A stretch of DNA of 64,000 nucleotides from Bacillus sp. SJS (GTDB taxonomy: Bacteria; Bacillota; Bacilli; Bacillales; Bacillaceae): NCBI RefSeq assembly GCF_000732485.2, contig NZ_JAQV02000016.1:1-64000 (forward strand), read 5' to 3'. Positions 1-64,000 of this stretch are shown in pieces. The position numbers and the translations under genes are program-made. The number at the start of each line of letters is the position of its first letter. Position 1 is the stretch's first letter. The notes beneath the pieces were generated by a model. That model saw only the letters and a program-made list of their open reading frames with translations. It was not told the DNA's origin and searched no databases.

Positions 1-168
1 AGAGTATGAATTCCACTGGTCTAGTTGGGCACAGACCATGATTTTCATGAGCGCACTGGTTGAAAGTTTATCCTTGTCGTAATCCAAAAGAGGACACTCA
101 AAATCCTCCATTGGTAAGAGGGAGAGGCATTGACAAATAAGCGATAATTGACCTATACTTTTACTCAC
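1..168 (-). CDS. IS4-family transposase, N-terminal part (cut by window edge)
   Basis: A GTG start at 168 with an AGGAG ribosome binding site just upstream opens a frame of 56 codons that runs off the left edge. It reads VSKSIGQLSLICQCLSLL and later LSTSALMKIMVCAQLD. This resembles the N-terminal region of IS4-type transposases of Bacillaceae, which start with a short helical DNA-binding segment before the DDE domain. The catalytic domain lies outside the window, so activity cannot be judged. The IS end probably lies between 180 and 290, but I could not identify its inverted repeat. Confidence 0.65.
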   Translation of the reverse strand, partial: MSKSIGQLSLICQCLSLLPMEDFECPLLDYDKDKLSTSALMKIMVCAQLDQWNSYS

Positions 169-296
169 AGTTGAGCTCCTTTTCGTAGAGTTGGGAACAA
201 GTATGGTCCCTTCTACATTAGGAGCTTTTTTGCGTTCTGTAAAGGATCTTTCTGTTTATTATCCATAATTTTCAAGTGGTGCATCGCTAGTGGGAC

Positions 297-372
297 AGGC
301 CCCGCCATCCCACGGTCATCCCGCGGTCATCCCACCGCCAACCATCCCACCGCCATCCCACCGTCCCCCGAG
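297..372. repeat. Short GC-rich tandem repeat (CATCCCACCGC-like unit)
   Basis: About six imperfect copies of a 10-13 bp unit of the form CATCCCACCGC lie head to tail between the IS4-type gene and the DUF2294 gene. The stretch is far richer in C and G than its neighbours. It keeps a reading frame open by chance, but no ribosome binding site or known protein accompanies it. Confidence 0.7.
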
Positions 373-382
373 CCACATCCAA

Positions 383-790
383 TTATTCCCCCTGCGAAGG
401 ACACGCAGCTTCCATCAGTCTCTCCAAATCCTGGTCCATAATGAACATCTCAATGCGTTCACCGGTTTTCGTGCTGATATCGCTATGGCTGGACAGTACT
501 TTGCAGCCTGTCAGGCCTTCAATGATTTCTTCGTATTTTGCACTGTACATTTCTCTGAGCAGCTGTCTCATATGCTTTACGAGCTTTCGTCCGTCGTCCC
601 GTTCCACAAGGTGCTTTTCCTCAACTGTCAGGACACCTTTGAATCTGGTAATGACCATGTCTCTCATAATATACGTTTTGGCTTCCTGAGGTCCTCGGCC
701 GATCAGCTCGCGCTGAAATTTAATTAATGCTTCGCTTACGTCTGCTTCCAGCTTCTTTTTCGTTGTATAAGGCAAACCGATGTCCTCCAT
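383..790 (-). CDS. DUF2294 domain protein
   Basis: The 135-residue soluble protein matches the DUF2294 pattern: a central basic stretch with RMREL-like spacing (LVKHMRQLLREM near residue 72) followed by EEIIEGLTGCKVLSSHSDIS and a GERIEMFIMD strand. The family is common in Bacillus, often present in several copies, and its biochemical role is unknown. Older annotations calling it a NADH:quinone reductase subunit are not supported by anything in this sequence. It is monocistronic, lies next to an IS end and points away from the kdp operon. No strong Shine-Dalgarno precedes the ATG at 790. Confidence 0.75.
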   Translation of the reverse strand: MEDIGLPYTTKKKLEADVSEALIKFQRELIGRGPQEAKTYIMRDMVITRFKGVLTVEEKHLVERDDGRKLVKHMRQLLREMYSAKYEEIIEGLTGCKVLSSHSDISTKTGERIEMFIMDQDLERLMEAACPSQGE

Positions 791-949
791 TAACCCGATT
801 TATTTCCAGCTAATCTTAATCATGGGGAAAAAGTTTGTCAACAGGAGAAAAGAGGAGAAATAATGTGAAAAAGTGAACTCAGAATAATAAAATGGCAGAT
901 TAAGAGTGAATATGAGTAAATATGCTTAAATTTAGAGGTTAAAAGGGTA

Positions 950-978
950 TTTACTTTATAGAGCGGCAGGATTAAAAT
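950..978 (+). promoter_or_regulatory. Predicted SigA promoter of the kdp leader
   Basis: TTTACT (950-955) and TAAAAT (973-978) are separated by 17 bp and lie about 25 bp before the c-di-AMP riboswitch. Transcription would start near 985 and read through the riboswitch into the kdp genes. Confidence 0.5.
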
Positions 979-1002
979 AAATCTCGTAAGAAACAATTAA
1001 AG

Positions 1003-1133
1003 ACGGCTTAGTCCCTGGTACACAGGGAACGGAGGAACCAATTTTTTGGGGTTAATTCTGCAGCAGCAGAAAGGATGAGAAACTCTTTCGCCATCCTACC
1101 CGTCAGCTAACTTCGTCGGCTAAAGCGAAGGAG
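1003..1133 (+). promoter_or_regulatory. c-di-AMP riboswitch (ydaO/yuaA type) upstream of kdp
   Basis: The segment carries the conserved blocks of the ydaO-yuaA leader in order: GGGAACGGAGGAACCAATTT, TTGGGGTTAATTCTGC, a short variable hairpin (GCAGCAGCAGAAAGGATGAG), CTCTTTCGCCATCCTACCCG, TCAGCTAACTTCGTCGGCTA and AAGCGAAGGAGG. This riboswitch class binds cyclic di-AMP and usually causes premature termination when the ligand is high. Here it precedes the kdp potassium-uptake genes, which fits published c-di-AMP repression of kdp in the Bacillus cereus group. A second copy lies near 49.9 kb. Confidence 0.95.
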
Positions 1134-1137
1134 GTCC

Positions 1138-1166
1138 ATGACCGCCTTAAAAGGGTGTTTTTTTAT
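1138..1166 (+). terminator. Riboswitch-controlled intrinsic terminator
   Basis: ACCGCCTT and AAGGGTGT form a stem with a short loop followed by a run of seven T. It sits directly after the riboswitch aptamer and before the kdp genes, as expected for ligand-induced termination. Confidence 0.75.
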
Positions 1167-1530
1167 GGAGTTTTTTAACAAACTCTGCAAAAAACCATTC
1201 ATTCCGCTGGTCTTTTTATTTTGCTTACAAACTGAACATGTGAATGGATAAGTGAAAAAGTCTGGGGGACTGGACGTAAAGGAAGCTTCTGGCTTGCTGG
1301 ACGTAACGTAGACCAATGAGTGCTTTTTCTCCGAATAAACAAATCTTGGCTTGCCCTGTAAAACAGGTGCCTGAGCTTACTTAAGATTTGTCCGGGGAAG
1401 GAGTAAGCATTGGTCTATTTTTGGTTTTCAGGATTGCTCCATCCTTGGGAGGGATCGGTCAGGAGGGCAAACAGCGGAGGCAGCCGCCTTCCTGCTTTTC
1501 ATTCACCGAACTCAATTTGGGAGGTCGCGT
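1167..1530 (+). other. Long kdp leader region without a recognisable gene
   Basis: Between the riboswitch terminator and the first small ORF lie about 360 bp with no convincing coding frame. Two possible RNA stems are visible: AAATCTT/AAGATTT around 1340-1390, enclosing a CCTGTaaaACAGG hairpin, and GCGGAGGCAGCCGC near 1474-1487. The open frame from 1410 to 1601 lacks a ribosome binding site and overlaps the better small ORF at 1531. The length suggests a structured 5' leader, or a second promoter that I could not pin down. Confidence 0.4.
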
Positions 1531-1620
1531 ATGGACATTGCAGCGATAGGGATCGCCGTTATCTGCTTCGGTCTGTTTTACGGATTTATCGTATTCTGTG
1601 AAAAAGTAATAAAAGAATAG
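1531..1620 (+). CDS. 29-residue small membrane protein at the head of the kdp operon
   Basis: ATG at 1531 is preceded by GGGAGG with proper spacing. The 29-residue product (MDIAAIGIAVICFGLFYGFI, then VFCEKVIKE) is one hydrophobic helix with a short charged C-terminus. It ends 11 bp before kdpF, and the kdpF ribosome binding site overlaps its stop codon. It is not KdpF, which follows. Its size and position suggest a small subunit or stabiliser of the Kdp complex, but that is inference from context only. It was too short for ordinary gene calling. Confidence 0.6.
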   Translation: MDIAAIGIAVICFGLFYGFIVFCEKVIKE

Positions 1621-1631
1621 GAGTGGCGGAT

Positions 1632-1709
1632 ATGATCTTTTTATTAATCCTCGTACTTGGTTTGTCAGCATATTTAATTGATGCCCTTATTCATCCTGAA
1701 AAATATTAA
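1632..1709 (+). CDS. kdpF: KdpF, small subunit of K+-transporting ATPase
   Basis: The 25-residue single-helix peptide MIFLLILVLGLSAYLIDALI, followed by HPEKY, has the KdpF layout: one membrane helix ending in a Y-L-I/V-x-A-L-I motif and a short polar tail. In Escherichia coli KdpF is 29 residues and stabilises the KdpABC complex. AGGAG at 1618-1622 supports the ATG at 1632, and kdpA follows 23 bp later. It is a plausible complete gene. Confidence 0.85.
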   Translation: MIFLLILVLGLSAYLIDALIHPEKY

Positions 1710-1732
1710 TTCGAATGCCGGAGGAGAAAAAC

Positions 1733-3406
1733 ATGGATTTTGTTCAAATGGGAATTGTCCTGCTGCTTGTTGTGCTGCTGGCTATTCCGATGGGGAAATA
1801 TATTGCACGCGCCTTTTCGCTGGAAGAGACGAAGCTGGACCGGGTGTTCGGCTTTGAGAAAATCATATATAAGTTATCTGGAATAAAGCTTTCATCGATG
1901 ACTTGGAAGCAATATGCGATTGCCGCTTTGCTTTCAAACATTGCAATGTTTGCCATCACCTATCTCGTTGTTAGACTGCAGCACGTTCTGCCGGGAAACC
2001 CGAGCGGAATTGCAGCGATGGACCCGTTTTTATCCTTTAATACCATTTCAAGCTTTTTAACGAATACGAACCTTCAGCACTACAGCGGCGAGTCAGGATT
2101 ATCCTACCTGTCACAGATGATGGTTATTATGTATTTAATGTTTACGACTCCTGCTACAGGGCTTGCCATCTGTATCGCATTCTTTAGAGGCCTGACAGGG
2201 CAAAAGAGCATGGGGAACTTTTATGTAGACTTGGTTCGTGCCCATACCCGGATCCTGATTCCGCTTTCAATAGTAGTTGGTCTTGTTTTAGTCAGCCAGG
2301 GTGTTCCGCAAACGCTAAGCGGTACAGTAAATGCCGAAACACTTGAAGGCGCCCAGCAGCAAATTGCCCGCGGTCCTGTTGCGGCACTAGAATCGATTAA
2401 GCATTTAGGAACAAACGGCGGAGGATTTTTTGGAGTCAACTCTGCCCATCCATTTGAAAACCCGAATCCATTTACAAACGTTTTAGAAATTCTTTCGATG
2501 TTCCTCATTCCGGCATCTTTGCCATTTGCCTTTGGACATATGGCGAAAAGCCGCAAGCAGGGGTGGATCCTGTTCAGCTCAATGGGCATCATTTTCCTAG
2601 CCTTCCTGGCTGCCGCCTATTTTGCTGAAAGTAACGGAAACCCAGCGCTTGCAAACATCGGCCTTTCCCAGGAAAACGGAAGCATGGAAGGGAAAGAGGT
2701 CCGATTTGGAATTGCCCAAAGTGCCCTGTTTACCACGGTAACAACAGCGGCAACTACAGGAACAGTCAACAATATGCACGATACGCTGACTCCGCTTGGC
2801 GGAATGGTTCCTCTCGGATTGATGATGCTGAACAACATCTTCGGCGGTGACGGTGTCGGTACGATCAATATTCTGATGTATGCGATTCTCGGTGTTTTCC
2901 TCGCTGGCCTGATGGTCGGACGAACGCCTGAATTCCTCGGCAGAAAAATTGAAGCAAAAGAAATGAAGCTGATTGCGATTACGATTCTTGTTCATCCGCT
3001 GATCACTCTTGTTCCATCAGCGATCGCTCTCGCTACCGAAATGGGCTCATCAGCGATTTCCAATCCAGGATTCCACGGAATTTCACAGGTCGTGTATGAA
3101 TTTACTTCAGCCGCTGCGAACAATGGATCTGGATTTGAGGGCCTTGGCGATAACACACCGTTCTGGAATATCTCCACAGGGATAGTGATGCTGCTAGGAC
3201 GCTACTTGTCCATTATTGCCATGCTTGCCGCCGCCGGATCACTACTTAGCAAGAAGCCGGTGCCGGAAACGCTTGGAACATTTAAAACCGATAATATGAC
3301 GTTTATGACGATTCTTATATTCACCGTAATTGTTGTTGGAGCCCTTACATTCTTCCCAGTGCTTGCACTAGGACCGATTGCAGAATGGCTGACGATTGCG
3401 AACTAA
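1733..3406 (+). CDS. kdpA: KdpA, K+-binding channel-like subunit
   Basis: This is the membrane subunit of the high-affinity K+ ATPase that binds and translocates potassium. I chose ATG 1733 because GGAGGAG lies 6-8 bp upstream; the upstream frame start at 1715 has no such site. The resulting 557 residues equal the family length. Selectivity-filter-like segments are present: TNLQHYSGESGLSY, GTNGGGFFGVNSAHPFENP, TTAATTGTVNNMHDT and SAAANNGSGFEGLG. There are about ten membrane helices. It is followed by kdpB after 27 bp. Confidence 0.97.
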   Translation: MDFVQMGIVLLLVVLLAIPMGKYIARAFSLEETKLDRVFGFEKIIYKLSGIKLSSMTWKQYAIAALLSNIAMFAITYLVVRLQHVLPGNPSGIAAMDPFLSFNTISSFLTNTNLQHYSGESGLSYLSQMMVIMYLMFTTPATGLAICIAFFRGLTGQKSMGNFYVDLVRAHTRILIPLSIVVGLVLVSQGVPQTLSGTVNAETLEGAQQQIARGPVAALESIKHLGTNGGGFFGVNSAHPFENPNPFTNVLEILSMFLIPASLPFAFGHMAKSRKQGWILFSSMGIIFLAFLAAAYFAESNGNPALANIGLSQENGSMEGKEVRFGIAQSALFTTVTTAATTGTVNNMHDTLTPLGGMVPLGLMMLNNIFGGDGVGTINILMYAILGVFLAGLMVGRTPEFLGRKIEAKEMKLIAITILVHPLITLVPSAIALATEMGSSAISNPGFHGISQVVYEFTSAAANNGSGFEGLGDNTPFWNISTGIVMLLGRYLSIIAMLAAAGSLLSKKPVPETLGTFKTDNMTFMTILIFTVIVVGALTFFPVLALGPIAEWLTIAN

Positions 3407-3433
3407 TACAAAGAGAAGAGAAGGAGCAAGATC

Positions 3434-5458
3434 ATGAATACGAAGCGGAAAGCGACGATGACAAATGATATTGTCAAACAGGCTTCAATTGATGCCTTTA
3501 AAAAATTAAATCCAATGACGATGGCGAAAAATCCTGTTATGTTCGTGGTGGAAATCGGTTTTATCGTCACGCTCATCCTGACACTGGCTCCCAGCCTGTT
3601 CGGTCCTGGGGAAGGCGCCGGCTATAACGGTATTGTCAGCATCATCCTGTTCATTACCATTCTTTTCGCTAATTTTGCTGAAGCGTTAGCGGAAGGACGG
3701 GGAAAGGCTCAAGCCGATTCGCTGAAAAAAACGAAACAGGACACGAAAGCAAAGCTTCTTCAAAAGGATGGCTCTTACAAGTCGGTCAGCTCCACAGATT
3801 TGCGGAAAGGCGACATTGTCCTAGTTGAAGCGAACGAGCTGATTCCAAGTGACGGAGAAATTATTGAAGGGGTATCGGCAATTGATGAATCAGCCATTAC
3901 CGGAGAATCTGCTCCTGTTATTAAAGAGTCAGGCGGCGATTTCAGCTCTGTAACGGGCGGAACAAAAGTCATCAGTGACGCTATTAAGATAAAAATTACT
4001 ACAGATCCGGGTGAATCATTCCTTGACCGGATGATCGGGCTTGTCGAAGGGGCAAAACGCCAAAAAACACCGAATGAAATTGCATTGAATACATTGCTTG
4101 TCAGCTTGACCCTGATTTTCCTGATTGTTTGTGCCACACTGCTTCCAATCTCATCTTATGTGGATGCAGCCGTTCCGATTGCGACCTTGATTGCCTTGCT
4201 CGTCTGCCTCATTCCAACGACCATCGGCGGCTTGCTTTCAGCGATTGGGATTGCTGGAATGGACCGGGTAACGCAGTTTAATGTCATTGCGATGTCTGGG
4301 AAAGCAGTAGAAGCTGCTGGGGACATCAACACCATTATCCTCGATAAAACCGGAACGATTACACATGGAAACCGGATGGCTGCTGACTTTGTGGCCGTTG
4401 GAGGAACAAGCAAAACAGAACTGAACAGAGTAGCGATGGAAACCTCTCTTTTCGATGAAACACCGGAAGGCCGCTCTGTGATCGAGCTTGCGAGAAAGCA
4501 GGGAGCGGCGGAAGAAAAACGGGATGGCTCTGAAGGAGTCGAGTTTAAAGCGGAGACCCGGATGAGCGGAACGGATTTCGCTACAGGAAGAAAGGTAAGA
4601 AAAGGGGCCGTTGATGCCATAAAGGAATATGTGAAAGATCAAGGCGGAACAATTCCATCCGATCTTGATGACCAAACCACGATGATCGCAACAGAGGGCG
4701 GAACTCCGCTTGCAGTCGCAGACGGAAATCGCATTTTGGGCTTAATTTACTTAAAAGATACCGTGAAACCAGGGATGAGAGAACGGTTTGATGAGCTACG
4801 CAAAATGGGAATCAAAACCGTCATGTGTACAGGGGATAACCCGCTTACAGCCGCTACAATTGCGCGCGAAGCAGGAGTGGATGACTTCATTGCAGAAGCA
4901 AAGCCTGAAGATAAAATTGCCGTCATTAAAAAAGAACAAGCGGAAGGAAAATTGGTCGCAATGACCGGGGATGGAACGAATGACGCCCCTGCACTTGCTC
5001 AAGCAGACGTGGGTCTTGCCATGAACAGCGGAACCATCGCCGCAAAAGAAGCAGCCAATATGGTGGACCTTGATTCGGATCCAACGAAAATCATTGAAGT
5101 TGTGGCCATCGGCAAACAATTGCTCATGACCCGCGGAGCGCTGACAACTTTCAGTATCGCCAATGACATTGCAAAATACTTTGCCATTATCCCTGCCATG
5201 TTTATGCTTGCGATTCCACAAATGCAGGCGCTGAACATCATGCAGCTTGATTCACCGCAAAGCGCGATTCTTTCTGCTCTAATCTTTAATGCAATCATTA
5301 TTCCGCTGCTCATACCGCTTGCAATGAAAGGCGTCAAATACATTCCGATGAGCGCTACGAAGCTATTAAACCGCAACCTGTTTATTTATGGATTCGGCGG
5401 TGTCGTCGCTCCGTTCGTTGGAATTAAAATCATTGATATGATTCTATCTGTATTTTAA
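3434..5458 (+). CDS. kdpB: KdpB, P-type ATPase catalytic subunit
   Basis: The ATP-hydrolysing subunit of the Kdp complex, a 674-residue P-type ATPase. The phosphorylation motif DKTGTIT has its Asp at residue 304. The actuator motif TGES ([12 protein letters not shown]), the KdpB nucleotide-binding region and the hinge [18 protein letters not shown] are all present and intact. AAGGAG lies 7 bp before ATG 3434. It is cotranscribed with kdpA and kdpC and assembles with them in the cytoplasmic membrane. Confidence 0.97.
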
Positions 5459-5481
5459 ATCGAGAGAAAAAGGTGAAAATC

Positions 5482-6036
5482 ATGTTTAAAAACTTACGAA
5501 TTGCCCTAGTCCTTCTTGTCATCTGCGGCATTGGCTATCCGCTGCTGATGACAGGAATTGCACAAGCCGTCATGCCGGCGAAAGCGGATGGAAGTCTGAT
5601 TGAGAAAGATGGAAAGGTGATTGGCTCTGAGCTGATCGGACAGACGTTTAAAGATCCTTCCTACTTTACAGGACGTGTTTCTTCTATAGAAAACAATGCA
5701 GCAGGTTCCGGATCAGGGAACTATGCACCATCAAATGCCGATATGATTGAGCGTACGAAAAAAGATATCGCAGCCTTTCTAAAGGCGAATCCGGATGTAA
5801 AGAAAAGCGATATTCCGGCAGACCTGCTGACCAACTCAGGCTCCGGACTGGACCCGCACATTTCACAGATGGCAGCAGAAATTCAGATTCCGAGAATCTC
5901 CAAGCTTCGCAATTTGGATGAAAACGAGCTGAAAGACTTGATTAAAAAACATACAGAAGGCCGCCAGTTTGGGCTGTTCGGCGAGCCGAGAGTCAATGTG
6001 CTGGAACTGAACATGGAGCTTGGTCAGAAAAAGTAA
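5482..6036 (+). CDS. kdpC: KdpC, accessory subunit of K+-transporting ATPase
   Basis: The single-span accessory subunit that helps KdpB bind ATP. One N-terminal helix (LRIALVLLVICGIGYPLLMT) is followed by the family signature ELIGQTFKDPSYFTGRVSS, the SGSGLDPHIS motif and a C-terminal RQFGLFGEPRVNVLELN. A GTG at 5473 is possible, but AAGGTG 6 bp before ATG 5482 makes 5482 the better start, giving 184 residues. The KdpD-like gene starts 20 bp downstream. Confidence 0.95.
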   Translation: MFKNLRIALVLLVICGIGYPLLMTGIAQAVMPAKADGSLIEKDGKVIGSELIGQTFKDPSYFTGRVSSIENNAAGSGSGNYAPSNADMIERTKKDIAAFLKANPDVKKSDIPADLLTNSGSGLDPHISQMAAEIQIPRISKLRNLDENELKDLIKKHTEGRQFGLFGEPRVNVLELNMELGQKK

Positions 6037-6056
6037 CGAGTTAGGGGGCGGAAGCG

Positions 6057-8384
6057 ATGGCCGATCAATTTAGACGAAAATCACCTGAGGAGCTTCTGGA
6101 CTCCATTTCCAAACTCCATCGCGGCCGTCTGAAAATCATATTAGGAGCGGTAAGCGGTGCGGGAAAAACGTATCATATGCTGCTTGAAGGCCATTCTTTA
6201 AAGAAAAAAGGGCTGGACGTCGTGATCGGTGTCATCGGCAGAGGGGAAAACCGCCCGAAAACAGAAGAAAAAATCGGAACGCTTGAAACGGTTCTTCCCA
6301 TCCAATGGCGCCGCGGAGACAGCATTCGCTATGACTTGGATCTGGAGCGTTTGATTGAACGGAACCCTGAGGTTGTACTCGTCGATAATCTGGCAAAAAG
6401 AAACCGCCCCGGAGCAGAAAATCCAAGCAGGCTGGACGATGTACTCAAGCTCCTTGAGCACGGAATCAGTGTCATCACCACCTTAAATATTTATGAACTG
6501 AGCGGTGCCAGGCAGGTAGCCGAAAAGCTTACGGGAATTAAAGTGAAAATTGAGGAATGCCTTCCAGAGGACACTTTAACCAGGGCAGACGAAGTCAAGC
6601 TTCTCGATGTTCCGCCTGAAGCCATTTTGAAAAGGCTTCAGGAAGGATGTCCGGAAGGTCTGTACGGGGAACTGTTCAGTCAGGGGAGCCTGACCGCTTT
6701 GCGTGAGCTTGCTCTTCGTTTTTTGGCAGGAGAAGTGGGAGAGGATCTTGAGGAATACCGGGAAAAACAAGGGCTGATCGGAGCCTCCGGTGCCTCGGAG
6801 CGAATCCTCGTCACAGCGCAATATCACTGGAACGGCTCAATCTTAATCAGAAGAGGGCACCAGATAGCCAAGCGGCTCGGAGGAACCCTGAACGTCGTTT
6901 GCTTTATCCCGCACAACCGGTCGATCACCTCCGAGCAGGCGGCATTTAAACGATCGATGAAAAAACTGACAGAGAAATTGGAAGGGAAATTCGAGGAGCT
7001 GCCGCTTTTAAATGAAGATGCGCCTTCCGCCATCGTTTCCTATGCAACGAGGAAAAACATCACCCGGATTGTAATGGGCCATTCAAAAAAGAGTGTATGG
7101 GAGGAGCGAATTCAGGGATCGGTTGTGAATAAGATTCTTCGCCATACTCGGAATATCGATATTTTCCTTGTCCCGGACAGGACCGAAGCTGAGGGAGAGC
7201 GGCTCCTGCCCGCTAAACAGTCCGAGCTTCCTGTTAATCCTTTTAAGCGGCTCTCGGCAGATGAAATGGCCGATGAAATCAGTAGAATCCGGCGGGGAAC
7301 ACTGAAAATTTATATCGGTGCCGCACCGGGTGTCGGTAAAACATACACGATGCTGAGAGAAGCGAATGAGCTGAAAAAAGAAGGAATCGACATTGCCATC
7401 GGTCTTCTTGAAACCCATGGACGCAAGGAAACCGAGGAGCAGGTAGGGGACCTTGAGCTTATACCGAGAAAACAGATTCCCTACAAAAATGTCGTCTTAG
7501 AGGAAATGGATACAGCTGCGATTATTAAGCGGAATCCTGAAGTTGTCCTTGTCGATGAACTCGCCCATACAAATGTCCCGTTCAGCAAGTATTTAAAACG
7601 GTACGAGGATGTTGAAGAAATTCTTGAAGCGGGAATTTCGGTTATTTCCACCGTGAACATTCAGCACCTGGAATCTCTGAATGACAGTGTTGAGCAAATA
7701 ACAGGGGTAAGAGTACGTGAAACGATTCCGGATCGGGTCTTAACCGCTGCGGATGAAATTGAACTGATTGATATCTCTCCAAAAGCCCTCAGGCAGCGGA
7801 TGAGGGAAGGAAACATATACGCCCGGGAAAAAGTCGAGCAATCGCTTCAGAACTTTTTCAAAACCGGCAACCTGATTGCGCTGAGAGAACTTGCGCTAAG
7901 GGAAGTAGCAGATGACGTAGATGAAAGGCTTGAATCATTAGAGCGAAGCCAAACGATGCGGGGGCCGTGGAGAAAGCAGGAAACGATTTTCGTCTGCATC
8001 AATCTCCATCCCGAAAGCGAAAGGCTGATTCGCAGAGGCTTCCGCATTTCCTACCGGCTTAAAGCGAAATGGTATGTGATGTTTGTAAAAGGTCCGGCAC
8101 CTCTTTCAATGGAAGAGGAAGCCCTTTTGAAAAAGGCCAGGATGCTGACCGAGCGTCTTGGTGGAGTCTTTTTGCTGCGGGAAACAAAAGAATCAGGGGA
8201 AATTGTCCAGAATATCGTCATCCATCTGATTGATAAAAAAGCGACCCAGCTCATAGTCGGACACACATCCAGATCAAGGGTGGAAGAGCTATGGAAAGGG
8301 CGGGTCGTCCAAAATCTGCTGAAAGAAACGAGAAATTATGATGTTCTCGTTGTTGCGAATCCAACCGACGCAGCTAAAGGATAG
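6057..8384 (+). CDS. kdpD: KdpD-like sensor with duplicated KdpD-USP module and no kinase
   Basis: A soluble 775-residue protein built of two consecutive KdpD N-terminal modules, each a KdpD ATP-binding domain followed by a USP-like domain. Copy 1 spans about 1-375 and copy 2 about 390-775. Copy 2 is canonical, with Walker A GAAPGVGKT (Lys428), ETHGRKETE and VLVDELAHTN. Copy 1 keeps Walker A (GAVSGAGKT, Lys37) but has GRGENR in place of ETHGR and DNLAKRN in place of DELAHTN. There are no membrane helices, no histidine-kinase domain and no kdpE nearby. Kinase-less KdpD forms of about half this length are known in Bacillus and cyanobacteria. The USP domain of Staphylococcus aureus KdpD binds c-di-AMP, but I do not see that exact binding motif. 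Start ATG 6057 has GGGGGCGG upstream. Confidence 0.9.
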   Translation: MADQFRRKSPEELLDSISKLHRGRLKIILGAVSGAGKTYHMLLEGHSLKKKGLDVVIGVIGRGENRPKTEEKIGTLETVLPIQWRRGDSIRYDLDLERLIERNPEVVLVDNLAKRNRPGAENPSRLDDVLKLLEHGISVITTLNIYELSGARQVAEKLTGIKVKIEECLPEDTLTRADEVKLLDVPPEAILKRLQEGCPEGLYGELFSQGSLTALRELALRFLAGEVGEDLEEYREKQGLIGASGASERILVTAQYHWNGSILIRRGHQIAKRLGGTLNVVCFIPHNRSITSEQAAFKRSMKKLTEKLEGKFEELPLLNEDAPSAIVSYATRKNITRIVMGHSKKSVWEERIQGSVVNKILRHTRNIDIFLVPDRTEAEGERLLPAKQSELPVNPFKRLSADEMADEISRIRRGTLKIYIGAAPGVGKTYTMLREANELKKEGIDIAIGLLETHGRKETEEQVGDLELIPRKQIPYKNVVLEEMDTAAIIKRNPEVVLVDELAHTNVPFSKYLKRYEDVEEILEAGISVISTVNIQHLESLNDSVEQITGVRVRETIPDRVLTAADEIELIDISPKALRQRMREGNIYAREKVEQSLQNFFKTGNLIALRELALREVADDVDERLESLERSQTMRGPWRKQETIFVCINLHPESERLIRRGFRISYRLKAKWYVMFVKGPAPLSMEEEALLKKARMLTERLGGVFLLRETKESGEIVQNIVIHLIDKKATQLIVGHTSRSRVEELWKGRVVQNLLKETRNYDVLVVANPTDAAKG

Positions 8385-8466
8385 GAGAGTGTACCATGTC
8401 AGGGGACACGAGCTAGTTTCCATGTGTTTCATCATTCGTTACTAAAACGGAAAGGGATGAACATGG

Positions 8467-9954
8467 ATGAAACAAGCAGTGGTGAAAAACAGGCCGGCCG
8501 TGCTGCCGATGCCAAAAAAACAGGCAGTCCATGATTTGCAGCGAGGACTTCAAGCAAGGCATTTAACGATGATCTCAATTGGCGGAAGTATTGGAACAGG
8601 ACTTTTTCTAGCGAGCGGTACCTCCATTTATTCTGCCGGGCCAGGCGGTGCCCTACTTGCCTACTCCATTATCGGAATCATGGTGTACCTGCTTATGACA
8701 AGCCTTGGCGAAATGGCTGCCTATATGCCGGTAACGGGCTCTTTCAGTACGTATGCTTCAAAATTTGCAGATCCAGCCCTGGGATTTGCATTGGGCTGGA
8801 ACTATTGGTTCAGCTGGGCCATCACACTTGCCGTTGAAACATCGGCCGCAGCCATCTTGATGAGGTACTGGCTGCCGGATTCTTCCTCGCTCCTGTGGAA
8901 CGCCCTGTTTCTGCTTTTGATTGTAGGATTGAATCTGATGCCGGTGAAAAAATACGGGGAAGCCGACTACTGGTTTTCCATGATTAAAGTGGCAGCCATC
9001 ATCGTGTTTATCATAACGGGACTGCTGATGATTACCGGCATTCTTTCAGGACAAACCTCAGGACTGAGCGGCTTCACCGCGGGGGATGCGCCCTTTCACG
9101 GCGGACCGCTTGCCATCCTGGGAATCCTGATGATTGCCGGATTCTCCTTTCAGGGAACCGAAATCGTTGGCATCGTTGCAGGAGAAAGTGATAATCCGAA
9201 AAAGAACATCCCAATCGCAATCAAACAAATTTTCTGGAGAATCCTTCTCTTTTATATGCTCGCGATCTTTGTCATTGCGATGATCATTCCCTTCACGGAC
9301 GAGCGCCTGATGGTAGGAGATCTAAGCAACGTCGCCATGAGCCCGTTCACACTCGTTTTCGAAAAAGCCGGCATCGCATTTGCCGCGGCTGTAATGAATG
9401 CAGTCATCCTGACATCTGTCCTGTCAGCTGGAAACTCCGGTCTATACGCAGCAACCCGGATGCTGTACGTAATGGCAAAGGAAAATAAAGCCCCATCGAT
9501 ATTGAAAAAAGTAAACAAAAACGGCGTACCGATTTTCGCTCTGCTGCTAACGGCATTCGTAGGAATGCTCGCCTTCCTAAGCTCCATCTACAGCGAAGGA
9601 ACCGTCTTCCTCTGGCTGCTGAACGCCTCCGGACTCACAGGTTTTATCGCCTGGATGGGAATAGCAATCAGCCATTACCGGTTCAGAAAAGGGTATCTTG
9701 CTCAAGGGAACCTTCTTGAGGATCTTCCTTATAGAGCAAAATGGTATCCCCTTGGACCCATTCTGGCTGGCCTGCTTTGCCTATTCATTATCCTGGGCCA
9801 AAACTATCAAGCCTTTACAAGCGGACCAATCGACTGGCATGGAATACTCGTCACCTATATCGGCCTCCCTATTTTTATCGGAGCATGGATCGGACATAAA
9901 GTCATCTGCAAAACCAAATGGGTCACACCGGAAAAAATGGATTTAAAACCGTAG
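8467..9954 (+). CDS. lysP: Lysine-specific permease, APC superfamily (LysP/YvsH type)
   Basis: This 495-residue amino acid permease has about twelve membrane helices. It closely follows E. coli LysP: LQARHLTMISIGGSIGTGLF, AGPGGALLAYSIIG, SLGEMAAYMPVTGSFSTYAS, FALGWNYWFSWAI, GFSFQGTEIVGIVAGES and SAGNSGLYAATRMLY. It probably imports lysine by proton symport; substrate is inferred from the overall similarity. It is 82 bp downstream of the kdpD-like gene with no clear terminator between. No lysine riboswitch is visible. A hairpin and a strong terminator follow. Confidence 0.85.
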   Translation: MKQAVVKNRPAVLPMPKKQAVHDLQRGLQARHLTMISIGGSIGTGLFLASGTSIYSAGPGGALLAYSIIGIMVYLLMTSLGEMAAYMPVTGSFSTYASKFADPALGFALGWNYWFSWAITLAVETSAAAILMRYWLPDSSSLLWNALFLLLIVGLNLMPVKKYGEADYWFSMIKVAAIIVFIITGLLMITGILSGQTSGLSGFTAGDAPFHGGPLAILGILMIAGFSFQGTEIVGIVAGESDNPKKNIPIAIKQIFWRILLFYMLAIFVIAMIIPFTDERLMVGDLSNVAMSPFTLVFEKAGIAFAAAVMNAVILTSVLSAGNSGLYAATRMLYVMAKENKAPSILKKVNKNGVPIFALLLTAFVGMLAFLSSIYSEGTVFLWLLNASGLTGFIAWMGIAISHYRFRKGYLAQGNLLEDLPYRAKWYPLGPILAGLLCLFIILGQNYQAFTSGPIDWHGILVTYIGLPIFIGAWIGHKVICKTKWVTPEKMDLKP

Positions 9955-9978
9955 CCTATGGAGTCCTTATTGCATCAG

Positions 9979-10055
9979 GAAATCACTTCGGTACATGGCT
10001 GCAAGTGAAAACGCTCAGACTGTATGGATTTGCAGCCATCAGGCGAAGTGATTTC
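9979..10055. repeat. Long two-arm inverted repeat downstream of the lysine permease
   Basis: GAAATCACTTCG (9979-9990) pairs perfectly with CGAAGTGATTTC (10044-10055), and ATGGCTGCAA (9995-10004) with TTGCAGCCAT (10030-10039). The two stems are separated by symmetrical 4-nt internal loops. The hairpin lacks its own T-run and precedes a separate terminator. Confidence 0.8.
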
Positions 10056-10062
10056 ACGTTAG

Positions 10063-10096
10063 AACCCCGCTAACTGGGATGGCGGGGTTTTTGTTG
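10063..10096 (+). terminator. Intrinsic terminator after the lysine permease
   Basis: AACCCCGC and GCGGGGTT pair across an 11-nt loop and are followed by a T-rich tract (TTTTTGTTGTT). Confidence 0.9.
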
Positions 10097-10159
10097 TTGT
10101 GTGATGTGGTCGTTGATAGATATTCCTAAAAACAGTAATACCAGTAATTTGGTTCACAA

Positions 10160-10405
10160 CCAGCCAGGGAAGAATGCCAGGCAAACGTCTGAAATCCAGG
10201 AATGCCAGGGAAGAATGCCAGGCAAACGTCCAAAATCCAGGAATGCCAGGGAAGAATGCCAGGCAAACGTCCGAAATCCGGGAATGCCAGGGAAGAATGC
10301 CAGGCAAACGTCTGAAATCCAGGAAAGCCAGGGAAGAATGCCAGGCAAACGCTCCGAAACCAGGAAAGCCAGGAAAGAATGCCAGGCAAACACTCCAAAT
10401 CACTT
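10160..10405. repeat. Six tandem copies of a 41-bp minisatellite
   Basis: Units begin at about 10160, 10201, 10242, 10283, 10324 and 10365. Each contains the core CCAGGGAAGAATGCCAGGCA followed by AACGTCYGAAATCCAGG. The first four are nearly identical and the last two diverge. The unit contains no stop codon in several frames, so open frames run through it on both strands. I see no ribosome binding site or known protein, and treat it as non-coding. Confidence 0.9.
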
Positions 10406-10523
10406 GACCAGTGTCCCCCATCCCCTACCCTACAACTAAAGTCCGAGACAAAATTCCTCCTTTCCATGTAAGAATATTCGGCTTATTCCTGATATACTAA
10501 CGAATAAGAAGGAGCGAAACGGC

Positions 10524-11664
10524 ATGAACCAGGATGAAAGACGGATAAATGAATTAAAAACACTAAAAACAATTGCGGAGAAGCTGAATGAGGGCAATGA
10601 ACTTGCCATTCTTCTTCCTGATGTATTAAAGGAGCTCGTTTTATTGGCTGATATGAAGACGGGCTGGATTTTCCTTGTTGATGATCAAGGAAATCATTCG
10701 CTAGCTGCTGATTATTCATTGCCAAAAGCTCTTATGTTCGAGGAAAAGAAACCAATGTGCGGTGCGAGCTGCTGGTGTATGGATCGTTTTCGAAACGGCC
10801 GTTTGACGCAGGCTGCGAATATTTTAAGCTGTCAGAGAATTGAAGAAGCGATTGAATATAATTATGGTGATACCGAGGGCGTGACTCACCATGCAACTGT
10901 CCCGTTAAGTGCAGGGGGAGAGAGGTTTGGCCTGCTTAATATTGCAGCACCGGGGAAGAAGCATTTTTCTGATGAGGAGCTTGCTTTGTTAGAATCGGTT
11001 GCACTCCAGATTGGGTCGGCGATTAAGCGGATCCAGCTTGCTGAGAATGAACAGAAGCTTGCCCTCATTGCGGAGCGAAATCGACTTGCCCAGGATCTTC
11101 ATGACTCGGTCAATCAGCTGCTCTTTTCGATTTCCCTTACAGCGGGCGGAATGAAGGAGATGACTGGGGAGCCGAAGCTTAAAGAAATGCTTACCTATGT
11201 GCAGGATTTGTCTCAGGAAGCCTTGTCTGAAATGAAATCGCTTATTTGGCAGCTAAGACCTTCAGGATTGGAGCGGGGATTAACCTGTGCGCTTAAGCAA
11301 TATGCTGATATGCTTGGACTTACAGTTCATTGTGCGGTAGAAGGCGTCCATAATCTTTCGCCTAAAATAGAGGTGGTGCTCTGGAGAATCGGCCAGGAAG
11401 CGCTGAACAATATCAGAAAACATGCAGGGGTTTAGCGGGTCATTAACTTTTTCCAGATCCAAAGATAAGGTACAGCTTGTGATTAAAGATAAAGGGCGCG
11501 GATTTCATTGCCCGAAGTCATCCTCTGATCTTCCTTCCCTCGGTTTGCAGGGAATGAAACGAAGAGCCGAGCAGCTGAACGGAACATTTTTCATCCGTAG
11601 CAAGCCAGGGGCAGGGACCACTATACAAGTAACGATTCCATTAAAGGGAGCTGAAATGCCATGA
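10524..11664 (+). pseudogene. GAF-domain sensor histidine kinase (NarL partner), frameshifted
   Basis: Residues 1-303 hold a GAF domain with cysteines at 79, 83, 85 and 103 and the HisKA_3 box LAQDLHDSVNQLLFS (His193). They end at NIRKHAGV with TAG at 11433. The rest of the ATPase domain (DKGRGF, GLQGMKRRAEQLNG, PGAGTTIQVTIP) continues in the next frame from about 11430. Removing one base from the GGGGTTT run (11427-11433) restores one protein of about 380 residues, so a single-base insertion splits the gene. The whole resembles AirS/YhcS and LiaS-like kinases. It overlaps the response regulator start by 4 bp. The frameshift may be natural or an assembly error. Confidence 0.85.
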
Positions 11665-12293
11665 TTCGAATTCTTCTTGCAGACGACCATCCGGTTGTGC
11701 GGAGGGGGCTTGGCTTTTTTCTGAGCATGCAAAAGGATATGGAAATTGCCGGAGAGGCCTCGAATGGGGCAGAGGCTCTGCATCTGGCCGGAGAGCTGAA
11801 GCCGGATATTATTCTGATGGATCTCAGTATGCCGGAGATGGATGGAGTCCAGGCGACAAAAGCCATTAAGGCTGATTTTCCGAAGATGAAAATTTTGATT
11901 TTGACGAGCTATGCGGATCAGGATCATGTCATACCTGCAATTGAGGCGGGTGCATCAGGGTATCAGCTCAAGGATGTGGAGCCGGGAGAGCTTGCTCAAA
12001 GCATCCGTGCAATTCTAAACGGGGAGAATAAGCTGCATCCAAAAGTAACGAATCATGTACTCGCCCATCTTTCGAATGGAAAAAAAGAGAAAAATCCTCT
12101 GACTGAATTGACTGCAAGAGAGCTTGACGTGTTAAAAGAAATTGCAAAGGGAAAAAGCAACAAAGAGATTGCTGCATCCCTGTTTATCACCGAAAAAACA
12201 GTTAAATCACATGTTTCCAATCTCCTTCCGAAGCTGCAGGTTTCGGATCGCACACAGGCGGCGCTGCTTGCAGTAAGAGAAGGATTGGCCTAG
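11661..12293 (+). CDS. NarL/LuxR-family response regulator
   Basis: The receiver domain has the acidic pair DD (8-9) and phosphoacceptor Asp54 in ILMDLSMPEMDG. A LuxR-type helix-turn-helix follows (LTARELDVLKEIAKGKSNKE then TVKSHVSNLLPKLQVSDRTQ). At 210 residues it has standard length. Its ATG overlaps the end of the broken kinase gene, so the two form one transcriptional unit and a natural pair. It is similar in build to AirR/YhcR and LiaR. Targets are unknown; the flavin reductase gene 11 bp downstream may be in the same operon. Confidence 0.92.
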   Translation: MIRILLADDHPVVRRGLGFFLSMQKDMEIAGEASNGAEALHLAGELKPDIILMDLSMPEMDGVQATKAIKADFPKMKILILTSYADQDHVIPAIEAGASGYQLKDVEPGELAQSIRAILNGENKLHPKVTNHVLAHLSNGKKEKNPLTELTARELDVLKEIAKGKSNKEIAASLFITEKTVKSHVSNLLPKLQVSDRTQAALLAVREGLA

Positions 12294-12304
12294 GAGGATG
12301 ACAG

Positions 12305-12835
12305 ATGAATGTATTAGTACTAAGCGGCGGACCGAGAAAACACGGCCGTTCAGCTATTGCGGCAAAATGCATTGCAGAAAACCACAAAACGGATCTAATT
12401 GATCTGTCCCAGTTTGCTCTGCCGCTTTTTACTGGAGAAGAAAGTCAGCCAGCCGATTCTCAAGTAAAAAAGCTGAAAGAGGCAGCTGAAAAAGCAGATG
12501 GATTTGTGCTGCTGTCGCCTGAATACCACGGGGGAATCTCAGGTGCTCTAAAGAATGCTCTCGATTTTCTGAATAGCGGTTATTTTGCCCAGAAGCCGGT
12601 TGCTTTAGTATCTGTAGCCGGAGGAGGAAAAGGCGGAATTAATACACTGAATCAAATGAGAACCATCATGCGGGCGCTCTACGCCAATACGATTGCCAAG
12701 CAGCTCGTTTTGGATCCGCATTGCTTTGATATGGAAGCGAAGGCTTTACATGCAGAACCTGCTGGGCTGGTAAATGAGCTAATGGATGAACTGGCTCTTT
12801 ATTTGGAAATTTCAAAGCAAATCAGAAAGCTGTAA
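12305..12835 (+). CDS. yhdA: NAD(P)H-dependent FMN reductase / azoreductase (YhdA)
   Basis: This 176-residue flavodoxin-like reductase has the FMN-phosphate loop SGGPRKHGRS near the start and LLSPEYHGGISGALKNALDF in the middle. It agrees closely with B. subtilis YhdA (Azr), including PVALVSVAGGGKGGINTLNQ and KQLVLDP. It reduces quinones and azo dyes with NAD(P)H through FMN. Neighbours yhdB, yhdC, nsrR and spoVR keep the B. subtilis order, supporting orthology. AGGAGG lies upstream of ATG 12305. Confidence 0.93.
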   Translation: MNVLVLSGGPRKHGRSAIAAKCIAENHKTDLIDLSQFALPLFTGEESQPADSQVKKLKEAAEKADGFVLLSPEYHGGISGALKNALDFLNSGYFAQKPVALVSVAGGGKGGINTLNQMRTIMRALYANTIAKQLVLDPHCFDMEAKALHAEPAGLVNELMDELALYLEISKQIRKL

Positions 12836-12841
12836 AAACAG

Positions 12842-12880
12842 AAAGGAAGGCAAAGTCCGAGCGGACTGCCTTCCTTTTTT
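12842..12880 (+). terminator. Intrinsic terminator after yhdA
   Basis: AAAGGAAGGCA and TGCCTTCCTTT with inner GTCC/GGAC pairs form a long stem ending in six T. It lies between convergent yhdA and yhdB and may serve both. Confidence 0.9.
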
Positions 12881-12888
12881 GTACTTAT

Positions 12889-13131
12889 CTATGTTAAAGG
12901 AACAGCATGTTCCTGGATTTCCGGATGTGCGGCATGATCGATATATCGAAGCAATGTGTAAAGATTCTGTTCGATCATGGTGTAGTCATGCTCAAAATTA
13001 TAAGCATGCAAAAAATGTTCAATTTTTTTAGAAAGAAAATCATCGTGGGTCCGCACCATTAAGATCAGCAAATTGTCCCACTGGGAACGGTGCGTGTAAT
13101 ATAAAGCTTTATCATAATCAACGGTATTCAA
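12889..13131 (-). CDS. yhdB: YhdB-like small protein
   Basis: The product is about 80 residues and begins LNTVDYDKALYYTHRSQWDN, as in B. subtilis YhdB (Pfam YhdB family, function unknown). I chose TTG 13131 because AAGGAGG lies 7-8 bp before it; the longer frame from ATG 13149 would place that site inside the coding region. It is convergent with yhdA, as in B. subtilis. No membrane or signal segment is visible. Confidence 0.85.
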   Translation of the reverse strand: MNTVDYDKALYYTHRSQWDNLLILMVRTHDDFLSKKIEHFLHAYNFEHDYTMIEQNLYTLLRYIDHAAHPEIQEHAVPLT

Positions 13132-13305
13132 ATGATTTTCCTCCTTCATTAGGAGTCCTTCTTAATGTGCGCACACTCGTGAGAATTCCTCTGGGGAAAA
13201 CTTGGCTTCCGCTAAAAACGGGATTGGGAGTTACTGCACAGGATAAGATTAATTTGTTTCGTTCGGGACAAAATAAGATAAAATCCTTTTACGGAGGAGA
13301 TTTTG

Positions 13306-13629
13306 TTGAAATCCCGATTTTGGCTGAAAGCATTGGCTTTTATCTTATTTGCTGTATTTTGTATAGACTCTGCCGGAGTTTATTTCCATAAAGAAGAATT
13401 GCTGAAGGAAGAAGGCGAATATGCCCTTCAAGCTGTTCAGGGGAGTTTTCCTGATGCGGCTATTCGTACATTTTCCTATACAGGCCGAAAAACGTCCGGT
13501 CACGAGGCGAAGGATTTTTACCGGGTGGAAGCAGCGGTGAAAAACCGCCATCCTCTTGTGCTGCTCGTTGAAGTGACGGTTAATCCTGAAACAAGTGAAC
13601 CCACAAGAGCACATGTAAAAAAACTTTAA
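13306..13629 (+). CDS. yhdC: YhdC-like secreted/anchored protein, DUF3889
   Basis: An N-terminal hydrophobic signal or anchor segment (FWLKALAFILFAVFCIDSAG) precedes a small domain with YRVEAAVKNRHPLVLLVEVT and a C-terminal NPETSEPTRAHVKKL. This is the DUF3889 pattern of B. subtilis YhdC. Of two adjacent TTG codons, 13306 lies 6 bp after GGAGGAG and is preferred over 13303. The function is unknown. The PepSY-like tail and location suggest an extracytoplasmic role. Confidence 0.8.
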   Translation: MKSRFWLKALAFILFAVFCIDSAGVYFHKEELLKEEGEYALQAVQGSFPDAAIRTFSYTGRKTSGHEAKDFYRVEAAVKNRHPLVLLVEVTVNPETSEPTRAHVKKL

Positions 13630-13692
13630 ACGTTTCTGCTGTCCCTTCCAGTGGTATAGTTTAGGCAAGTAAGGAAAGGGGCGGACACCGTT

Positions 13693-14604
13693 ATGTTTCA
13701 TGATACCGAGAAAAAGCTGATCTCATTATTTGTGCAAAAGGAATGGGATGAAGCCTATGCACTGATTTTACAGGACGAGCCGAATCATCCGGGTAAGCTT
13801 CACAAATTCAGCTTCTGGAAAGCCTGCCTGCTGTGCATAAAAAATGAGCCGGATGAAGCGTTGGCCACTCTGCAGAACGCATTTGACAAAGGCTTTTGGT
13901 GGAATCCGGACTTGCTTAAGGGTGACCAGGATTTAACTCCGCTGCATGAAAAAAAAGCATTCCAGGGGCTTATTGATGAATGTGAAAAGCGAAAAAAACA
14001 AGCGATGGAAGAAGCAAGACCGCTCGTCGAATTTCATGGTAATCAGGATCCTTCAGCTGCAGTTGTCGTTCTGCATGGACGAGGCGGAAATATGGAAGAT
14101 ACCATTCCCTACTGGATGAACGAGATGTCAGTGCGCGACTGCCTATTCGCATTCCTGCAATCCTCGCAGGCAGCGGGTTATGAAGCATACGGCTGGGATG
14201 ATGCGGACAAGACTATACGTGAAGTACAAGGAATTGTGAATAAAATCATCAAAGATTATCCCGATGTAGAAAGGATTATTCTTGCTGGCTTTTCACAAGG
14301 AGGAAAAACGGCAATCAAACTTGTCCTTAGCGAAGAGCTTGAAAGGACGAATGAATTCTATGCTGTCGTTCCGGCTATTCGCGAGGAAGACCTGCAAATG
14401 GGTGGAAAAAGTGGTGCAAGAGGCTGGATCGTTACAGGCACAGAGGACCCTTTTTATGCAGAAACGAAGAAATTGAAACAGCATCTGGAAAAGCAAAAAG
14501 TTAAATGCGAATGGATCGAATATGAAGGGATGTCTCATACATATCCTGAAGATTTTACTGAGCTATTTCAAACATCTTTTCAATCAAAAAAAGTCACCCG
14601 TTGA
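13693..14604 (+). CDS. Alpha/beta hydrolase (serine esterase) with N-terminal repeat domain
   Basis: Residues 1-110 are helical and TPR-like (SFWKACLLCIKNEPDEALAT). From about 118 a serine hydrolase fold follows: oxyanion region VVVLHGRGGNMED, nucleophile elbow AGFSQGGKTA, probable acid in VTGTEDPFYAET and catalytic His in YEGMSHTYPED. The substrate is unknown. It resembles phospholipase/carboxylesterase proteins of Bacillus. The gene is single and convergent with katA. Confidence 0.82.
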   Translation: MFHDTEKKLISLFVQKEWDEAYALILQDEPNHPGKLHKFSFWKACLLCIKNEPDEALATLQNAFDKGFWWNPDLLKGDQDLTPLHEKKAFQGLIDECEKRKKQAMEEARPLVEFHGNQDPSAAVVVLHGRGGNMEDTIPYWMNEMSVRDCLFAFLQSSQAAGYEAYGWDDADKTIREVQGIVNKIIKDYPDVERIILAGFSQGGKTAIKLVLSEELERTNEFYAVVPAIREEDLQMGGKSGARGWIVTGTEDPFYAETKKLKQHLEKQKVKCEWIEYEGMSHTYPEDFTELFQTSFQSKKVTR

Positions 14605-14619
14605 TGGGCGACTTTTTTT
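14586..14619. terminator. Bidirectional terminator between the hydrolase gene and katA
   Basis: AAAAAAAGTCaCCC and GGGcGACTTTTTTT pair around a short loop. The A- and T-runs on either side let it work in both directions. It overlaps the last codons of the hydrolase gene. Confidence 0.85.
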
Positions 14620-14650
14620 CTCATTTAAAGAAAATAGTTGAGAATACTGT

Positions 14651-16129
14651 TTACATTTTGCTGAGCTGTGCTGTATAGGCGCTAATATCGATACCGAGTG
14701 AATCAGCGAGACGCTGACCGTATTCTGCATCTGCACGGTAGAAGTTGCAGATGGCAAGCAGCTTTGTACGTTCATGAACGCTTTGTAAATCATCTGTCAT
14801 ATTTTTGATCAGATTGTCCTGCTCTTCTTTCGTATAGCTGCGGTATTTTTCGCCCGCTTGCTTGAAGTCGTTCGGTTTTTCGATTTTTTCCCTAGTGATA
14901 TAGCCTGACGGAAGCGGTTGAACGCTATCCCGGAAAGCTGGTGCCTCTTGAGGAGCTTCAGCATGACGGGTCGGCTCGTAGTTTGTTGGTGACGTTTGCT
15001 GTTTCGTTTGCATGAAGCCGTCGCGCTGGTTGTTGCGCACCGGTGCATATGGACAGTTAACCGGGATCTGCATATAGTTTGGTCCGAGTCTGTGGCGCTG
15101 TGTATCCGGGTATGAGAACAAACGGCCTTGCAGCAGTTTATCTTCCGATGCTTCAATTCCAGGCACCAATGCGCTTGGAGAGAAAGCAGACTGCTCAACA
15201 TCTGCAAAGAAGTTTTCAGGATTGCGGTTCAATGTCATAGTTCCTGCTTTTTGTAGAGGATACTCATCCTCAGGCCATATTTTTGTTGGATCGCACGGAT
15301 CGAAATCAAGGCTGTCGTACTCATCCAGCGGCATGATTTGCACATACAGCTCCCATTCTGGATAATCGCCCTTTTCAATCGAATCGAAAAGATCGCGCGT
15401 TGCATGGTTGAAATCTGTTTTTTGGATTTCAGCTGCTTCTTCAGCCGTCAGGTTCTTAATTCCCTGAAGGGGCTTCCAGTGGTATTTCACATACACGACA
15501 TTTCCTTGTGCATTCACCCACTTAAAGGTATGTACGCCGAAGCCTTCCATTTGACGGTAGTTCGCAGGTGTTCCGTAATCAGAGAACAGGTACGTCATCA
15601 TATTTGTGGATTCCGGTGTAAGGGACATAAAATCCCAATATCTGTCTGGATCCTGAATGTTCGTTTCAGGAGATGGCTTTAATGAATGAACCATATCAGG
15701 GAATTTCATCGCATCCCGGATAAAGAAGACCGGCAAATGGTTTCCTACAAGATCATAGTTCCCTTCATTTGTATAAAATTTCACGGCAAATCCACGGGGA
15801 TCGCGGAGGGTTTCTGGTGATCCTTTAGAATGAATAACCGTCGAAAATCTTACGAATACAGGTGTTTCCCTTCCTTCTTCGCTTAAAAAATCAGCGCGTG
15901 TAAATGGATACATGCTGGTTTCCGTTTTGAATACCCCGTAAGCTCCAGCTCCGCGGGCATGGACGACGCGCTCAGGAATCCGTTCGCGGTCAAAATGAGC
16001 GATTTTTTCAAGCAAATGATAGTCTTCAAGAAGTGTCGGGCCGCGCTGGCCTGCTGTTCTGGAATTCTGATTGTCTCCAACCGGGACCCCTTGATTTGTT
16101 GTTAAGTTTGGACGATTGTTTTCAGTCAT
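14651..16129 (-). CDS. katA: Vegetative catalase KatA
   Basis: A monofunctional haem catalase of 492 residues, clade 3 type. The catalytic His57 lies in PERVVHARGAGAYG, the distal Asn in VGNHLPVFFIRDA, and the proximal haem Tyr in GRLFSYPDTQRHRLGPN. It decomposes hydrogen peroxide in the cytoplasm. A PerR-box-like dyad lies just upstream, so peroxide-inducible derepression is likely. katA is inserted here relative to the B. subtilis order around yhdC and nsrR. Confidence 0.97.
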   Translation of the reverse strand: MTENNRPNLTTNQGVPVGDNQNSRTAGQRGPTLLEDYHLLEKIAHFDRERIPERVVHARGAGAYGVFKTETSMYPFTRADFLSEEGRETPVFVRFSTVIHSKGSPETLRDPRGFAVKFYTNEGNYDLVGNHLPVFFIRDAMKFPDMVHSLKPSPETNIQDPDRYWDFMSLTPESTNMMTYLFSDYGTPANYRQMEGFGVHTFKWVNAQGNVVYVKYHWKPLQGIKNLTAEEAAEIQKTDFNHATRDLFDSIEKGDYPEWELYVQIMPLDEYDSLDFDPCDPTKIWPEDEYPLQKAGTMTLNRNPENFFADVEQSAFSPSALVPGIEASEDKLLQGRLFSYPDTQRHRLGPNYMQIPVNCPYAPVRNNQRDGFMQTKQQTSPTNYEPTRHAEAPQEAPAFRDSVQPLPSGYITREKIEKPNDFKQAGEKYRSYTKEEQDNLIKNMTDDLQSVHERTKLLAICNFYRADAEYGQRLADSLGIDISAYTAQLSKM

Positions 16130-16156
16130 GTTATTGCCTCCCTATCATTCTATCAA

Positions 16157-16171
16157 TAATTATTATTATAT
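16157..16171 (-). promoter_or_regulatory. Predicted PerR box upstream of katA
   Basis: Read on the minus strand the site is ATATAATAATAATTA, matching 12 of the 14 defined positions of the PerR consensus TTATAATNATTATAA. It sits about 30 bp upstream of the katA start, within an AT-rich promoter region. Confidence 0.6.
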
Positions 16172-16287
16172 AGTTTTTAGTTTGATAGTCAATATTTAAT
16201 AGTAATTATTTTAATTTAGATGTGCGAATAATATTGATGGGAATTAATGGTTATTTATGTGGTACAATGGAGAAAAGGCGGTGGAGG

Positions 16288-16713
16288 ATGAAAAAGCGGA
16301 TTGTTTTCATGCTGACAATGCTTGTATTAAGTGGATGCAGCGGAATGTCACTTGTAAATGGTTATTCCCCTTCTGATCGTGACGTAATCAACAAACATGG
16401 AGAGATTAAAAATCTTGAGCTTTTCATGGACTTTAAAGAAAATGCAGAAAAAGGTATAAAGGACAAAATTCGGATCGTGAGCTACACAACTGAAGGTGAT
16501 CCGATGATTCAGGATCTGGAGTTTGACGGCAAAGTGATTAAATCCAGGTTTGATGGAACCCGTGATCAATTTGGCAAAGAAGAAGTAACCTACGCCTCGT
16601 GTAAAACGATTGAAAAATCAGAGCAGCAGGAAAGTACGGAATATATATTGAAACAGTGCGGCAAGGACAATGGGGAAAGTACAGTGTTAACGATTCGGGA
16701 ACAAAAGAGATGA
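16288..16713 (+). CDS. Putative lipoprotein (DUF4362-like)
   Basis: The mature reading starts MKKRIVFMLTMLVLSGCSG, a lipoprotein signal peptide with lipobox LSGC. A small domain follows: DVINKHGEIKNLELFMDF, then a TEGDPMIQDLEFDGKVIKS strand pair and two further cysteines. The layout resembles DUF4362 lipoproteins of Bacillus. I chose ATG 16288 because the preceding 22 codons from 16222 lack a signal and a ribosome binding site. The function is unknown. Confidence 0.7.
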   Translation: MKKRIVFMLTMLVLSGCSGMSLVNGYSPSDRDVINKHGEIKNLELFMDFKENAEKGIKDKIRIVSYTTEGDPMIQDLEFDGKVIKSRFDGTRDQFGKEEVTYASCKTIEKSEQQESTEYILKQCGKDNGESTVLTIREQKR

Positions 16714-16825
16714 TGAGCGGTTTAAAAAAAGGGGATGCGGGATTAGCGATTTTCAGGTGAAATTGTGAACGAACATAAGTAAGATCAACTGAATTGGTTT
16801 ACTTAGTTTTAAAGTCTTTGGAAAG

Positions 16826-16875
16826 AAAGACCGCCTGCTGCGTCCTTGCGAAGGACAATGCGGGCGGTCTTTTTA
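16826..16875. terminator. Terminator of nsrR, usable in both directions
   Basis: AAAGACCGCC and GGCGGTCTTTTT form the outer stem and GTCCTT/AAGGAC an inner one. Runs of T or A flank both sides. Confidence 0.85.
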
Positions 16876-17310
16876 ACTGGTTCCTAGAAGATCCTGGAGC
16901 CTGTTCTGATTTTTCACAAGATCAGCCAGCGTATACCCGTCCAGTATCTGCAAATACGATTGAAGCGCTTTATTCAGTACATGTTTCAATCCGCAAACAG
17001 GGGAAATGACACAGCTATTCGTTACTGGGTCAAAGCATTCAACAAGGTTAAAATCATCTTCCGTTTTTCTTACAACCGCACCGATGTTAATATCTGAAGG
17101 ATCTAAAGCAAGCCTGATGCCTCCGTTACGTCCGCGGGTTGTATTAAGAAGACCCATCTTTCCAAGTTCATACGTAACTTTCATTAAGTGATTCTTTGAT
17201 ATGCCGTAAACGTCTGCAATCTCTTTGATGTTCGATAACTTCTCCTGATCTTTTGCTGCCAGATAAATGAGGACTCGCAGCGAATAGTCGGTATAATTTG
17301 TCAGTCTCAT
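16873..17310 (-). CDS. nsrR: NsrR, nitric-oxide-sensing Rrf2-family repressor
   Basis: The 145-residue protein has an Rrf2 winged helix (MRLTNYTDYSLRVLIYLAAK) and the three Fe-S ligands of B. subtilis NsrR at identical positions: Cys92, Cys100 and Cys106. The [4Fe-4S] form senses NO and represses hmp, nasD and related genes. Position next to spoVR, as in B. subtilis, supports the call. Confidence 0.93.
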   Translation of the reverse strand: MRLTNYTDYSLRVLIYLAAKDQEKLSNIKEIADVYGISKNHLMKVTYELGKMGLLNTTRGRNGGIRLALDPSDINIGAVVRKTEDDFNLVECFDPVTNSCVISPVCGLKHVLNKALQSYLQILDGYTLADLVKNQNRLQDLLGTS

Positions 17311-17472
17311 AGCTACAACTCCGCTTAAGAATCTTACTTTAATAGTATCATACTGTTGCGTTAAATCGAGAAAGAACTCTCCAAATCAAGTGGAATTATG
17401 AATTTTTTGTGAATTCTTTCCTTGAAAGTGATCCGAAATTTTTTGGATTAAATAGGAATGACCGACTGCCTT

Positions 17473-17501
17473 TCATTTTTTTACCTGCCAGGTCATACAT
17501 T
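17473..17501 (+). promoter_or_regulatory. Predicted SigE promoter of spoVR
   Basis: TCATTTT (17473-17479) and CATACATT (17494-17501) are 14 bp apart, matching the mother-cell sigma-E consensus. spoVR is a SigE-dependent gene in B. subtilis, and the site lies 31 bp before the start codon. Confidence 0.6.
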
Positions 17502-17532
17502 TAGGTAAGAAAGTGATAAGGGGGAAGGACGT

Positions 17533-18945
17533 TTGAGCGGATCACGACATGAATCCCTTCAGTATGCAATTGAGCAAATTACAGAAATTGCTGATGGGTT
17601 TGGACTGGATTACTATCCAATGCGCTATGAAATCTGTCCCGCGGACATTATTTATACGTTTGGCGCGTACGGCATGCCGACAAGGTTTTCCCATTGGAGC
17701 CACGGCAAACAATTTCATAAAATGAAACTTCATTATGATTTGGGATTGAGCAAAATCTATGAGCTCGTAATCAACTCGGACCCGTGCTACGCATTTTTGC
17801 TGGATACAAATTCTCTCGTTCAAAACAAGCTTATCGTTGCCCACGTGCTGGCTCACTGTGATTTTTTCAAAAATAACTGCCGGTTCGGGAACACGAAGAG
17901 GGACATGGTCGAAAGCATGGCTGCAACAGCTGAAAGAGTGAAGCACTACGAAATCCTGCACGGAAGAAAAGAGGTCGAGGATTTTCTCGATGCCGTCCTT
18001 GCTATTCAGGAACATATTGATCCATCCATCATGAGACCAAAGCTTTCCTGGAGTTTGGATGATGAAGAAGAAGAGGATGCCCCACCGAAAAACAGTCCAT
18101 ATGATGACCTCTGGAAGCTCGACAGCCGGGATGAGAAAAAAGAGAAAAAGAAAAAAGGGAAGAAAAACTTTCCTCCATCACCCGAAAAAGACCTGCTGTT
18201 GTTTATTGAAGAACACAGCCGCGAGCTCGAGGACTGGCAACGCGATATCCTGACCATGATGCGGGAAGAAATGCTCTACTTTTGGCCGCAGCTCGAAACG
18301 AAGATCATGAACGAAGGCTGGGCTTCCTACTGGCACCAGCGCATCATGCGCGAGCTGGATCTCACCTCAAGCGAAGCCATCGAATACGCCAAGCTAAACG
18401 CGGGAGTCGTCGTTCCATCCAAAACAAGCATTAATCCGTATTACCTCGGACTGAAAATCTTCGAGGACATCGAAGAACGCTATGACAATCCGACTGAAGA
18501 AATGAAACGCCTCGGCGTCAAGCCAAACTCGGGCCGTGAAAAAATGTTCGAGGTGCGGGAAATCGAATCCGACATTTCCTTCATCCGAAACTATCTCACA
18601 AAAGATCTCGTACTGCGAGAAGATATGTACCTATTCCAAAAGCAAGGCCGCGACTACAAAGTCGTCGACAAGGACTGGAAAGGCGTCCGCGACCAGCTCG
18701 TCAGCATGCGCGTCAACGGCGGTTTTCCATACATCACCGTCAATGACGGAGACTATATGAAAAACAACGAGCTGTACCTTAAGCACTGGTACGAAGACAT
18801 CGAACTCGATCTCAAGTATTTGGAGAAAGTGCTCCCATACGTTCACCAGCTCTGGGGCCGTCCGGTTCATATGGAGAGTATGCTGGAAGGAAAAAAGGTA
18901 ATGTTTACGTATGATGGGAAGAGTGTGCATCGGAAGTATTTGTGA
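17533..18945 (+). CDS. spoVR: SpoVR, spore cortex formation protein
   Basis: The 470-residue protein belongs to the SpoVR family: [20 protein letters not shown] near the start, ANCDFF-like [19 protein letters not shown], and [13 protein letters not shown] in the middle. It is required for normal spore cortex synthesis in B. subtilis. A low-complexity acidic then basic linker ([11 protein letters not shown] to EKKKKGKK) sits at about 175-215. TTG 17533 is preceded by AAGGGGGAAGG. It is controlled by the SigE-like promoter upstream. Confidence 0.95.
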
Positions 18946-18951
18946 GGGAGG

Positions 18952-18977
18952 AAGCCGCTTTGGGGAGCGGCTTTTTT
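18952..18977 (+). terminator. Intrinsic terminator after spoVR
   Basis: AAGCCGCT and AGCGGCTT pair across a 6-nt loop, followed by a T-run. Confidence 0.9.
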
Positions 18978-19116
18978 GTGGTTAAAGCTCGCAACTTGTA
19001 TCCGTCCTAAGATAAAGGGATGTCAGTTAAATATGTATATGTTGTGAAAACGCTTGATTGTTCTAGAGGGATCGATAAGATTACATGTACATACTGCTTA
19101 CTGGGAGAGTGCAAAT

Positions 19117-19608
19117 TTGAAATTCAACCTGTTCGTCATGAGTATCCTTTCCGCAATAGCCTTGGCTGCATGTTCATCTGAACCCGGCACCGGAAAGAAG
19201 GAAGAAGACCACGCCAATCATCAGGAACATGCCGGCGAAGATATCCGGGAAGAGACAAAAAGCATGAACTTGCTTCCTTCCTTTATGGAAGACAAGCCTG
19301 AGGGAATGAAAGGCATCTATACGGCTGCTGCCAAACATCGGGAATTGCTCGAATCCATCCCCTGCTATTGTGGCTGCGGTGACTCGGCTGGACACCGAAA
19401 CAACTATGACTGTTTTGTTTTTGAAAACAAAGATAACGGAAGCCTTGTATGGGATGATCATGGAACGAAGTGCGGGGTTTGTATGGAGATTGCAGCCAAA
19501 TCAGTTGTTGATTATCAAAATGGGAAGAGCATCAAAGAAATTCGCAGTAAAATAGATGAAGCATACAAAGATGGGTATGCAAAACCCACTCCTACGCCAA
19601 AAGTATAA
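19117..19608 (+). CDS. PCYCGC-motif lipoprotein
   Basis: A lipoprotein signal (LFVMSILSAIALAACSS) is followed by a His/Glu-rich linker (EEDHANHQEHAGED). The family signature IPCYCGCGDSAGHRNNYDCF is followed by KCGVCMEIA. These match the Pfam family named for its PCYCGC motif, whose function is unknown. The cysteines and histidines suggest metal or redox chemistry on the outer face of the membrane; that is inference. I chose TTG 19117 because GGGAG lies 9 bp upstream; the longer frame from 19054 has no such site. Confidence 0.85.
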   Translation: MKFNLFVMSILSAIALAACSSEPGTGKKEEDHANHQEHAGEDIREETKSMNLLPSFMEDKPEGMKGIYTAAAKHRELLESIPCYCGCGDSAGHRNNYDCFVFENKDNGSLVWDDHGTKCGVCMEIAAKSVVDYQNGKSIKEIRSKIDEAYKDGYAKPTPTPKV

Positions 19609-19615
19609 AATCACC

Positions 19616-19648
19616 AAAGCCCTTTTTAAAAGTGACGGGGCTTTTTTT
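19616..19648 (+). terminator. Intrinsic terminator after the PCYCGC gene
   Basis: AAAGCCC and GGGGCTTT pair around a 14-nt loop and are followed by seven T. Confidence 0.85.
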
Positions 19649-19758
19649 CATCGTTTTTTTCTTCAATCGTATCCATTACTCATTTACATAAGTAAGCTTC
19701 CTTCCCTGAAAATGGTTCATAGGATATTGGGATAAATTCTCGAAGGGAGTGAGATGAA

Positions 19759-20331
19759 ATGAGCGATCCTTATTACATGTTTCCATACCCGTTTCAGCCA
19801 TATTACCATTATGCGAATGTACCGATGTATATGAATGTAAGACAGCCTGTATCCTGGATGGTCCCTGATCACTCTAACAGATTATGTGCTTGTCAATCAC
19901 CAAAAGGAAGAATAAAAATTGAGGCAAAAGATTATGGAGCAAATCCATTTGTAGTGAATATCAATGAAGCTGCGAAGCAAAACAATACCTACCGAACGGC
20001 CCTTTGGACAGGAGAACATTTACAGGTGACCTTGATGAGTCTTAAAGCTGGCGAAGATATTGGGTTGGAAATTCACCCAAAGCTTGACCAATTTTTACGA
20101 ATTGAACAAGGTCAAGGGATTGTTCAAATGGGCAAGAAAAAAGATAATTTAAACTTTGTACGTAAAGTCCAAGATGATTTTGCCATCTTGGTCCCTGCCG
20201 GAACATGGCACAATGTAACCAATACAGGGACTATCCCGTTAAAACTCTATTCTATATATGCTCCTCCACAACATCCATTTGGCACCGTGCATATAACTAA
20301 AGCTCAGGCTTTGGCAGAGGAGAGTGATTAG
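19759..20331 (+). CDS. Cupin-domain protein (YrkC-like)
   Basis: The 190-residue protein has a Tyr/Pro-rich N-terminus (YYMFPYPFQPYYHY) and a C-terminal cupin barrel. Motif 1 is GLEIHPKLDQFLRIEQGQG and motif 2 is VPAGTWHNVTNTG, giving two His and a Glu/Gln as metal ligands. The tail YAPPQHPFGTVHITKAQA is shared with B. subtilis YrkC-type cupins. The substrate is unknown. Expression in sporulation would fit the Tyr/Pro-rich head but is not shown. Confidence 0.8.
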   Translation: MSDPYYMFPYPFQPYYHYANVPMYMNVRQPVSWMVPDHSNRLCACQSPKGRIKIEAKDYGANPFVVNINEAAKQNNTYRTALWTGEHLQVTLMSLKAGEDIGLEIHPKLDQFLRIEQGQGIVQMGKKKDNLNFVRKVQDDFAILVPAGTWHNVTNTGTIPLKLYSIYAPPQHPFGTVHITKAQALAEESD

Positions 20332-20380
20332 ATTAGCAGGATGTTTCTTCTATTGCTAATGCCCTTTTTTAAAAGATTTT

Positions 20381-20561
20381 GGCTCTGTTAAAGCCTGATG
20401 TTGATTTTTAACACCTGTTGATTGGAGTGGAAGACACGAGACTCCAGCGGGAGCAGCGGGACAGGTGAGACCCCGCAGGCGCCTGCGCAGCGGAGGCTCA
20501 CCGCCCGCCCCGCGGAAAGCGAGTGTCTGCAACGGAAATCAACAGCCAAGTTTAACAGAGC
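20381..20561 (-). repeat. MITE-like repeat family A, copy 1
   Basis: A 181-bp GC-rich element bounded by GGCTCTGTTAAA and TTTAACAGAGC. Its core carries GGGACAGGTGAGACCCCGCA, GGAGGCTCACCGCCCGCCCC and GCGGAAAGCGAGTG. It is inverted relative to copies at 25.1 kb and 45.6 kb. Short open frames inside it are not genes. Confidence 0.9.
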
Positions 20562-20709
20562 TAAGATTTTAAAAAGGAAGTTTAGGGAGCAGCAAAGGTT
20601 CATTCCTTCCTGCTCCCTTTTCATATTGGGTCACTGAATCCAGCTCTTTTCAAACATTCAAATAACCTTTTGACTAATTAATTATTCTGATTTATTATTA
20701 AACTAATAA

Positions 20710-20725
20710 TCAAATGAACGTTTGA
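20710..20725. promoter_or_regulatory. Predicted CadC operator
   Basis: TCAAATGAACGTTTGA is a dyad (TCAAA-N6-TTTGA) 17 bp before cadC, in an AT-rich promoter region. A related half site, TTCAAACATTCAAATAA, lies about 60 bp further upstream. CadC/SmtB operators typically contain TCAAATA-type half sites. Confidence 0.55.
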
Positions 20726-20742
20726 ATATCGAGGTGAATAAT

Positions 20743-21111
20743 ATGAAGGAAATTGATACCTGTGAGGTAACCTGCGTAGACGAAGAGAAAGTCGTACGGG
20801 TCAATGAACAGCTGAAGAATCAAGATCCAATGAGTGTGGCAAAAATTTTTAAGGCCCTTTCCGATCCTACGCGGCTTAAAATAGCCTACTCCCTTACGCT
20901 GGAGGAGGAGCTTTGCGTTTGCGACATATCCAATATTGTAGAAGCTTCCAATGCAACAGCCTCCCACCATTTGCGGCTTTTGCATAACCTGGGATTAGCT
21001 AAATACCGTAAAGTAGGGAAATTGGTCTATTACTCGTTGGATGATGAACATGTGAGCCAACTAATTAAGATCGCGTTTACTCACCAAATGGAGGTAGAAA
21101 ACCGAGGGTGA
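20743..21111 (+). CDS. cadC: CadC, metal-sensing ArsR/SmtB-family repressor
   Basis: The 122-residue winged-helix repressor has the metal-site cysteines Cys7, Cys11, Cys58 and Cys60 at the same positions as plasmid pI258 CadC (CEVTC and ELCVCD). The DNA-binding part is NATASHHLRLLHNLGLAKYR. It releases DNA on binding Cd, Pb or Zn. I chose ATG 20743, with GAGGTG 6 bp upstream, over the frame start at 20722. It is followed by cadA and presumably represses the pair. Confidence 0.93.
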   Translation: MKEIDTCEVTCVDEEKVVRVNEQLKNQDPMSVAKIFKALSDPTRLKIAYSLTLEEELCVCDISNIVEASNATASHHLRLLHNLGLAKYRKVGKLVYYSLDDEHVSQLIKIAFTHQMEVENRG

Positions 21112-21142
21112 GAATTGGGATGAGAAGTAAGGAGGGTTTGAC

Positions 21143-23764
21143 TTGTCAGAGCAATGCTGTGGTTCTAATAGTAAGAAAAACAACATGGAGGAAGTGAGCT
21201 GCTGTTCCTCGGGCAGTTCCTTATCCAATACAAATGAGTCAGTCGCTAAAGAAACTGGCTGCTGCTCAAGCTTAGATGGTGAGCAAAAGCCAAATATTTC
21301 ACAACCAGCTGATTCATGCTGCAGCAGTGCCGCACCCCTTGACGGCTGCTCTTCAAGTGAAGAAGCAGCAGCACCCATTATGAATCAAACGAAAAGCTGC
21401 TGCAGTTCTGATTCCCAAATTAATGAAGATGCTGCAGCCCTCTCAGCTGAAGCTGAAAGCATGAACTTTCGGGTATACGGAATGGATTGTCCTGCCTGCG
21501 CGAAAACAATTGAAAAAGGAATTGGTTCCTTACAAGGCGTCCGGGATGTTCAAGTAAATTACAGCACAGCCAGAATGCAGGTAACCGCGGCAAGCGCAGC
21601 AGCATTTGAGCCGGTTCAGAACGAATTGAAAAAGCTTGGCTATACGGCTGAACAAACGAATGAGAAGAGAAATCTTAAAACATACACGGTTGAAGGCATG
21701 GACTGCGGAAGCTGTGCAAAAACGATTGAAAATCACCTGAGGCTAAACAAGTCTGTCCAAAGCGTAAATGTGAATTTTTCTACGGGAAAAATGAAAATTG
21801 AACATACGAATTCTGCAGATGAAATTATTAAAGAAGTGTCGAAGGTTGGGTTCAAAGCTGCTTTAGACTCAAGTCGCTTATCCAATCAGCCTTCTCTCTC
21901 TGTAAAAAGCAATGAAAATGGCTGGTTTATTTTTTCCGGAGTATTGATTGCAATGGGCTTTGCAGGTTCGTTCTTGGGAATTCACCCGTTATTATCTTCA
22001 TTTTTGTATGCTTTTGCCATGATGATCAGTGGGTACAAACCAGTGAAAAGTGCATTTTATTCCATCAAAAGCCGCTCGCTTGACATGAATGTACTTATGT
22101 CCGCAGCTGCAATAGGAGCTGCCTTAATAGGAGAATGGCTGGAAGGTGCTACGGTCGTTTGGTTATTTGCTCTTGGAAATCTGCTGCAAAACAAATCGAT
22201 TGAACAGACAAGGAACTCTATTCGGAATCTTATGGACTTGGCTCCACCGGAAGCCTGGATTAAAAATGGAGCAGATCTTGTTAAAAAACCTGTTGAAGAA
22301 ATCTCAATAGGGGAAGTCATTTTTGTTAAGCCAGGTGACAAGATTCCATTGGACGGAGAAGTGGTTAAAGGAGAATCCAGTGTTAACCAGGCACCGATCA
22401 CCGGAGAATCCATTCCAGTTGATAAAGAAGCGGGAGATACCGTTTTTGCCGGGACGATAAATGAGCATGGAACACTTGAAATCCGAGTAACGAAGCTCAC
22501 TGAGGATACAACGATTGCCAAGATTATTCATTTGGTCGAAGAAGCGCAGGAGCAGAAAGCCCCGACTGAAGCTTTTATTGATAAGTTCGCAAGTGTCTAT
22601 ACCCCTGTCGTATTTGTCATAGCACTGCTGCTTATGATTCTGCCTCCATTAGCGGGGTTTGGCACGTGGGGTGACTGGTTTTATAAAGGATTAGAGCTGC
22701 TAGTAATCGCCTGTCCATGTGCACTTGTCATCTCAACCCCGGTGGCCATTGTGTCAGCCATTGGAAATGCGGCAAAGAACGGGATCTTGATCAAAGGCGG
22801 TACATTTTTAGAAAAAGCTGGTGCGATCACGGCGATTGCGTTTGATAAAACTGGGACGTTGACAGAGGGGAAACCAAAAGTATCAAAAGTTGAAGTGCTG
22901 GAAGGTACTGAGGAAGAATTGCTTTCAATCGCCCTCACACTTGAAACCTATTCTACACATCCCATTGCCAAAGCGGTTGCTGATTATGTAAAGTCAAAAG
23001 GAATACCTTCTCAAGAGGGAGACTCATACAGCAACATTGTAGGAAAAGGTGTGCAAGCGACCGTAAAAGGGATTACGTATTACGCAGGTAATCTTGCGCT
23101 TTTTAAAGACATGAACCCGTTGCTGGAACAGGTCGTAAAACACGTATTGGATTTGCAGAACGAAGGAAAGACCATTGTACTGATTGGTACGGAGCAAAAA
23201 CTAATAGGATTGATCGCGGTTTCGGATACAATTCGGGAATCGACCACTTCTGCAATGAAAACATTAACTGGAAAAGGAATCCGCGAAACGGTGATGCTGA
23301 CGGGAGATAATACGGGAACCGCCAAAATGATTGCCTCTGAAGCAAACATCACCCGCTACTTTGCAGAATTATTGCCAGAAGATAAAGTAAACGCCATAAA
23401 AAAACTTCAAAATGAAGGCCATAAAGTGGCCATGGTAGGAGACGGAATCAATGATGCCCCCGCATTAGCCGCCTCTGACTTGGGAATTGCGATGGGAGGA
23501 GCAGGGACAGATACAGCCATGGAAACAGCAGACATCGTATTAATGGCTGATAATCTGGATAAACTGCCTCACACCATCAAGCTAAGCAAAAAAGCGCTAG
23601 CCATCATCAAGCAGAACATTTGGTTTTCCATCATTATTAAAGTGATTGCACTGGCCCTTATTTTCCCCGGCTGGCTCACTCTTTGGATGGCTGTTTTAAG
23701 TGATACAGGCGCAGCATTGATTGTCATTTTGAATGCTTTGAGGCTGTTAAGAGTTAAGGAATAA
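21143..23764 (+). CDS. cadA: CadA, Cd/Zn/Pb-exporting P1B-type ATPase with two HMA domains
   Basis: The 873-residue heavy-metal efflux ATPase has an unusual N-terminal 95 residues rich in CC pairs (QCCGS, SCCSS, GCCSS, DSCCSS, SCCSS). Two HMA domains follow with metal motifs GMDCPAC (Cys116/119) and GMDCGSC (Cys188/191). The transmembrane metal motif is CPC (Cys524-Cys526), the phosphorylation site DKTGTLT (Asp568), and the hinge motif MVGDGINDAPALA is intact. It exports divalent soft metals across the cytoplasmic membrane. TTG 21143 follows AAGGAGGG. It is cotranscribed with cadC. Confidence 0.95.
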   Translation: MSEQCCGSNSKKNNMEEVSCCSSGSSLSNTNESVAKETGCCSSLDGEQKPNISQPADSCCSSAAPLDGCSSSEEAAAPIMNQTKSCCSSDSQINEDAAALSAEAESMNFRVYGMDCPACAKTIEKGIGSLQGVRDVQVNYSTARMQVTAASAAAFEPVQNELKKLGYTAEQTNEKRNLKTYTVEGMDCGSCAKTIENHLRLNKSVQSVNVNFSTGKMKIEHTNSADEIIKEVSKVGFKAALDSSRLSNQPSLSVKSNENGWFIFSGVLIAMGFAGSFLGIHPLLSSFLYAFAMMISGYKPVKSAFYSIKSRSLDMNVLMSAAAIGAALIGEWLEGATVVWLFALGNLLQNKSIEQTRNSIRNLMDLAPPEAWIKNGADLVKKPVEEISIGEVIFVKPGDKIPLDGEVVKGESSVNQAPITGESIPVDKEAGDTVFAGTINEHGTLEIRVTKLTEDTTIAKIIHLVEEAQEQKAPTEAFIDKFASVYTPVVFVIALLLMILPPLAGFGTWGDWFYKGLELLVIACPCALVISTPVAIVSAIGNAAKNGILIKGGTFLEKAGAITAIAFDKTGTLTEGKPKVSKVEVLEGTEEELLSIALTLETYSTHPIAKAVADYVKSKGIPSQEGDSYSNIVGKGVQATVKGITYYAGNLALFKDMNPLLEQVVKHVLDLQNEGKTIVLIGTEQKLIGLIAVSDTIRESTTSAMKTLTGKGIRETVMLTGDNTGTAKMIASEANITRYFAELLPEDKVNAIKKLQNEGHKVAMVGDGINDAPALAASDLGIAMGGAGTDTAMETADIVLMADNLDKLPHTIKLSKKALAIIKQNIWFSIIIKVIALALIFPGWLTLWMAVLSDTGAALIVILNALRLLRVKE

Positions 23765-23771
23765 CTGGGAG

Positions 23772-23808
23772 AAAGAACCATTGAATTCATATTCATTGGT
23801 TCTTTTTC
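23772..23808 (+). terminator. Intrinsic terminator after cadA
   Basis: AAAGAACCA and TTGGTTCTTT pair with an A/T-rich inner stem, followed by T-run. Confidence 0.85.
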
Positions 23809-23929
23809 GTTGATATTGGACTTTTTGCGAACAGATGGATGAAGGAAGTATGTGTGAGGGAGGAAGTCAATTTTCGCTATTTGATCCTCCTATTAATCCT
23901 GAAAGGAGATTTCCAACCTATGGAGGAGT

Positions 23930-24239
23930 GGTAGCCGCCTTGCCGTTAGTCAGTTTACTGAGCCTAAAAACAAGCGAGCGGAAAAAGTTGATTGGAAAAT
24001 CTCTGAACGCACCCGTTCGATTATGAAATATTATGAGGAATAGTTGACGGAAGAAGAAGTTGTTGACGAGTTCCTGCTCAATCTCTTGGATGATAAGAAG
24101 TTTCTAAAATGGGTGGAAGGAAAACGTTATAATAAGCGGATTTTAGCTCAAATCTTTAGTACGGAGGAGGATGCTAATATTGGCTAAACTGGAAATGCCA
24201 TCAGATGGTGCGGTAGAAGGTTTTGATCTTATTTTTTAA
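23930..24239 (+). pseudogene. Degenerate small genes (unrecognised, possibly mobile-element origin)
   Basis: One frame reads GSRLAVSQFTEPKNKRAEKV, then DWKISERTRSIMKYYEE, a TAG at 24041, and in the same frame LTEEEVVDEFLLNLLDDKKF, LKWVEGKRYNKRILAQIF, ending at 24187. The composition reads like real protein, so a nonsense mutation is likely. A second frame with a ribosome binding site starts at TTG 24180 (MAKLEMPSDGAVEGFDLIF) and stops after 19 codons, suggesting a truncated next gene. The compact overlapping layout resembles plasmid or transposon accessory genes, but I do not recognise the family. The 23835-24026 frame in another phase has no support. Confidence 0.4.
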
Positions 24240-24346
24240 AAAGGAATCTTGCTTAACAACAAGAATTCAATATTAAATAATAAATATTTATTGATAAACA
24301 ATAAATTATAAATTATAATTAACAGAAAATGGAGGAGGATTTGCTT

Positions 24347-24823
24347 GTGAAACAATATAAAATTACTTTTCTAAAAATCACGATCTTCATCATCGGGCTT
24401 ACTATACTTTCATTATGTATATTTTTATTACCTAACTTGGCGAGAGATGCAGCGGTGATGGACCCTGAGAATGCTTATTTGAAAATACCAGTTCTTATGG
24501 GATTATATTTAACAGCCATACCATTTTTTCTAGCTTTATACCAAGCCTTAAAAATTTTAAATTACATAAAACGAAAGGATGCCTTTACCGATTTATCTGT
24601 AATTTCTTTAGGATATGTAAGGAATTGTGCAATAGCCATTATAGTTTTATATGTAATAGGGATGATTATGTTGACAGTTCTTAATGCTTTACACCCTGGA
24701 ATTGCCCTTTTGGGTATCGTAATCATTTTTGCTTCACTTGTTATTGCCGTTTTTTCTGCTATTCTCCAAGAACTTTTAAGAAATGCAATACAATTAAAAT
24801 CGGAAAATGAATTAACGGTTTGA
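24347..24823 (+). CDS. DUF2975 membrane protein (YoaS-like)
   Basis: The 158-residue protein has four predicted membrane helices and the DUF2975 layout, including IPFFLALYQALKILNYIKRK, DAFTDLSVISLGYVRNCAI and IVIIFASLVIAVFSAILQEL, followed by a polar tail. Members are typically followed by a small XRE-type regulator, as here; B. subtilis yoaS-yozG is the model. I chose GTG 24347 because GGAGGAGG lies 8 bp upstream. The upstream region is very AT-rich (TAAATAATAAATATTTATTG). The function is unknown. Confidence 0.8.
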   Translation: MKQYKITFLKITIFIIGLTILSLCIFLLPNLARDAAVMDPENAYLKIPVLMGLYLTAIPFFLALYQALKILNYIKRKDAFTDLSVISLGYVRNCAIAIIVLYVIGMIMLTVLNALHPGIALLGIVIIFASLVIAVFSAILQELLRNAIQLKSENELTV

Positions 24824-24832
24824 GGTGTTGAA

Positions 24833-25042
24833 ATGGCGATCATAATTAATATTGATGTAATGCTTGCAAAAAGAAAAATGAGTGTATCAGAACTAACGGA
24901 GAGAGTTGGTATCACAATGTCTAACCTTTCTATATTGAAAAACGGAAAGGCGAAAGCCATTAGGTTTTCAACTTTAGAAGCAATATGCAAGGCATTGGAT
25001 TGTCAACCTGGTGATATTCTTGAGTATAAAAGTGAAGATTGA
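24833..25042 (+). CDS. Small XRE/Cro-type HTH regulator (YozG-like)
   Basis: A 69-residue helix-turn-helix protein: MLAKRKMSVSELTERVGITM, SNLSILKNGKAKAIRFSTLE and ICKALDCQPGDILEY. This is the short Cro/YozG form that partners with DUF2975 membrane proteins. It starts 10 bp after the DUF2975 gene, with GAGGTG as ribosome binding site. It probably autoregulates the pair. Confidence 0.88.
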   Translation: MAIIINIDVMLAKRKMSVSELTERVGITMSNLSILKNGKAKAIRFSTLEAICKALDCQPGDILEYKSED

Positions 25043-25094
25043 ACATTTATAAAGGAAAAGAGGCTGGTACAAAAGGTTTCCGGCTAATAAAAAA

Positions 25095-25261
25095 GCACTG
25101 TTAAACTTGGCTGTGGATTTCCGCTGCAGGCGCTCGCTTTCCGCGGGGCGGGCGGTAAGCCTCCTCGCCGCTTTGCGACTGCGGGGTCTTACCTGTCCCG
25201 CTGCTCCCGCAGGAGTCTCACGCCTTCCGCTTCAATCAACAGGGTTTATAAAATCAGCAAC
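25095..25261 (+). repeat. MITE-like repeat family A, copy 2
   Basis: Begins GCACTGTTAAACTTGGCTGT, contains CGCTCGCTTTCCGCGGGGCG, GGGGTCTTACCTGTCCCGCT and CAATCAACAGGGTTTAT. It is the same family as the copies at 20.4 and 45.6 kb; the outer right end is degraded. Confidence 0.88.
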
Positions 25262-25290
25262 ATGCTTTTTTAAAAAGAAATATTCGGATT

Positions 25291-25326
25291 AGGGACAACA
25301 ATTTTAGTTATGTCCCTCCTCTTTTT
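25291..25326. terminator. Intrinsic terminator near repeat copy 2
   Basis: AGGGACA and TGTCCCT pair around a 13-nt loop, followed by CCTCTTTTT. It probably ends the DUF2975/XRE transcript, which reads through the repeat. Confidence 0.7.
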
Positions 25327-25504
25327 ATGCGAATTTTACTGAGAATTATACTTAAAAGTTATTGTGATTTAACTTGTTATCAGCAAACACCTGTTTTTTT
25401 ATCTTCTTTTATTAGGGGCATGGGGGAGTTGATTATTACCTGCAGCAATACCCTTCTTTGACCGAACCCCGCTGTTAAACTGAACCAGATTTATTTGAGA
25501 ATCA

Positions 25505-25560
25505 CAATAATTGCACAAAATCTAAAATAATTGCACAAAATCCAAGTTAATTGCACAAAC
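25505..25560. repeat. Three copies of a 20-bp repeat (ATAATTGCACAAAATCTAAA)
   Basis: The core AATTGCACAAA occurs three times at 20-bp spacing, ending right at the 3' end of the next gene. The core GCAATTA on the other strand is shared with the 21-bp array at 48.1 kb. Confidence 0.85.
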
Positions 25561-26076
25561 TTACTCATCATCAATCCCCATTCCAGTCACCACAAAATGA
25601 GGGCTTTTTTCTTTCCAGTTAAAAAATCTCCAGTATTCAGCGTCGGAATCTTCTTCTGAGGAATCCGGAAACACTTCTAAAGTGAACCCGTATGAAAAGG
25701 AAAGGAAGAATCCTCCAAATTCATCAGCCTCGATCTTTTCCACAAGCAGTTTTTCCTTCCGGCGATTGAATAACTGAATCCGCTCATCAAATCGATTGCT
25801 TCCTATTCTATCCCAATCAAAGTCAGCCATTTCCCCGTTCCATAGTGAGGAGGGAGAATAAAAATCTCTGGACCCTGCAATGATTTTCTTTCCTTCGGAT
25901 AAGCGCCAAGAACATTGTATATGTAAGGAATACTCAGCTCCAATATCAGATCCTTTTTTTGTTTGGACTGTGGATAAGGGGCCGATTCCGAGCCAAAACA
26001 AATTTGACGCCCTGCCTGCTTCCTGTAATTCAAGTTCTAAGAGTGGGTTTAATTCTAATTCAATTTCGTTTTTCAT
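25561..26076 (-). CDS. Conserved hypothetical protein, 171 residues
   Basis: I do not recognise this family. The protein is soluble and acidic, begins MKNEIELELNPLLELELQEA, and is rich in aromatic and beta-strand segments (EYSLHIQCSWRLSEGKKIIA, GGFFLSFSYGFTLEVFPD). It carries no signal or membrane helix. It lies 17 bp downstream of the CGNR-type gene on the same strand, so the two are probably cotranscribed. The 20-bp repeat array abuts its stop codon. Confidence 0.6.
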   Translation of the reverse strand: MKNEIELELNPLLELELQEAGRASNLFWLGIGPLSTVQTKKGSDIGAEYSLHIQCSWRLSEGKKIIAGSRDFYSPSSLWNGEMADFDWDRIGSNRFDERIQLFNRRKEKLLVEKIEADEFGGFFLSFSYGFTLEVFPDSSEEDSDAEYWRFFNWKEKSPHFVVTGMGIDDE

Positions 26077-26093
26077 CTATGCACCTCTTGCTA

Positions 26094-26639
26094 TTAAGTT
26101 GATATTTGATTTCGGCTTCGATACCTCTTCACTTTATCAATGGTCCCGCAAGCGCGGCCATTTGAGCCCTCCGCATACATGCTGCACCATTTTTTGCTGC
26201 CGTTTTTCGAATGATCATAGAAGACGTATCGGCAGTCAGGGCAGGATTTCAATCGGTTCCACTGTCCTTTGGATACCACTTCCGCGATGATCGCAAGAAA
26301 TATACCTACGAACTTGTCTTCATCTTCTGGCTTGAACATAATTTTTGCTGCCCTTTCTTCCTTCACGAAAACCGTATATACAGGATGGGAATCCATCCAG
26401 GGAGAGAGCACATCCATTTCCTGCGTCTCGATGCTTTTGCGAACATCCTCACGAAATGCTTTAAACTCTTCTACGTTCCCTTGCAGATCTTTTAGCAAAG
26501 GCTGCTGGTGAAAAAAATCAGTGAGATCCTGCTGGGTGCGGATGGCTTCGGCAGGCTTTCTCGTATCGTTTGGGATGGACCAGGTGTTCAGATATTCCCG
26601 AAGAACCTCTAAGGATCCAGGAGCAGGTTTATGGGTCAT
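26094..26639 (-). CDS. CGNR zinc-finger / ABATE-domain regulator
   Basis: The 181-residue protein has an N-terminal ABATE-type domain (LREYLNTWSIPNDTR, DLTDFFHQQPLL). A C-terminal CGNR zinc finger follows: SCPDCRYVFYDHSKNGSKKW, CSMYAEGSNGRACG and IDKVKRYRSR. The second pair reads ACGT where the name-giving motif is CGNR. Such proteins are thought to be stress-induced transcription regulators. It is divergent from an MFS transporter, which is a likely target. Confidence 0.85.
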   Translation of the reverse strand: MTHKPAPGSLEVLREYLNTWSIPNDTRKPAEAIRTQQDLTDFFHQQPLLKDLQGNVEEFKAFREDVRKSIETQEMDVLSPWMDSHPVYTVFVKEERAAKIMFKPEDEDKFVGIFLAIIAEVVSKGQWNRLKSCPDCRYVFYDHSKNGSKKWCSMYAEGSNGRACGTIDKVKRYRSRNQIST

Positions 26640-26755
26640 GAGTAACCACCTATCTAATTTATTGGTTGCATCTTCCTTTATTTTACCATAAGATGGTTGG
26701 TAATGAAGTGTATACCAGTAAAAGATATGACTGGTTACAAAAGAGGAGGAACCAC

Positions 26756-27937
26756 ATGAAGCTGAATGGGCCTGTTCAGACGCTCCTGGCTGCGACTTTT
26801 TTCATGAATCTCGGAACATTTGCGGTATTTACATTTCTGGCAATCTACTTGTCGGACCAACTATCTTTCCCGGCTATCCAGGTCGGAACCGTGCTGAGTG
26901 TCCTCATGATCACCTCCCGAGTGCTGCCGCTGTTTTGCGGCTTTCTTTCCGATCGGATCGGGTATGCGGTCTCAATGGTCATGGGAATGTGGATTCGAAC
27001 GGGCGGTTTTTTCTATTTTGCCATTGCAGATTCCTTCGTTGGAACCTTGATTGCCGCTGCCTTGACGGGACTCGGAACAGCCCTTTATGAACCTGCGGTG
27101 GGGGCGGTTTTCAGCCGGCAGGAGGAATCAATCCGAAAAAAAGGATTCACCTACTATAACCAGGCTTTAAACGCAGGCGCTATACTCGGACCGCTTGCGG
27201 GAGGCTCGCTTATGCAGGGGAATCCGGACTGGCCGTTTCTATTTGGAGGGTCTCTCTACTTTTTAATCGGGCTTATGTTGTTTCTCAATCGTCATTCATT
27301 TAAGGTCCAAACCGATTCTGCTGTGGCCAAAGGATTTTTAAAAGTCTTTAAAGACCGTCCCTTTCTTGCCTTCAACGGGACCATGCTTTTTTTCTGGTTC
27401 ATGTACAGCCAGCTTACGATCCTGTTTCCGCTCATCATGTTTGACGTAACGCAGTCCAAGGCAGACGTATCGTACGTCGTGACTGTCAATGCCATCTGCG
27501 GCCTGCTGCTGATGTTCCTCATCCGAAGTCTTTTTGAAAAACATGCCCCGATTGTGCTCATTCAGCGGGGGATGCTCATCATGGCTTCAGGGCTTTTTCT
27601 ATGCTGGGCAGTGGGGGATAAGTGGTGGATTTTATTATGCGTCATGATCTTTACCATCGGGGAAACGCTCGTTCTTCCTGCTTCCGATATCAAAGTGGCG
27701 GAGTATGCCAATAATGGACTTACAGGAGCTTATTTTGGGCTATCCAAGATCTCATTTGGGATCGGTGCGTCTGCGGGAAGCTTTGCCGGTCCAGTGCTGA
27801 TGGGCTTGCAGGGATGGGACGGTATTCCCTGGCTCGTTGTTTCGGCTGCTGGGGTAATGGGGAGTATGCTTACATTTGTATTAATAAGGGGAGAGGACGG
27901 GATGAAAAAACTCGATGGTCCTTCTATTCATTCTTAG
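26756..27937 (+). CDS. MFS transporter, 12-helix multidrug type
   Basis: The 393-residue protein has twelve membrane helices, the MFS loop motif FCGFLSDRIGYAVSMVMGMW and a second half motif. It resembles YttB/MdtH-type drug efflux proteins; the substrate cannot be told from sequence. I chose ATG 26756, preceded by AGAGGAGG, over the open frame from 26666, which covers the divergent promoter region. The promoter region is shared with the CGNR regulator gene. Confidence 0.85.
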   Translation: MKLNGPVQTLLAATFFMNLGTFAVFTFLAIYLSDQLSFPAIQVGTVLSVLMITSRVLPLFCGFLSDRIGYAVSMVMGMWIRTGGFFYFAIADSFVGTLIAAALTGLGTALYEPAVGAVFSRQEESIRKKGFTYYNQALNAGAILGPLAGGSLMQGNPDWPFLFGGSLYFLIGLMLFLNRHSFKVQTDSAVAKGFLKVFKDRPFLAFNGTMLFFWFMYSQLTILFPLIMFDVTQSKADVSYVVTVNAICGLLLMFLIRSLFEKHAPIVLIQRGMLIMASGLFLCWAVGDKWWILLCVMIFTIGETLVLPASDIKVAEYANNGLTGAYFGLSKISFGIGASAGSFAGPVLMGLQGWDGIPWLVVSAAGVMGSMLTFVLIRGEDGMKKLDGPSIHS

Positions 27938-27978
27938 AAGGGGTTACATGATTTTATTATTAATTGGACTTTATTTAT

Positions 27979-28062
27979 TACATCAACGAAAATAAAACGG
28001 ACCTCGGCAATCAAAAACTGACGATCGAAGAATTAGTGGATTTAGCGAATCAGGTGCATTAG
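27979..28062 (+). pseudogene. Short C-terminal coding remnant
   Basis: An open stretch without a start codon encodes YINENKTDLGNQKLTIEELV, then DLANQVH and a stop. The composition is protein-like, but the rest of the gene is absent. The source family is not recognised. The surrounding 27938-28170 holds nothing else I can support. Confidence 0.3.
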
Positions 28063-28170
28063 GATTAAATCTTAAAAGTAGAATTTAGGGGTTTGAACCA
28101 AACTGAGCAGAGGCTACTTCCTCAAAAATAATCTGTTATAAGTAAGGAGTTCAGTATTGAATAGATAATA

Positions 28171-28200
28171 AAAAAGTGCTAGAATACCCTAGCACTTTTC
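28171..28200. terminator. Terminator of the lipoprotein gene
   Basis: AAAAAGTGCTAG and CTAGCACTTTT form a strong stem with A- and T-runs, 9 bp beyond the stop of the minus-strand lipoprotein gene. Confidence 0.85.
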
Positions 28201-28208
28201 TGTGGAAA

Positions 28209-28742
28209 TTACTTTCCATTATCAACCGTTTCAATAGTCTTAAAAATCCTTGAGTAAGCATCCAAGATATTCACCTTGTTCACCTTGTCATTATAAAGTC
28301 CAAATTCCCAATGCCTTCCTTCCTCACCAGATTGGTAATATCCACTGGCATAATAGCCGGACTTTGAATCAGAAAAATCTTCATAATCTGCATCTTCCAA
28401 AACAAAAGGAACATAGGATTTTTTTGATTCAATAAAGAAGAATGGAATACCAGAATTTCGGTAGATGCTTGCATAAGAAGCTTTTGCAGCTTCAGATAAA
28501 TGCTCCTTCATAATAAATACTGAATTAAACTTTGAAGCGAGATTTTTTTCACTTAACCCCTTTAATTCCATCTTTCTAAAAACAATGTTTTCCTCACGAA
28601 TTGCTGGAGGTTTCCCAATGATCCCGATCGTCAATTCTTTACCTTTATATAAAGGGCTATCCTTGATTTCGTTTTTATTACTGTTGCACGCTGATAAAAT
28701 AGATAAAACAATCAATAAGATCAATATGGATTTATTCTTCAT
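28209..28742 (-). CDS. Putative lipoprotein, 177 residues
   Basis: A signal peptide with lipobox (LLIVLSILSACNSN) leads into a mature domain containing KELTIGIIGKPPAIREENI, then KMELKGLSEKNLASKFNSVF and a region rich in Tyr and Ser (SKSGYYASGYYQSGEEGRHW). It resembles uncharacterised Bacillus lipoproteins; the function is unknown. It is monocistronic. Confidence 0.7.
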   Translation of the reverse strand: MKNKSILILLIVLSILSACNSNKNEIKDSPLYKGKELTIGIIGKPPAIREENIVFRKMELKGLSEKNLASKFNSVFIMKEHLSEAAKASYASIYRNSGIPFFFIESKKSYVPFVLEDADYEDFSDSKSGYYASGYYQSGEEGRHWEFGLYNDKVNKVNILDAYSRIFKTIETVDNGK

Positions 28743-29055
28743 GTATTCCTCTCCAAATTCAAAATATATTTATATTTACCTTTACATATTTTACCTGTAA
28801 GTGTTGAAGATTTCATCATTATTTTCAGGAAAGTTGTTAATTTGTGGGTTTTGTAGTTAAAGAGTTCCATTTGCGAAAAGACCTTTTATAGCATCTTTTT
28901 ATGATGATCTAACATGGAATGTTGTTTTTATGGAGTGAGGAAAGGTTTTTTAAGTTAAAAACTGAATACTATAAATGTGATAATCTAGAAAATGCAATCT
29001 TCTAACCATTAATGTAATATTGAAAGGAAAAATTTAATGGCTCAGTCTGTATTAA

Positions 29056-29284
29056 GAACGGATAACTACCATTTATCGAAAAATAAAAGAGCTGCCGCAA
29101 GACATTATACATAAGAGGGTTAAGAGCGGTTTTCCTTCAGCGGCAAAAGTAATGTCCCATATATACCTCACAGATTTAGCCTGGTTCGAGATCATTTCTG
29201 GTGAAAGCATGAGTGATGCAATTAGAAGTTAAGAGTCAACCTTTAGAGGAGCTGCCAATGAAAATTGAATCACAAAGCAGTTGA
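29056..29284 (+). pseudogene. DinB-family protein remnant
   Basis: One frame, without a start codon, reads ERITTIYRKIKELPQDIIHK, RVKSGFPSAAKVMSHIYLTD and LAWFEIISGESMSDAIRS, then stops at 29232. It resembles the first part of DinB/YfiT-type proteins, including the HIY metal-site helix. A second frame continues with SQPLEELPMKIESQSS to 29284, indicating a frameshift. Both ends of the gene are missing. Outside this, 28743-29525 holds nothing I can identify. Confidence 0.55.
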
Positions 29285-29525
29285 AGTAGATACCTTTAAG
29301 AAATGAGATAGTATGTTACACACGTTTTTCTTTCAGTTGATACTATGAATCTTATTTTGATAGCTATGGTAAACTCGTCAGTTGATTTTCACTGAGGTGT
29401 AAATTATTCAGCCGCCTATTTTTACATAGCATATTAAGAAGAAAATTCGGTGTATATGCAGAGGATAATAAAGATCAAGCATAATTTGAGTTAATCAATC
29501 GATCAGGGAAAAGAGGGGATTCTCC

Positions 29526-30749
29526 ATGAATGAAAAATGGATGGAAGCGGACAATCCGCTTCCTCAAAAGAAGCGCATTATGGTTTTAGATAGTTTGAGA
29601 GGCTTTGCCTTGCTGGGAATCTTTCTTATTAACATTACGGCCATTGCAGCAGCCGGAGGCCCGCCTTCATTAGATAGTAAACCGAATTTCATCGATGAAA
29701 TGGTGAATCAATTTCTTTTATTATTTGTTGAATCTAAATTTTTCACGCTCTTTTCGTTTTTGTTTGGAGTGGGATTTTCAATTCAGCTTTTGAGGGCAAA
29801 TGATCAGGGGATCAATATTGTACCAAGGTTCTCAAGAAGGCTCGCTGCCCTTTTTCTATTCGGTGTCCTGCATATCGCACTGTTTTGGGAAGGGGATATC
29901 CTTGTTATTTATGCGGCAGTGGGCTTTGCTTTGCTTCTTTTTAAAAAATGCAGCGAGAAGACACTGCTTATCTGGATAGCGGGGCTATTGATCCTTCCCA
30001 TTTTAATTGTGATTGGATCTGCAGCAGGAATTGAAGTGCTGCGGCATACTTCTGAATACGGCGGTCAAATAAAGGAAGCCGATCAAGAGCTGCTCCGTGC
30101 TTTCAGGATGCTGGAGGGCGGGAATGAAAAACCGCTGTCCTACACGGCTTCAATCACCGAAAGAATAAACGCGTACATCGAAGTCCTTCCTTTATTAATC
30201 TCACGGTTCCCAACGGTCCTGGCAATGTTTCTCCTTGGGTTATATGCAGGGAAAAAACGCATATTTGAGAAGCTTGAAGAAAATCTTCCCTTGTTAAAAG
30301 GCATGAGCAGAAGGGGAATAGCGATTGGTCTGCTGTTAAACCTTGCCGTTGTGATCCTGTTCAATACACTAAAGCCGGTGACCGCTATTGTCGTCCTCCT
30401 GCTTAACCAGACACTTACTGGGCCCATTCTATCGATCAGCTATGCAGCCATCTTTATTTTACTATCCAGAAAAAAGAACTGGGACTTTCTGTTTCGATGG
30501 CTTAGCTATCCCGGCCGCATGGCGCTGACAAACTATATTCTTCAGTCGGTACTATGCTCATTTATTTTCAACGATTACGGATTCGGGCTAAAGGGGCAAG
30601 TCTCCCTGTCGGGTACGATACTAATGGCATTCGGAATATATATAGTTTTAATGATTGGAAGCAGATTTTGGCTTAAAACCTTTAAATTCGGCCCGCTTGA
30701 GTGGGTATGGCGCTGCATTACCTATAAGAAAATCCAGTCCATTCGATAA
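29526..30749 (+). CDS. DUF418 membrane protein (YeiB family)
   Basis: The 407-residue protein has about ten membrane helices. It has the DUF418/YeiB signature at the start (RIMVLDSLRGFALLGIFLIN), FTLFSFLFGVGFSIQLLRA in the middle, and WLSYPGRMALTNYILQSVLC and GPLEWVWRCITYKK near the end. The family is related to acyltransferase-3-like membrane proteins; its role is not established. ATG 29526 is preceded by AGAGGGGA. It is a single gene ending at a strong terminator. Confidence 0.9.
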   Translation: MNEKWMEADNPLPQKKRIMVLDSLRGFALLGIFLINITAIAAAGGPPSLDSKPNFIDEMVNQFLLLFVESKFFTLFSFLFGVGFSIQLLRANDQGINIVPRFSRRLAALFLFGVLHIALFWEGDILVIYAAVGFALLLFKKCSEKTLLIWIAGLLILPILIVIGSAAGIEVLRHTSEYGGQIKEADQELLRAFRMLEGGNEKPLSYTASITERINAYIEVLPLLISRFPTVLAMFLLGLYAGKKRIFEKLEENLPLLKGMSRRGIAIGLLLNLAVVILFNTLKPVTAIVVLLLNQTLTGPILSISYAAIFILLSRKKNWDFLFRWLSYPGRMALTNYILQSVLCSFIFNDYGFGLKGQVSLSGTILMAFGIYIVLMIGSRFWLKTFKFGPLEWVWRCITYKKIQSIR

Positions 30750-30761
30750 TGTATAGATACT

Positions 30762-30791
30762 AAAAAAGCCGCTGACAAAGCGGCTTTTTTA
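30762..30791 (+). terminator. Intrinsic terminator after the DUF418 gene
   Basis: AAAAAAGCCGCT and AGCGGCTTTTTTA pair around a 5-nt loop. Confidence 0.9.
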
Positions 30792-30887
30792 GGTGAAGAG
30801 CAAGTATAGCGATTTGTTTCCCTCGATTGCTGCGGCGATTATGAACAAACTTTCACTATTATTATGTGGATTTTTTATGAAATTCCA

Positions 30888-30935
30888 TTGACTCCAATAC
30901 AAATGCGGGGTTATAATTATCTCAACTTCAAGATA
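30888..30935 (+). promoter_or_regulatory. mhqR promoter with overlapping MhqR box
   Basis: TTGACT (30888-30893) and TATAAT (30912-30917) are 18 bp apart. Directly after the -10 lies TATCTCAACTTCAAGATA (30918-30935), an imperfect copy of the MhqR operator found at 31430. The placement predicts autorepression. Confidence 0.75.
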
Positions 30936-30985
30936 TTTAAATTAAAAATACTTCATTTAAAAACATAAACCAGGAGGTGACCGAT

Positions 30986-31414
30986 TTGGATGAAGCGTGC
31001 AAAAAAACGCCTTACCTTGCTTTGATGCAAACAGCGAAAGCGGTTCATGAACGTATGCGAAGGGCAGCGGCTTCAGAAAATCTGAATCCTACCGAGTTCT
31101 CCATATTGGAAGTCCTGTTTCTTAACGGGAAACAGACGATTCACCAAGTGGGTGAAAGCATCCTCGTATCAAGCGGTTCCATGACCTATACGATTGATAA
31201 ACTTGAAAACAGAGGACTGATTTACCGTAGCGCCTGTCCGGATGACCGCCGTGCCATTCACTTGGATTTAACGGAGCTTGGCAAAAAGCAAATGGAGAAG
31301 ATCATGCCGAAGCATCAGGCGCTAACGAGTTACGTGCTTGGATCCTTGAAAAATGATGAGGCCGAGAGACTAGTTGAAATGTTGAACAGAGTTAAGAACA
31401 GAGCAGAAAACTAA
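30986..31414 (+). CDS. mhqR: MhqR, MarR-type repressor of quinone/electrophile stress genes
   Basis: A MarR winged-helix protein of about 142 residues, starting LDEACKKTPYLALMQTAKAV and containing LNPTEFSILEVLFLNGKQTI, SGSMTYTIDKLENRGLIYRS and CPDDRRAIHLDLTELG. It matches B. subtilis MhqR (YkvE), which represses ring-cleaving dioxygenase and esterase genes until quinones or catechols appear. I chose TTG 30986, with AGGAGG 8 bp upstream, over GTG 30977. The downstream mhq genes and two operator copies support the call. Confidence 0.92.
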   Translation: MDEACKKTPYLALMQTAKAVHERMRRAAASENLNPTEFSILEVLFLNGKQTIHQVGESILVSSGSMTYTIDKLENRGLIYRSACPDDRRAIHLDLTELGKKQMEKIMPKHQALTSYVLGSLKNDEAERLVEMLNRVKNRAEN

Positions 31415-31429
31415 TTTTTTATACCTGTA

Positions 31430-31447
31430 TATCTCGATTTCGAGATA
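31430..31447. promoter_or_regulatory. MhqR operator, perfect palindrome
   Basis: TATCTCGATTTCGAGATA is an 18-bp perfect inverted repeat around a TT centre and matches the known MhqR box. It lies between mhqR and the first dioxygenase gene, so the downstream genes have their own MhqR-controlled promoter. Confidence 0.85.
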
Positions 31448-31501
31448 AAAGGATAATCAATCATTCATATAGAATAGAGAAATGATAAGGAGTGAAAGAA
31501 A

Positions 31502-32440
31502 ATGACAAAAAAAACAATGGGTATTCACCATATTACAGCGATTGTCGGGCATCCACAGGAAAATGTTGATTTTTACGCAGGCGTATTGGGATTGCGTTTA
31601 GTGAAGCAGACGGTAAATTTTGATGACCCTGGTACGTATCATCTTTACTTTGGAAATGAAGGCGGAAAACCGGGCAGCATTATCACCTTTTTCCCATGGG
31701 CCGGAGCACGCCAAGGTTCGATTGGCGATGGTCAGGTAGGTGTCACCACTTATTCGGTGCCAACGGGTTCGATGGAGTTTTGGGAGCAGCGGCTGGAAGC
31801 ATTCAAAGTTGAATTTACGAAATCGGAACGCTTCGGTGAACAGTATTTGGAGTTTGATGATCCTCATGGCCTTCACTTGGAAATCGTAGAGCGGGAGGAA
31901 GGCGAGGCGAATACATGGTCTTTTAATGGGGTCACTCCTGAGACGGCAATCAAAGGATTTGGAGGAGCGATTCTTCTATCGGCTCAGCCGGACCAGACAG
32001 CACAATTGCTGGAGAACGTCATGGGGCTTGAACGCGTTGGAAAAGAGGGAGATTACATCCGGTTCCGTTCTGAAGCCGATCTTGGGAATGTGATTGATTT
32101 AAAAGCGACACCAATCGGCCGCGGACAAATGGGAGTTGGAACCGTGCATCATATCGCATGGCGTGCAGCGGATGATGAGGATCAATTGGAGTGGCAAAAG
32201 TATGTGGGAGAGCATGGATACGGGGTTACTCCAGTAAAAGACCGAAATTACTTTAACGCCGTTTACTTCAGAGAGCATGGCGAGATTTTATTTGAAATCG
32301 CGACGGATCCTCCAGGCTTTGCCCATGATGAATCTCATGAGACAATGGGACAGACATTAATGCTTCCATCTCAGTATGAAGAAGCAAGAGACCGGATTGA
32401 ACGTGCGTTGATTCCGCTTGAAGTAAGAGAAATCGACTGA
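31502..32440 (+). CDS. Ring-cleaving dioxygenase, VOC superfamily (MhqA/MhqO type)
   Basis: The 312-residue protein has two VOC (glyoxalase/extradiol dioxygenase) modules. Metal ligand candidates are His in GIHHITAIVGHPQENVDFYA, His in GTVHHIAWRAADDEDQ and Glu in EILFEIATDPPGFAHDE. It has the size and motifs of B. subtilis MhqA, MhqE and MhqO, which are thought to detoxify hydroquinones and catechols. Which of the three it equals cannot be decided here. AAGGAGTG precedes ATG 31502. Confidence 0.9.
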   Translation: MTKKTMGIHHITAIVGHPQENVDFYAGVLGLRLVKQTVNFDDPGTYHLYFGNEGGKPGSIITFFPWAGARQGSIGDGQVGVTTYSVPTGSMEFWEQRLEAFKVEFTKSERFGEQYLEFDDPHGLHLEIVEREEGEANTWSFNGVTPETAIKGFGGAILLSAQPDQTAQLLENVMGLERVGKEGDYIRFRSEADLGNVIDLKATPIGRGQMGVGTVHHIAWRAADDEDQLEWQKYVGEHGYGVTPVKDRNYFNAVYFREHGEILFEIATDPPGFAHDESHETMGQTLMLPSQYEEARDRIERALIPLEVREID

Positions 32441-32458
32441 TTTTAGGGGGGGAATATT

Positions 32459-33406
32459 GTGCAAAAGACAGCTGGAATCCATCATATCACAGCTATGGTG
32501 AACGATCCGCAGCGGAATATCGACTTTTATGCCGGCGTCTTGGGCCTGCGGCTCGTCAAAAAAACCATTAATTTCGACCGGCCGGAAGTGTACCATCTTT
32601 ATTTTGGAAATGAATCCGGCCAGCCTGGAACGATTATCACCTTTTTCCCCTGGGCGGACCAATTAAAAGGACGGATTGGAACGGGGCAGGTCGGAGTAAC
32701 GAGCTATGTGATTCCTCCCGGTTCCCGTTTATTCTGGGAGAGCCGCTTGAAAAAATTCGGGGTAAAATTTTATAGGACAGAACGGTTTGGGGAAACGTAT
32801 GTGGCCTTTCAGGACCCGGATGGTTTAGAGCTTGAATTGGTGGAACGGCAGGAAGGACCTCTAAATACATGGAGCTTAAGCGGAATCCCGACGGACCAGG
32901 CTATAAAGGGATTCAGCGGCGCGACGTTAATTTCAGCCCAGCCCAATAAAACGGCAGATTTACTTGAACAAGTACTAGGACTCGAATGCGTGGGACAGGA
33001 AGAAAGCTTTCTGAGATTTAAATCCGAGGGAGAGCTTGGCAATACGATTGATGTAAAGCTATCCCCTTCTGTAAGAGGGCTAATGGGGGCCGGCACGGTG
33101 CACCATATTGCCTGGAGAGCGAAAAATGAAGAAGATCATCTCAAATGGAGAGCCCTTCTTCAGGAGAAAGGGTTCTATCCAACGGACATATTGGACCGCA
33201 ACTATTTTAAAGCCCTTTATTTTCATGAAGAAGGCGGCATTTTATTTGAAATTGCGACCGATCCGCCCGGATTTACAGCAGATGAACCAGCTGACGAGAT
33301 GGGAACAAAGCTCATGCTGCCATCCTGGCTTGAGCCGCAGCGAGAAGAATTAGAAAAAAGCCTGCCTCATGCAGAGGTACGCGTTTTGGAGGAGGAATTA
33401 GAATGA
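32459..33406 (+). CDS. Ring-cleaving dioxygenase, VOC superfamily (second copy)
   Basis: The 315-residue paralogue of the preceding gene, clearly similar along its whole length: AGIHHITAMVNDPQRNIDFY, GTVHHIAWRAKNEEDHLKWR and GILFEIATDPPGFTADE. Tandem duplication of this enzyme type next to MhqR occurs in Bacillaceae. The start is GTG 32459 behind GGGGGGAA. Its last codons overlap the esterase gene by 4 bp, as in mhqE-mhqD. Confidence 0.9.
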   Translation: MQKTAGIHHITAMVNDPQRNIDFYAGVLGLRLVKKTINFDRPEVYHLYFGNESGQPGTIITFFPWADQLKGRIGTGQVGVTSYVIPPGSRLFWESRLKKFGVKFYRTERFGETYVAFQDPDGLELELVERQEGPLNTWSLSGIPTDQAIKGFSGATLISAQPNKTADLLEQVLGLECVGQEESFLRFKSEGELGNTIDVKLSPSVRGLMGAGTVHHIAWRAKNEEDHLKWRALLQEKGFYPTDILDRNYFKALYFHEEGGILFEIATDPPGFTADEPADEMGTKLMLPSWLEPQREELEKSLPHAEVRVLEEELE

Positions 33407-34005
33407 AACACATCTTTAACAAAGGAACCAATCCGGACAAACCAACCCTGCTTCTGCTTCACGGCACAGGCGGAAATGAACTGGACCTGCTTCCGCTCGC
33501 AGGAATGATCGATGAAGAGGCATCCGTATTGAGCGTCCGCGGAAATGTACTGGAAAATGGCATGCCCCGGTTCTTCCGCAGACTCGCTGAAGGTGTGTTT
33601 GATGAAGAAGATCTCGTGTTCCGCACACAGGAACTCAATCAATTTCTGGATGAAGCAGCTGATAAGTATGGGTTTGACCGCAGCCAAATCATCGCCATCG
33701 GCTATTCCAATGGAGCCAATATCGCAGCAAGTTTGCTTTTCCACTATGGGGATGCATTAAAAGGCGCAATTCTTCACCATCCGATGGTTCCGAGAAGAGG
33801 GATTGAGCTCCCGGATCTAACGGGGAAATCCATATTCATCGCAGCCGGAACTAACGATCCAATTTGTCCGGCAGAAGAATCGACTGAACTGCACGCCTTG
33901 CTGCAAAGAGCCAATGCCAAGGCAGAATTGCACTGGGAAAATCAAGGCCACCAGCTAACGCGGAGTGAGGTTGAAGCTGCGGCGAAGTGGTATAAGGGAT
34001 TGTGA
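33403..34005 (+). CDS. mhqD: MhqD-like carboxylesterase
   Basis: The 200-residue alpha/beta hydrolase resembles phospholipase/carboxylesterases: oxyanion loop LLLLHGTGGNELDLLPLA, nucleophile elbow IGYSNGANIAASLL, Asp in AAGTNDPICPAEE and His in WENQGHQLTRSEV. It matches the B. subtilis MhqD (YodD) type in the MhqR regulon. Its ATG overlaps the preceding gene (ATGA), so translation is coupled. Confidence 0.88.
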   Translation: MKHIFNKGTNPDKPTLLLLHGTGGNELDLLPLAGMIDEEASVLSVRGNVLENGMPRFFRRLAEGVFDEEDLVFRTQELNQFLDEAADKYGFDRSQIIAIGYSNGANIAASLLFHYGDALKGAILHHPMVPRRGIELPDLTGKSIFIAAGTNDPICPAEESTELHALLQRANAKAELHWENQGHQLTRSEVEAAAKWYKGL

Positions 34006-34010
34006 AGGAA

Positions 34011-34041
34011 GAAAACTGCTTGTGCAGTTTTCTTTTTTTTT
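34011..34041 (+). terminator. Intrinsic terminator of the mhq operon
   Basis: GAAAACTGC and GCAGTTTTC pair around TTGT, followed by nine T. Confidence 0.92.
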
Positions 34042-34047
34042 GCACTT

Positions 34048-34303
34048 TGCACTGACCCCCGCTCTGCTAAAGTGTAAAAGCTCCGTCCCCGTTTCACGTG
34101 ACGCTTAGAGCGGTCAGGGATTGCACCGGCTATGCTCATTCCCCAAGTGCGGTGCAGGATAGAAGGTCAGAGCAATGCACTGACCCCCGCTGTGATAAAG
34201 AACTAAAGCTCCGTCCCCCTGACACATGAAACCCAGAGCGGTATGGGATTGCAAGCTTCTTCCTTCTTCCCCCGGTGCGGTGAAGGCGAGAGGGTCAGTG
34301 CAA
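34048..34303. repeat. Two tandem 128-bp elements with terminal inverted repeats
   Basis: Units start at 34048 and 34176 with TGCACTGACCCCCGCT and end with GGTCAGAGCAA or GGTCAGTGCAA, the inverse of the start. Both carry AAAGCTCCGTCCCC and AGAGCGGT. This fills the 34.0-34.4 kb gap. Confidence 0.85.
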
Positions 34304-34404
34304 GCGCATCATTCAACTCTTATTTTATCCGTATGCTGTGCACATTTTTTGCAATTGAATGATGTGCGGTTATACTAAAAGCATACTTACTGGAGGGTGA
34401 TTCA

Positions 34405-34959
34405 ATGAGCCGCAAAAAAATGATGATGTTCACTGTTTCCCTGCTTGCCGCATTTGGTTTGGCCGCCTGTTCGAACAGCGGAATGGATGAAAAGCATGAA
34501 GGAATGGACCATTCCAAGATGGAACATTCAAGCTCGGGTGAAGTGCCTGAAGGATTAAAAGAAGCAAAAAAACCGGCGTATCCGCTCGGAAGCAAGACGG
34601 TGGTGAAAACGGATCATATGGAAGGCATGAATGGAGCAGAAGCGACCATTGCGGGTGCCTATTATACAACGGTCTATGCGGTTACCTATACACCCAAAGG
34701 CGGCGGAGAAAAAGTAGTCAATCACAAGTGGGTGATTAACGAGGAAATCGAGAACGCGGGAGATGTTCCTTTTAAGAAAGGTGAAGAAGTTACCTTGATG
34801 GCAGACCATATGAAAGGAATGATGGGAGCAAAGGCGACCATTGATTCTGCTGAGAAGACAACCGTTTATATGATTGATTATTCTCCAGCGAATGGCGGAG
34901 AAGAAGTGAAGAATCATAAATGGGTGACGGAAAGCGAGCTTTCAGCCGTCAGCAAATAA
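34405..34959 (+). CDS. ydhK: YdhK-like lipoprotein with two DUF1541 repeats
   Basis: A lipobox (AAFGLAACSNS) is followed by a Met/His-rich segment (MDEKHEGMDHSKMEH). Two copies of the DUF1541 repeat come next: GSKTVVKTDHMEGMNGAEAT...NHKWVINEE and GEEVTLMADHMKGMMGAKAT...NHKWVTESE. B. subtilis YdhK has the same build. The Met/His-rich head is typical of copper-binding surface proteins, so a metal role is likely but unproven. GGAGGG precedes ATG 34405. Confidence 0.88.
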   Translation: MSRKKMMMFTVSLLAAFGLAACSNSGMDEKHEGMDHSKMEHSSSGEVPEGLKEAKKPAYPLGSKTVVKTDHMEGMNGAEATIAGAYYTTVYAVTYTPKGGGEKVVNHKWVINEEIENAGDVPFKKGEEVTLMADHMKGMMGAKATIDSAEKTTVYMIDYSPANGGEEVKNHKWVTESELSAVSK

Positions 34960-34968
34960 CGAATGAGG

Positions 34969-34998
34969 AAGAGCATCTTATGGGGGATGCTCTTTTTC
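34969..34998 (+). terminator. Intrinsic terminator after ydhK
   Basis: AAGAGCATC and GATGCTCTTTTT pair around an 8-nt loop. Confidence 0.9.
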
Positions 34999-35066
34999 GA
35001 TCTTTACGGTTTTCTGAATCTGTTTTTAAAATTGATCTGCTAAATTGCACCTGAAAAATATAAGCA

Positions 35067-35096
35067 TTGCCTTATATAAGTATATAGTTATATTAT
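35067..35096 (+). promoter_or_regulatory. Predicted ars promoter with ArsR-type dyad
   Basis: TTGCCT (35067-35072) and TATTAT (35091-35096) are 18 bp apart. In the spacer lies ATATAA-N8-TTATAT (35074-35093), a dyad like ArsR/SmtB operators. Confidence 0.5.
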
Positions 35097-35118
35097 AATA
35101 AAGGGGTGACGATCAAAG

Positions 35119-35460
35119 ATGACCAAATCAATTGAAGTGGAACAAGCAGCATCCATCATGAAACTGCTAGGTGATAAAACCCGGCTTACAATGATGAAAA
35201 TGCTCCAGAAAAATGAATGCTGCGTATGCGAATTTACGGCGATTTTTCAGGCGAGCCAGCCTGCAATCAGCCAGCACCTGCGAAAATTGAAGGATGCGGG
35301 GCTTGTAAAAGAAAGGCGAAACGGACAGTGGATTTTTTATTCGCTGAACGGCGAAAGTGAAGTGTATGAATTTGTTCAAAATCTGCTTGTGTTTATTCCT
35401 GATCAAGATCAGAAGCTGAAGGATCTGGAGAAACAGGGATTGCGAATAACCTGTGAATAA
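35119..35460 (+). CDS. arsR: ArsR, arsenic-responsive repressor
   Basis: The 113-residue winged-helix repressor has the As(III) site in NECCVCEF (Cys34, Cys35, Cys37) and recognition helix [20 protein letters not shown]. It should repress the arsRBC operon until arsenite or antimonite binds. arsB starts within a few bases of its stop codon. Confidence 0.93.
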
Positions 35461-35473
35461 TGGAGGGACCATT

Positions 35474-36769
35474 TTGACATCAGTGATTTTAGCATCCCTG
35501 ATTTTCCTGTTGACCCTTGTGCTTGTAATCTGGCAGCCGAAAAACTTATCGATTGGCTGGTCTGCTTGCGGCGGAGCAATCCTTGCGCTCATCGCAGGGG
35601 TTGTTGACTTTCAGGATGTATGGGATGTAACCGGCATCGTTTGGAATGCCACGTTAACGTTTATTGCAGTTATCATCATTTCTTTAATAATAGATGAAAT
35701 TGGATTCTTTGAATGGTCCGCCCTACATATGGCGAGAGCGGCCAAAGGCAGCGGAGTACGAATGTTCATTTATGTGAGCATCCTCGGAGCTGTGGTAGCT
35801 GCTTTCTTTGCCAATGACGGAGCAGCGCTTATTTTGACGCCGATTGTTCTGGCAATGGTCCGTAATCTGAACTTTGAAGAAAAATTCGTGTTTCCTTTTA
35901 TCATGGCCAGCGGATTTATAGCGGATACGACTTCGCTTCCCCTTGTCGTCAGTAACCTGGTAAACATTGTCTCGGCTGACTTCTTCGATATTGGCTTTGC
36001 AGAGTACGCCAGCCGAATGATTGTGCCAAACTTCTTCTCGCTCGCAGCAAGCATTTTAGTTTTATACTTGTTTTTTAGAAAGAGTATCCCGAAAAACTAT
36101 GATGTGACCAGCTTGAAAAAGCCGAAAGAAGCCATTAAGGACATGAAAATGTTCAAACTCTCATGGGTTGTCCTTGGTGTACTATTAGCGGGTTATTTCA
36201 TTAGTGAGTTTATTGGGATTCCTGTATCGATTATTGCAGGAATCATCGCGATTTTCTTCCTCATCATGGCGAAAAGGAGTCCGTCAGTTCCAACGAAAAA
36301 GGTACTAAAGGGTGCTCCATGGGCCATCGTCTTCTTCTCCATTGGGATGTATGTCGTGGTGTATGGACTTCGAAACGCTGGATTAACAAGCGTTCTTGCA
36401 GATGTCATTCAGTCAGTAGCAGATCAAGGTTTGTTCGCCGCAACGATTGGTATGGGATTTATCGCTGCGATTCTTTCATCGGTCATGAACAACATGCCGA
36501 CGGTCATGATTGATGCGCTTGCAATCGCTGATACCGATACGTCTGGTATCACCCGGGAAGCGCTCATTTACGCAAATGTGATTGGTTCGGATTTGGGACC
36601 GAAAATCACCCCAATCGGTTCCCTTGCGACACTGCTTTGGCTTCATGTTCTGTCGCTGAAGGGAGTGAAGATTTCCTGGGGTACCTATTTTAAAACGGGG
36701 ATTATCTTGACGATCCCAACCCTTTTTATTACGCTTGCCGGCCTTTATCTATGGCTTTTGCTGTTCTAA
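35474..36769 (+). CDS. arsB: ArsB, arsenite efflux pump
   Basis: The 431-residue membrane protein has about twelve helices and the ArsB/NhaD signatures [40 protein letters not shown] and [16 protein letters not shown]. The length equals staphylococcal ArsB. It exports As(III)/Sb(III). I chose TTG 35474, with GGAGGG 6 bp upstream, rather than GTG 35453, which overlaps arsR. Confidence 0.92.
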
Positions 36770-36797
36770 ATCCACTACATAAAAGGAGACTGACAAC

Positions 36798-37217
36798 ATG
36801 TCTAAAAAAACACTTTACTTTCTTTGCACAGGAAACTCATGCCGGAGCCAGATGGCGGAATCGTGGGGGAAAAAATACCTTGGTGATGAGTGGAACGTAC
36901 TCAGTGCAGGAATCGAAGCTCATGGATTGAATCCAAATGCCGTAAAAGCGATGAAAGAGGTTGGAATGGATATTACGGATCAAACCTCTGACATCATCGA
37001 TAGCGAAATTTTGAATAACGCGGATTTCGTAGTGACCCTTTGCGGTGATGCGGCAGATAAATGTCCAATGACACCGCCGCATGTAAGACGTGAGCACTGG
37101 GGCTTTGAGGATCCTGCGAAAGCTACCGGTACGGACGAAGAGAAATGGTCTGTTTTCCAGCGGGTTCGTGATGAAATTGGGGAACGGATTAAACGTTTTG
37201 CGGAAACAGGGAAATAA
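36798..37217 (+). CDS. arsC: ArsC, thioredoxin-coupled arsenate reductase
   Basis: This low-molecular-weight phosphatase-like arsenate reductase has 139 residues. P-loop Cys10 lies in CTGNSCRSQ (with Cys15), and the redox pair Cys82 and Cys89 in [11 protein letters not shown], as in S. aureus pI258 ArsC. It reduces arsenate to arsenite for export by ArsB. AAAGGAG precedes the ATG. Confidence 0.97.
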
Positions 37218-37220
37218 GAG

Positions 37221-37254
37221 AAAAGCCGGGAGTGAATGCTCCCGGCTTTTTTTA
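37221..37254 (+). terminator. Intrinsic terminator of the ars operon
   Basis: AAAAGCCGGGAG and CTCCCGGCTTTTTTT pair around a 6-nt loop. Confidence 0.95.
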
Positions 37255-37279
37255 CTTCAGTAAATGAACCTGCGTTCGA

Positions 37280-37501
37280 TTATTTTGCCACGTCCCCAAA
37301 AATATAATCTGTGTGTTTTTCACAGTTTTCTGTATTCTCCCATTTAATTTTCGCGTTTTCCACTTTCCCAATGCGCTCTGAATGATAATCAATCACAATC
37401 TTTTTGACTTCTGCTTCGGAAATACCGGTTTTCGTAATGGCGTATCCAGCTGCTGTTACTAGTACAAAAAACAAGAGAACAATGTGCTTCACATTCTCCA
37501 C
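37280..37501 (-). CDS. Small secreted or anchored protein, 73 residues
   Basis: An N-terminal hydrophobic helix (IVLLFFVLVTAAGYAITKTG) is followed by a short polar region, EAEVKKIVIDYHSERIGKVE then NAKIKWENTENCEK. The latter looks like a single PepSY-like strand-helix unit. I do not recognise a named family. A GGTGGAG site lies just before the ATG. It is monocistronic. Confidence 0.55.
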   Translation of the reverse strand: MENVKHIVLLFFVLVTAAGYAITKTGISEAEVKKIVIDYHSERIGKVENAKIKWENTENCEKHTDYIFGDVAK

Positions 37502-37661
37502 CCCAATATGTTAAACGGGAGAGGAAGAGGGAGGTTTCCTCTTAAAGGAGGAGTTAGGTATGATTTGTTGAAAATAATAAATGGCTGCTGTTATCTTTGA
37601 AAAAAGAACTGGTCGGACTTCAATTTTCACACCTGAAAAAATACCCCGAATGGAGAACTGA

Positions 37662-38249
37662 ATGAGAACGTTAAAATGGATCCTCATCCTACTGGTCATC
37701 CTAATTTTCGTTTGGCTGTTGTACACGAAATTACAAGAAAGATACTATGAGCCGGTTCAGCCGGGCGGAAAATATAAAAATACTTCCAGAATATTAAAAG
37801 ACTTGCGGTATCTCTATAACGGGAAATATAAAGTGAAGAGTGTGGAGTCTTGGTCGGCGGATGGATACAGTGACCCATTGATGTTCGAAAAAGAGATGAA
37901 GGTGCTTGGAAATCTGGTAAAGAATAAAGATAATGAGGTTCTTACAATAGAGTTGACTGATTTAGTTAAACCAAAAAGTCACGAAGACGTGAGAGATAAA
38001 GAAATCGTGACAAGAGAAGCCGTTCATATCCTCCACTTCCTTACTAAAAGAGAATTAGAGGTCCATGTAAAAGCCGTTCAGGTTCACTACACTCATCAAT
38101 ACGGTTTTTTAGCGGTACCAAAAACCACTTCTATTATCATCCCTTTAGAAGAATTCATAAACAAGTATGATGAATACCAAAAACAAGGGGACTCTGCAGA
38201 TATAAGGTTTGTTAAGCTATGTTTGGAATTTATCAATTACTCGAAATAA
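37662..38249 (+). CDS. Membrane-anchored hypothetical protein, 195 residues
   Basis: One N-terminal membrane helix (WILILLVILIFVWLLYTKL) precedes an extracytoplasmic domain with strands such as KYKVKSVESWSADGYSDP and REAVHILHFLTKRELEVHVK. I do not recognise a family. GAATGGAGAA gives a modest ribosome binding site. The small 150-bp gap upstream holds nothing else. Confidence 0.55.
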   Translation: MRTLKWILILLVILIFVWLLYTKLQERYYEPVQPGGKYKNTSRILKDLRYLYNGKYKVKSVESWSADGYSDPLMFEKEMKVLGNLVKNKDNEVLTIELTDLVKPKSHEDVRDKEIVTREAVHILHFLTKRELEVHVKAVQVHYTHQYGFLAVPKTTSIIIPLEEFINKYDEYQKQGDSADIRFVKLCLEFINYSK

Positions 38250-38272
38250 AGCACGTAACGGTTTTTGTAGAA

Positions 38273-38305
38273 CAAGGGCATGACACCGCGCATCAAGCCC
38301 TTTTC
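38273..38305 (+). terminator. Weak intrinsic terminator
   Basis: AAGGGC and GCCCTT pair around a 17-nt loop, followed by TTCTTCTT. On the minus strand, 38321-38390 encodes an orphan tail (VLLMLQDEELAAEVINKKQD) without a start, possibly a remnant. Confidence 0.5.
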
Positions 38306-38488
38306 TTCTTAGTAATGCTTAATCCATATCCTGCTTTTTGTTAATGACTTCTGCTGCAAGTTCCTCATCCTGTAGCATGAGCAGCACTTAGATATAGTTA
38401 TTGCAACCTCAAGGCATTTACCATAACATGGAATTAGATCCTCTTATAAAGAGAAATGAAAAGTAAAGAATAAATGGGTTAAAACCGC

Positions 38489-39256
38489 ATGCCATCTATC
38501 TTATTTGGAATTTTAGCGATTGTATTCACGACATTCCTTGCTTATCAGCTGGGGATGCGGATTCACACTGTTTCTTGCTGCTTTGTACTGTGCTTATAAA
38601 GCATTCCGTGAGAAAGAGAAAAAATCAAAGCTTTTGCTATTTCTTCTAACAATTTTCACTCTGTTATTGGACATTCACTTTATTCAATTTTTAAGGGCCC
38701 ATTTGAGTTTAGGGGTGGAGAAGGGCAGGGTGCCCGCCGTAAGGAGCTAACCGGCGGCCATCCGGATACACCCCCTGCGGAAGATATTGCTCGCTGGGGA
38801 GAAAAATATGGCCTGCAGGAAGCACTTTTGCTGACGGTTTTTCAAGCGCTTTCTATGGAAGAATTATACAATCCAAAGATCGAGCCTCAAAATTTTCTGA
38901 AGCATGTACCCGTCCTGAAATCAGTTGAGGTGGAAGGACGCTTGTATACCCTAACTTTTATCCGGCAATTTGAGAATGCAAGTGTCATCCATCTGCATGT
39001 TGATTGGAATGAAACGGTTGATATGGAAACGATTCATACCCGTATGAATCGTCCCAAATTTAAATTGAGAGCGCTGGAAGGGTATAATTGTCAGTCTGAT
39101 GGAGCTGGAGGGGGGACAGGGCGTGTTACTCACCGGTTTACGGTTTCTCCAGCCTTGCCGGATGATGTCTCAGGTTTTTCTTTCATTTTTGAAGAGTACG
39201 ATGACAACTGGATGGGGGAAAAGACCGGTCTTGAAATAGAAATAAAGATCAGTTGA
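38489..39256 (+). pseudogene. Membrane-anchored protein gene broken by two compensating frameshifts
   Basis: From ATG 38489 the frame gives MPSILFGILAIVFTTFLAYQ, then stops after 36 codons. A second membrane helix is in the next frame (GFTLFLAALYCAYKAFREKE, LLLFLLTIFTLLLDIHFIQF) to about 38710. From there the original frame resumes with GARRKELTGGHPDTPPAEDI, ARWGEKYGLQEALLLTVFQA and a soluble domain ending at 39256. One extra base near 38550 and one missing near 38710 would explain it. The joined product is about 255 residues. The family is not recognised. Either the gene is decayed or the assembly has errors. Confidence 0.65.
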
Positions 39257-39280
39257 AAAATGGAATGGGAGTGATTCTCA

Positions 39281-39517
39281 ATGAAAGACACTCATGAAAC
39301 TCAATTATCCAATAGGTACGAACGTGATATACGAAATGGGAAAGTCTTTTCACCTACCGAAGACCTTGAAAACATTGCAGGCGGCGGGCCTTTAAATAAT
39401 GAAGGCTTGGAGAACGTAAGCAGATTTCCGAAAGGCATCAAATATATGGGGTATGTCTTATTTGGGATATTTGGCGTTTTAATCTTGCTTGGAATAACCT
39501 TGAGTTATTTTAACTGA
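39281..39517 (+). CDS. Small membrane protein, 78 residues
   Basis: A polar N-terminal half (ERDIRNGKVFSPTEDLENIA) precedes one C-terminal membrane helix (MGYVLFGIFGVLILLGITLS). It starts 24 bp after the broken gene upstream, with GGGAGTG as ribosome binding site, so the two were probably one operon. I do not recognise the family. Confidence 0.6.
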   Translation: MKDTHETQLSNRYERDIRNGKVFSPTEDLENIAGGGPLNNEGLENVSRFPKGIKYMGYVLFGIFGVLILLGITLSYFN

Positions 39518-39992
39518 GGCTTAGGATAGATGAGCTTTAAGCTGTAGTGGGGAATCGGCTCTGGATCAAACTTTTCCGTTTGCCTGGCGACTGGAAACGA
39601 AGAAGTATCTATATATTGGTGAAACAAATCAACTGACGGCGGTTTATAGAACGCTGTTATTTTTTTTGACTCCATGTCTGAATGCGAGTTAAGCTTTGTT
39701 ATCGATTTGAAATAAATGTAATATCCAAGAGTTCTCATAAGTTTAGACCTCAATTTTAAGAGTGGGATGGGGGGCCTGTTCTTTTAATAGCTAGCACAGG
39801 TTCTTACCTATTTAATATGTAAAATAGTGCAAATTGGAAGTAGTAAGGGCTGTTAAATTGGCTGTTAGCCCTAATTTTAAACCCTTTCAAATCCATATAT
39901 GTAAACTGTTTATCACAAGTGTGTAACCATTTGAAGTTGATAAAAAGATACAATTATACGGTACTTAGGATGTGGGATAAGGAGGCTATCTT
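39518..39992. other. Gene-poor stretch
   Basis: A minus-strand frame of 82 codons (39505-39753) overlaps the preceding gene and lacks a ribosome binding site or family resemblance. A possible weak terminator, AGGGCT/AGCCCT, lies near 39847-39873. Nothing else is identifiable before the methyltransferase gene. Confidence 0.4.
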
Positions 39993-40700
39993 TTGAAAGA
40001 AACCATTAGCGGCTATGAGGACATACTGGAAATGCTGGATTCATTTCTTCGTGAGCCAGTTCGGTTTTGGGATGAGTTTTATTCTGATCGCGAAAAAGGA
40101 GTTCCATTTTTTACGGAAAAGCCGGATGAGAATTTGGTTGAGTATTTTGAGAGAGGTTTATTACAGCCGGGAAAAGTACTTGAACTTGGCTGCGGGCCAG
40201 GAAGAAATGCTATTTTTCTTGCTGAGAAGGGGTGTTTGACGGATGCTGTTGATTTATCTGAAGCATCATTGCAATGGGCTGCAGAAAGGGCGCAGGCTAA
40301 AAACTTACCTATAAACTTTACAAGAGAAAATATTTTTGAACTTAGTGTGGAAGATCATTCTTATAATATGGTGTATGACTCCGGATGCTTCCACCATATC
40401 GCTCCGCACCGCAGAATGGATTATCTTCAATTGGTGAAAAGAGCCTTAAAGAACGGCGGTCATTTCGGGATCACGTGCTTCGTACTCGGGGGTGAATTTG
40501 GCGGGGCAGATATAACAGATTGGGAGGTTTACAGACAAAAAAGCCTCATGGGCGGATTAGGGTTTACAGAAGAAAAGCTGCGGACTATTTTTAAAGATTT
40601 TGAAGTAGTTGAAATGCGAAGAATGAGGCAGATTCCACAATCGGCTGAAGTATTTGGAGTCTCTGGATTATGGTCGGCTTTGTTTAGGAAACCTTTGTAG
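39993..40700 (+). CDS. Class I SAM-dependent methyltransferase
   Basis: The 235-residue protein has the SAM motif I VLELGCGPGRNAIFLAEKG, acidic residue at TDAVDLSEASL and motif IV-like YNMVYDSGCFHHIAPHRR. It resembles small Bacillus methyltransferases acting on small molecules; the substrate is unknown. TTG 39993 lies 6-8 bp after AAGGAGG. It is a single gene. Confidence 0.88.
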   Translation: MKETISGYEDILEMLDSFLREPVRFWDEFYSDREKGVPFFTEKPDENLVEYFERGLLQPGKVLELGCGPGRNAIFLAEKGCLTDAVDLSEASLQWAAERAQAKNLPINFTRENIFELSVEDHSYNMVYDSGCFHHIAPHRRMDYLQLVKRALKNGGHFGITCFVLGGEFGGADITDWEVYRQKSLMGGLGFTEEKLRTIFKDFEVVEMRRMRQIPQSAEVFGVSGLWSALFRKPL

Positions 40701-40730
40701 CAAATGTGTTTAGATAAGTCGTAAATTCGA

Positions 40731-40765
40731 GAAACACCGTCCTTTTTTACTGGACGGTGTTTCAC
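40731..40765. terminator. Bidirectional terminator
   Basis: GAAACACCGTCC and GGACGGTGTTTC pair perfectly around a T-rich loop. It serves the convergent methyltransferase and SbsC-like genes. A near copy lies at 41869. Confidence 0.85.
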
Positions 40766-40772
40766 TTTCAAT

Positions 40773-41753
40773 TTACTTCCCCTCAAGAGTTGCCTTCAAA
40801 TCCGTTTCATAAGCAAGCAATTCATCATTGATTTCCTTCGCCAAAGGCTCGTAGCCGTGATCCTCTTTAAAGGCTGCTGCACGTGTTTTTAATCCTGTTA
40901 GCTTGGCGAATTGTTTTTTTGCTTCTGCGGTATTGCCCGAATCAATTAGGTCTGACACTCGGTTCATTAGGCGATATTGGGAAATTTCGTATTTGGTACG
41001 TTCGATCATAATTTTCACAGGCGTTACGGATCTTTCTGTAAGAGACTTTCTATATTTTTTATTAGGAACCTGGCCAATCTTTACTTCTGTTTGCATCAAG
41101 TACTTAATGACTTTGTCATAGGAGAGGTTGGCTTGATGAAGGTCTGTGAGAGGTTCCATATCTGGAACGGTATCCACATAAATACTCAATGTATAATTGT
41201 TTAAAGCTAGGTTAATTCCAGAAGCGTATGCTTCCATATGACGAAGTTCTTCATTAATTTTTCCGGAAAGAGGTTCATAATTCCTTGCACTTTTCATGAG
41301 TTCTTTGCGCTTTTTCAATCGCTCTGCTTTTGCCATGTCTGTATCGTATTGTTTGTAGTTCATATCAGAAAGAATATGATAAATAATGCTTGCTAACAGC
41401 CTATATTCGGATACTTCGTAACCAGTTCGTTCCATTTCTATTTCAACAGGACGAATATATGTAGATAGTAAAATGGAGCGATTTGATGTACCAGATACCC
41501 TTGCAATAGTCTTTTCAGCAATATATCGCTGCTTTGCCAAACCATCATATAAGCTTTCTATCTTCTCTAAGGAACCCGATGAAATGGCTTCTTTAAACAA
41601 TGCCAATTTCTTTAGCAGACTTTCACCTTGCCTGACGGCTTCTTTATTTTGAGTTGAAACTGCAGCTGCAGATGGTGCAGGTAATCCGGCAGTTGCAAGT
41701 GGAGATATAAATATTGCTGCTGTTATCCCAATCAATAGCATTTTTTTACTCAT
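40773..41753 (-). CDS. Secreted SbsC-like coiled-coil protein, paralogue 2
   Basis: A signal peptide (MLLIGITAAIFISPLATAGL) leads into a 300-residue helical protein. It carries an internal duplication: VEIEMERTGYEVSEYRLLAS and VKIMIERTKYEISQYRLMNR, each followed by a K/A-rich helix and Y-E-P-L. It resembles the helical N-terminal region of the Geobacillus S-layer protein SbsC. Secretion and cell-wall association are likely, but no SLH or LPXTG anchor is visible. It is about half identical to the next upstream gene. Confidence 0.7.
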   Translation of the reverse strand: MSKKMLLIGITAAIFISPLATAGLPAPSAAAVSTQNKEAVRQGESLLKKLALFKEAISSGSLEKIESLYDGLAKQRYIAEKTIARVSGTSNRSILLSTYIRPVEIEMERTGYEVSEYRLLASIIYHILSDMNYKQYDTDMAKAERLKKRKELMKSARNYEPLSGKINEELRHMEAYASGINLALNNYTLSIYVDTVPDMEPLTDLHQANLSYDKVIKYLMQTEVKIGQVPNKKYRKSLTERSVTPVKIMIERTKYEISQYRLMNRVSDLIDSGNTAEAKKQFAKLTGLKTRAAAFKEDHGYEPLAKEINDELLAYETDLKATLEGK

Positions 41754-41868
41754 AACTAGCCCTCCTGAATGTGTTCAAGTGAGTTAATTATAAGGTGAAA
41801 TGATTCTTTTGTCCTGTGAAAAAACACCTTATTAATGGAAAAGTTTAGAATGATAACTCCAAATAATG

Positions 41869-41905
41869 AAAAACACCGTCCTCAAATGTTGGACGGTGTT
41901 TCAAT
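41869..41905 (-). terminator. Terminator between the SbsC-like paralogues
   Basis: On the minus strand GAAACACCGTCC and GGACGGTGTTTTT pair around a 9-nt loop. It is nearly the same as the terminator at 40731, so the duplicated unit included its terminator. Confidence 0.85.
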
Positions 41906-41911
41906 TTCATC

Positions 41912-42877
41912 TTATTTTCCCTCAAGAACGGCTTTCAAATCCGTTTCATAAGCAAGCAATTCATCTCGGATGGCTTTTGCTAAAGGCTCATAGCCGCCAG
42001 CTTCTTTAATAGCAGCAGCGCGAGTTTTTAAGCCTTCCAGCTTGCTGAATTGTGTTTTTGCTTCTTCGATATTGCCGGCATCAATGAGTTCCGAGACGCG
42101 GTTCATCAGACGAAGCTGGGAGATTTCGTATTTTGTACGCTCTACAGTTACTTTCGCAGGCGCAACGAATTCTTGCAGCAGAGATGTTCTATATGCTTTA
42201 TCAGCCACTTGGCCGATTTTCATTTCCGTTTGTTTCACGTAGCGAGTTAAATCATCATAATAAAGATCGGCTTCGTCAATATCAGGTTCAGCGCCTGTGG
42301 ACTCATCAACCCAATAATCATAATAAGATAGATTGTATCCGGCTGCAAAGGCTTCTGCTTTACGCAGATCGAGGTTGATAGAGGCAGGCAGCGCTTTGTA
42401 TCCGCCGGCTTCCTTAATGGCAGCAGCGCGTTTTTTCATGCGCTCTAATTTCGCCATATCTTTATCATACGTATAGTATTCATCTTCATCTAATCCATTA
42501 AGTATGGTATAGAGCAGACGAAACTGTGATACTTCATAAATGGTGCGTTCAATTTCCTTCTTAGCCGGAACCGCATATTTATTTAGAAGTACGTTGCGGT
42601 TTGATAAGCCTGATACCTTGCCAATAGCTTTTTCAACAATGGATAGCTGCTTCGTCAATTCGTCATACAAATCATTGATTTCATCAATATTCCCCATTGA
42701 GACGGTGCTTTTGTAAACGTTCAGCTTCTTTAATAATATGTCCCCTTGTTTTACTGCTTCCTTGCTTTGTGCAGATGAGGTTGTTGCAGCAAACGCGGAT
42801 GGTGCCGGTGTTGAAACAGCTGCAAGTGGTGTGATCAGCATAGCTGCGGTAATACCTGTTAACAACATTTTTTTCAA
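41912..42877 (-). CDS. Secreted SbsC-like coiled-coil protein, paralogue 1
   Basis: The 321-residue secreted helical protein has signal peptide MLLTGITAAMLITPLAAV. Two internal repeats are visible, ERTIYEVSQFRLLYTILNG and ERTKYEISQLRLMNRVSELI, each ending in AAAIKEAGGYKALP or AAAIKEAGGYEPLA. It is a tandem paralogue of the gene at 40773, with the C-termini nearly identical (DELLAYETDLKA). The role is probably structural at the cell surface. Confidence 0.7.
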   Translation of the reverse strand: MKKMLLTGITAAMLITPLAAVSTPAPSAFAATTSSAQSKEAVKQGDILLKKLNVYKSTVSMGNIDEINDLYDELTKQLSIVEKAIGKVSGLSNRNVLLNKYAVPAKKEIERTIYEVSQFRLLYTILNGLDEDEYYTYDKDMAKLERMKKRAAAIKEAGGYKALPASINLDLRKAEAFAAGYNLSYYDYWVDESTGAEPDIDEADLYYDDLTRYVKQTEMKIGQVADKAYRTSLLQEFVAPAKVTVERTKYEISQLRLMNRVSELIDAGNIEEAKTQFSKLEGLKTRAAAIKEAGGYEPLAKAIRDELLAYETDLKAVLEGK

Positions 42878-43115
42878 GTTCTTTTCCCCCTAAAATTCTT
42901 TCAATCCAGATAATTATAGGGATGTTCAAAACTTTCATCATGTGTTAAATGACCTATTTTTTATCATGATTTAGAAGAAGTTGTTTAATATAGAATGTTA
43001 GACAAATATTTGATCTACCCGTGGTTTACAAGGGTTTCTTTTATTAGATTCCAGTTTTTAAATAAATGTAAATTCACAAAAAAGGTATACATTTCCAACT
43101 ACCTGTAATAAAATT

Positions 43116-43445
43116 ATGAAAAATGAAAAAAATGGAAATGAGCTACTTCAGTTACTGGAAGCACTCTCTAATCCGTATCGGCTCAAAATTATTGAGGCTC
43201 TCAGAGCTGAGCGACAGTATGTGAGTCAGCTTGCGAGAGTTTTAGGGATTAGCAGGCCGCTGCTTTACTTGCATTTAAAAAAGCTGGAGGAGGCTGAATT
43301 AATCAAAGGCGCTGAAGAACGGGGCCAATATGGGAAGATCATGAAATATTTCGAGGTCATTCCATTTAGACTTGAACTAAATGACAGGATGATTACAGAC
43401 GCAGCAGGAACAGTCACACTAAAAAATAAGGAGAAGGGGGATTGA
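43116..43445 (+). CDS. ArsR-type winged-helix regulator
   Basis: The 109-residue protein reads LLEALSNPYRLKIIEALRAE, SRPLLYLHLKKLEEAELIKG and YGKIMKYFEVIPFRLELN. It has no cysteine metal site, so it is an ArsR-fold regulator of another signal. It lies 1 bp before a frameshifted small membrane gene, forming a likely regulator-membrane protein operon. It has no clear ribosome binding site before the ATG (ATTATGAAAAATG), suggesting a leaderless or weakly translated start. Confidence 0.8.
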   Translation: MKNEKNGNELLQLLEALSNPYRLKIIEALRAERQYVSQLARVLGISRPLLYLHLKKLEEAELIKGAEERGQYGKIMKYFEVIPFRLELNDRMITDAAGTVTLKNKEKGD

Positions 43446-43446
43446 A

Positions 43447-43691
43447 ATGGTAATTCCTGAGATTTTCTGTTTTCAAGTTTTGCTTTACTGGTTACGTTCC
43501 TGCCTTTAATCTTGACTGTTTGTGTCTTGATATTCATCATTCGCGCCTTCCGCCGGTTTGAAATACGCGCGCAGGAACGTCTTCATTTAGAAAAAGAAAA
43601 CTCTGCCTATCAGGAGCAGCAAATGAGAATGATTCAAGACTTAAATCAGCGCATGACAAGCATTGAGAATATATTAAAGCAAGTAGATTAG
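43447..43691 (+). pseudogene. Small membrane coiled-coil protein gene, single-base deletion
   Basis: ATG 43447 follows AAGGAGAAGGGGG but the frame stops after 20 codons. If one T is added to the TTTT run at 43463-43466, the product reads MVIPEIFLFSSFALLVTFLP, LILTVCVLIFIIRAFRRFEI and a coiled coil (LEKENSAYQEQQMRMIQDLN) to a stop at 43691, 81 residues. One membrane helix and a coiled coil give a PspB-like look. Either recent decay or a homopolymer error. Confidence 0.7.
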
Positions 43692-43711
43692 GGATTGGGG
43701 AGTAGAAACGT

Positions 43712-44194
43712 TTGGTTTTTCGTTCAAAAATTGACTCGTTTTTTATAAAAATAATGGTGTGTACAATCATATTTGTTGGTGTAGTTCTTTTTTTGCCTCT
43801 TTATTTTGATAAAACAGCAGATCGTACCGTATATATCGTTGAGACAGCAATTTTTCTCATAATAGCCGTTTTTATTTTCTGGACTATCACATCGATTCGC
43901 TATACCTTTCAAGACAAATTCCTGGTTGTGCAGGGAGGGCCGGTAAGAAGCCGGATCCCTTATGAAGACATCACTCGTGCAATTCCGACACGTGATATTT
44001 ACACAGGCTATCGGCTCCTGTCTGCCCGTTATGCCATCGACCTCTATTACAAATCAGCGATGCTTGGAAGTGTGAAAATTTCTCCCCAAAATCCAAGCCT
44101 GTTTCTTGAGCAATTAAGAAAGCATTGCCCAGATGCTTTAATTGAATCAGACAAAATATTGAAGCTTCTGGGAAGAGAGGAAAGCCAGGCATAA
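43712..44194 (+). CDS. PH-domain membrane protein (bPH_4/DUF1200)
   Basis: Two N-terminal membrane helices (MVCTIIFVGVVLFLPLYF and YIVETAIFLIIAVFIFWTIT) precede a bacterial PH-like domain: SIRYTFQDKFLVVQGGPVRS, RIPYEDITRAIPTRDI and ISPQNPSLFLEQLRKHCPDA. This matches the DUF1200/bPH_4 family, of unknown role. TTG 43712 lies after GGGGAG. It follows the ArsR-type and broken membrane genes. Confidence 0.82.
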   Translation: MVFRSKIDSFFIKIMVCTIIFVGVVLFLPLYFDKTADRTVYIVETAIFLIIAVFIFWTITSIRYTFQDKFLVVQGGPVRSRIPYEDITRAIPTRDIYTGYRLLSARYAIDLYYKSAMLGSVKISPQNPSLFLEQLRKHCPDALIESDKILKLLGREESQA

Positions 44195-44195
44195 T

Positions 44196-44645
44196 CTAGT
44201 GGCATGATTGGATGCTGCCGGACAGGATGCCTGGACCAAGCTTGCCTGATTTGGTATTTGAAGGGCGAATCTCCACCTTGCTTTTTTCAAGCTCCGCTGT
44301 GATGGAATCAATTTTTCCAGCCCAAACTGGATCATCGGCAGACGAAGAAGGATATAGCCTGAAGCGCCAGCTGATCTCACCTGGAATAAAGGCGTACCCC
44401 TCATAGCTGTCGAAATTTCCTAATCTGCTGGGGGCAGGTAAATGAAGGGCGTGAATACTGATGCTGGTTCTTGGAAAACTTGGTGTAAGCTTCACTTTAT
44501 AAATCAGCGCGGCTCCTCTTGCATTGAATAAGTTTTGATTAGCCGGCTCCAAAATCATACTGCATGGCATCTCAATAGCTTGGGTATTCAGGGGATTGAT
44601 AGCTGCAGCAATAAGAAGGACAAATAGTGAAAGCAAAATTTTCAT
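44196..44645 (-). CDS. Secreted hypothetical protein, 149 residues
   Basis: A signal peptide (LLSLFVLLIAAAINPLNTQA) leads into a single mature domain with two cysteines near the ends (MPCSMILEP, QSCH), which could form a disulphide. No family recognised. AAAGAGGTGC precedes the ATG. It is convergent with the PH-domain gene with almost no gap. Confidence 0.6.
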   Translation of the reverse strand: MKILLSLFVLLIAAAINPLNTQAIEMPCSMILEPANQNLFNARGAALIYKVKLTPSFPRTSISIHALHLPAPSRLGNFDSYEGYAFIPGEISWRFRLYPSSSADDPVWAGKIDSITAELEKSKVEIRPSNTKSGKLGPGILSGSIQSCH

Positions 44646-44856
44646 AAAGCACCTCTTTTTTTTGAATTTTCTTTAGGATTCCCTAAATAGGCAACTTTAT
44701 GGAGAGAGTAATAGGATAAATCAACATGCAGTATTGCCATGCGGATTTCACACTATGTCCAGCAGTTTTTATTAAAATTTTCAATAACAATGATTAATTA
44801 GAAACTTTATCCTTATTGATGCGGATGAAAGATAAATAAGAAAGGGGTGGCTTTTC

Positions 44857-45063
44857 ATGATGCAGTTCTTTTTAATAGCAGGCATCATCGGCATAATCAT
44901 TTCAGGAATCTCGATTGGCGCTTGGACAAATGGTCAGCAGCAGAGAGCAAATTTCTTTTCAGAGACGAAAGAGCACCGTGCTTCCCGGACTAGAATTGCC
45001 ATGTTTTCCGGATTAGCCGGAGTGATTTTTCTGGGGATTGCAGGACTGATTTGGTATTTATAG
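44857..45063 (+). CDS. DUF5316-like two-helix membrane protein
   Basis: The 68-residue protein has two membrane helices (FFLIAGIIGIIISGISIGAW and MFSGLAGVIFLGIAGLIWYL) joined by a polar loop with RANFFSETKEHRASRTRIA. This loop is typical of DUF5316 proteins in Bacillus. AGAAAGGGGTGG precedes the ATG. The function is unknown. Confidence 0.75.
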   Translation: MMQFFLIAGIIGIIISGISIGAWTNGQQQRANFFSETKEHRASRTRIAMFSGLAGVIFLGIAGLIWYL

Positions 45064-45110
45064 AGATACGTTTGGTTTTTTTTCTATTTAAACCCCTTCA
45101 TCAGAAATAC

Positions 45111-45455
45111 TTATTTTTCTATTATAAATTTATCAGTTAGAGAAGTGACTTTTAAGGTTTTTCCGTCTTTTTTGAAAATTTCAAGAGCACCCATTTGTTC
45201 TGACGTTGATTCTTTCCAGCCATCCTCTTCTAATTTTGCAAGGTAGGCTTTCGGCAAGCCTTCTTCTTCTTTCATTCCTTTCAGGCTATATACTGCAGAG
45301 TCCTCTTTTTTCTTTATCTCTTTTGCATCTGCTGGAATGGGGAAGGTGCTTTCAATGGATGACTGTTTAAAGTTTTCTGCATGAGCATTGCTGGAGCAGC
45401 CTTGCAGAATGAAGATAAGACCTGCAGCTGCTGTAGACATGACTAAGCGTTTCAT
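45111..45455 (-). CDS. Putative lipoprotein, 114 residues
   Basis: A lipobox (AGLIFILQGCSSNAHA) is followed by a small mature domain reading STFPIPADAKEIKKKEDSAV, LPKAYLAKLEEDGWKES and TDKFIIEK. The layout resembles small surface lipoproteins of Bacillus; no named family. GGAGGGAAAC precedes the ATG. The gene is single, and MITE-like copy 3 lies behind it. Confidence 0.7.
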   Translation of the reverse strand: MKRLVMSTAAAGLIFILQGCSSNAHAENFKQSSIESTFPIPADAKEIKKKEDSAVYSLKGMKEEEGLPKAYLAKLEEDGWKESTSEQMGALEIFKKDGKTLKVTSLTDKFIIEK

Positions 45456-45553
45456 AGTTTCCCTCCTTCAAAATTATGGTAACAATCTCATTATACTAGA
45501 CTATTTGGAAAAAAAAAGAAAAAGCCTTCCGGACCAGGAAGACTTTTTAGTTT

Positions 45554-45738
45554 GGCTCTGTTAAACTTGGCTGTTGATTGCAGTTAGCAGGCGCTCAGCG
45601 ACCAGCGGGGCGGGCGTGAGCCTCCTCGCCGCTTTGCGCCTGCGGGGTCTCACCTGTCCCGCTGCTCTCAGCTCGGAGTCTCGCGCCTTCCACTCCAATC
45701 AACAGGTGTTAAAAATCAACTCAGGCTATAACAGAGCC
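45554..45738 (+). repeat. MITE-like repeat family A, copy 3
   Basis: A 185-bp element bounded by GGCTCTGTTAAACTTGGCTG and TATAACAGAGCC. The core shares CCAGCGGGGCGGGCGTGAGC and GGGGTCTCACCTGTCCCGCT with the other copies. It ends at the 3' end of the DUF1761 gene. Confidence 0.9.
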
Positions 45739-45739
45739 T

Positions 45740-46129
45740 TTAGTTTAATAAACCGTGTAAAACACCAAGCAACGTAAAAATAACCAGATGATCTCCAATT
45801 GCGATCAGCAAAGCTTTTCTGCTCATTAATCCGAATAGTGAATTTTTCACATACACAATGGAGATGAGAACAGCGATAATGAAGCCGATTCCAGCTCCGG
45901 TAAGCCAGTTTTCAGCACCGATGGATTGAATCAGAATAGCTGTCAGAAACGAACTGATGAAAGCGACGATGACAGAAAAGACATATTTAAGAGGGCCTTT
46001 GCTTTCATTTTGCGTAAAATTGCCTTTATCTTTAAGTAAAATAGAATAATAAATGCCTCCGTATATCATATACAGGATGCCTCCAGCGAGGATGGCTAAA
46101 AAATTTAGATCAGACATGTTAATCAGCAT
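45740..46129 (-). CDS. DUF1761 membrane protein
   Basis: The 129-residue protein has four membrane helices and the DUF1761 features NFLAILAGGILYMIYGGIYY, GAGIGFIIAVLISIVYVKNS and GDHLVIFTLLGVLHGLL. The function is unknown. It lies 15 bp after the AraC-type gene on the same strand and is probably cotranscribed with it. AAAAGGAG precedes the start. Confidence 0.85.
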   Translation of the reverse strand: MLINMSDLNFLAILAGGILYMIYGGIYYSILLKDKGNFTQNESKGPLKYVFSVIVAFISSFLTAILIQSIGAENWLTGAGIGFIIAVLISIVYVKNSLFGLMSRKALLIAIGDHLVIFTLLGVLHGLLN

Positions 46130-46144
46130 ATGGGTTCTCCTTTT

Positions 46145-47080
46145 CTATTTCGGTTCAACGGCTAAGGCGATGGCCTTGATTCGGCATGTGAGGTCAAGTG
46201 TTCCTCCATTCGGATCAACTTGCACAAATTCAATTGGATTCCCCAAATATTTATAGCCGCTTCTCGGCAGCCAAAAGCTGTAGAGTTCAGAATAGCACTC
46301 AATCAGCATGCCGCGGTCACTGTAAAGGACAGGCTCGTCGAACTCAACCACCACATGTTTTCCTCCATTAAACGTATACAGTGGTTCCTCAATATTGTCA
46401 TGTGAGGTGATTTGCATCAGGCAGTCGTAACGGCTTCTCTCAGGCAGTGTAATGTAAGGGTTGTTTCTTGGAATCCCAATCATCCAGGTGTCTGTTTGGA
46501 TAAGTCCTCTTGCATTTGACCAGTGATAAAGCTCTTCCCAAGCATTTGGAATGTGATCTGTATAAGATCCGATGTGAAGTTTTCTGACCGCACGGAAAGC
46601 TGGGAGTTCAATTGTTTTCACCTTATCCAAATCCAGCCATCTAAATTCATTATAGGGCTGCTTATCGTTCGTTGCTTGCAGATTCTTGCTGAAAAGTTTA
46701 GATTTCTTGCTATCTTCGTATTCCCTTGGAAAACGCTCCAGGTACGCACCTTCCCGCCATTTTTTCGGGCTGGTTCTAAACGTTTCGTTAAATGAGTAGG
46801 TGAAGTATGAAAGGGACGAAAATCCGCATAGATAGGCGATCTGGGTTATAGGTAAATGCTGTTCATAAATCAGGAAGTGGGCGGCATTTTCCAGTCGGAG
46901 TCTTTTGATATAGGCAGCAGGCGATTCACCGGCTATCCCCTTGAAAATCCGCTGAAAATGAAAAGGAGAATAAGTAGAAACTTTTGCAAGTCTTTCGAGT
47001 GGAAGAGATTCATGGAGATTTTCTTCTATATAATCCATCACTTTTTGTATTTGTCTTTCTTGTTCTTTTCCATAATTCAT
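46145..47080 (-). CDS. AraC-family regulator with GyrI-like effector domain
   Basis: The N-terminal 100 residues hold two helix-turn-helix motifs (SLPLERLAKVSTYSPFHFQR and ITQIAYLCGFSSLSYFTYSF). The C-terminal part is a GyrI-like small-molecule-binding domain (KTIELPAFRAVRKLHIGSYT, PLYTFNGGKHVVVEFDEPV). This build is like Rob/SoxS-type regulators for drugs or small ligands. It is followed by the DUF1761 membrane gene, and is divergent from the Mta-type gene. Confidence 0.9.
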   Translation of the reverse strand: MNYGKEQERQIQKVMDYIEENLHESLPLERLAKVSTYSPFHFQRIFKGIAGESPAAYIKRLRLENAAHFLIYEQHLPITQIAYLCGFSSLSYFTYSFNETFRTSPKKWREGAYLERFPREYEDSKKSKLFSKNLQATNDKQPYNEFRWLDLDKVKTIELPAFRAVRKLHIGSYTDHIPNAWEELYHWSNARGLIQTDTWMIGIPRNNPYITLPERSRYDCLMQITSHDNIEEPLYTFNGGKHVVVEFDEPVLYSDRGMLIECYSELYSFWLPRSGYKYLGNPIEFVQVDPNGGTLDLTCRIKAIALAVEPK

Positions 47081-47164
47081 CTTGGAAGCCCCTTATCAAA
47101 TGAGTTCTCTCTTATTATGGAGAATTTCGGGCTCAATCTCTACCGTTTTTTTTCAAAATATCAA

Positions 47165-47195
47165 TTGACCTTCACGCTGCGTAAAGGTGTAAGCT
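47165..47195 (+). promoter_or_regulatory. MerR-type promoter of the Mta-like gene
   Basis: TTGACC (47165-47170) and TAAGCT (47190-47195) are 19 bp apart. The spacer holds the dyad ACCTT-N9-AAGGT-type element. A 19-bp spacer with central dyad is the hallmark of MerR-family autoregulated promoters. Confidence 0.75.
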
Positions 47196-47219
47196 GAATC
47201 TATCAGGAGGTGAACACCG

Positions 47220-47984
47220 ATGGAATATACGGTGCAAAAGCTTGCGAAAATGGCAGGAATCACGGCAAGGACGCTCAGATATTATGATGAGATTGGCATT
47301 CTTAAGCCGGCAAGAATGAACTCATCGGGGTATCGAATTTATGGTCTGCCAGAGGTGGATCGTCTGCAGCAAATCCTCTTTTACCGTGAGCTCGACGTCA
47401 GTCTGGAGAAGATTCAGGAAATCCTGTCTGACCCTCATTTTAACGGAGCGAAAGCCCTTATTGAACATCGTGAAAAGCTCCTGGAAAAACGAAAGCAGCT
47501 GGATTTGCTCATTTCTAATGTGGAGAAGACAATCTCAGCGGGCGAAGGGAGAATAACGATGTCCGATCAGGAAAAATTTCAAGGCTTCAAGCAAAGAATG
47601 ATGGATGAGAACGAAGCAAAATACGGGAAAGAAATCCGCCAAAAATATGGAGAAGAGACAGTTAAACGCTCGAATGAAAAATTCGAAAATATGACGAAGG
47701 AGCAATACGAGGAAGTAGCGAAGCTTGAGCAGGAGGTTAAAACCGCATTGGCTGAAGCCTTTAAAAAGGGTGATCCTTCAAGTGCTGCTGCTCAAAAAAC
47801 GGCAGAGCTGCATAAGCAGTGGCTCATGTACTACTGGGCTGATTACAGCAGTGAAGCACATGCGGGTCTTGCGGATATGTATGCTGAGGATGACCGGTTT
47901 AAAGCCTATTACGATGAAAAGGAACCGGGACTTGCGGAATTTCTGCGGGATGCAATTCATGTTTATACGGGTTATAAGAAGTAA
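47220..47984 (+). CDS. MerR-family regulator with TipAS domain (Mta-like)
   Basis: The 254-residue protein has an N-terminal MerR winged helix (ITARTLRYYDEIGILKPARM), a dimerising coiled coil near 75-110 and a C-terminal TipAS drug-binding domain. The latter includes KQWLMYYWADYSSEAHAGLA and FLRDAIHVYTGY. It resembles B. subtilis Mta (257 residues), which activates multidrug transporter genes and itself. AGGAGGTG precedes ATG 47220. A 21-bp repeat array follows it. Confidence 0.9.
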   Translation: MEYTVQKLAKMAGITARTLRYYDEIGILKPARMNSSGYRIYGLPEVDRLQQILFYRELDVSLEKIQEILSDPHFNGAKALIEHREKLLEKRKQLDLLISNVEKTISAGEGRITMSDQEKFQGFKQRMMDENEAKYGKEIRQKYGEETVKRSNEKFENMTKEQYEEVAKLEQEVKTALAEAFKKGDPSSAAAQKTAELHKQWLMYYWADYSSEAHAGLADMYAEDDRFKAYYDEKEPGLAEFLRDAIHVYTGYKK

Positions 47985-48055
47985 AAGGGAGTGCACGGAG
48001 CTTTGAGCTTCGTCAGACCTCTTATGAAGATACAAGTCTGCCATGAATTATGGAA

Positions 48056-48181
48056 AGTCAGCAATTACCCTTTAAAAGTCAGCAATTAATCTGAGGAAGT
48101 CAGCAATTATCCTTCAAAAGTCAGCAATTACTTTTCAAAAGTCAGCAATTACTCTTCAAAGGCCAGCCATTATCCTTTAAT
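48056..48181. repeat. Six tandem copies of a 21-bp repeat (AGTCAGCAATTACCCTTTAAA)
   Basis: Six head-to-tail 21-bp units with the invariant core GTCAGCAATTA (last copy GCCAGCCATTA) fill the region after the Mta-like gene. The remainder of 47985-48240 holds nothing else that I recognise. Confidence 0.92.
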
Positions 48182-48240
48182 CGTAAGCAAAGGTGAAGTC
48201 TGGCCGCTTTCTCCTCATCAAGTGTGGGAGAAAACAAATA

Positions 48241-48275
48241 AAAACGATGCGGCTGATTATGCCGCATCGTTTTTA
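48241..48275. terminator. Terminator of nupC
   Basis: AAAACGATGCGGC and GCCGCATCGTTTTT pair around a 7-nt loop, directly at the nupC stop codon, with A/T runs on both sides. Confidence 0.92.
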
Positions 48276-49454
48276 TTAAATCAGCAATCCAACAATTGCT
48301 GCAGATAAGAAGCTTACCAATGTTGCCCCGTAGAGGAGCTTCAGTCCAAAGCGGGCTACCACGTTTCCTTTTTGTTCATGCAATCCCTTTACCGCTCCGG
48401 TAATGATCCCGATGGAGGAGAAGTTGGCAAAGGATACGAGGAATACGGAAATAATTGCGGTTGTCCGGTCAGACAGCTCGGTCATTTTTGAAAGATCAAG
48501 CATGGCGACGAATTCGTTTGAAACGAGCTTTGTTGCCATAATCGTTCCGGCTTGTACAATTTCTGCAGCCGGTACACCAATGATGAAAGCGAATGGTGCA
48601 AACACATACCCAAGCATCGTTTGGAAGGAGATGCCGAAAATGATGCTGAATAGATCATTGATGGCTGCAATTAAAGCAACGAAACCAATCAGCATCGCTC
48701 CGACGATGATCGCTACTTTAAAGCCGTCCATGATGTACTCGCCCAGCATTTCGAAGAAGGTCTGTTTTTCCCCTTCTTGAACTTCAATGAAGTCTTCACT
48801 GTCCGCAACATCATATGGGTTGATGATGTTCACGATGATGAATCCGCCCAGCAAATTCAGCACAAGGGCTACAATGACGTATTTTGGATCAATCATTGTC
48901 ATGTACGCGCCAAGAATAGAGGCGGAAACAGTGGACATAGCTGATGTACAAAGTGTATATAAACGGTGGTCAGGCAAATGGCCTAATTGTTTTTTTACGG
49001 AAATGAATACTTCAGACTGCCCAAAAATAGCAGATGCAACCGCATTGTAGGATTCAAGTTTTCCTAAGCCATTTATTTTACTTAAAACCAGTCCAAGATA
49101 CTTAATGATGATAGGCAAAAGCCTGATGTGCTGGGCAATTCCGATCAGAGCAGAAATGAAGACGATCGGAAGGAGAACATTAAGGAAAAATGGCATTTCC
49201 TTAGGGTTGGCAATTCCGCCGAATACGAAATTAATTCCGCTTGCAGCATATTCAAGGAGCTTCGTAAATAATGCTGAAATTCCCTCGATAATAAATAGGC
49301 CAATTCCGGTATTAAGGAAAATAAATGTTAAGACGACTTGAAGAACAAGCATGATGATAATGGGTTTGATCTTAATCTGCTTTTTATTGTTACTGACCAA
49401 ATAGGCCAGCAGCAGAACCACGACGATACCGACAAGTGAAATGATGATACTCAT
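48276..49454 (-). CDS. nupC: NupC-type concentrative nucleoside transporter
   Basis: A CNT-family nucleoside/cation symporter of 392 residues, close to B. subtilis NupC. Features include [40 protein letters not shown] and [21 protein letters not shown] chose ATG 49454, with AAGGAGG upstream, since the longer frame to 49574 has no such site or helical start. It imports nucleosides; pyrimidine preference is inferred from the B. subtilis protein. Confidence 0.9.
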
Positions 49455-49880
49455 AGCAGCAACCTCCTTATGTAGTAAGCGAATGATGACGAGGGACAGG
49501 CTGGGGGAGAAAGGGTTCCCTTTATCTTTACCCAAACATTCCCTAGAGTGTACAAATTTACAGCAAAAACACATTTTTATCCTTGCTGCTTTTTTGCCCT
49601 TTCCTATTATACTGTTTTACAGGCAATAGGGAAGGGGTTATTTAAATAAAAATGAATTCGTTTTCTTTTTAGTGAAAAACGATTGGTATTCATCGTACTT
49701 TTTATTAGTCATGCCCCATTCCTTACTAATCTTTTCACAAGCAATTTCACGCATCGTAAAGCAACCACAAGCAATATGAAGATAGAGTGCCATAACAAGG
49801 AAAAAATACGACTATATAGTCAAAAACTCACATTTACAAAGTTCTATCCAGGGAGTACGATATACATGAAAATTTTACTG
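49455..49880. other. Intergenic region between nupC and the second riboswitch
   Basis: The 425-bp stretch is AT-rich and holds the nupC promoter region. It has no supported gene; the plus-strand frame at 49683-49886 lacks a ribosome binding site and runs into the riboswitch. A weak promoter candidate for the riboswitch, TTTACA-N17-TACGAT, lies at 49833-49861. Confidence 0.4.
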
Positions 49881-50012
49881 GCTTAATCCCGTAAACACGG
49901 GAACGGAGGAACCAATTTTTTTGGGGCTAATTCTGCTTTAGCAGAAGGGATGAAAGGACTCTTTCGCCATCCTGCCCGTCAGCTAACTTCGTCGGCTAAA
50001 GCGAAGGAGGTC
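49881..50012 (+). promoter_or_regulatory. Second c-di-AMP riboswitch (ydaO/yuaA type)
   Basis: The same conserved blocks as the copy near 1 kb are present: GGGAACGGAGGAACCAATTT, TTGGGGCTAATTCTGC, CTCTTTCGCCATCCTGCCCG, TCAGCTAACTTCGTCGGCTA and AAGCGAAGGAGG. It controls the downstream CBS-domain and mgtC-like genes, a less usual target. Confidence 0.95.
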
Positions 50013-50015
50013 ACA

Positions 50016-50047
50016 AGACCGCCTTATTTTGGGGGCTTTTTTTGCTG
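50016..50047 (+). terminator. Riboswitch-controlled terminator
   Basis: GACCGCC and GGGGGCTT form a stem followed by seven T, directly behind the aptamer and before the CBS gene. Confidence 0.7.
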
Positions 50048-50166
50048 TCATTTTTTCAGCAATAGCCAGCGAAGTGCCAGTGGTCTTTTTCTTATGGATT
50101 GAAAAAGTCAATAAGTGAGAAAATGCTAAAAGAGATTATAGATTAAATAAAGGAGCTATCGATTGA

Positions 50167-50583
50167 ATGAATATAGCGTTTTTCTTAATACCAAAAAAAG
50201 AGGTCATCCATTTGCCGATTCACGCTACAATGAGACAGGCTTTGGAGAAAATGGAATATCATCGTTATTCTGCCCTTCCGCTGCTGGATGATGAGGGGAA
50301 GTATATAGCTACGCTTACAGAGGGTGATTTATTATGGAAGCTCAAAAATACGCCGAATCTAAGCTTTGACAGCACAAATAAAATCCGGTTAACGGAAGTG
50401 GAGATGCACCGGAAAAATGAACCGGTCCCAATTCACGCCAAAATGGAACAAATTATTTCCAGGGCAATGGAACAGAACTTTGTCCCTGTAGTAGATGATC
50501 AGGGGATTTTTATAGGGATGATTAGGCGCAGAGAAATTATAGAATACTGTGCAAATCAGCTTTTTAACAAAATAGAGAGATGA
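50167..50583 (+). CDS. CBS-domain pair protein under c-di-AMP riboswitch
   Basis: The 138-residue soluble protein consists of two CBS domains: ATMRQALEKMEYHRYSALPL, LDDEGKYIATLTEGDLLWKL, then KMEQIISRAMEQNFVPVVDD and FIGMIRRREIIEY. CBS pairs bind adenine nucleotides. The size and layout recall DarB/CbpB, which binds c-di-AMP and links it to (p)ppGpp and pyruvate carboxylase; whether this protein does so is unknown. AAGGAG lies upstream of ATG 50167. An mgtC-like gene follows after 25 bp. Confidence 0.85.
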   Translation: MNIAFFLIPKKEVIHLPIHATMRQALEKMEYHRYSALPLLDDEGKYIATLTEGDLLWKLKNTPNLSFDSTNKIRLTEVEMHRKNEPVPIHAKMEQIISRAMEQNFVPVVDDQGIFIGMIRRREIIEYCANQLFNKIER

Positions 50584-50608
50584 TATTGGATGAAGGGGAA
50601 GTAGAATC

Positions 50609-51076
50609 ATGGAATACGAAATTTTAGTGAGATTACTGACGGCTGTTTTTCTGGGGATTGTTATTGGAATTGAACGACAATGGCATAAGTGCATTGCAGG
50701 TCTTCGGACGAATGTTCTGGTAGCCGTTGGCGCCTGTCTATTTGTCATGCTCGATTTTGTCTCAGGCGATCATTCAAGTATGAGGATTGCTGCTCAAATC
50801 GTCAGTGGAATTGGTTTTTTGGGGGCAGGGGTTATTTTTCGCGAAGGGTTAACCGTTAGAGGACTGGATACGGCTGCAACTCTCTGGTGCTCAGCCGCTA
50901 TCGGTACGCTTGCAGGTGCCGGGTTTTTGATGTTAGCCACTGCAGGTACAATTATTGTTGTAGCCGTCAACAGCATTCTCAGGCCAATGGCCAACTGGAT
51001 TGACCGGCATAATCAAAAGCACGGCAAAATTACTTCTTCTCAAAAGGTCCTAACTAAAGATAAAATGTCTATATAA
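50609..51076 (+). CDS. mgtC: MgtC/SapB-family membrane protein
   Basis: The 155-residue protein has four to five membrane helices and the MgtC signatures RLLTAVFLGIVIGIERQWHK, AGLRTNVLVAVGACLFVML, IAAQIVSGIGFLGAGVIFRE and VRGLDTAATLWCSAAIGTLA. It lacks the C-terminal ACT-like domain of Salmonella MgtC. Family members affect Mg2+ homeostasis and ATP synthase. It is cotranscribed with the CBS gene behind the c-di-AMP riboswitch. Confidence 0.88.
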   Translation: MEYEILVRLLTAVFLGIVIGIERQWHKCIAGLRTNVLVAVGACLFVMLDFVSGDHSSMRIAAQIVSGIGFLGAGVIFREGLTVRGLDTAATLWCSAAIGTLAGAGFLMLATAGTIIVVAVNSILRPMANWIDRHNQKHGKITSSQKVLTKDKMSI

Positions 51077-51102
51077 GGAATTTTTCACTCAGGGAGGCCT
51101 TT

Positions 51103-51339
51103 ATGGAGAAAAAATGGAAGCAGGAGAATCGCATTTTTGAAACGCTCTGGGAAGCCGAGATGTGGGCTGATTCTATCGCCAATGAAATGGTCGGAAAGCT
51201 TTATAAGACATACATTACACCCGATCATAAAGTGGCATACGTGCTTGCTTTCAATTTGGCTTCTGATCCGGTTGTTCATGTCATAACTGAGAAGATTACG
51301 GCGGAAGGTTCTTCACTCTATAAAATTACAATGAATTAA
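51103..51339 (+). CDS. Hypothetical protein, 78 residues
   Basis: The small soluble protein reads FETLWEAEMWADSIANEMVG, KLYKTYITPDHKVAYVLAFN and KITAEGSSLYKITMN. GGGAGG with proper spacing supports ATG 51103. It lies 27 bp after the mgtC-like gene and may belong to the same transcript. I do not recognise a family. Confidence 0.6.
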   Translation: MEKKWKQENRIFETLWEAEMWADSIANEMVGKLYKTYITPDHKVAYVLAFNLASDPVVHVITEKITAEGSSLYKITMN

Positions 51340-51372
51340 TCACGTATCGTGACGAGGGGATACATTCCCCCG

Positions 51373-51669
51373 TCATTCCACTCCATCAGGATAATTTTTC
51401 TCCCAGTATTTATCTCCTCTATGGTCAATGTCTTCTGCGGTTTTTTCCAGCTCAGACAAAATAATCTGTTTCACTTGATTAATCGTTTCGAAAAAGGTTT
51501 TTTCCTCATAAGGGTTTGGCTGTATTTTAGCCGTAGCACGAACCCCGGCATATTTTCGGTGCTCCTCAATTAATGAATCAAATGCCTCAAAAATGTGGCT
51601 TGTCAGTACTGCAATGTTTTTGTGGTTCTCAGGAAGCCTGTCCCTTAGATTTTCTATTCGATTATACAT
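51373..51669 (-). CDS. Hypothetical protein, 98 residues
   Basis: The soluble helical protein reads MYNRIENLRDRLPENHKNIA, VLTSHIFEAFDSLIEEHRKY and ETINQVKQIILSELEKTAED. I chose ATG 51669, with AAGGGA upstream, over ATG 51726. It resembles small uncharacterised Bacillus proteins, without a named function. It is convergent with the preceding gene. Confidence 0.5.
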   Translation of the reverse strand: MYNRIENLRDRLPENHKNIAVLTSHIFEAFDSLIEEHRKYAGVRATAKIQPNPYEEKTFFETINQVKQIILSELEKTAEDIDHRGDKYWEKNYPDGVE

Positions 51670-51812
51670 CCCATCACCGATCCCTTTTACATTTTTCTTA
51701 TGATTTGCTGATTGGCGGGCAATCATTCATGAAAGAGCTGAATGTGCGCGATTGAATGAAGCAATTATGGAAACACTACTTCTCATGAAGTAAAGCATGA
51801 GGAGGGTTCAAA

Positions 51813-52661
51813 ATGTCTCATTCCAAAATAAGGGTAGGCTGTACCAGCGAATATGCGCCTCTTAAAAGCGTTCTATTATGTCCACCCCAGTATATGAAAA
51901 TCGAAGACATTATCAATGAAACACAAAAGGAATTTCAGGATGAAGAGCTTGATGCCGTAAAAGCAGTAAAGCAGCATAGGGAATTCATACGTGTACTCCG
52001 GGAAAATGGAATTGAAACACATCTTCTTGAGCCGGATGAGCAATTTCCTGAACAGGTGTTTACAAGGGATATTGGATTTACACTTGGAAATACACTTTTT
52101 ATAGCCAACATGGAGATGGACATCCGGCAGGGAGAGGAACGGATCCTCAAAGAATGGCTGGATAAAGAGGGAATTCACTATGAGGACTTAAAAGGATCAG
52201 GTATTGAGGGCGGGGATGTTTTAATCAACGGGAATACCGTCTATGTAGGAATCAGTGAGCGAACATCTGAAGACAGTATCACCATGCTAGAGAACCATTT
52301 GCCTGATTACGAAATTATTCCAGTTCCTATTAAAAAAGAATACCTCCATTTAGACTGTATTTTTAACATGATTTCAGAAAATGAAGCACTGCTTTTTTCG
52401 GAAGCTTTGAAACAGGAAGAAATTGATGTGCTGTCATCCCGTTTTTCTATTATAGAAGTAAAGGAAGAAGATCAGTTCAGGCTGGGTGTGAATGTATTTT
52501 CCCTGGGAAATAAAAAAATCATCGCCCTGCCTCACAATCATCATACAAATGATCAGTTAAGAAAGCTTGGCTATGAAGTGATAGAAGTGGATCTTTCTGA
52601 AATCATTAAGTCCGGCGGAGCGTTCCGATGCTGTACATTGCCGCTTCTGCGGGAGGGATAA
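51813..52661 (+). CDS. Dimethylarginine dimethylaminohydrolase-family amidinohydrolase (YkgA-like)
   Basis: The 282-residue protein belongs to the guanidino-group-modifying superfamily with DDAH. Motifs include FPEQVFTRDIGFTLGNTLFI, GSGIEGGDVLINGNTVYVGI, the His region PIKKEYLHLDCIFNMISENE and the catalytic Cys in KSGGAFRCCTLPLLREG. It probably hydrolyses a guanidino compound; the precise substrate is unknown. B. subtilis YkgA is the closest named relative I recall. AGGAGGG precedes the ATG. Confidence 0.85.
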   Translation: MSHSKIRVGCTSEYAPLKSVLLCPPQYMKIEDIINETQKEFQDEELDAVKAVKQHREFIRVLRENGIETHLLEPDEQFPEQVFTRDIGFTLGNTLFIANMEMDIRQGEERILKEWLDKEGIHYEDLKGSGIEGGDVLINGNTVYVGISERTSEDSITMLENHLPDYEIIPVPIKKEYLHLDCIFNMISENEALLFSEALKQEEIDVLSSRFSIIEVKEEDQFRLGVNVFSLGNKKIIALPHNHHTNDQLRKLGYEVIEVDLSEIIKSGGAFRCCTLPLLREG

Positions 52662-52781
52662 AGCTGTCACACAGCCCAATCTATTACAGGTCTGCACTAA
52701 AAGATAACTGGAGCAATATAGGGTGACATGGGTGGGGATTTACCAATTCATTATGAAAACTGTTCAAGCACTGAATGAAAA

Positions 52782-52812
52782 AAGAACCGGCATTAGGCTG
52801 GTTCTTCTTTTC
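52782..52812. terminator. Bidirectional terminator between the DDAH-like and SulP genes
   Basis: AAGAACC and GGTTCTT with inner GC pairs form a stem, with A-run before and CTTTTC after. Confidence 0.8.
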
Positions 52813-52817
52813 TCACA

Positions 52818-54281
52818 TTAATGATTAGCAGCTCTGCTATCAGGGCGGTGATAAACTGCCATTTTTTCAATTAATTCAGAGCTTTTTTCGTTAAGTCCTG
52901 TAACTTCCACGTGATTATGGTTTTGCCTTAATTTCAAAACGACCTTGTCCACAGCACCGACTGCTGAATCATCCCAAATGTGCGCGTTAGTCAGATCAAG
53001 CACGATGTTCCGGTTTTGAGCGGCAAAATCGATTTGATCGATTAAACTGGAAACAGAAGCAAAAAACAATTGCCCTGTAACCTTATAAATTTTTGATGAA
53101 GGAGCTTCTGTAACGGCTACTGCTACTTTTGAAATCTGGCCGGCAAAGAAAATCGCACTTAGGATCACGCCTGCCAGTACTCCTTTTGATAAATCATGGG
53201 TGAACACAACGGTAACGACTGTCACAACCATAACGACTGTATCAGTGACCGGTACCTTATGAAGACGAGTGAGCGAAGCCCAGTCAAACGTACCGATGGA
53301 AACCATAATCATAACACCAACAAGAGCCGCCATAGGTATTTTAACGAGAACCCCATTGAGAGCGACAATCAGTATGAGAAGGAAGGCTCCAGCCACAAAT
53401 GTAGACAGTCTTCCCCGTCCTCCGGATTTAACATTGATTACAGACTGGCCAATCATGGCGCAACCTGCCATACCCCCGAAAAAGCCTGCAACGATATTGG
53501 CAAGACCCTGTCCTTTTGCTTCTCTGTTCTTATCGCTGCCCGTATCTGTCATATCATCGACAATTTGAGCAGTTAGAAGAGATTCCAATAAACCGACGAA
53601 GGCGAGCGCTAAGGAATAAGGAAAAATGATTTGCAGAGTTTCAAACGTTAGTGGGATATCCGGAATAAGGAAAACCGGCAAAGCCTGGGAAAGCTCCCCC
53701 ATATCACCTACCGTACGTACATCAGAGCCTGTAAAGATTGCAATAAGGGTGATGACAATAATTGCGATTAATGGTGACGGTACAGCTTTAGTCACACGAG
53801 GAAATAAATAGATGATAGCTAATGCCCCAGCAGCCATTGCATACATGGGCCAGGATTCCCCTTTGAAATGGGGCAGCTGGGCCGAGAAAATTAAGATGGC
53901 AAGGGCATTGACGAAACCAATCATAACCGGACGGGGAATAAATTTCATCAGGCGGCCAAACTTAAGAATGCCGAGCACAATTTGAATGATCCCTGTGAGA
54001 ATGGTCGCTGCCAGGAGATATTGCAGCCCATGGCTGGCAACGAGCGAGCCCATAACAAGGGCCATCGCGCCGGTTGCAGCAGATATCATGCCTGGTCTGC
54101 CGCCAACGAATGCAATCACGACAGCGATACAGAATGAGGCATAAAGTCCTACCATCGGATCAACCCCCGCGATTATGGAAAAAGCAATGGCTTCCGGAAT
54201 AAGAGCCAGTGCAACAACAATGCCGGAAAGAAGGTCCCCGCGAATATTTCCAAACCACTGCTGTTTTATTGTATGATTCAA
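52818..54281 (-). CDS. SulP-family inorganic anion transporter with STAS domain
   Basis: The 487-residue protein has about ten to twelve helices. SulP signatures include [40 protein letters not shown] and [22 protein letters not shown]-terminal STAS domain spans about 395-485 ([20 protein letters not shown]). It probably transports sulphate or bicarbonate. TTG 54281 follows GAGGTGC. The 54282-54534 gap upstream has only a promoter-like AT-rich stretch. Confidence 0.9.
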
Positions 54282-54534
54282 AAATAAAGCACCTCTTTTT
54301 TAATGTTTTTTGACTTTCAACTCTCATAAAAGTCGGGCCGTTGTGAACGAATGATATTATACCATTAATTTAAGGAATGAAAAATCCAAACAAGCAGATA
54401 AACAATTATTTTTCTTATATTATTTGATTCATACAACGCGATAAGAAAGAACTCTTCACAAGATCTGCTTGGACGTTGCAGAAGACTAGCTGCATCGTAA
54501 TCAAATTATAAGTTTCCTGAAGCAGTAGAAGCAT

Positions 54535-54566
54535 AAAAGGCTGACCCAAAAGTTCGGGTCAGCCTG
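54535..54566 (-). terminator. Terminator of the DHA2 exporter gene
   Basis: On the minus strand GGCTGACCC and GGGTCAGCC pair around an 8-nt loop and are followed by TTTTATG, directly at the stop codon. Confidence 0.85.
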
Positions 54567-56012
54567 CTAGCTATGTTCGTGCAAATTGCCGTTTTCTTTT
54601 ACTAAAAACCAGGAAAGTCCAAAGCTAAGCAAGGCAAGAAGCAGCGTCCCTCCATATATCATATGAACCCCTGAAGCAAGAATTTCCTGCAGGCCGGCAA
54701 GCTCTCCGGAAGGAACGTTTCCGTGATCAAAGGAAGCATTCAAGTTAAGATTTCCTTTTCCTGCCTGGGAAATTGTCACTATATTAAAAATCGTTCCGAA
54801 TACAGCTGAGCCCAATGTCTGGCTGAAGGTGCTGATAAATGTGTTCAGCGCAACGGCAGAACCTCTTTTGTTAGAAGCAACGGATCCCTGAATGATTAGC
54901 ATAAAAATCGGAGTCATGAGCCCCATGCCCAAGCCAAGCAGTCCAATCGCTACATAGATTAGAAATTCAGGTGACTGAGCGGATAACGAGAATAAAAGAA
55001 GCGCTCCTAAGCTAAGAATGCCCGTTCCCATCGTTATAATTGACTGGGCTTTCAACCGGCCGACGAGGTTTCCTGCAAGGATTGATCCAAATGTCCAGCA
55101 TACAGGCATGGGCATGAGGATAAATCCAGCCGCGGTAGCGCTTTTCCCCAGTACTCCCTGACTCCAGATCGGCAGGTAAATGGTAATGCTGATAATGACT
55201 GAACCGGTAAGAAGCGTGAGCAGATTCACAAGCAGCACACGTTTATTTGAAAAAAGATTCAAAGGAATAATCGGTTCTGCTGCTCTTTTTTCAATCCATA
55301 CAAAACAGCCATAGACGGCAAAAGCTGCTGCGAACATTCCGATGATGAGCGGATTGGTCCAGTCTTGTGACTGGCTGCCAGAAAGCAGGGCGTATAAGAG
55401 GGAGATCGTTCCGATAGAGAACGCGGCAGCTCCCAAATAATCAATGCGCTGCTTTTCCTTTGAAACATCCTCTTTATAATATTTTACGAGCATCAGTAAA
55501 GCGACAAGTCCGAATGGGAGGTTTAGGAAGAAAATGTACCGCCATGAAAGGGTATCAACGATAAATCCCCCAAGCAGCGGGCCAAGAACACCGGCCACTC
55601 CCCAGACAGCACTAATCCAGCCCTGTGCTTTGGCGCGGCCCTTTGTTTCCGTGTATAAATCTCCGATAATGGTCATCGTTACCGGCATGACAACACCAGC
55701 GCCAAGACCTTGAATAGCGCGGTATATAATTAATTGTTCCATCGTTAACGCAATTCCGCAAAGAGCGGCTCCAATTAAAAACAGGATAATTCCATATACC
55801 ATAATTTTTTTTCGTCCAAATAAATCGGCAAGCTTCCCGTATATAGGAGCGGAAACAGCTGTAGCCAGCATATAAACCGCATACACCCAGCTCACCAGTT
55901 CAATTCCGGATAAATCACTTGTTATACGGGGGATCGCGGTGCTGACAATGGTTCCTTCCATTGCGGCAAGGACGGTTACGAGCAGCAAAGCACCCATTAT
56001 TTTTTTTCGCAT
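54567..56012 (-). CDS. DHA2-family (14-helix) MFS drug exporter
   Basis: The 481-residue protein has about fourteen helices, motif A APIYGKLADLFGRKKIMVYG and motif C WGVAGVLGPLLGGFIVDT, typical of EmrB/QacA exporters. Motif D1 at the start reads AAMEGTIVSTAIPRITSDLS. I chose ATG 56012, with AGGGAGA upstream, over the frame start at 56036. The substrate is unknown. Confidence 0.9.
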   Translation of the reverse strand: MRKKIMGALLLVTVLAAMEGTIVSTAIPRITSDLSGIELVSWVYAVYMLATAVSAPIYGKLADLFGRKKIMVYGIILFLIGAALCGIALTMEQLIIYRAIQGLGAGVVMPVTMTIIGDLYTETKGRAKAQGWISAVWGVAGVLGPLLGGFIVDTLSWRYIFFLNLPFGLVALLMLVKYYKEDVSKEKQRIDYLGAAAFSIGTISLLYALLSGSQSQDWTNPLIIGMFAAAFAVYGCFVWIEKRAAEPIIPLNLFSNKRVLLVNLLTLLTGSVIISITIYLPIWSQGVLGKSATAAGFILMPMPVCWTFGSILAGNLVGRLKAQSIITMGTGILSLGALLLFSLSAQSPEFLIYVAIGLLGLGMGLMTPIFMLIIQGSVASNKRGSAVALNTFISTFSQTLGSAVFGTIFNIVTISQAGKGNLNLNASFDHGNVPSGELAGLQEILASGVHMIYGGTLLLALLSFGLSWFLVKENGNLHEHS

Positions 56013-56143
56013 GTTAAAATCTCCCTTATTCTGCATGGCAATAAAAGAAAGTTTACCATTAATTGAAGGATTGATGTAATGAAACCTCCCGAATGAATGA
56101 AAAAAGTGAAGGAAGTCGCATTCCTTCTATCAAACTATCGTCA

Positions 56144-56173
56144 GAAAAAAACCTCATGATAGTCAATGAGGTT
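56144..56173 (-). terminator. Terminator at the end of glcF
   Basis: On the minus strand AACCTCAT and ATGAGGTT pair around an 8-nt loop and run into TTTTTCTG. The stem overlaps the last glcF codons. Confidence 0.75.
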
Positions 56174-57506
56174 CGTGCGGGTCGGCGGGCATAGCTTCAT
56201 AAAGAAGATCGGCGAGATGAACGGCTTTCATTTTATCTGAAAAACCTTCCCGCTCAATCCCGAGCTTCATTTGAAGAAGACAGCCGGGATTTGCGGTGAC
56301 AATAATGGCTGCCCTTGATTCTTTCGCCTGCACCATTTTATGATCCAGGATCTGCATGCTCATCTCAGATTCTACAATGTTATAGATTCCAGCAGATCCG
56401 CAGCAGCGATCCGCATCCTTCATCTCCCGGAATTCAGTGCCTTCAATCGCATGAAGGAGTCTCCGGGGAGCAGAGGAGGTGTGCATAACGTTTCTGAGAT
56501 GGCAAGAATCCTGATAGGTGACGATGCCTGGCGGGAGGGAGAGCGGGACGTTTTTATGAAAATCGCATTCTATCAGCACCTCTGTAAAATCCTTCAGCTT
56601 TGCAGAAAACGTAATTGCCCGTTTGTGCCATTCCGGTTCGTCATGGAGAAGGTGGCCGTACTCAATCAGAAAAGCACCGCAGCCGCCTGCATTGGTGATA
56701 ATATAGTCAACGTTCAGATCTTCAAAAGCCTGGATGTTCCGTTTTGCCAGCTCTTTTCCTTCCTCTTTTTCACCGCTGTGTCCGTGAAGTGCACCGCAGC
56801 ATGCCTGGTTCTTCGGAATGACGATTTCACAGCCGGCCGCCTGAAGGAGCTTGGCGGTCGCATTATTTGTTTCCATAAACATTGTATCCATCAAACAGCC
56901 GCTGAAAAACGCGACACGTTTAGAGGCCGTTCCGCGGGAAGGCAAAAATTCCGGACGGTTTTTCATCTCTTTCATTTTTGGGACGGCAGGGAGCACTTTT
57001 TCCATCGTCGCCAATGTTTCAGGGAACAGCTTCATTACTCCGGTATTCCGAGCCAGCTTCTGCAAACCGGAACGCTGATAAAAGCCAAGCAAACCTGTTA
57101 CATTTCTCATCCGGTTCTGATGGGGGAACAAATGATGAAAAGCAGCCTTCCGAATTACTTGGACCGGAAGCGAATGCTTTTTATTCTGATTGATAATATC
57201 GCGAGCTTCCTCGAGTAAATGGCCGTAATTCACTCCGGATGGACAAACCGGCTCGCATGCGCGGCAGCCCAGGCAAAGATTCAATGAGCGCTCTACATCT
57301 TCATCGGGTTCAATCAATCCGTCAACAACGCCTTTCATTAAGGCGATTCTTCCTCTTGGCGAGTGGGCCTCGTCATAGCCTGACTCAATATAGGTCGGGC
57401 AGGAGGGCAGGCAAAAGCCGCACCTCATGCAGTTGAGAAGTTCATCTTCATTCATGCGCTCCTTGAACTGTGCCTGGATTTTTTCGCGTTCCTGTACCGT
57501 TGTCAT
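56163..57506 (-). CDS. glcF: GlcF, glycolate oxidase iron-sulfur subunit
   Basis: The 447-residue protein has two [4Fe-4S] ferredoxin-type motifs at the N-terminus (Cys26/29/32/36 in CMRCGFCLPSC and Cys78/81/84/88 in CLGCRACEPVC). Two CCG-type cysteine-rich domains follow (QACCGALHGHSG and DRCCGSAGIYN). It carries electrons from GlcD to the quinone pool. B. subtilis YsfD is the orthologue. Its ATG overlaps the glcD stop by 4 bp. Confidence 0.95.
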   Translation of the reverse strand: MTTVQEREKIQAQFKERMNEDELLNCMRCGFCLPSCPTYIESGYDEAHSPRGRIALMKGVVDGLIEPDEDVERSLNLCLGCRACEPVCPSGVNYGHLLEEARDIINQNKKHSLPVQVIRKAAFHHLFPHQNRMRNVTGLLGFYQRSGLQKLARNTGVMKLFPETLATMEKVLPAVPKMKEMKNRPEFLPSRGTASKRVAFFSGCLMDTMFMETNNATAKLLQAAGCEIVIPKNQACCGALHGHSGEKEEGKELAKRNIQAFEDLNVDYIITNAGGCGAFLIEYGHLLHDEPEWHKRAITFSAKLKDFTEVLIECDFHKNVPLSLPPGIVTYQDSCHLRNVMHTSSAPRRLLHAIEGTEFREMKDADRCCGSAGIYNIVESEMSMQILDHKMVQAKESRAAIIVTANPGCLLQMKLGIEREGFSDKMKAVHLADLLYEAMPADPHEPH

Positions 57507-58915
57507 GATGAAACAACCACCCTTTTTCTAGTGTCCTTCGCGAATACTTTTCCAGGATTCATGATGTTAGCGGGATCAAGTGCGCCTTTGACGGCTTTCA
57601 TGGCCGAAATACCTGCTGTACCTAATTTTAATTCAAGATACGGAGCCTTCATTTCCCCGACGCCATGCTCACCCGTAATCGTTCCGCCGAGTTCAATGGC
57701 CTTTTCGAAAATAGCGGCAAATGCTTTTTCAACCCGTTCCATTTCATCATGATCCCGGGCGTCAGTCGCAACGGTTGGATGCAGGTTGCCGTCTCCGGCA
57801 TGGCCGAATGTACAGATTTGGACATTGAATCTTTCGCCGATTTCGTTAATGGCCGACACCATTCTGGCAATTTCAGACCTTGGAACCGTAGCGTCTTCAA
57901 GTATAGTCGTGGGCTTCAGCCTGGCAAGCGCGGATAATGCAGAGCGCCTCGCTGTTCTTAACGCTTCAGCTTCTTCATTTGTCTTCGCCAGCTGAACCGA
58001 AACGGCCTGCTCCTGCTTGCAGATATCCGCTATTTTCAGCATGTCGCTTGCAACGAGATCAGCTGGGCCGTCCTGTTCAATAAGCAAGACAGCTTTTACA
58101 TCGGTCGGCAGTCCAATCCTGGCAAAGTCTTCGACCACTTTTAGTGTTGGCTGATCTAAAAACTCCAGTGTGGCCGGAATGATTTTATTGGCGATAATCT
58201 TGGATACAGATCTTGCTGCCGCCTCCAAATCCTGATAAAGTGCGAGCATCGTGCTTTTTGTTTCCGGCATCGGAATCAGTTTCAACGTTGCTTCCGTCAG
58301 AATCCCGAGCGTTCCTTCAGAGCCGACAAACAATCTGGTGAAATCATAGCCTGCCACATCCTTTGCAAGCTTTCCGCCTGTCCGGATGATGTCCCCATTT
58401 GCAAGGACGATCTCCAGTGCCATCACATAATCACGGGTAACACCGTATTTCAGTCCGCGGAGCCCGCCTGAGTTTTCGTTAATATTACCGCCGATTGTAG
58501 AAATTTTCATGGAGCTCGGATCGGGAGGATAAAATAATCCTCGCGCCTCGACTCCATTAATAATATCCAGTGTCACTGCGCCGGGCTGAACGGTCACAGT
58601 CAGGTTTTCCTCATCGATTTCAAGGATTTTGTTCATATGCTTAAATAATAGGACAATCCCGCCTTCTGTTGGGCAGGTTCCTGCGCATAGGTTTGTTCCG
58701 GATCCTCTGGGCACAATCGGGACGTTATAGTGCCCGGAAAGCTTTACCACTTGTGATACTTCTTCAGCACACCTTGGTGAGACGACAGCATCAGGAAGCG
58801 CCTGGAAGTTTGGTGTAGCATCATAGGAATACACAAGCCGGCTTGCCTTGGAGTCCTCCACGTTGCTTTTGCCGACAGCAGCGATCAGTTTTTCTTTGAA
58901 TTCTAGGTTCAGCAT
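57503..58915 (-). CDS. glcD: GlcD, glycolate oxidase FAD-linked subunit
   Basis: A 470-residue PCMH-type flavoprotein with FAD-binding loop PIVPRGSGTNLCAGTCPTEG, STIGGNINENSGGLRGLKYG, GSEGTLGILTEATLKLIPMP and C-terminal GEHGVGEMKAPYLELKLG. It oxidises glycolate to glyoxylate, or a related 2-hydroxy acid. It equals B. subtilis YsfC. It is cotranscribed with glcF, with a CdaR-type regulator gene upstream on the same strand. A cre-like site lies just before it. Confidence 0.95.
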   Translation of the reverse strand: MLNLEFKEKLIAAVGKSNVEDSKASRLVYSYDATPNFQALPDAVVSPRCAEEVSQVVKLSGHYNVPIVPRGSGTNLCAGTCPTEGGIVLLFKHMNKILEIDEENLTVTVQPGAVTLDIINGVEARGLFYPPDPSSMKISTIGGNINENSGGLRGLKYGVTRDYVMALEIVLANGDIIRTGGKLAKDVAGYDFTRLFVGSEGTLGILTEATLKLIPMPETKSTMLALYQDLEAAARSVSKIIANKIIPATLEFLDQPTLKVVEDFARIGLPTDVKAVLLIEQDGPADLVASDMLKIADICKQEQAVSVQLAKTNEEAEALRTARRSALSALARLKPTTILEDATVPRSEIARMVSAINEIGERFNVQICTFGHAGDGNLHPTVATDARDHDEMERVEKAFAAIFEKAIELGGTITGEHGVGEMKAPYLELKLGTAGISAMKAVKGALDPANIMNPGKVFAKDTRKRVVVSS

Positions 58916-58932
58916 CTATATCCCCCTCTACA

Positions 58933-58946
58933 GGTAAGCGTTTTCT
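58933..58946. promoter_or_regulatory. Possible CcpA (cre) site before glcD
   Basis: GGTAAGCGTTTTCT differs from the cre consensus TGWAANCGNTNWCA at the outermost positions only. It lies 18 bp upstream of the glcD start, where binding would block transcription. Confidence 0.4.
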
Positions 58947-59016
58947 CTTAGTATAAAAGAAAGTGGGCTTAGCCCGCTATGTAGATTCCTATAAAAATAG
59001 GACGGGAAACCCGCGT

Positions 59017-60129
59017 TTATTTTGGCTGTTTATCCAAAAGCATGACAGCCAGATAAAGAATGAGCGCATCATTGAGCCTGGAAGGATTCAGCCCGGTCAG
59101 CTCTTCTATTTTTTTCATCCGGTAATGGAGCGTATTAATATGGATAGGCAAAGCTTCAGCTGTTTTTTTCAAAGAATGATTTTTCTCAAAAAGAACGGAC
59201 AATGTTGTAAATAAATCAGCCTCCGTTAATAGAGGGGAAATGGTGCGCTCAATGTATTCCTCTTTTGTTTTCAGACTGATTTCATTCAACAGCATTTCGA
59301 TGGTCAAATCTTCATCAAAAACAATCCGCGCATCATGGGTGCTATTCGATTGGATGGCCCGTTCTGCTTGCATATAAGAGTCAGAGAGTCTGGAGGGGCG
59401 TACGGACTTTCCGGCTCCAATCAAAACATGTGTCCTGAATTCTTCTTCTAAAAATTGGTGAAAGGATTGTATTCTCCCTTTTGCATAGGCGGTGTCTCCT
59501 GAATGAAAAACCATCACGATCCGGTTGTTTCCCCATTGCACAAAAAGATCTTCGGGATGGCTGTTTTGCCAGGTTTGGATGACGGAGGATATGCCTTTGT
59601 AATGAAGACTTTCATCGGGAATAACCGCTATGGCTGCCAACCGCTGCATGGTTAAGTCGATATTCAGAAGACGGGCCCGGTTCGTGAAAGCAGAAGTCCA
59701 TTCCTTCAGCTGGATCCAGTCGAATACAAAGGCTTCCCGGGTCCGGGCTTCCCAGTTTAACTGTTCGGTATAGTAGCTTTCGTTGACAAGAAGCTCGGTC
59801 ATTTTCCGGATAACTTCTCCGAAGGGGGATATTTCATCCGGTATCCCAGTGATCCCGATTACGCCTGCTACCTCTCCTTTAAAAAATACAGGAAGATTAA
59901 TCCCGGCTTTTACACCGGCTAGAGTCTGTTCATCCTTTTTGGAAATGATGACCGTACGCTTTTCGCCTGAAGCGATTTTCGCCCCTTCATGGAAGTCTCC
60001 CACCCGGCTGTCATCGGTGCTTGCGATAATCGTTCCTTCAGGAGTTACAACGATTACATCTTCCACAATGACCTTTTTTACTTCTTCCACAATTTTAGCG
60101 GCAAGTGCAGGCAGCAGCATTGTATACAC
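59017..60129 (-). CDS. CdaR-family (sugar diacid) regulator of the glycolate genes
   Basis: The 370-residue regulator has an N-terminal diacid-recognition domain (VIVVTPEGTIIASTDDSRVG, GINLPVFFKGEVAGVIGIT), a middle GGDEF-like degenerate region and a C-terminal PucR-type helix-turn-helix (NHSLKKTAEALPIHINTLHY, RMKKIEELTGLNPSRLNDA). B. subtilis YsfB has the same position. It probably activates glcD-glcF in response to glycolate or related acids. Confidence 0.9.
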   Translation of the reverse strand: MYTMLLPALAAKIVEEVKKVIVEDVIVVTPEGTIIASTDDSRVGDFHEGAKIASGEKRTVIISKKDEQTLAGVKAGINLPVFFKGEVAGVIGITGIPDEISPFGEVIRKMTELLVNESYYTEQLNWEARTREAFVFDWIQLKEWTSAFTNRARLLNIDLTMQRLAAIAVIPDESLHYKGISSVIQTWQNSHPEDLFVQWGNNRIVMVFHSGDTAYAKGRIQSFHQFLEEEFRTHVLIGAGKSVRPSRLSDSYMQAERAIQSNSTHDARIVFDEDLTIEMLLNEISLKTKEEYIERTISPLLTEADLFTTLSVLFEKNHSLKKTAEALPIHINTLHYRMKKIEELTGLNPSRLNDALILYLAVMLLDKQPK

Positions 60130-60153
60130 TCCTTCAATTCTGTTCTGCGCTCA

Positions 60154-60424
60154 TTATACCAAAGACAGTGATTGCGGAATCATCCGTTGCGGGAAGTTGT
60201 GCTGAAGGAAAGTAATCAATCCGGCAACCAAGAGCAGAAAGAGGCTGTGCTTAATGGTAAATCGGAATAGATGAGATTCTTTCCCTGCCAGCCCAACTGC
60301 CGCACAGGCGACTGCAATGGATTGAGGGGAGATCATTTTACCGGTCACTCCCCCGGAAGAGTTGGCAGCAATTGCAAGCATCGGATCCATGCCAATGGAA
60401 GCTGCTATCAGTGATGGAGGATTT
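60154..60424 (-). pseudogene. lctP: Lactate/glycolate permease (LctP family), C-terminal remnant
   Basis: Only the last 80 or so residues remain: [40 protein letters not shown] and [18 protein letters not shown], the end of an L-lactate permease of over 500 residues. The reading enters from the terminator of the next gene near 60425, so the N-terminal 85 percent has been deleted. It lies upstream of the CdaR-type gene where a glycolate permease gene is expected. Confidence 0.88.
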
Positions 60425-60453
60425 AAAAAAGGGAGATGCCGCGCATCCCCCTT
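60425..60453 (-). terminator. Terminator of the GH114-like gene at the deletion junction
   Basis: On the minus strand AAAGGG and CCCTTTTTT flank an inner GATGC/GCATC stem, with six T behind. It sits exactly between the GH114-like stop codon and the lctP remnant. Confidence 0.85.
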
Positions 60454-61280
60454 TACCACTCCTCATAATCCCTTGGAGCGTAATAATGAACAAACCCCTG
60501 CTTTTCAGCAAGCTGTTCACTTTTTTCCTTTTCTTTTTCAGAAACGGTGAAGATCGTAATCCCATATTCATCAGATAGCCAGCGGGTCTTTTTCAACCAC
60601 TCTTTGGACCAGTCATCATTCATAATATAGGAGTGCTGAAAATCCTCCCACATAAACCCGTCAATGAATGGGGCCGTTTTTTGCGCGGTTTCCATCCCCC
60701 AATTCTGAATGACAGACAGCTGCCTTCTTTCCAGTACTTTAAGCAGAAGGATCAGACTCTCCTGCTGCTGCTTCATCTCTTTTGAATCCTCTGAAAAAAA
60801 ATCGTCAATGTCTCCTACTGTATCTAAAAAGACTCCGTTCAGCTGCTTATGCTCAATTTGCTGATGAATTTCTTTTAGAAGTGTTTCCCGATAATGAAAG
60901 GATGTCATATCCATTAAATAAGCATCCCAATCTTTAAGGTAAACCCGCTTCCCATCTCTATAATAGAAATCCTGGTGCTCGAATTGCTTAAACAGGTTTT
61001 TGTTCCAACGATCCGCTTCCATGGAATTAATATAACCGTAAACAAGAGTTCCGGTTTGCTGGATTTTTTCAATCTCTTTTCTGGAATAATGTGTTGGTTC
61101 AATAATTACGAGGGGGTAGCCGGATAATTTCTTCACTGTATCCTTCGCTGGTTCACCGTAATAGATTTTGTATTGATGAACTCCGTCGAGTGGATTTTTC
61201 TGCAGGGTTAGAAAATAACCAACTAAAAGGAAGAAAATGATGATGCAGCAAATCAACAGCAATTTGGAGTTTTTTCTCAA
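60453..61280 (-). CDS. GH114-like TIM-barrel protein, membrane-anchored
   Basis: An N-terminal membrane anchor ([20 protein letters not shown]) is followed by a domain of the glycoside-hydrolase GH114/endo-alpha-1,4-polygalactosaminidase type: [56 protein letters not shown] and [18 protein letters not shown]. Asp residues at the barrel strands (LDTVGDIDD) are likely catalytic. The substrate is unknown, possibly an extracellular galactosamine polymer. Confidence 0.8.
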
Positions 61281-61414
61281 GAATGATCATCCTTTTCTCA
61301 TTTTTTTCATTCAACTTATCATACAATTGTATGGACTTTGCAAATAAGTATGCTCAGAGAATCATGTCAGCTGAATCAGTAACAAAACAGACAAAAAACA
61401 GCTAAGTTCCCCCA

Positions 61415-61443
61415 TTGGCAAATTATCACAATCGATATAAAAT
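61415..61443 (+). promoter_or_regulatory. Predicted ldh promoter
   Basis: TTGGCA (61415-61420) and TAAAAT (61438-61443) are 17 bp apart, just upstream of the Rex operator. Confidence 0.6.
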
Positions 61444-61447
61444 AAAA

Positions 61448-61465
61448 ATGTGAAACACTTCACAA
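61448..61465. promoter_or_regulatory. Rex operator of ldh
   Basis: ATGTGAAACACTTCACAA matches the Rex consensus TTGTGAANNNNTTCACAA at all but the first base. It overlaps the expected transcription start, so Rex would repress ldh until NADH rises. Confidence 0.88.
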
Positions 61466-61490
61466 AAAAATCTGTTCTCTGAAAGGGTGA

Positions 61491-62447
<957 letters not shown>

Positions 62448-62518
62448 GGTTCATAGCATTCGAAAGAGTAAATGTTGGAAAGTCAGTTTTCAAAACACTT
62501 TATCTCATTGGATTGGTT

Positions 62519-62590
62519 TTGGCTGATTTCCGCTGCAGGATGCTTGCTTTCCGCGGGGCGGGCGGTGAGCCTCCGCGGCGCAAGCACCTT
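62519..62590 (+). repeat. MITE-like repeat family A, truncated copy 4
   Basis: TTGGCTGATTTCCGCTGCAG, TTGCTTTCCGCGGGGCGGGC and GGTGAGCCTCCGCGGCGCAA match the left half of the family. The outer GGCTCTGTTAAA end and the right half are missing. Confidence 0.85.
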
Positions 62591-62593
62591 AAT

Positions 62594-62950
62594 TTACAGA
62601 CCGTTTATTTCCTTAAACCAATTTCTAATCCATTTTTCTGGTAAGTTAACTTGAGCTAAATTAAGTTTTTTTAATTCATCCACCGAGTATTCTTCACCTA
62701 GGTGTAAGTCCCAATTGCATTCTATATCCCTTGCGATTTTAAAAGCTAGATCATTTTCAGTAAACTCCTTTAAATTACCATCAATATAAGAATCATCCTC
62801 ATCAAAAACCATTGTGAGATTATCACACCATTTAACAAACTCGTAATGGGAGTATGTATTCTCTTTGTCATAGACTTCATTTAATAGCCTTTTTAAGCTT
62901 TCAATGGAATAAGGCAGTTCAATGGAAGTATCACTTAATTTATAAATCAT
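62594..62950 (-). CDS. Hypothetical acidic protein, 118 residues
   Basis: The soluble acidic protein reads MIYKLSDTSIELPYSIESLK, YSHYEFVKWCDNLTMVFDED and WDLHLGEEYSVDELKKLN. Its size, acidity and isolated position resemble immunity proteins, but I do not recognise a family and there is no toxin gene beside it. I chose ATG 62950, 9-10 bp after AGGAG; ATG 62956 is only 3-4 bp from it. Longer frames lack support. Confidence 0.6.
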   Translation of the reverse strand: MIYKLSDTSIELPYSIESLKRLLNEVYDKENTYSHYEFVKWCDNLTMVFDEDDSYIDGNLKEFTENDLAFKIARDIECNWDLHLGEEYSVDELKKLNLAQVNLPEKWIRNWFKEINGL

Positions 62951-63015
62951 AGACATTTTCTCCTTTTTTCTCGATAATTTGCATACAAAACCCAAAAATT
63001 TGATATAGCAACAAA

Positions 63016-63056
63016 AATAAGCCACCTAATTTAAATGTGAATTAGGTGGCTTATTA
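63016..63056. terminator. Intrinsic terminator
   Basis: AATAAGCCACCTAATT and AATTAGGTGGCTTATT form a 16-bp perfect stem around an 8-nt loop, followed by ATTTTTT. It probably ends the signal peptidase transcript on the minus strand. Confidence 0.85.
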
Positions 63057-63124
63057 TTTTTTGTACTCCGAAAAAGAACGGATTAGCGTCTTTCATATAA
63101 AGCTTATACGTTCGGTTCATCGCC

Positions 63125-63652
63125 TTACTTAGGAACTCCCATCTTCTCAAATGGAGAGAACCGGAACTTTGCTTCTCCGACAACCGCTTTTTGAGAAATA
63201 CTGCCGAATACCCGGCTGTCCATGCTGTCGCGGCGGTTGTCTCCCATGACATAAAGAGAGCCGGCCGGCACCTGGATACTTAGGTTTTCAGTCAGATTTT
63301 CGCGGGGGACAAGAACGCTTTTATTTTCCTTCAGGTATGGTTCATTATATATTTTACCGTTAATAGTAAGGACATCATTTTTAATTTGGATTCTGTCACC
63401 GGGAAGTCCGATAACTCTTTTGATGTAATTGTCTTTTGAGATTGGCGAGTGAAAGACAATCATATCAAAACGTTCAATTTTGCTGATCTTGGATACGATG
63501 ATCTGATTATTGCTTTCAAAGGTCGGCATCATCGATTTTCCCTCTACCATGACCGGGGTGAAAATAAAGTGCCGGCAGATAAGGGCAACGACGACTGCCG
63601 CCAGAATGCTTCCTAACCAGGACAAGGCCTCTTTTTTACTGCGTTCTTTCAT
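63125..63652 (-). CDS. Type I signal peptidase (SipS-like)
   Basis: The 175-residue membrane-anchored peptidase has one N-terminal helix (WLGSILAAVVVALICRHFIF), catalytic Ser40 in GKSMMPTF, catalytic Lys78 in DNYIKRVIGLPGD and box E GSLYVMGDNRRDSMDSRVFG. It cleaves signal peptides outside the membrane. I chose ATG 63652, 7-9 bp after AAAGGAGG, over ATG 63688. Which sip paralogue it equals is not clear. Confidence 0.93.
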   Translation of the reverse strand: MKERSKKEALSWLGSILAAVVVALICRHFIFTPVMVEGKSMMPTFESNNQIIVSKISKIERFDMIVFHSPISKDNYIKRVIGLPGDRIQIKNDVLTINGKIYNEPYLKENKSVLVPRENLTENLSIQVPAGSLYVMGDNRRDSMDSRVFGSISQKAVVGEAKFRFSPFEKMGVPK

Positions 63653-63767
63653 ACAAGCGCCTCCTTTACTTGCTTCGGTAAAAGGCAAAAACGTGAAATT
63701 CTTTAAATGGGTGTTTAGCTTATTTTACACGTTTTTTTCCGGTAAAGATATTATCTATTCCACCTTT

Positions 63768-64000
63768 TTACAACTTTATGACGTGGGATAAGGAGGTTCC
63801 TGGACGAGAGGGATGATACCATTGGTAGCAAAAAATAACAATTATAAGAATATTAAGTACGTCCCCTCCATAATACATCAGCATTCCAGCTGTTTCGGCT
63901 TGTTTAACCGGTACACCCGCCGGCGGATTTGCATAGATAAATTTGGACAGAATTCCATGCCCTGCGAATGAAAGGATTAAAACGGCGGCTCTGAATTTGA
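63768..64000 (-). CDS. ctaG: CtaG-type cytochrome c oxidase assembly factor, C-terminal part
   Basis: The frame enters from the right edge and ends at 63768. It reads LILSFAGHGILSKFIYANPP, AGVPVKQAETAGMLMYYGGD and VLNILIIVIFCYQWYHPSRP. This is the last membrane part of caa3-type oxidase assembly proteins of the CtaG family (Pfam Caa3_CtaG). The gene start and neighbours lie outside the window. Confidence 0.8.
   Translation of the reverse strand, partial: KFRAAVLILSFAGHGILSKFIYANPPAGVPVKQAETAGMLMYYGGDVLNILIIVIFCYQWYHPSRPGTSLSHVIKL

Follow-up and report, generated by a model that had tools for sequence, protein, structure and literature searches.

A tandem KdpD/Usp protein with one predicted serine kinase half and one predicted pseudokinase half behind the kdpFABC genes of Bacillus sp. 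SJS and other Bacilli

The stretch of Bacillus sp. SJS DNA analysed here, referred to as the window, is 64,000 nucleotides long and carries a kdpFABC operon that is preceded by a c-di-AMP riboswitch and followed directly by a gene for a 775-residue protein (Table 1). An initial annotation, made from the letters alone, had described this product as two fused KdpD-Usp modules, here named T1 and T2, and had placed a c-di-AMP riboswitch in front of the operon. The riboswitch was located by cmscan, and Pfam confirmed two PF02702 (KdpD) and two Usp domains and listed no histidine-kinase domain for the protein. The motifs and coordinates that had been given for the two copies were also correct, with GRGENR at residues 61-66 and DNLAKRN at residues 110-116 of T1, and ETHGR at residues 452-456 and DELAHTN at residues 500-506 of T2. 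The DUF4118 membrane domain and the histidine-kinase core, which Pfam found in ten full-length KdpDs, were absent from the 775-residue protein.

Table 1. Positions of the kdp operon and of the parts of the tandem protein in the window.
Feature	Position	Strand	Basis or remark
c-di-AMP riboswitch (RF00379), ahead of kdp operon	995..1136	+	cmscan 78.3 bits, gathering 38
kdpF	1623..1709	+	Pfam PF09604, 34.8 bits; read from GTG 1623, ATG at 1632
kdpA	1715..3406	+	TIGR00680, PF03814
kdpB	3434..5458	+	TIGR01497; TGES motif
kdpB Ser159 codon	3908-3910	+	equivalent of E. coli Ser162 target
kdpC	5473..6036	+	PF02669, NF001454
Tandem KdpD/Usp protein, 775 aa, ATG start	6057..8384	+	directly after kdpFABC
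T1 KdpD domain, predicted ATP-binding pseudokinase	6117..6737	+	PF02702, 199.8 bits, residues 21-227
T1 Walker A GAVSGAGKTY, residues 30-39, kept	6144..6173	+	
T1 Walker B VVLVDNLAKRN: Asp110 kept, Asn111 for catalytic Glu	6372..6404	+	
T1 LNIYE: Tyr146-Glu147 where intact modules have Gln-His	6483..6497	+	
T1 Usp domain, better conserved of the two	6789..7178	+	PF00582, 28.4 bits
T1 Usp beta1-alpha1 loop QYHWNGS, near-invariant in asymmetric tandems	6819..6839	+	
T2 KdpD domain, predicted active atypical serine kinase	7290..7919	+	PF02702, 325.3 bits
T2 Walker A GAAPGVGKTY, residues 421-430	7317..7346	+	
T2 Walker B VVLVDELAHTN, catalytic Glu501	7542..7574	+	
T2 Usp domain	7974..8360	+	

Searches of the window's own genome with PF02702 gave no match beyond these two, and searches with DUF4118 gave none, so that the kinase-bearing KdpD that might have done the regulation from elsewhere in the genome was not found by either profile. 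E. coli KdpE produced 23 matches in this genome, the best of which was 39% identical and lay on another contig; these look like general response regulators, and the claim that KdpE is missing stands in the sense that no clear one is present, a diverged KdpE still being conceivable. Three proteins with a diadenylate-cyclase domain are encoded in the genome, and a second c-di-AMP riboswitch lies at positions 49870-50012 (+) of the window with 72.8 bits. ORFs that overlap on both strands and contain a short repeated peptide were seen at positions 10059-10467 of the window, which is probably a non-coding repeat array. A small ORF other than kdpF, for a 29-residue and probably single-pass membrane peptide, occupies positions 1531-1620 just ahead of kdpF, and a crude pattern detected such an ORF, near kdpF or overlapping it (gap -7 to +14 nt), at 26 of the 62 loci with kdpF found among 70 loci examined. 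The window's peptide had no Pfam or NCBIfam match and versions from three other loci had no NCBIfam match, and two of these three gave a single sub-threshold match in Pfam (E 0.18).

At the protein level T1 and T2 share 39-41% identity, and their codon-aligned DNA agrees at 47.8% of positions (519 of 1086 bases). The halves are thus far from the identical nucleotide copies that an assembly artefact would leave, and this explanation was ruled out by that divergence together with the presence of the same kind of ORF in all six genomes of the genus that were examined, namely the window's own, a second of the same species, and those of four other species. In a survey of 80 genomes of the family, two full matches within one long ORF were confined to the window's genus; the other genera had single-module ORFs of 384-421 residues, a fragment of 184 residues, weak matches below the cut-off, or none. 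PF02702 (E up to 1e-10) was found in 144 of 398 genomes sampled from the class Bacilli, 64 of them with one match and 80 with at least two, not all of which are necessarily in fused form. A profile search of genome contigs yielded 19 loci, comprising 17 full-length tandems, in records named Metabacillus, Bacillus, Gottfriedia, Paenibacillus, and Cohnella, and two histidine-kinase KdpDs (metagenome bins). The tandem is a recurrent architecture in the class rather than an oddity of one genome.

Modules for comparison were cut from the window and from loci L015-L038, L062, and L092-L151; L037, which duplicates L015, was left out, as were other loci from the searches that covered the same places. 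This set, which includes 60 further stretches from the family and Bacilli surveys, contained 157 modules: 66 T1, 66 T2, 15 single modules, and 10 from histidine-kinase KdpDs (Pfam-confirmed). Based on the Gln-His motif, the 66 tandems were sorted into 44 asymmetric ones (43 distinct T1 sequences) and 22 symmetric ones with both halves intact, type counts that are not prevalences because the further stretches were hand-chosen. Four of the 15 single modules are the adjacent gene pairs at L113 and L114, where two separate genes stand side by side as expected of a pre-fusion state. Three genomes have one asymmetric and one symmetric tandem each (G317, L094/L095; G352, L096/L097; G325, L100/L099), and the asymmetric T1 sequences of these three form the most divergent T1 branch.

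In E. coli KdpD, the KdpD domain transfers phosphate to Ser162 of KdpB and thereby stops the pump, and this atypical serine kinase needs Walker A, a W39/R190 pair, D109, and E110 (PMC11018627). The proposal that the tandem acts directly on the Kdp pump gains a footing in this experimentally shown activity. All required residues are kept in T2 of 44/44 asymmetric tandems, with Tyr or Phe at position 39, and the features of the KdpD atypical serine kinases (Walker A, an aromatic/Arg adenine pair, and an Asp-Glu Walker B) occur in T2 only; from this close homology T2 is predicted to be a KdpB kinase. Asymmetric T1 sequences retain G30, GKT, Tyr39, D109, and R190 in 43/43 distinct cases and would thus be expected to bind ATP. 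Their E110 is kept in only 3/43 (L106, L126, and L128) and lost in 40/43, position 110 being otherwise occupied by G (22), N (8), D (4), S (3), H (2), or Q (1); in the window's T1, Asn111 stands where the catalytic Glu would follow the Asp of Walker B. QH145-146 is Y-[E/D] in 43/43, and the equivalents of H63, K123, and Y125, which are conserved in other modules, are also gone from T1. E110 is intact in both halves of the symmetric tandems (22/22 and 22/22), in 15/15 single modules, and in 9/10 modules from histidine-kinase KdpDs. Because loss has affected the catalytic residues but not those that bind ATP, and is confined to one half, the reading of T1 as an ATP-binding pseudokinase is well supported at the level of sequence, and the active/pseudo pair put forward in the initial annotation agrees with the selective loss from T1 of residues important in E. 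coli KdpD. The Glu/non-Glu state at 110 changes at least twice within T1 on the tree described below, and the loss may be repeated or reversed.

The three T1 sequences with Glu110 count against this reading and are consistent with a T1 that has its own catalysis, in which the new Tyr-Glu/Asp pair would replace the lost Glu and another target or site would be phosphorylated. Tyr145-Glu/Asp146 is fixed in 43/43, several further T1-only residues are fixed, and the Glu/Asp at 146 could in principle act as a base. Nevertheless, this alternative is considered very improbable, since residue 110 drifts among G, N, D, S, H, Q, and E as if no longer needed and the H63, K123, and Y125 equivalents are lost as well. 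The TGES motif is present in the KdpB of the window. This motif is common to P-type ATPases in general and, being non-specific, was dropped as evidence for the kinase target. Near one asymmetric-tandem operon a very divergent histidine-kinase KdpD was observed (L137:10375-13200; DUF4118, HisKA, and HATPase by Pfam) with the Walker B DRLEARN, in which Asp-Arg stands in place of Asp-Glu.

Comparison of the window with G005 gave dN/dS values of 0.066 for T1 KdpD, 0.010 for T1 Usp, 0.016 for T2 KdpD, and 0.020 for T2 Usp, and comparison with G001 gave 0.075, 0, 0.011, and 0.099 in the same order. The values against G004, of the same species, were 0, 0, 0.31, and 0.61 with changes too few to weigh, and pairs with G002 or G003 were mostly saturated at silent sites. 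Residues fixed in T1 only include Trp84, Asp93, Arg117, Tyr146, Glu147, and Gln269 (38 thinned loci), and T1 and T2 distances correlate across the halves with r of 0.63-0.83. The tandem is under purifying selection and is not decaying, as judged from these sequence comparisons. That T1 is a functionless, decaying duplicate, as its lost catalytic residues and its long stem branch of 1.19 changes per column might suggest, is hardly credible given dN/dS of 0.010-0.066 against G005, ATP-binding residues fixed in 43/43, motifs conserved in T1 only, and a tandem found in 6/6 genomes of the genus and under five genus names. Mean identity of the kinase domains was lower in T1 (0.56) than in T2 (0.73) and that of the Usp domains higher in T1 (0.54) than in T2 (0.45), directions found in 99% and 89%, respectively, of the 926 asymmetric pairs used (20 near-identical of 946 were left out), which stem from related sequences and are not independent events. 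Column bootstraps over all 44 asymmetric tandems excluded zero for both differences. No such crossover was seen in the symmetric tandems, in which T1/T2 identity was 0.69/0.75 for the kinase domains and 0.52/0.60 for the Usp domains.

In a tree of 156 kinase domains, asymmetric T1 sequences form one clade (100/99) and asymmetric T2 sequences another (98/79), and both were recovered again on 80 thinned rows with the longest branch removed; the phylogeny supports one common origin for asymmetric tandems. Placement of T1 within the tree is unsure because of its long stem. A claim of at least two origins of the tandem was withdrawn, since T1 sequences of both types as one clade were not rejected (AU p 0.286); the tree is compatible with one duplication shared by symmetric and asymmetric tandems as well as with separate ones.

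The beta1-alpha1 loop of the T1 Usp is near-invariant in asymmetric tandems (Q 95%, Y 100%, H 86%, W 91%, N 100%, G 100%, and S 93%), whereas the T2 loop varies; in symmetric tandems it is the T2 loop, not that of T1, that is largely fixed. These columns correspond to contacts with c-di-AMP in the Usp of S. aureus KdpD (PDB 7ji4; PMC8214093). Scored by columns, the S. aureus motif (A/G/C)xSxSx2N was found in 0/66 T1 and 0/66 T2, and the positive row (L148) was detected. At the motif columns T1 has Q-x-H-x2-G. T2 keeps two of the five S. aureus positions, the first (A/G/C at 242, 44/44) and the distal Tyr/Phe at 271 (41/44), whereas position 242 is Ala in 9/44 T1 sequences and position 271 is Tyr/Phe in none of 43 T1 rows. 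This difference speaks against a c-di-AMP site in T1. Absence of the motif is not decisive, because the short KdpD of D. radiodurans is without it too, and the related short KdpD of D. geothermalis is activated by c-di-AMP (PMC11018627). By analogy with such relatives, c-di-AMP is the most likely candidate for the ligand of the Usp domains. A direct K+ signal, which the initial annotation had also listed, found no support: the protein is without a TM/GAF domain, and K+ had no stimulating effect on the short KdpD of D. geothermalis (PMC11018627). Binding of c-di-AMP has been reported for a single-module KdpD from Bacillus, and overexpressing that protein reduced the c-di-AMP content of the cells (PMC11302148), as would suit a tandem that exerts control through binding alone, either by titrating c-di-AMP or by attaching to KdpFABC with no phosphorylation. 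Such a protein is improbable here, as the residues for KdpB phosphorylation are all kept in T2 (44/44), which is hard to explain without catalysis.

In an AlphaFold model the Usp domains of T1 and T2 are packed against each other in the manner of tandem-type Usps, at low confidence (mean pLDDT 69.7, pTM 0.41), and this arrangement could reflect what the network expects of Usp folds; the Usp of S. aureus KdpD is monomeric (PMC8214093). The idea of a built-in heterodimer is thereby weakly supported for the Usp domains and gets nothing for the kinase domains, whose packing the model does not define at pTM 0.41. The modelled pairing would also agree with a T1 that is a scaffold only, a pseudo-dimer prop for T2 with a structural ATP site and with any ligand on the T2 Usp. 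The retention in T1 of ATP-binding but not catalytic residues, and the presence of two of the five S. aureus positions in the T2 Usp and not in the T1 Usp, point the same way; a T1 loop that is near-invariant at ligand-contact columns, where that of T2 varies, is more than a passive prop needs, and the scaffold is regarded as unlikely.

Riboswitches were scanned at 32/44 asymmetric loci, 28 of which had a complete kdpA, and were found before kdpA in 21/28 of these operons; they were present in 10/10 scanned single-module operons and in 0/11 symmetric operons with a complete kdpA (13/22 loci scanned; kdpA of L108 is broken). The adjacent-gene locus L113 has one and L114 has none. The single-module result shows that the riboswitch does not distinguish asymmetric tandems. 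At L019, L021, L026, L027, L129, L130, and L140, kdpA is preceded by two c-di-AMP riboswitches in a row. A histidine-kinase KdpD lies next to the operon at L122, L123, and L125, which are among the seven asymmetric loci with no riboswitch before kdpA, and the tandem is kept there; deletion of a single-module kdpD in B. thuringiensis left kdp transcription unaltered (PMC6488665). Both observations are in keeping with an action on the pump and not on its gene. In one Bacillus, deletion or overexpression of a single-module kdpD changed kdp or ktr transcripts under some conditions (PMC11302148). An effect of the tandem on transcription is still conceivable, and the role on the pump is not settled.

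Taken as a whole, the reading that we consider somewhat probable is that T2 brakes KdpB, that T1 is a fused regulator and probably a sensor, and that nucleotide bound to Usp switches T2 on. The gene product would be a one-chain regulator of the Kdp pump without membrane domains, in which T2, as a working atypical serine kinase, would phosphorylate Ser159 in the TGES motif of KdpB when K+ is plentiful, and the pump would stop. The KdpD domain of T1 would bind ATP-Mg and, without the catalytic Glu and neighbouring active-site residues, would serve as the regulatory partner, and the T1 Usp would supply the candidate ligand pocket that is the better conserved of the two. Binding of a nucleotide, with c-di-AMP the likeliest, to the Usp domains and chiefly to that of T1 would turn T2 on, and through riboswitch and Usp together a single messenger would govern both how much pump is made and how active it is. 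The ATP binding and sensor role of T1, the Usp pairing, and the identity of the ligand are what we infer, and the kinase activity on KdpB and the c-di-AMP control of the tandem are presumed from published relatives. Put more specifically, and held only tentatively, roles would have been split after duplication: T2 would catalyse, and the T1 pseudokinase Usp, with its new Q-x-H-x2-G pocket, would read c-di-AMP or another nucleotide and gate T2 through an intramolecular Usp pseudo-dimer.

The closest known relative of the tandem is the short KdpD (D. geothermalis KdpD; NF038185, 'KdpD_non_kinase'), which likewise has PF02702 followed by Usp without HisKA/HATPase and sits after kdpC. It is a single module of about 370 residues, whereas the window protein has two modules in 775 residues, one of them predicted dead. 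NF038185 (cut-off 550 bits) scored 788.2 with the whole tandem, 311.4 with T1 alone, and 482.5 with T2 alone, compared with 554-620 bits for four single-module proteins, and its 'non-kinase' label is contradicted by the serine-kinase work (PMC11018627). T2 shares every residue needed by the E. coli KdpD serine kinase, with Tyr/Phe for Trp39, whereas T1 differs in being without the catalytic Glu, and the tandem is without the TM/GAF K+ sensor. Tandem-type Usps such as E. coli UspE (5cb0) and YdaA (4r2k) also have two Usps per chain with what may be a similar pairing, but in the window protein the Usps are separated by a kinase domain and the pairing comes from a low-confidence model. A tandem, duplicated, or pseudokinase KdpD was not described in the literature searched, which omits most subscription journals, and the claim of the initial annotation that a fused active/pseudo pair is undescribed agrees with this. 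A duplicated or two-domain KdpD is not mentioned in the main text of PMC11018627, where 'tandem serine histidine kinase' means another thing. The window protein represents a variant of the short KdpD serine kinase that is real, recurs across genomes, and has apparently not been described.

If this split of roles is true, the tandem would belong to an unrecognised class of kinases with divided tasks and would give bacteria an equivalent of pseudokinase/kinase pairs, with a P-loop serine kinase as its basis. Regulation by pseudokinases may exist in P-loop (Walker-type) serine kinases. Control of the KdpD serine kinase would become directly testable, catalysis and sensing being seemingly split across the halves of one chain, and the single, symmetric, and asymmetric forms provide a ready comparison set. 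The NCBI label 'non-kinase potassium sensor' seemingly misnames a common regulator in relatives of Bacillus and Paenibacillus, and the conservation of the tandem in many related bacteria suggests a built-in sensor-plus-brake and not a gene in decay.
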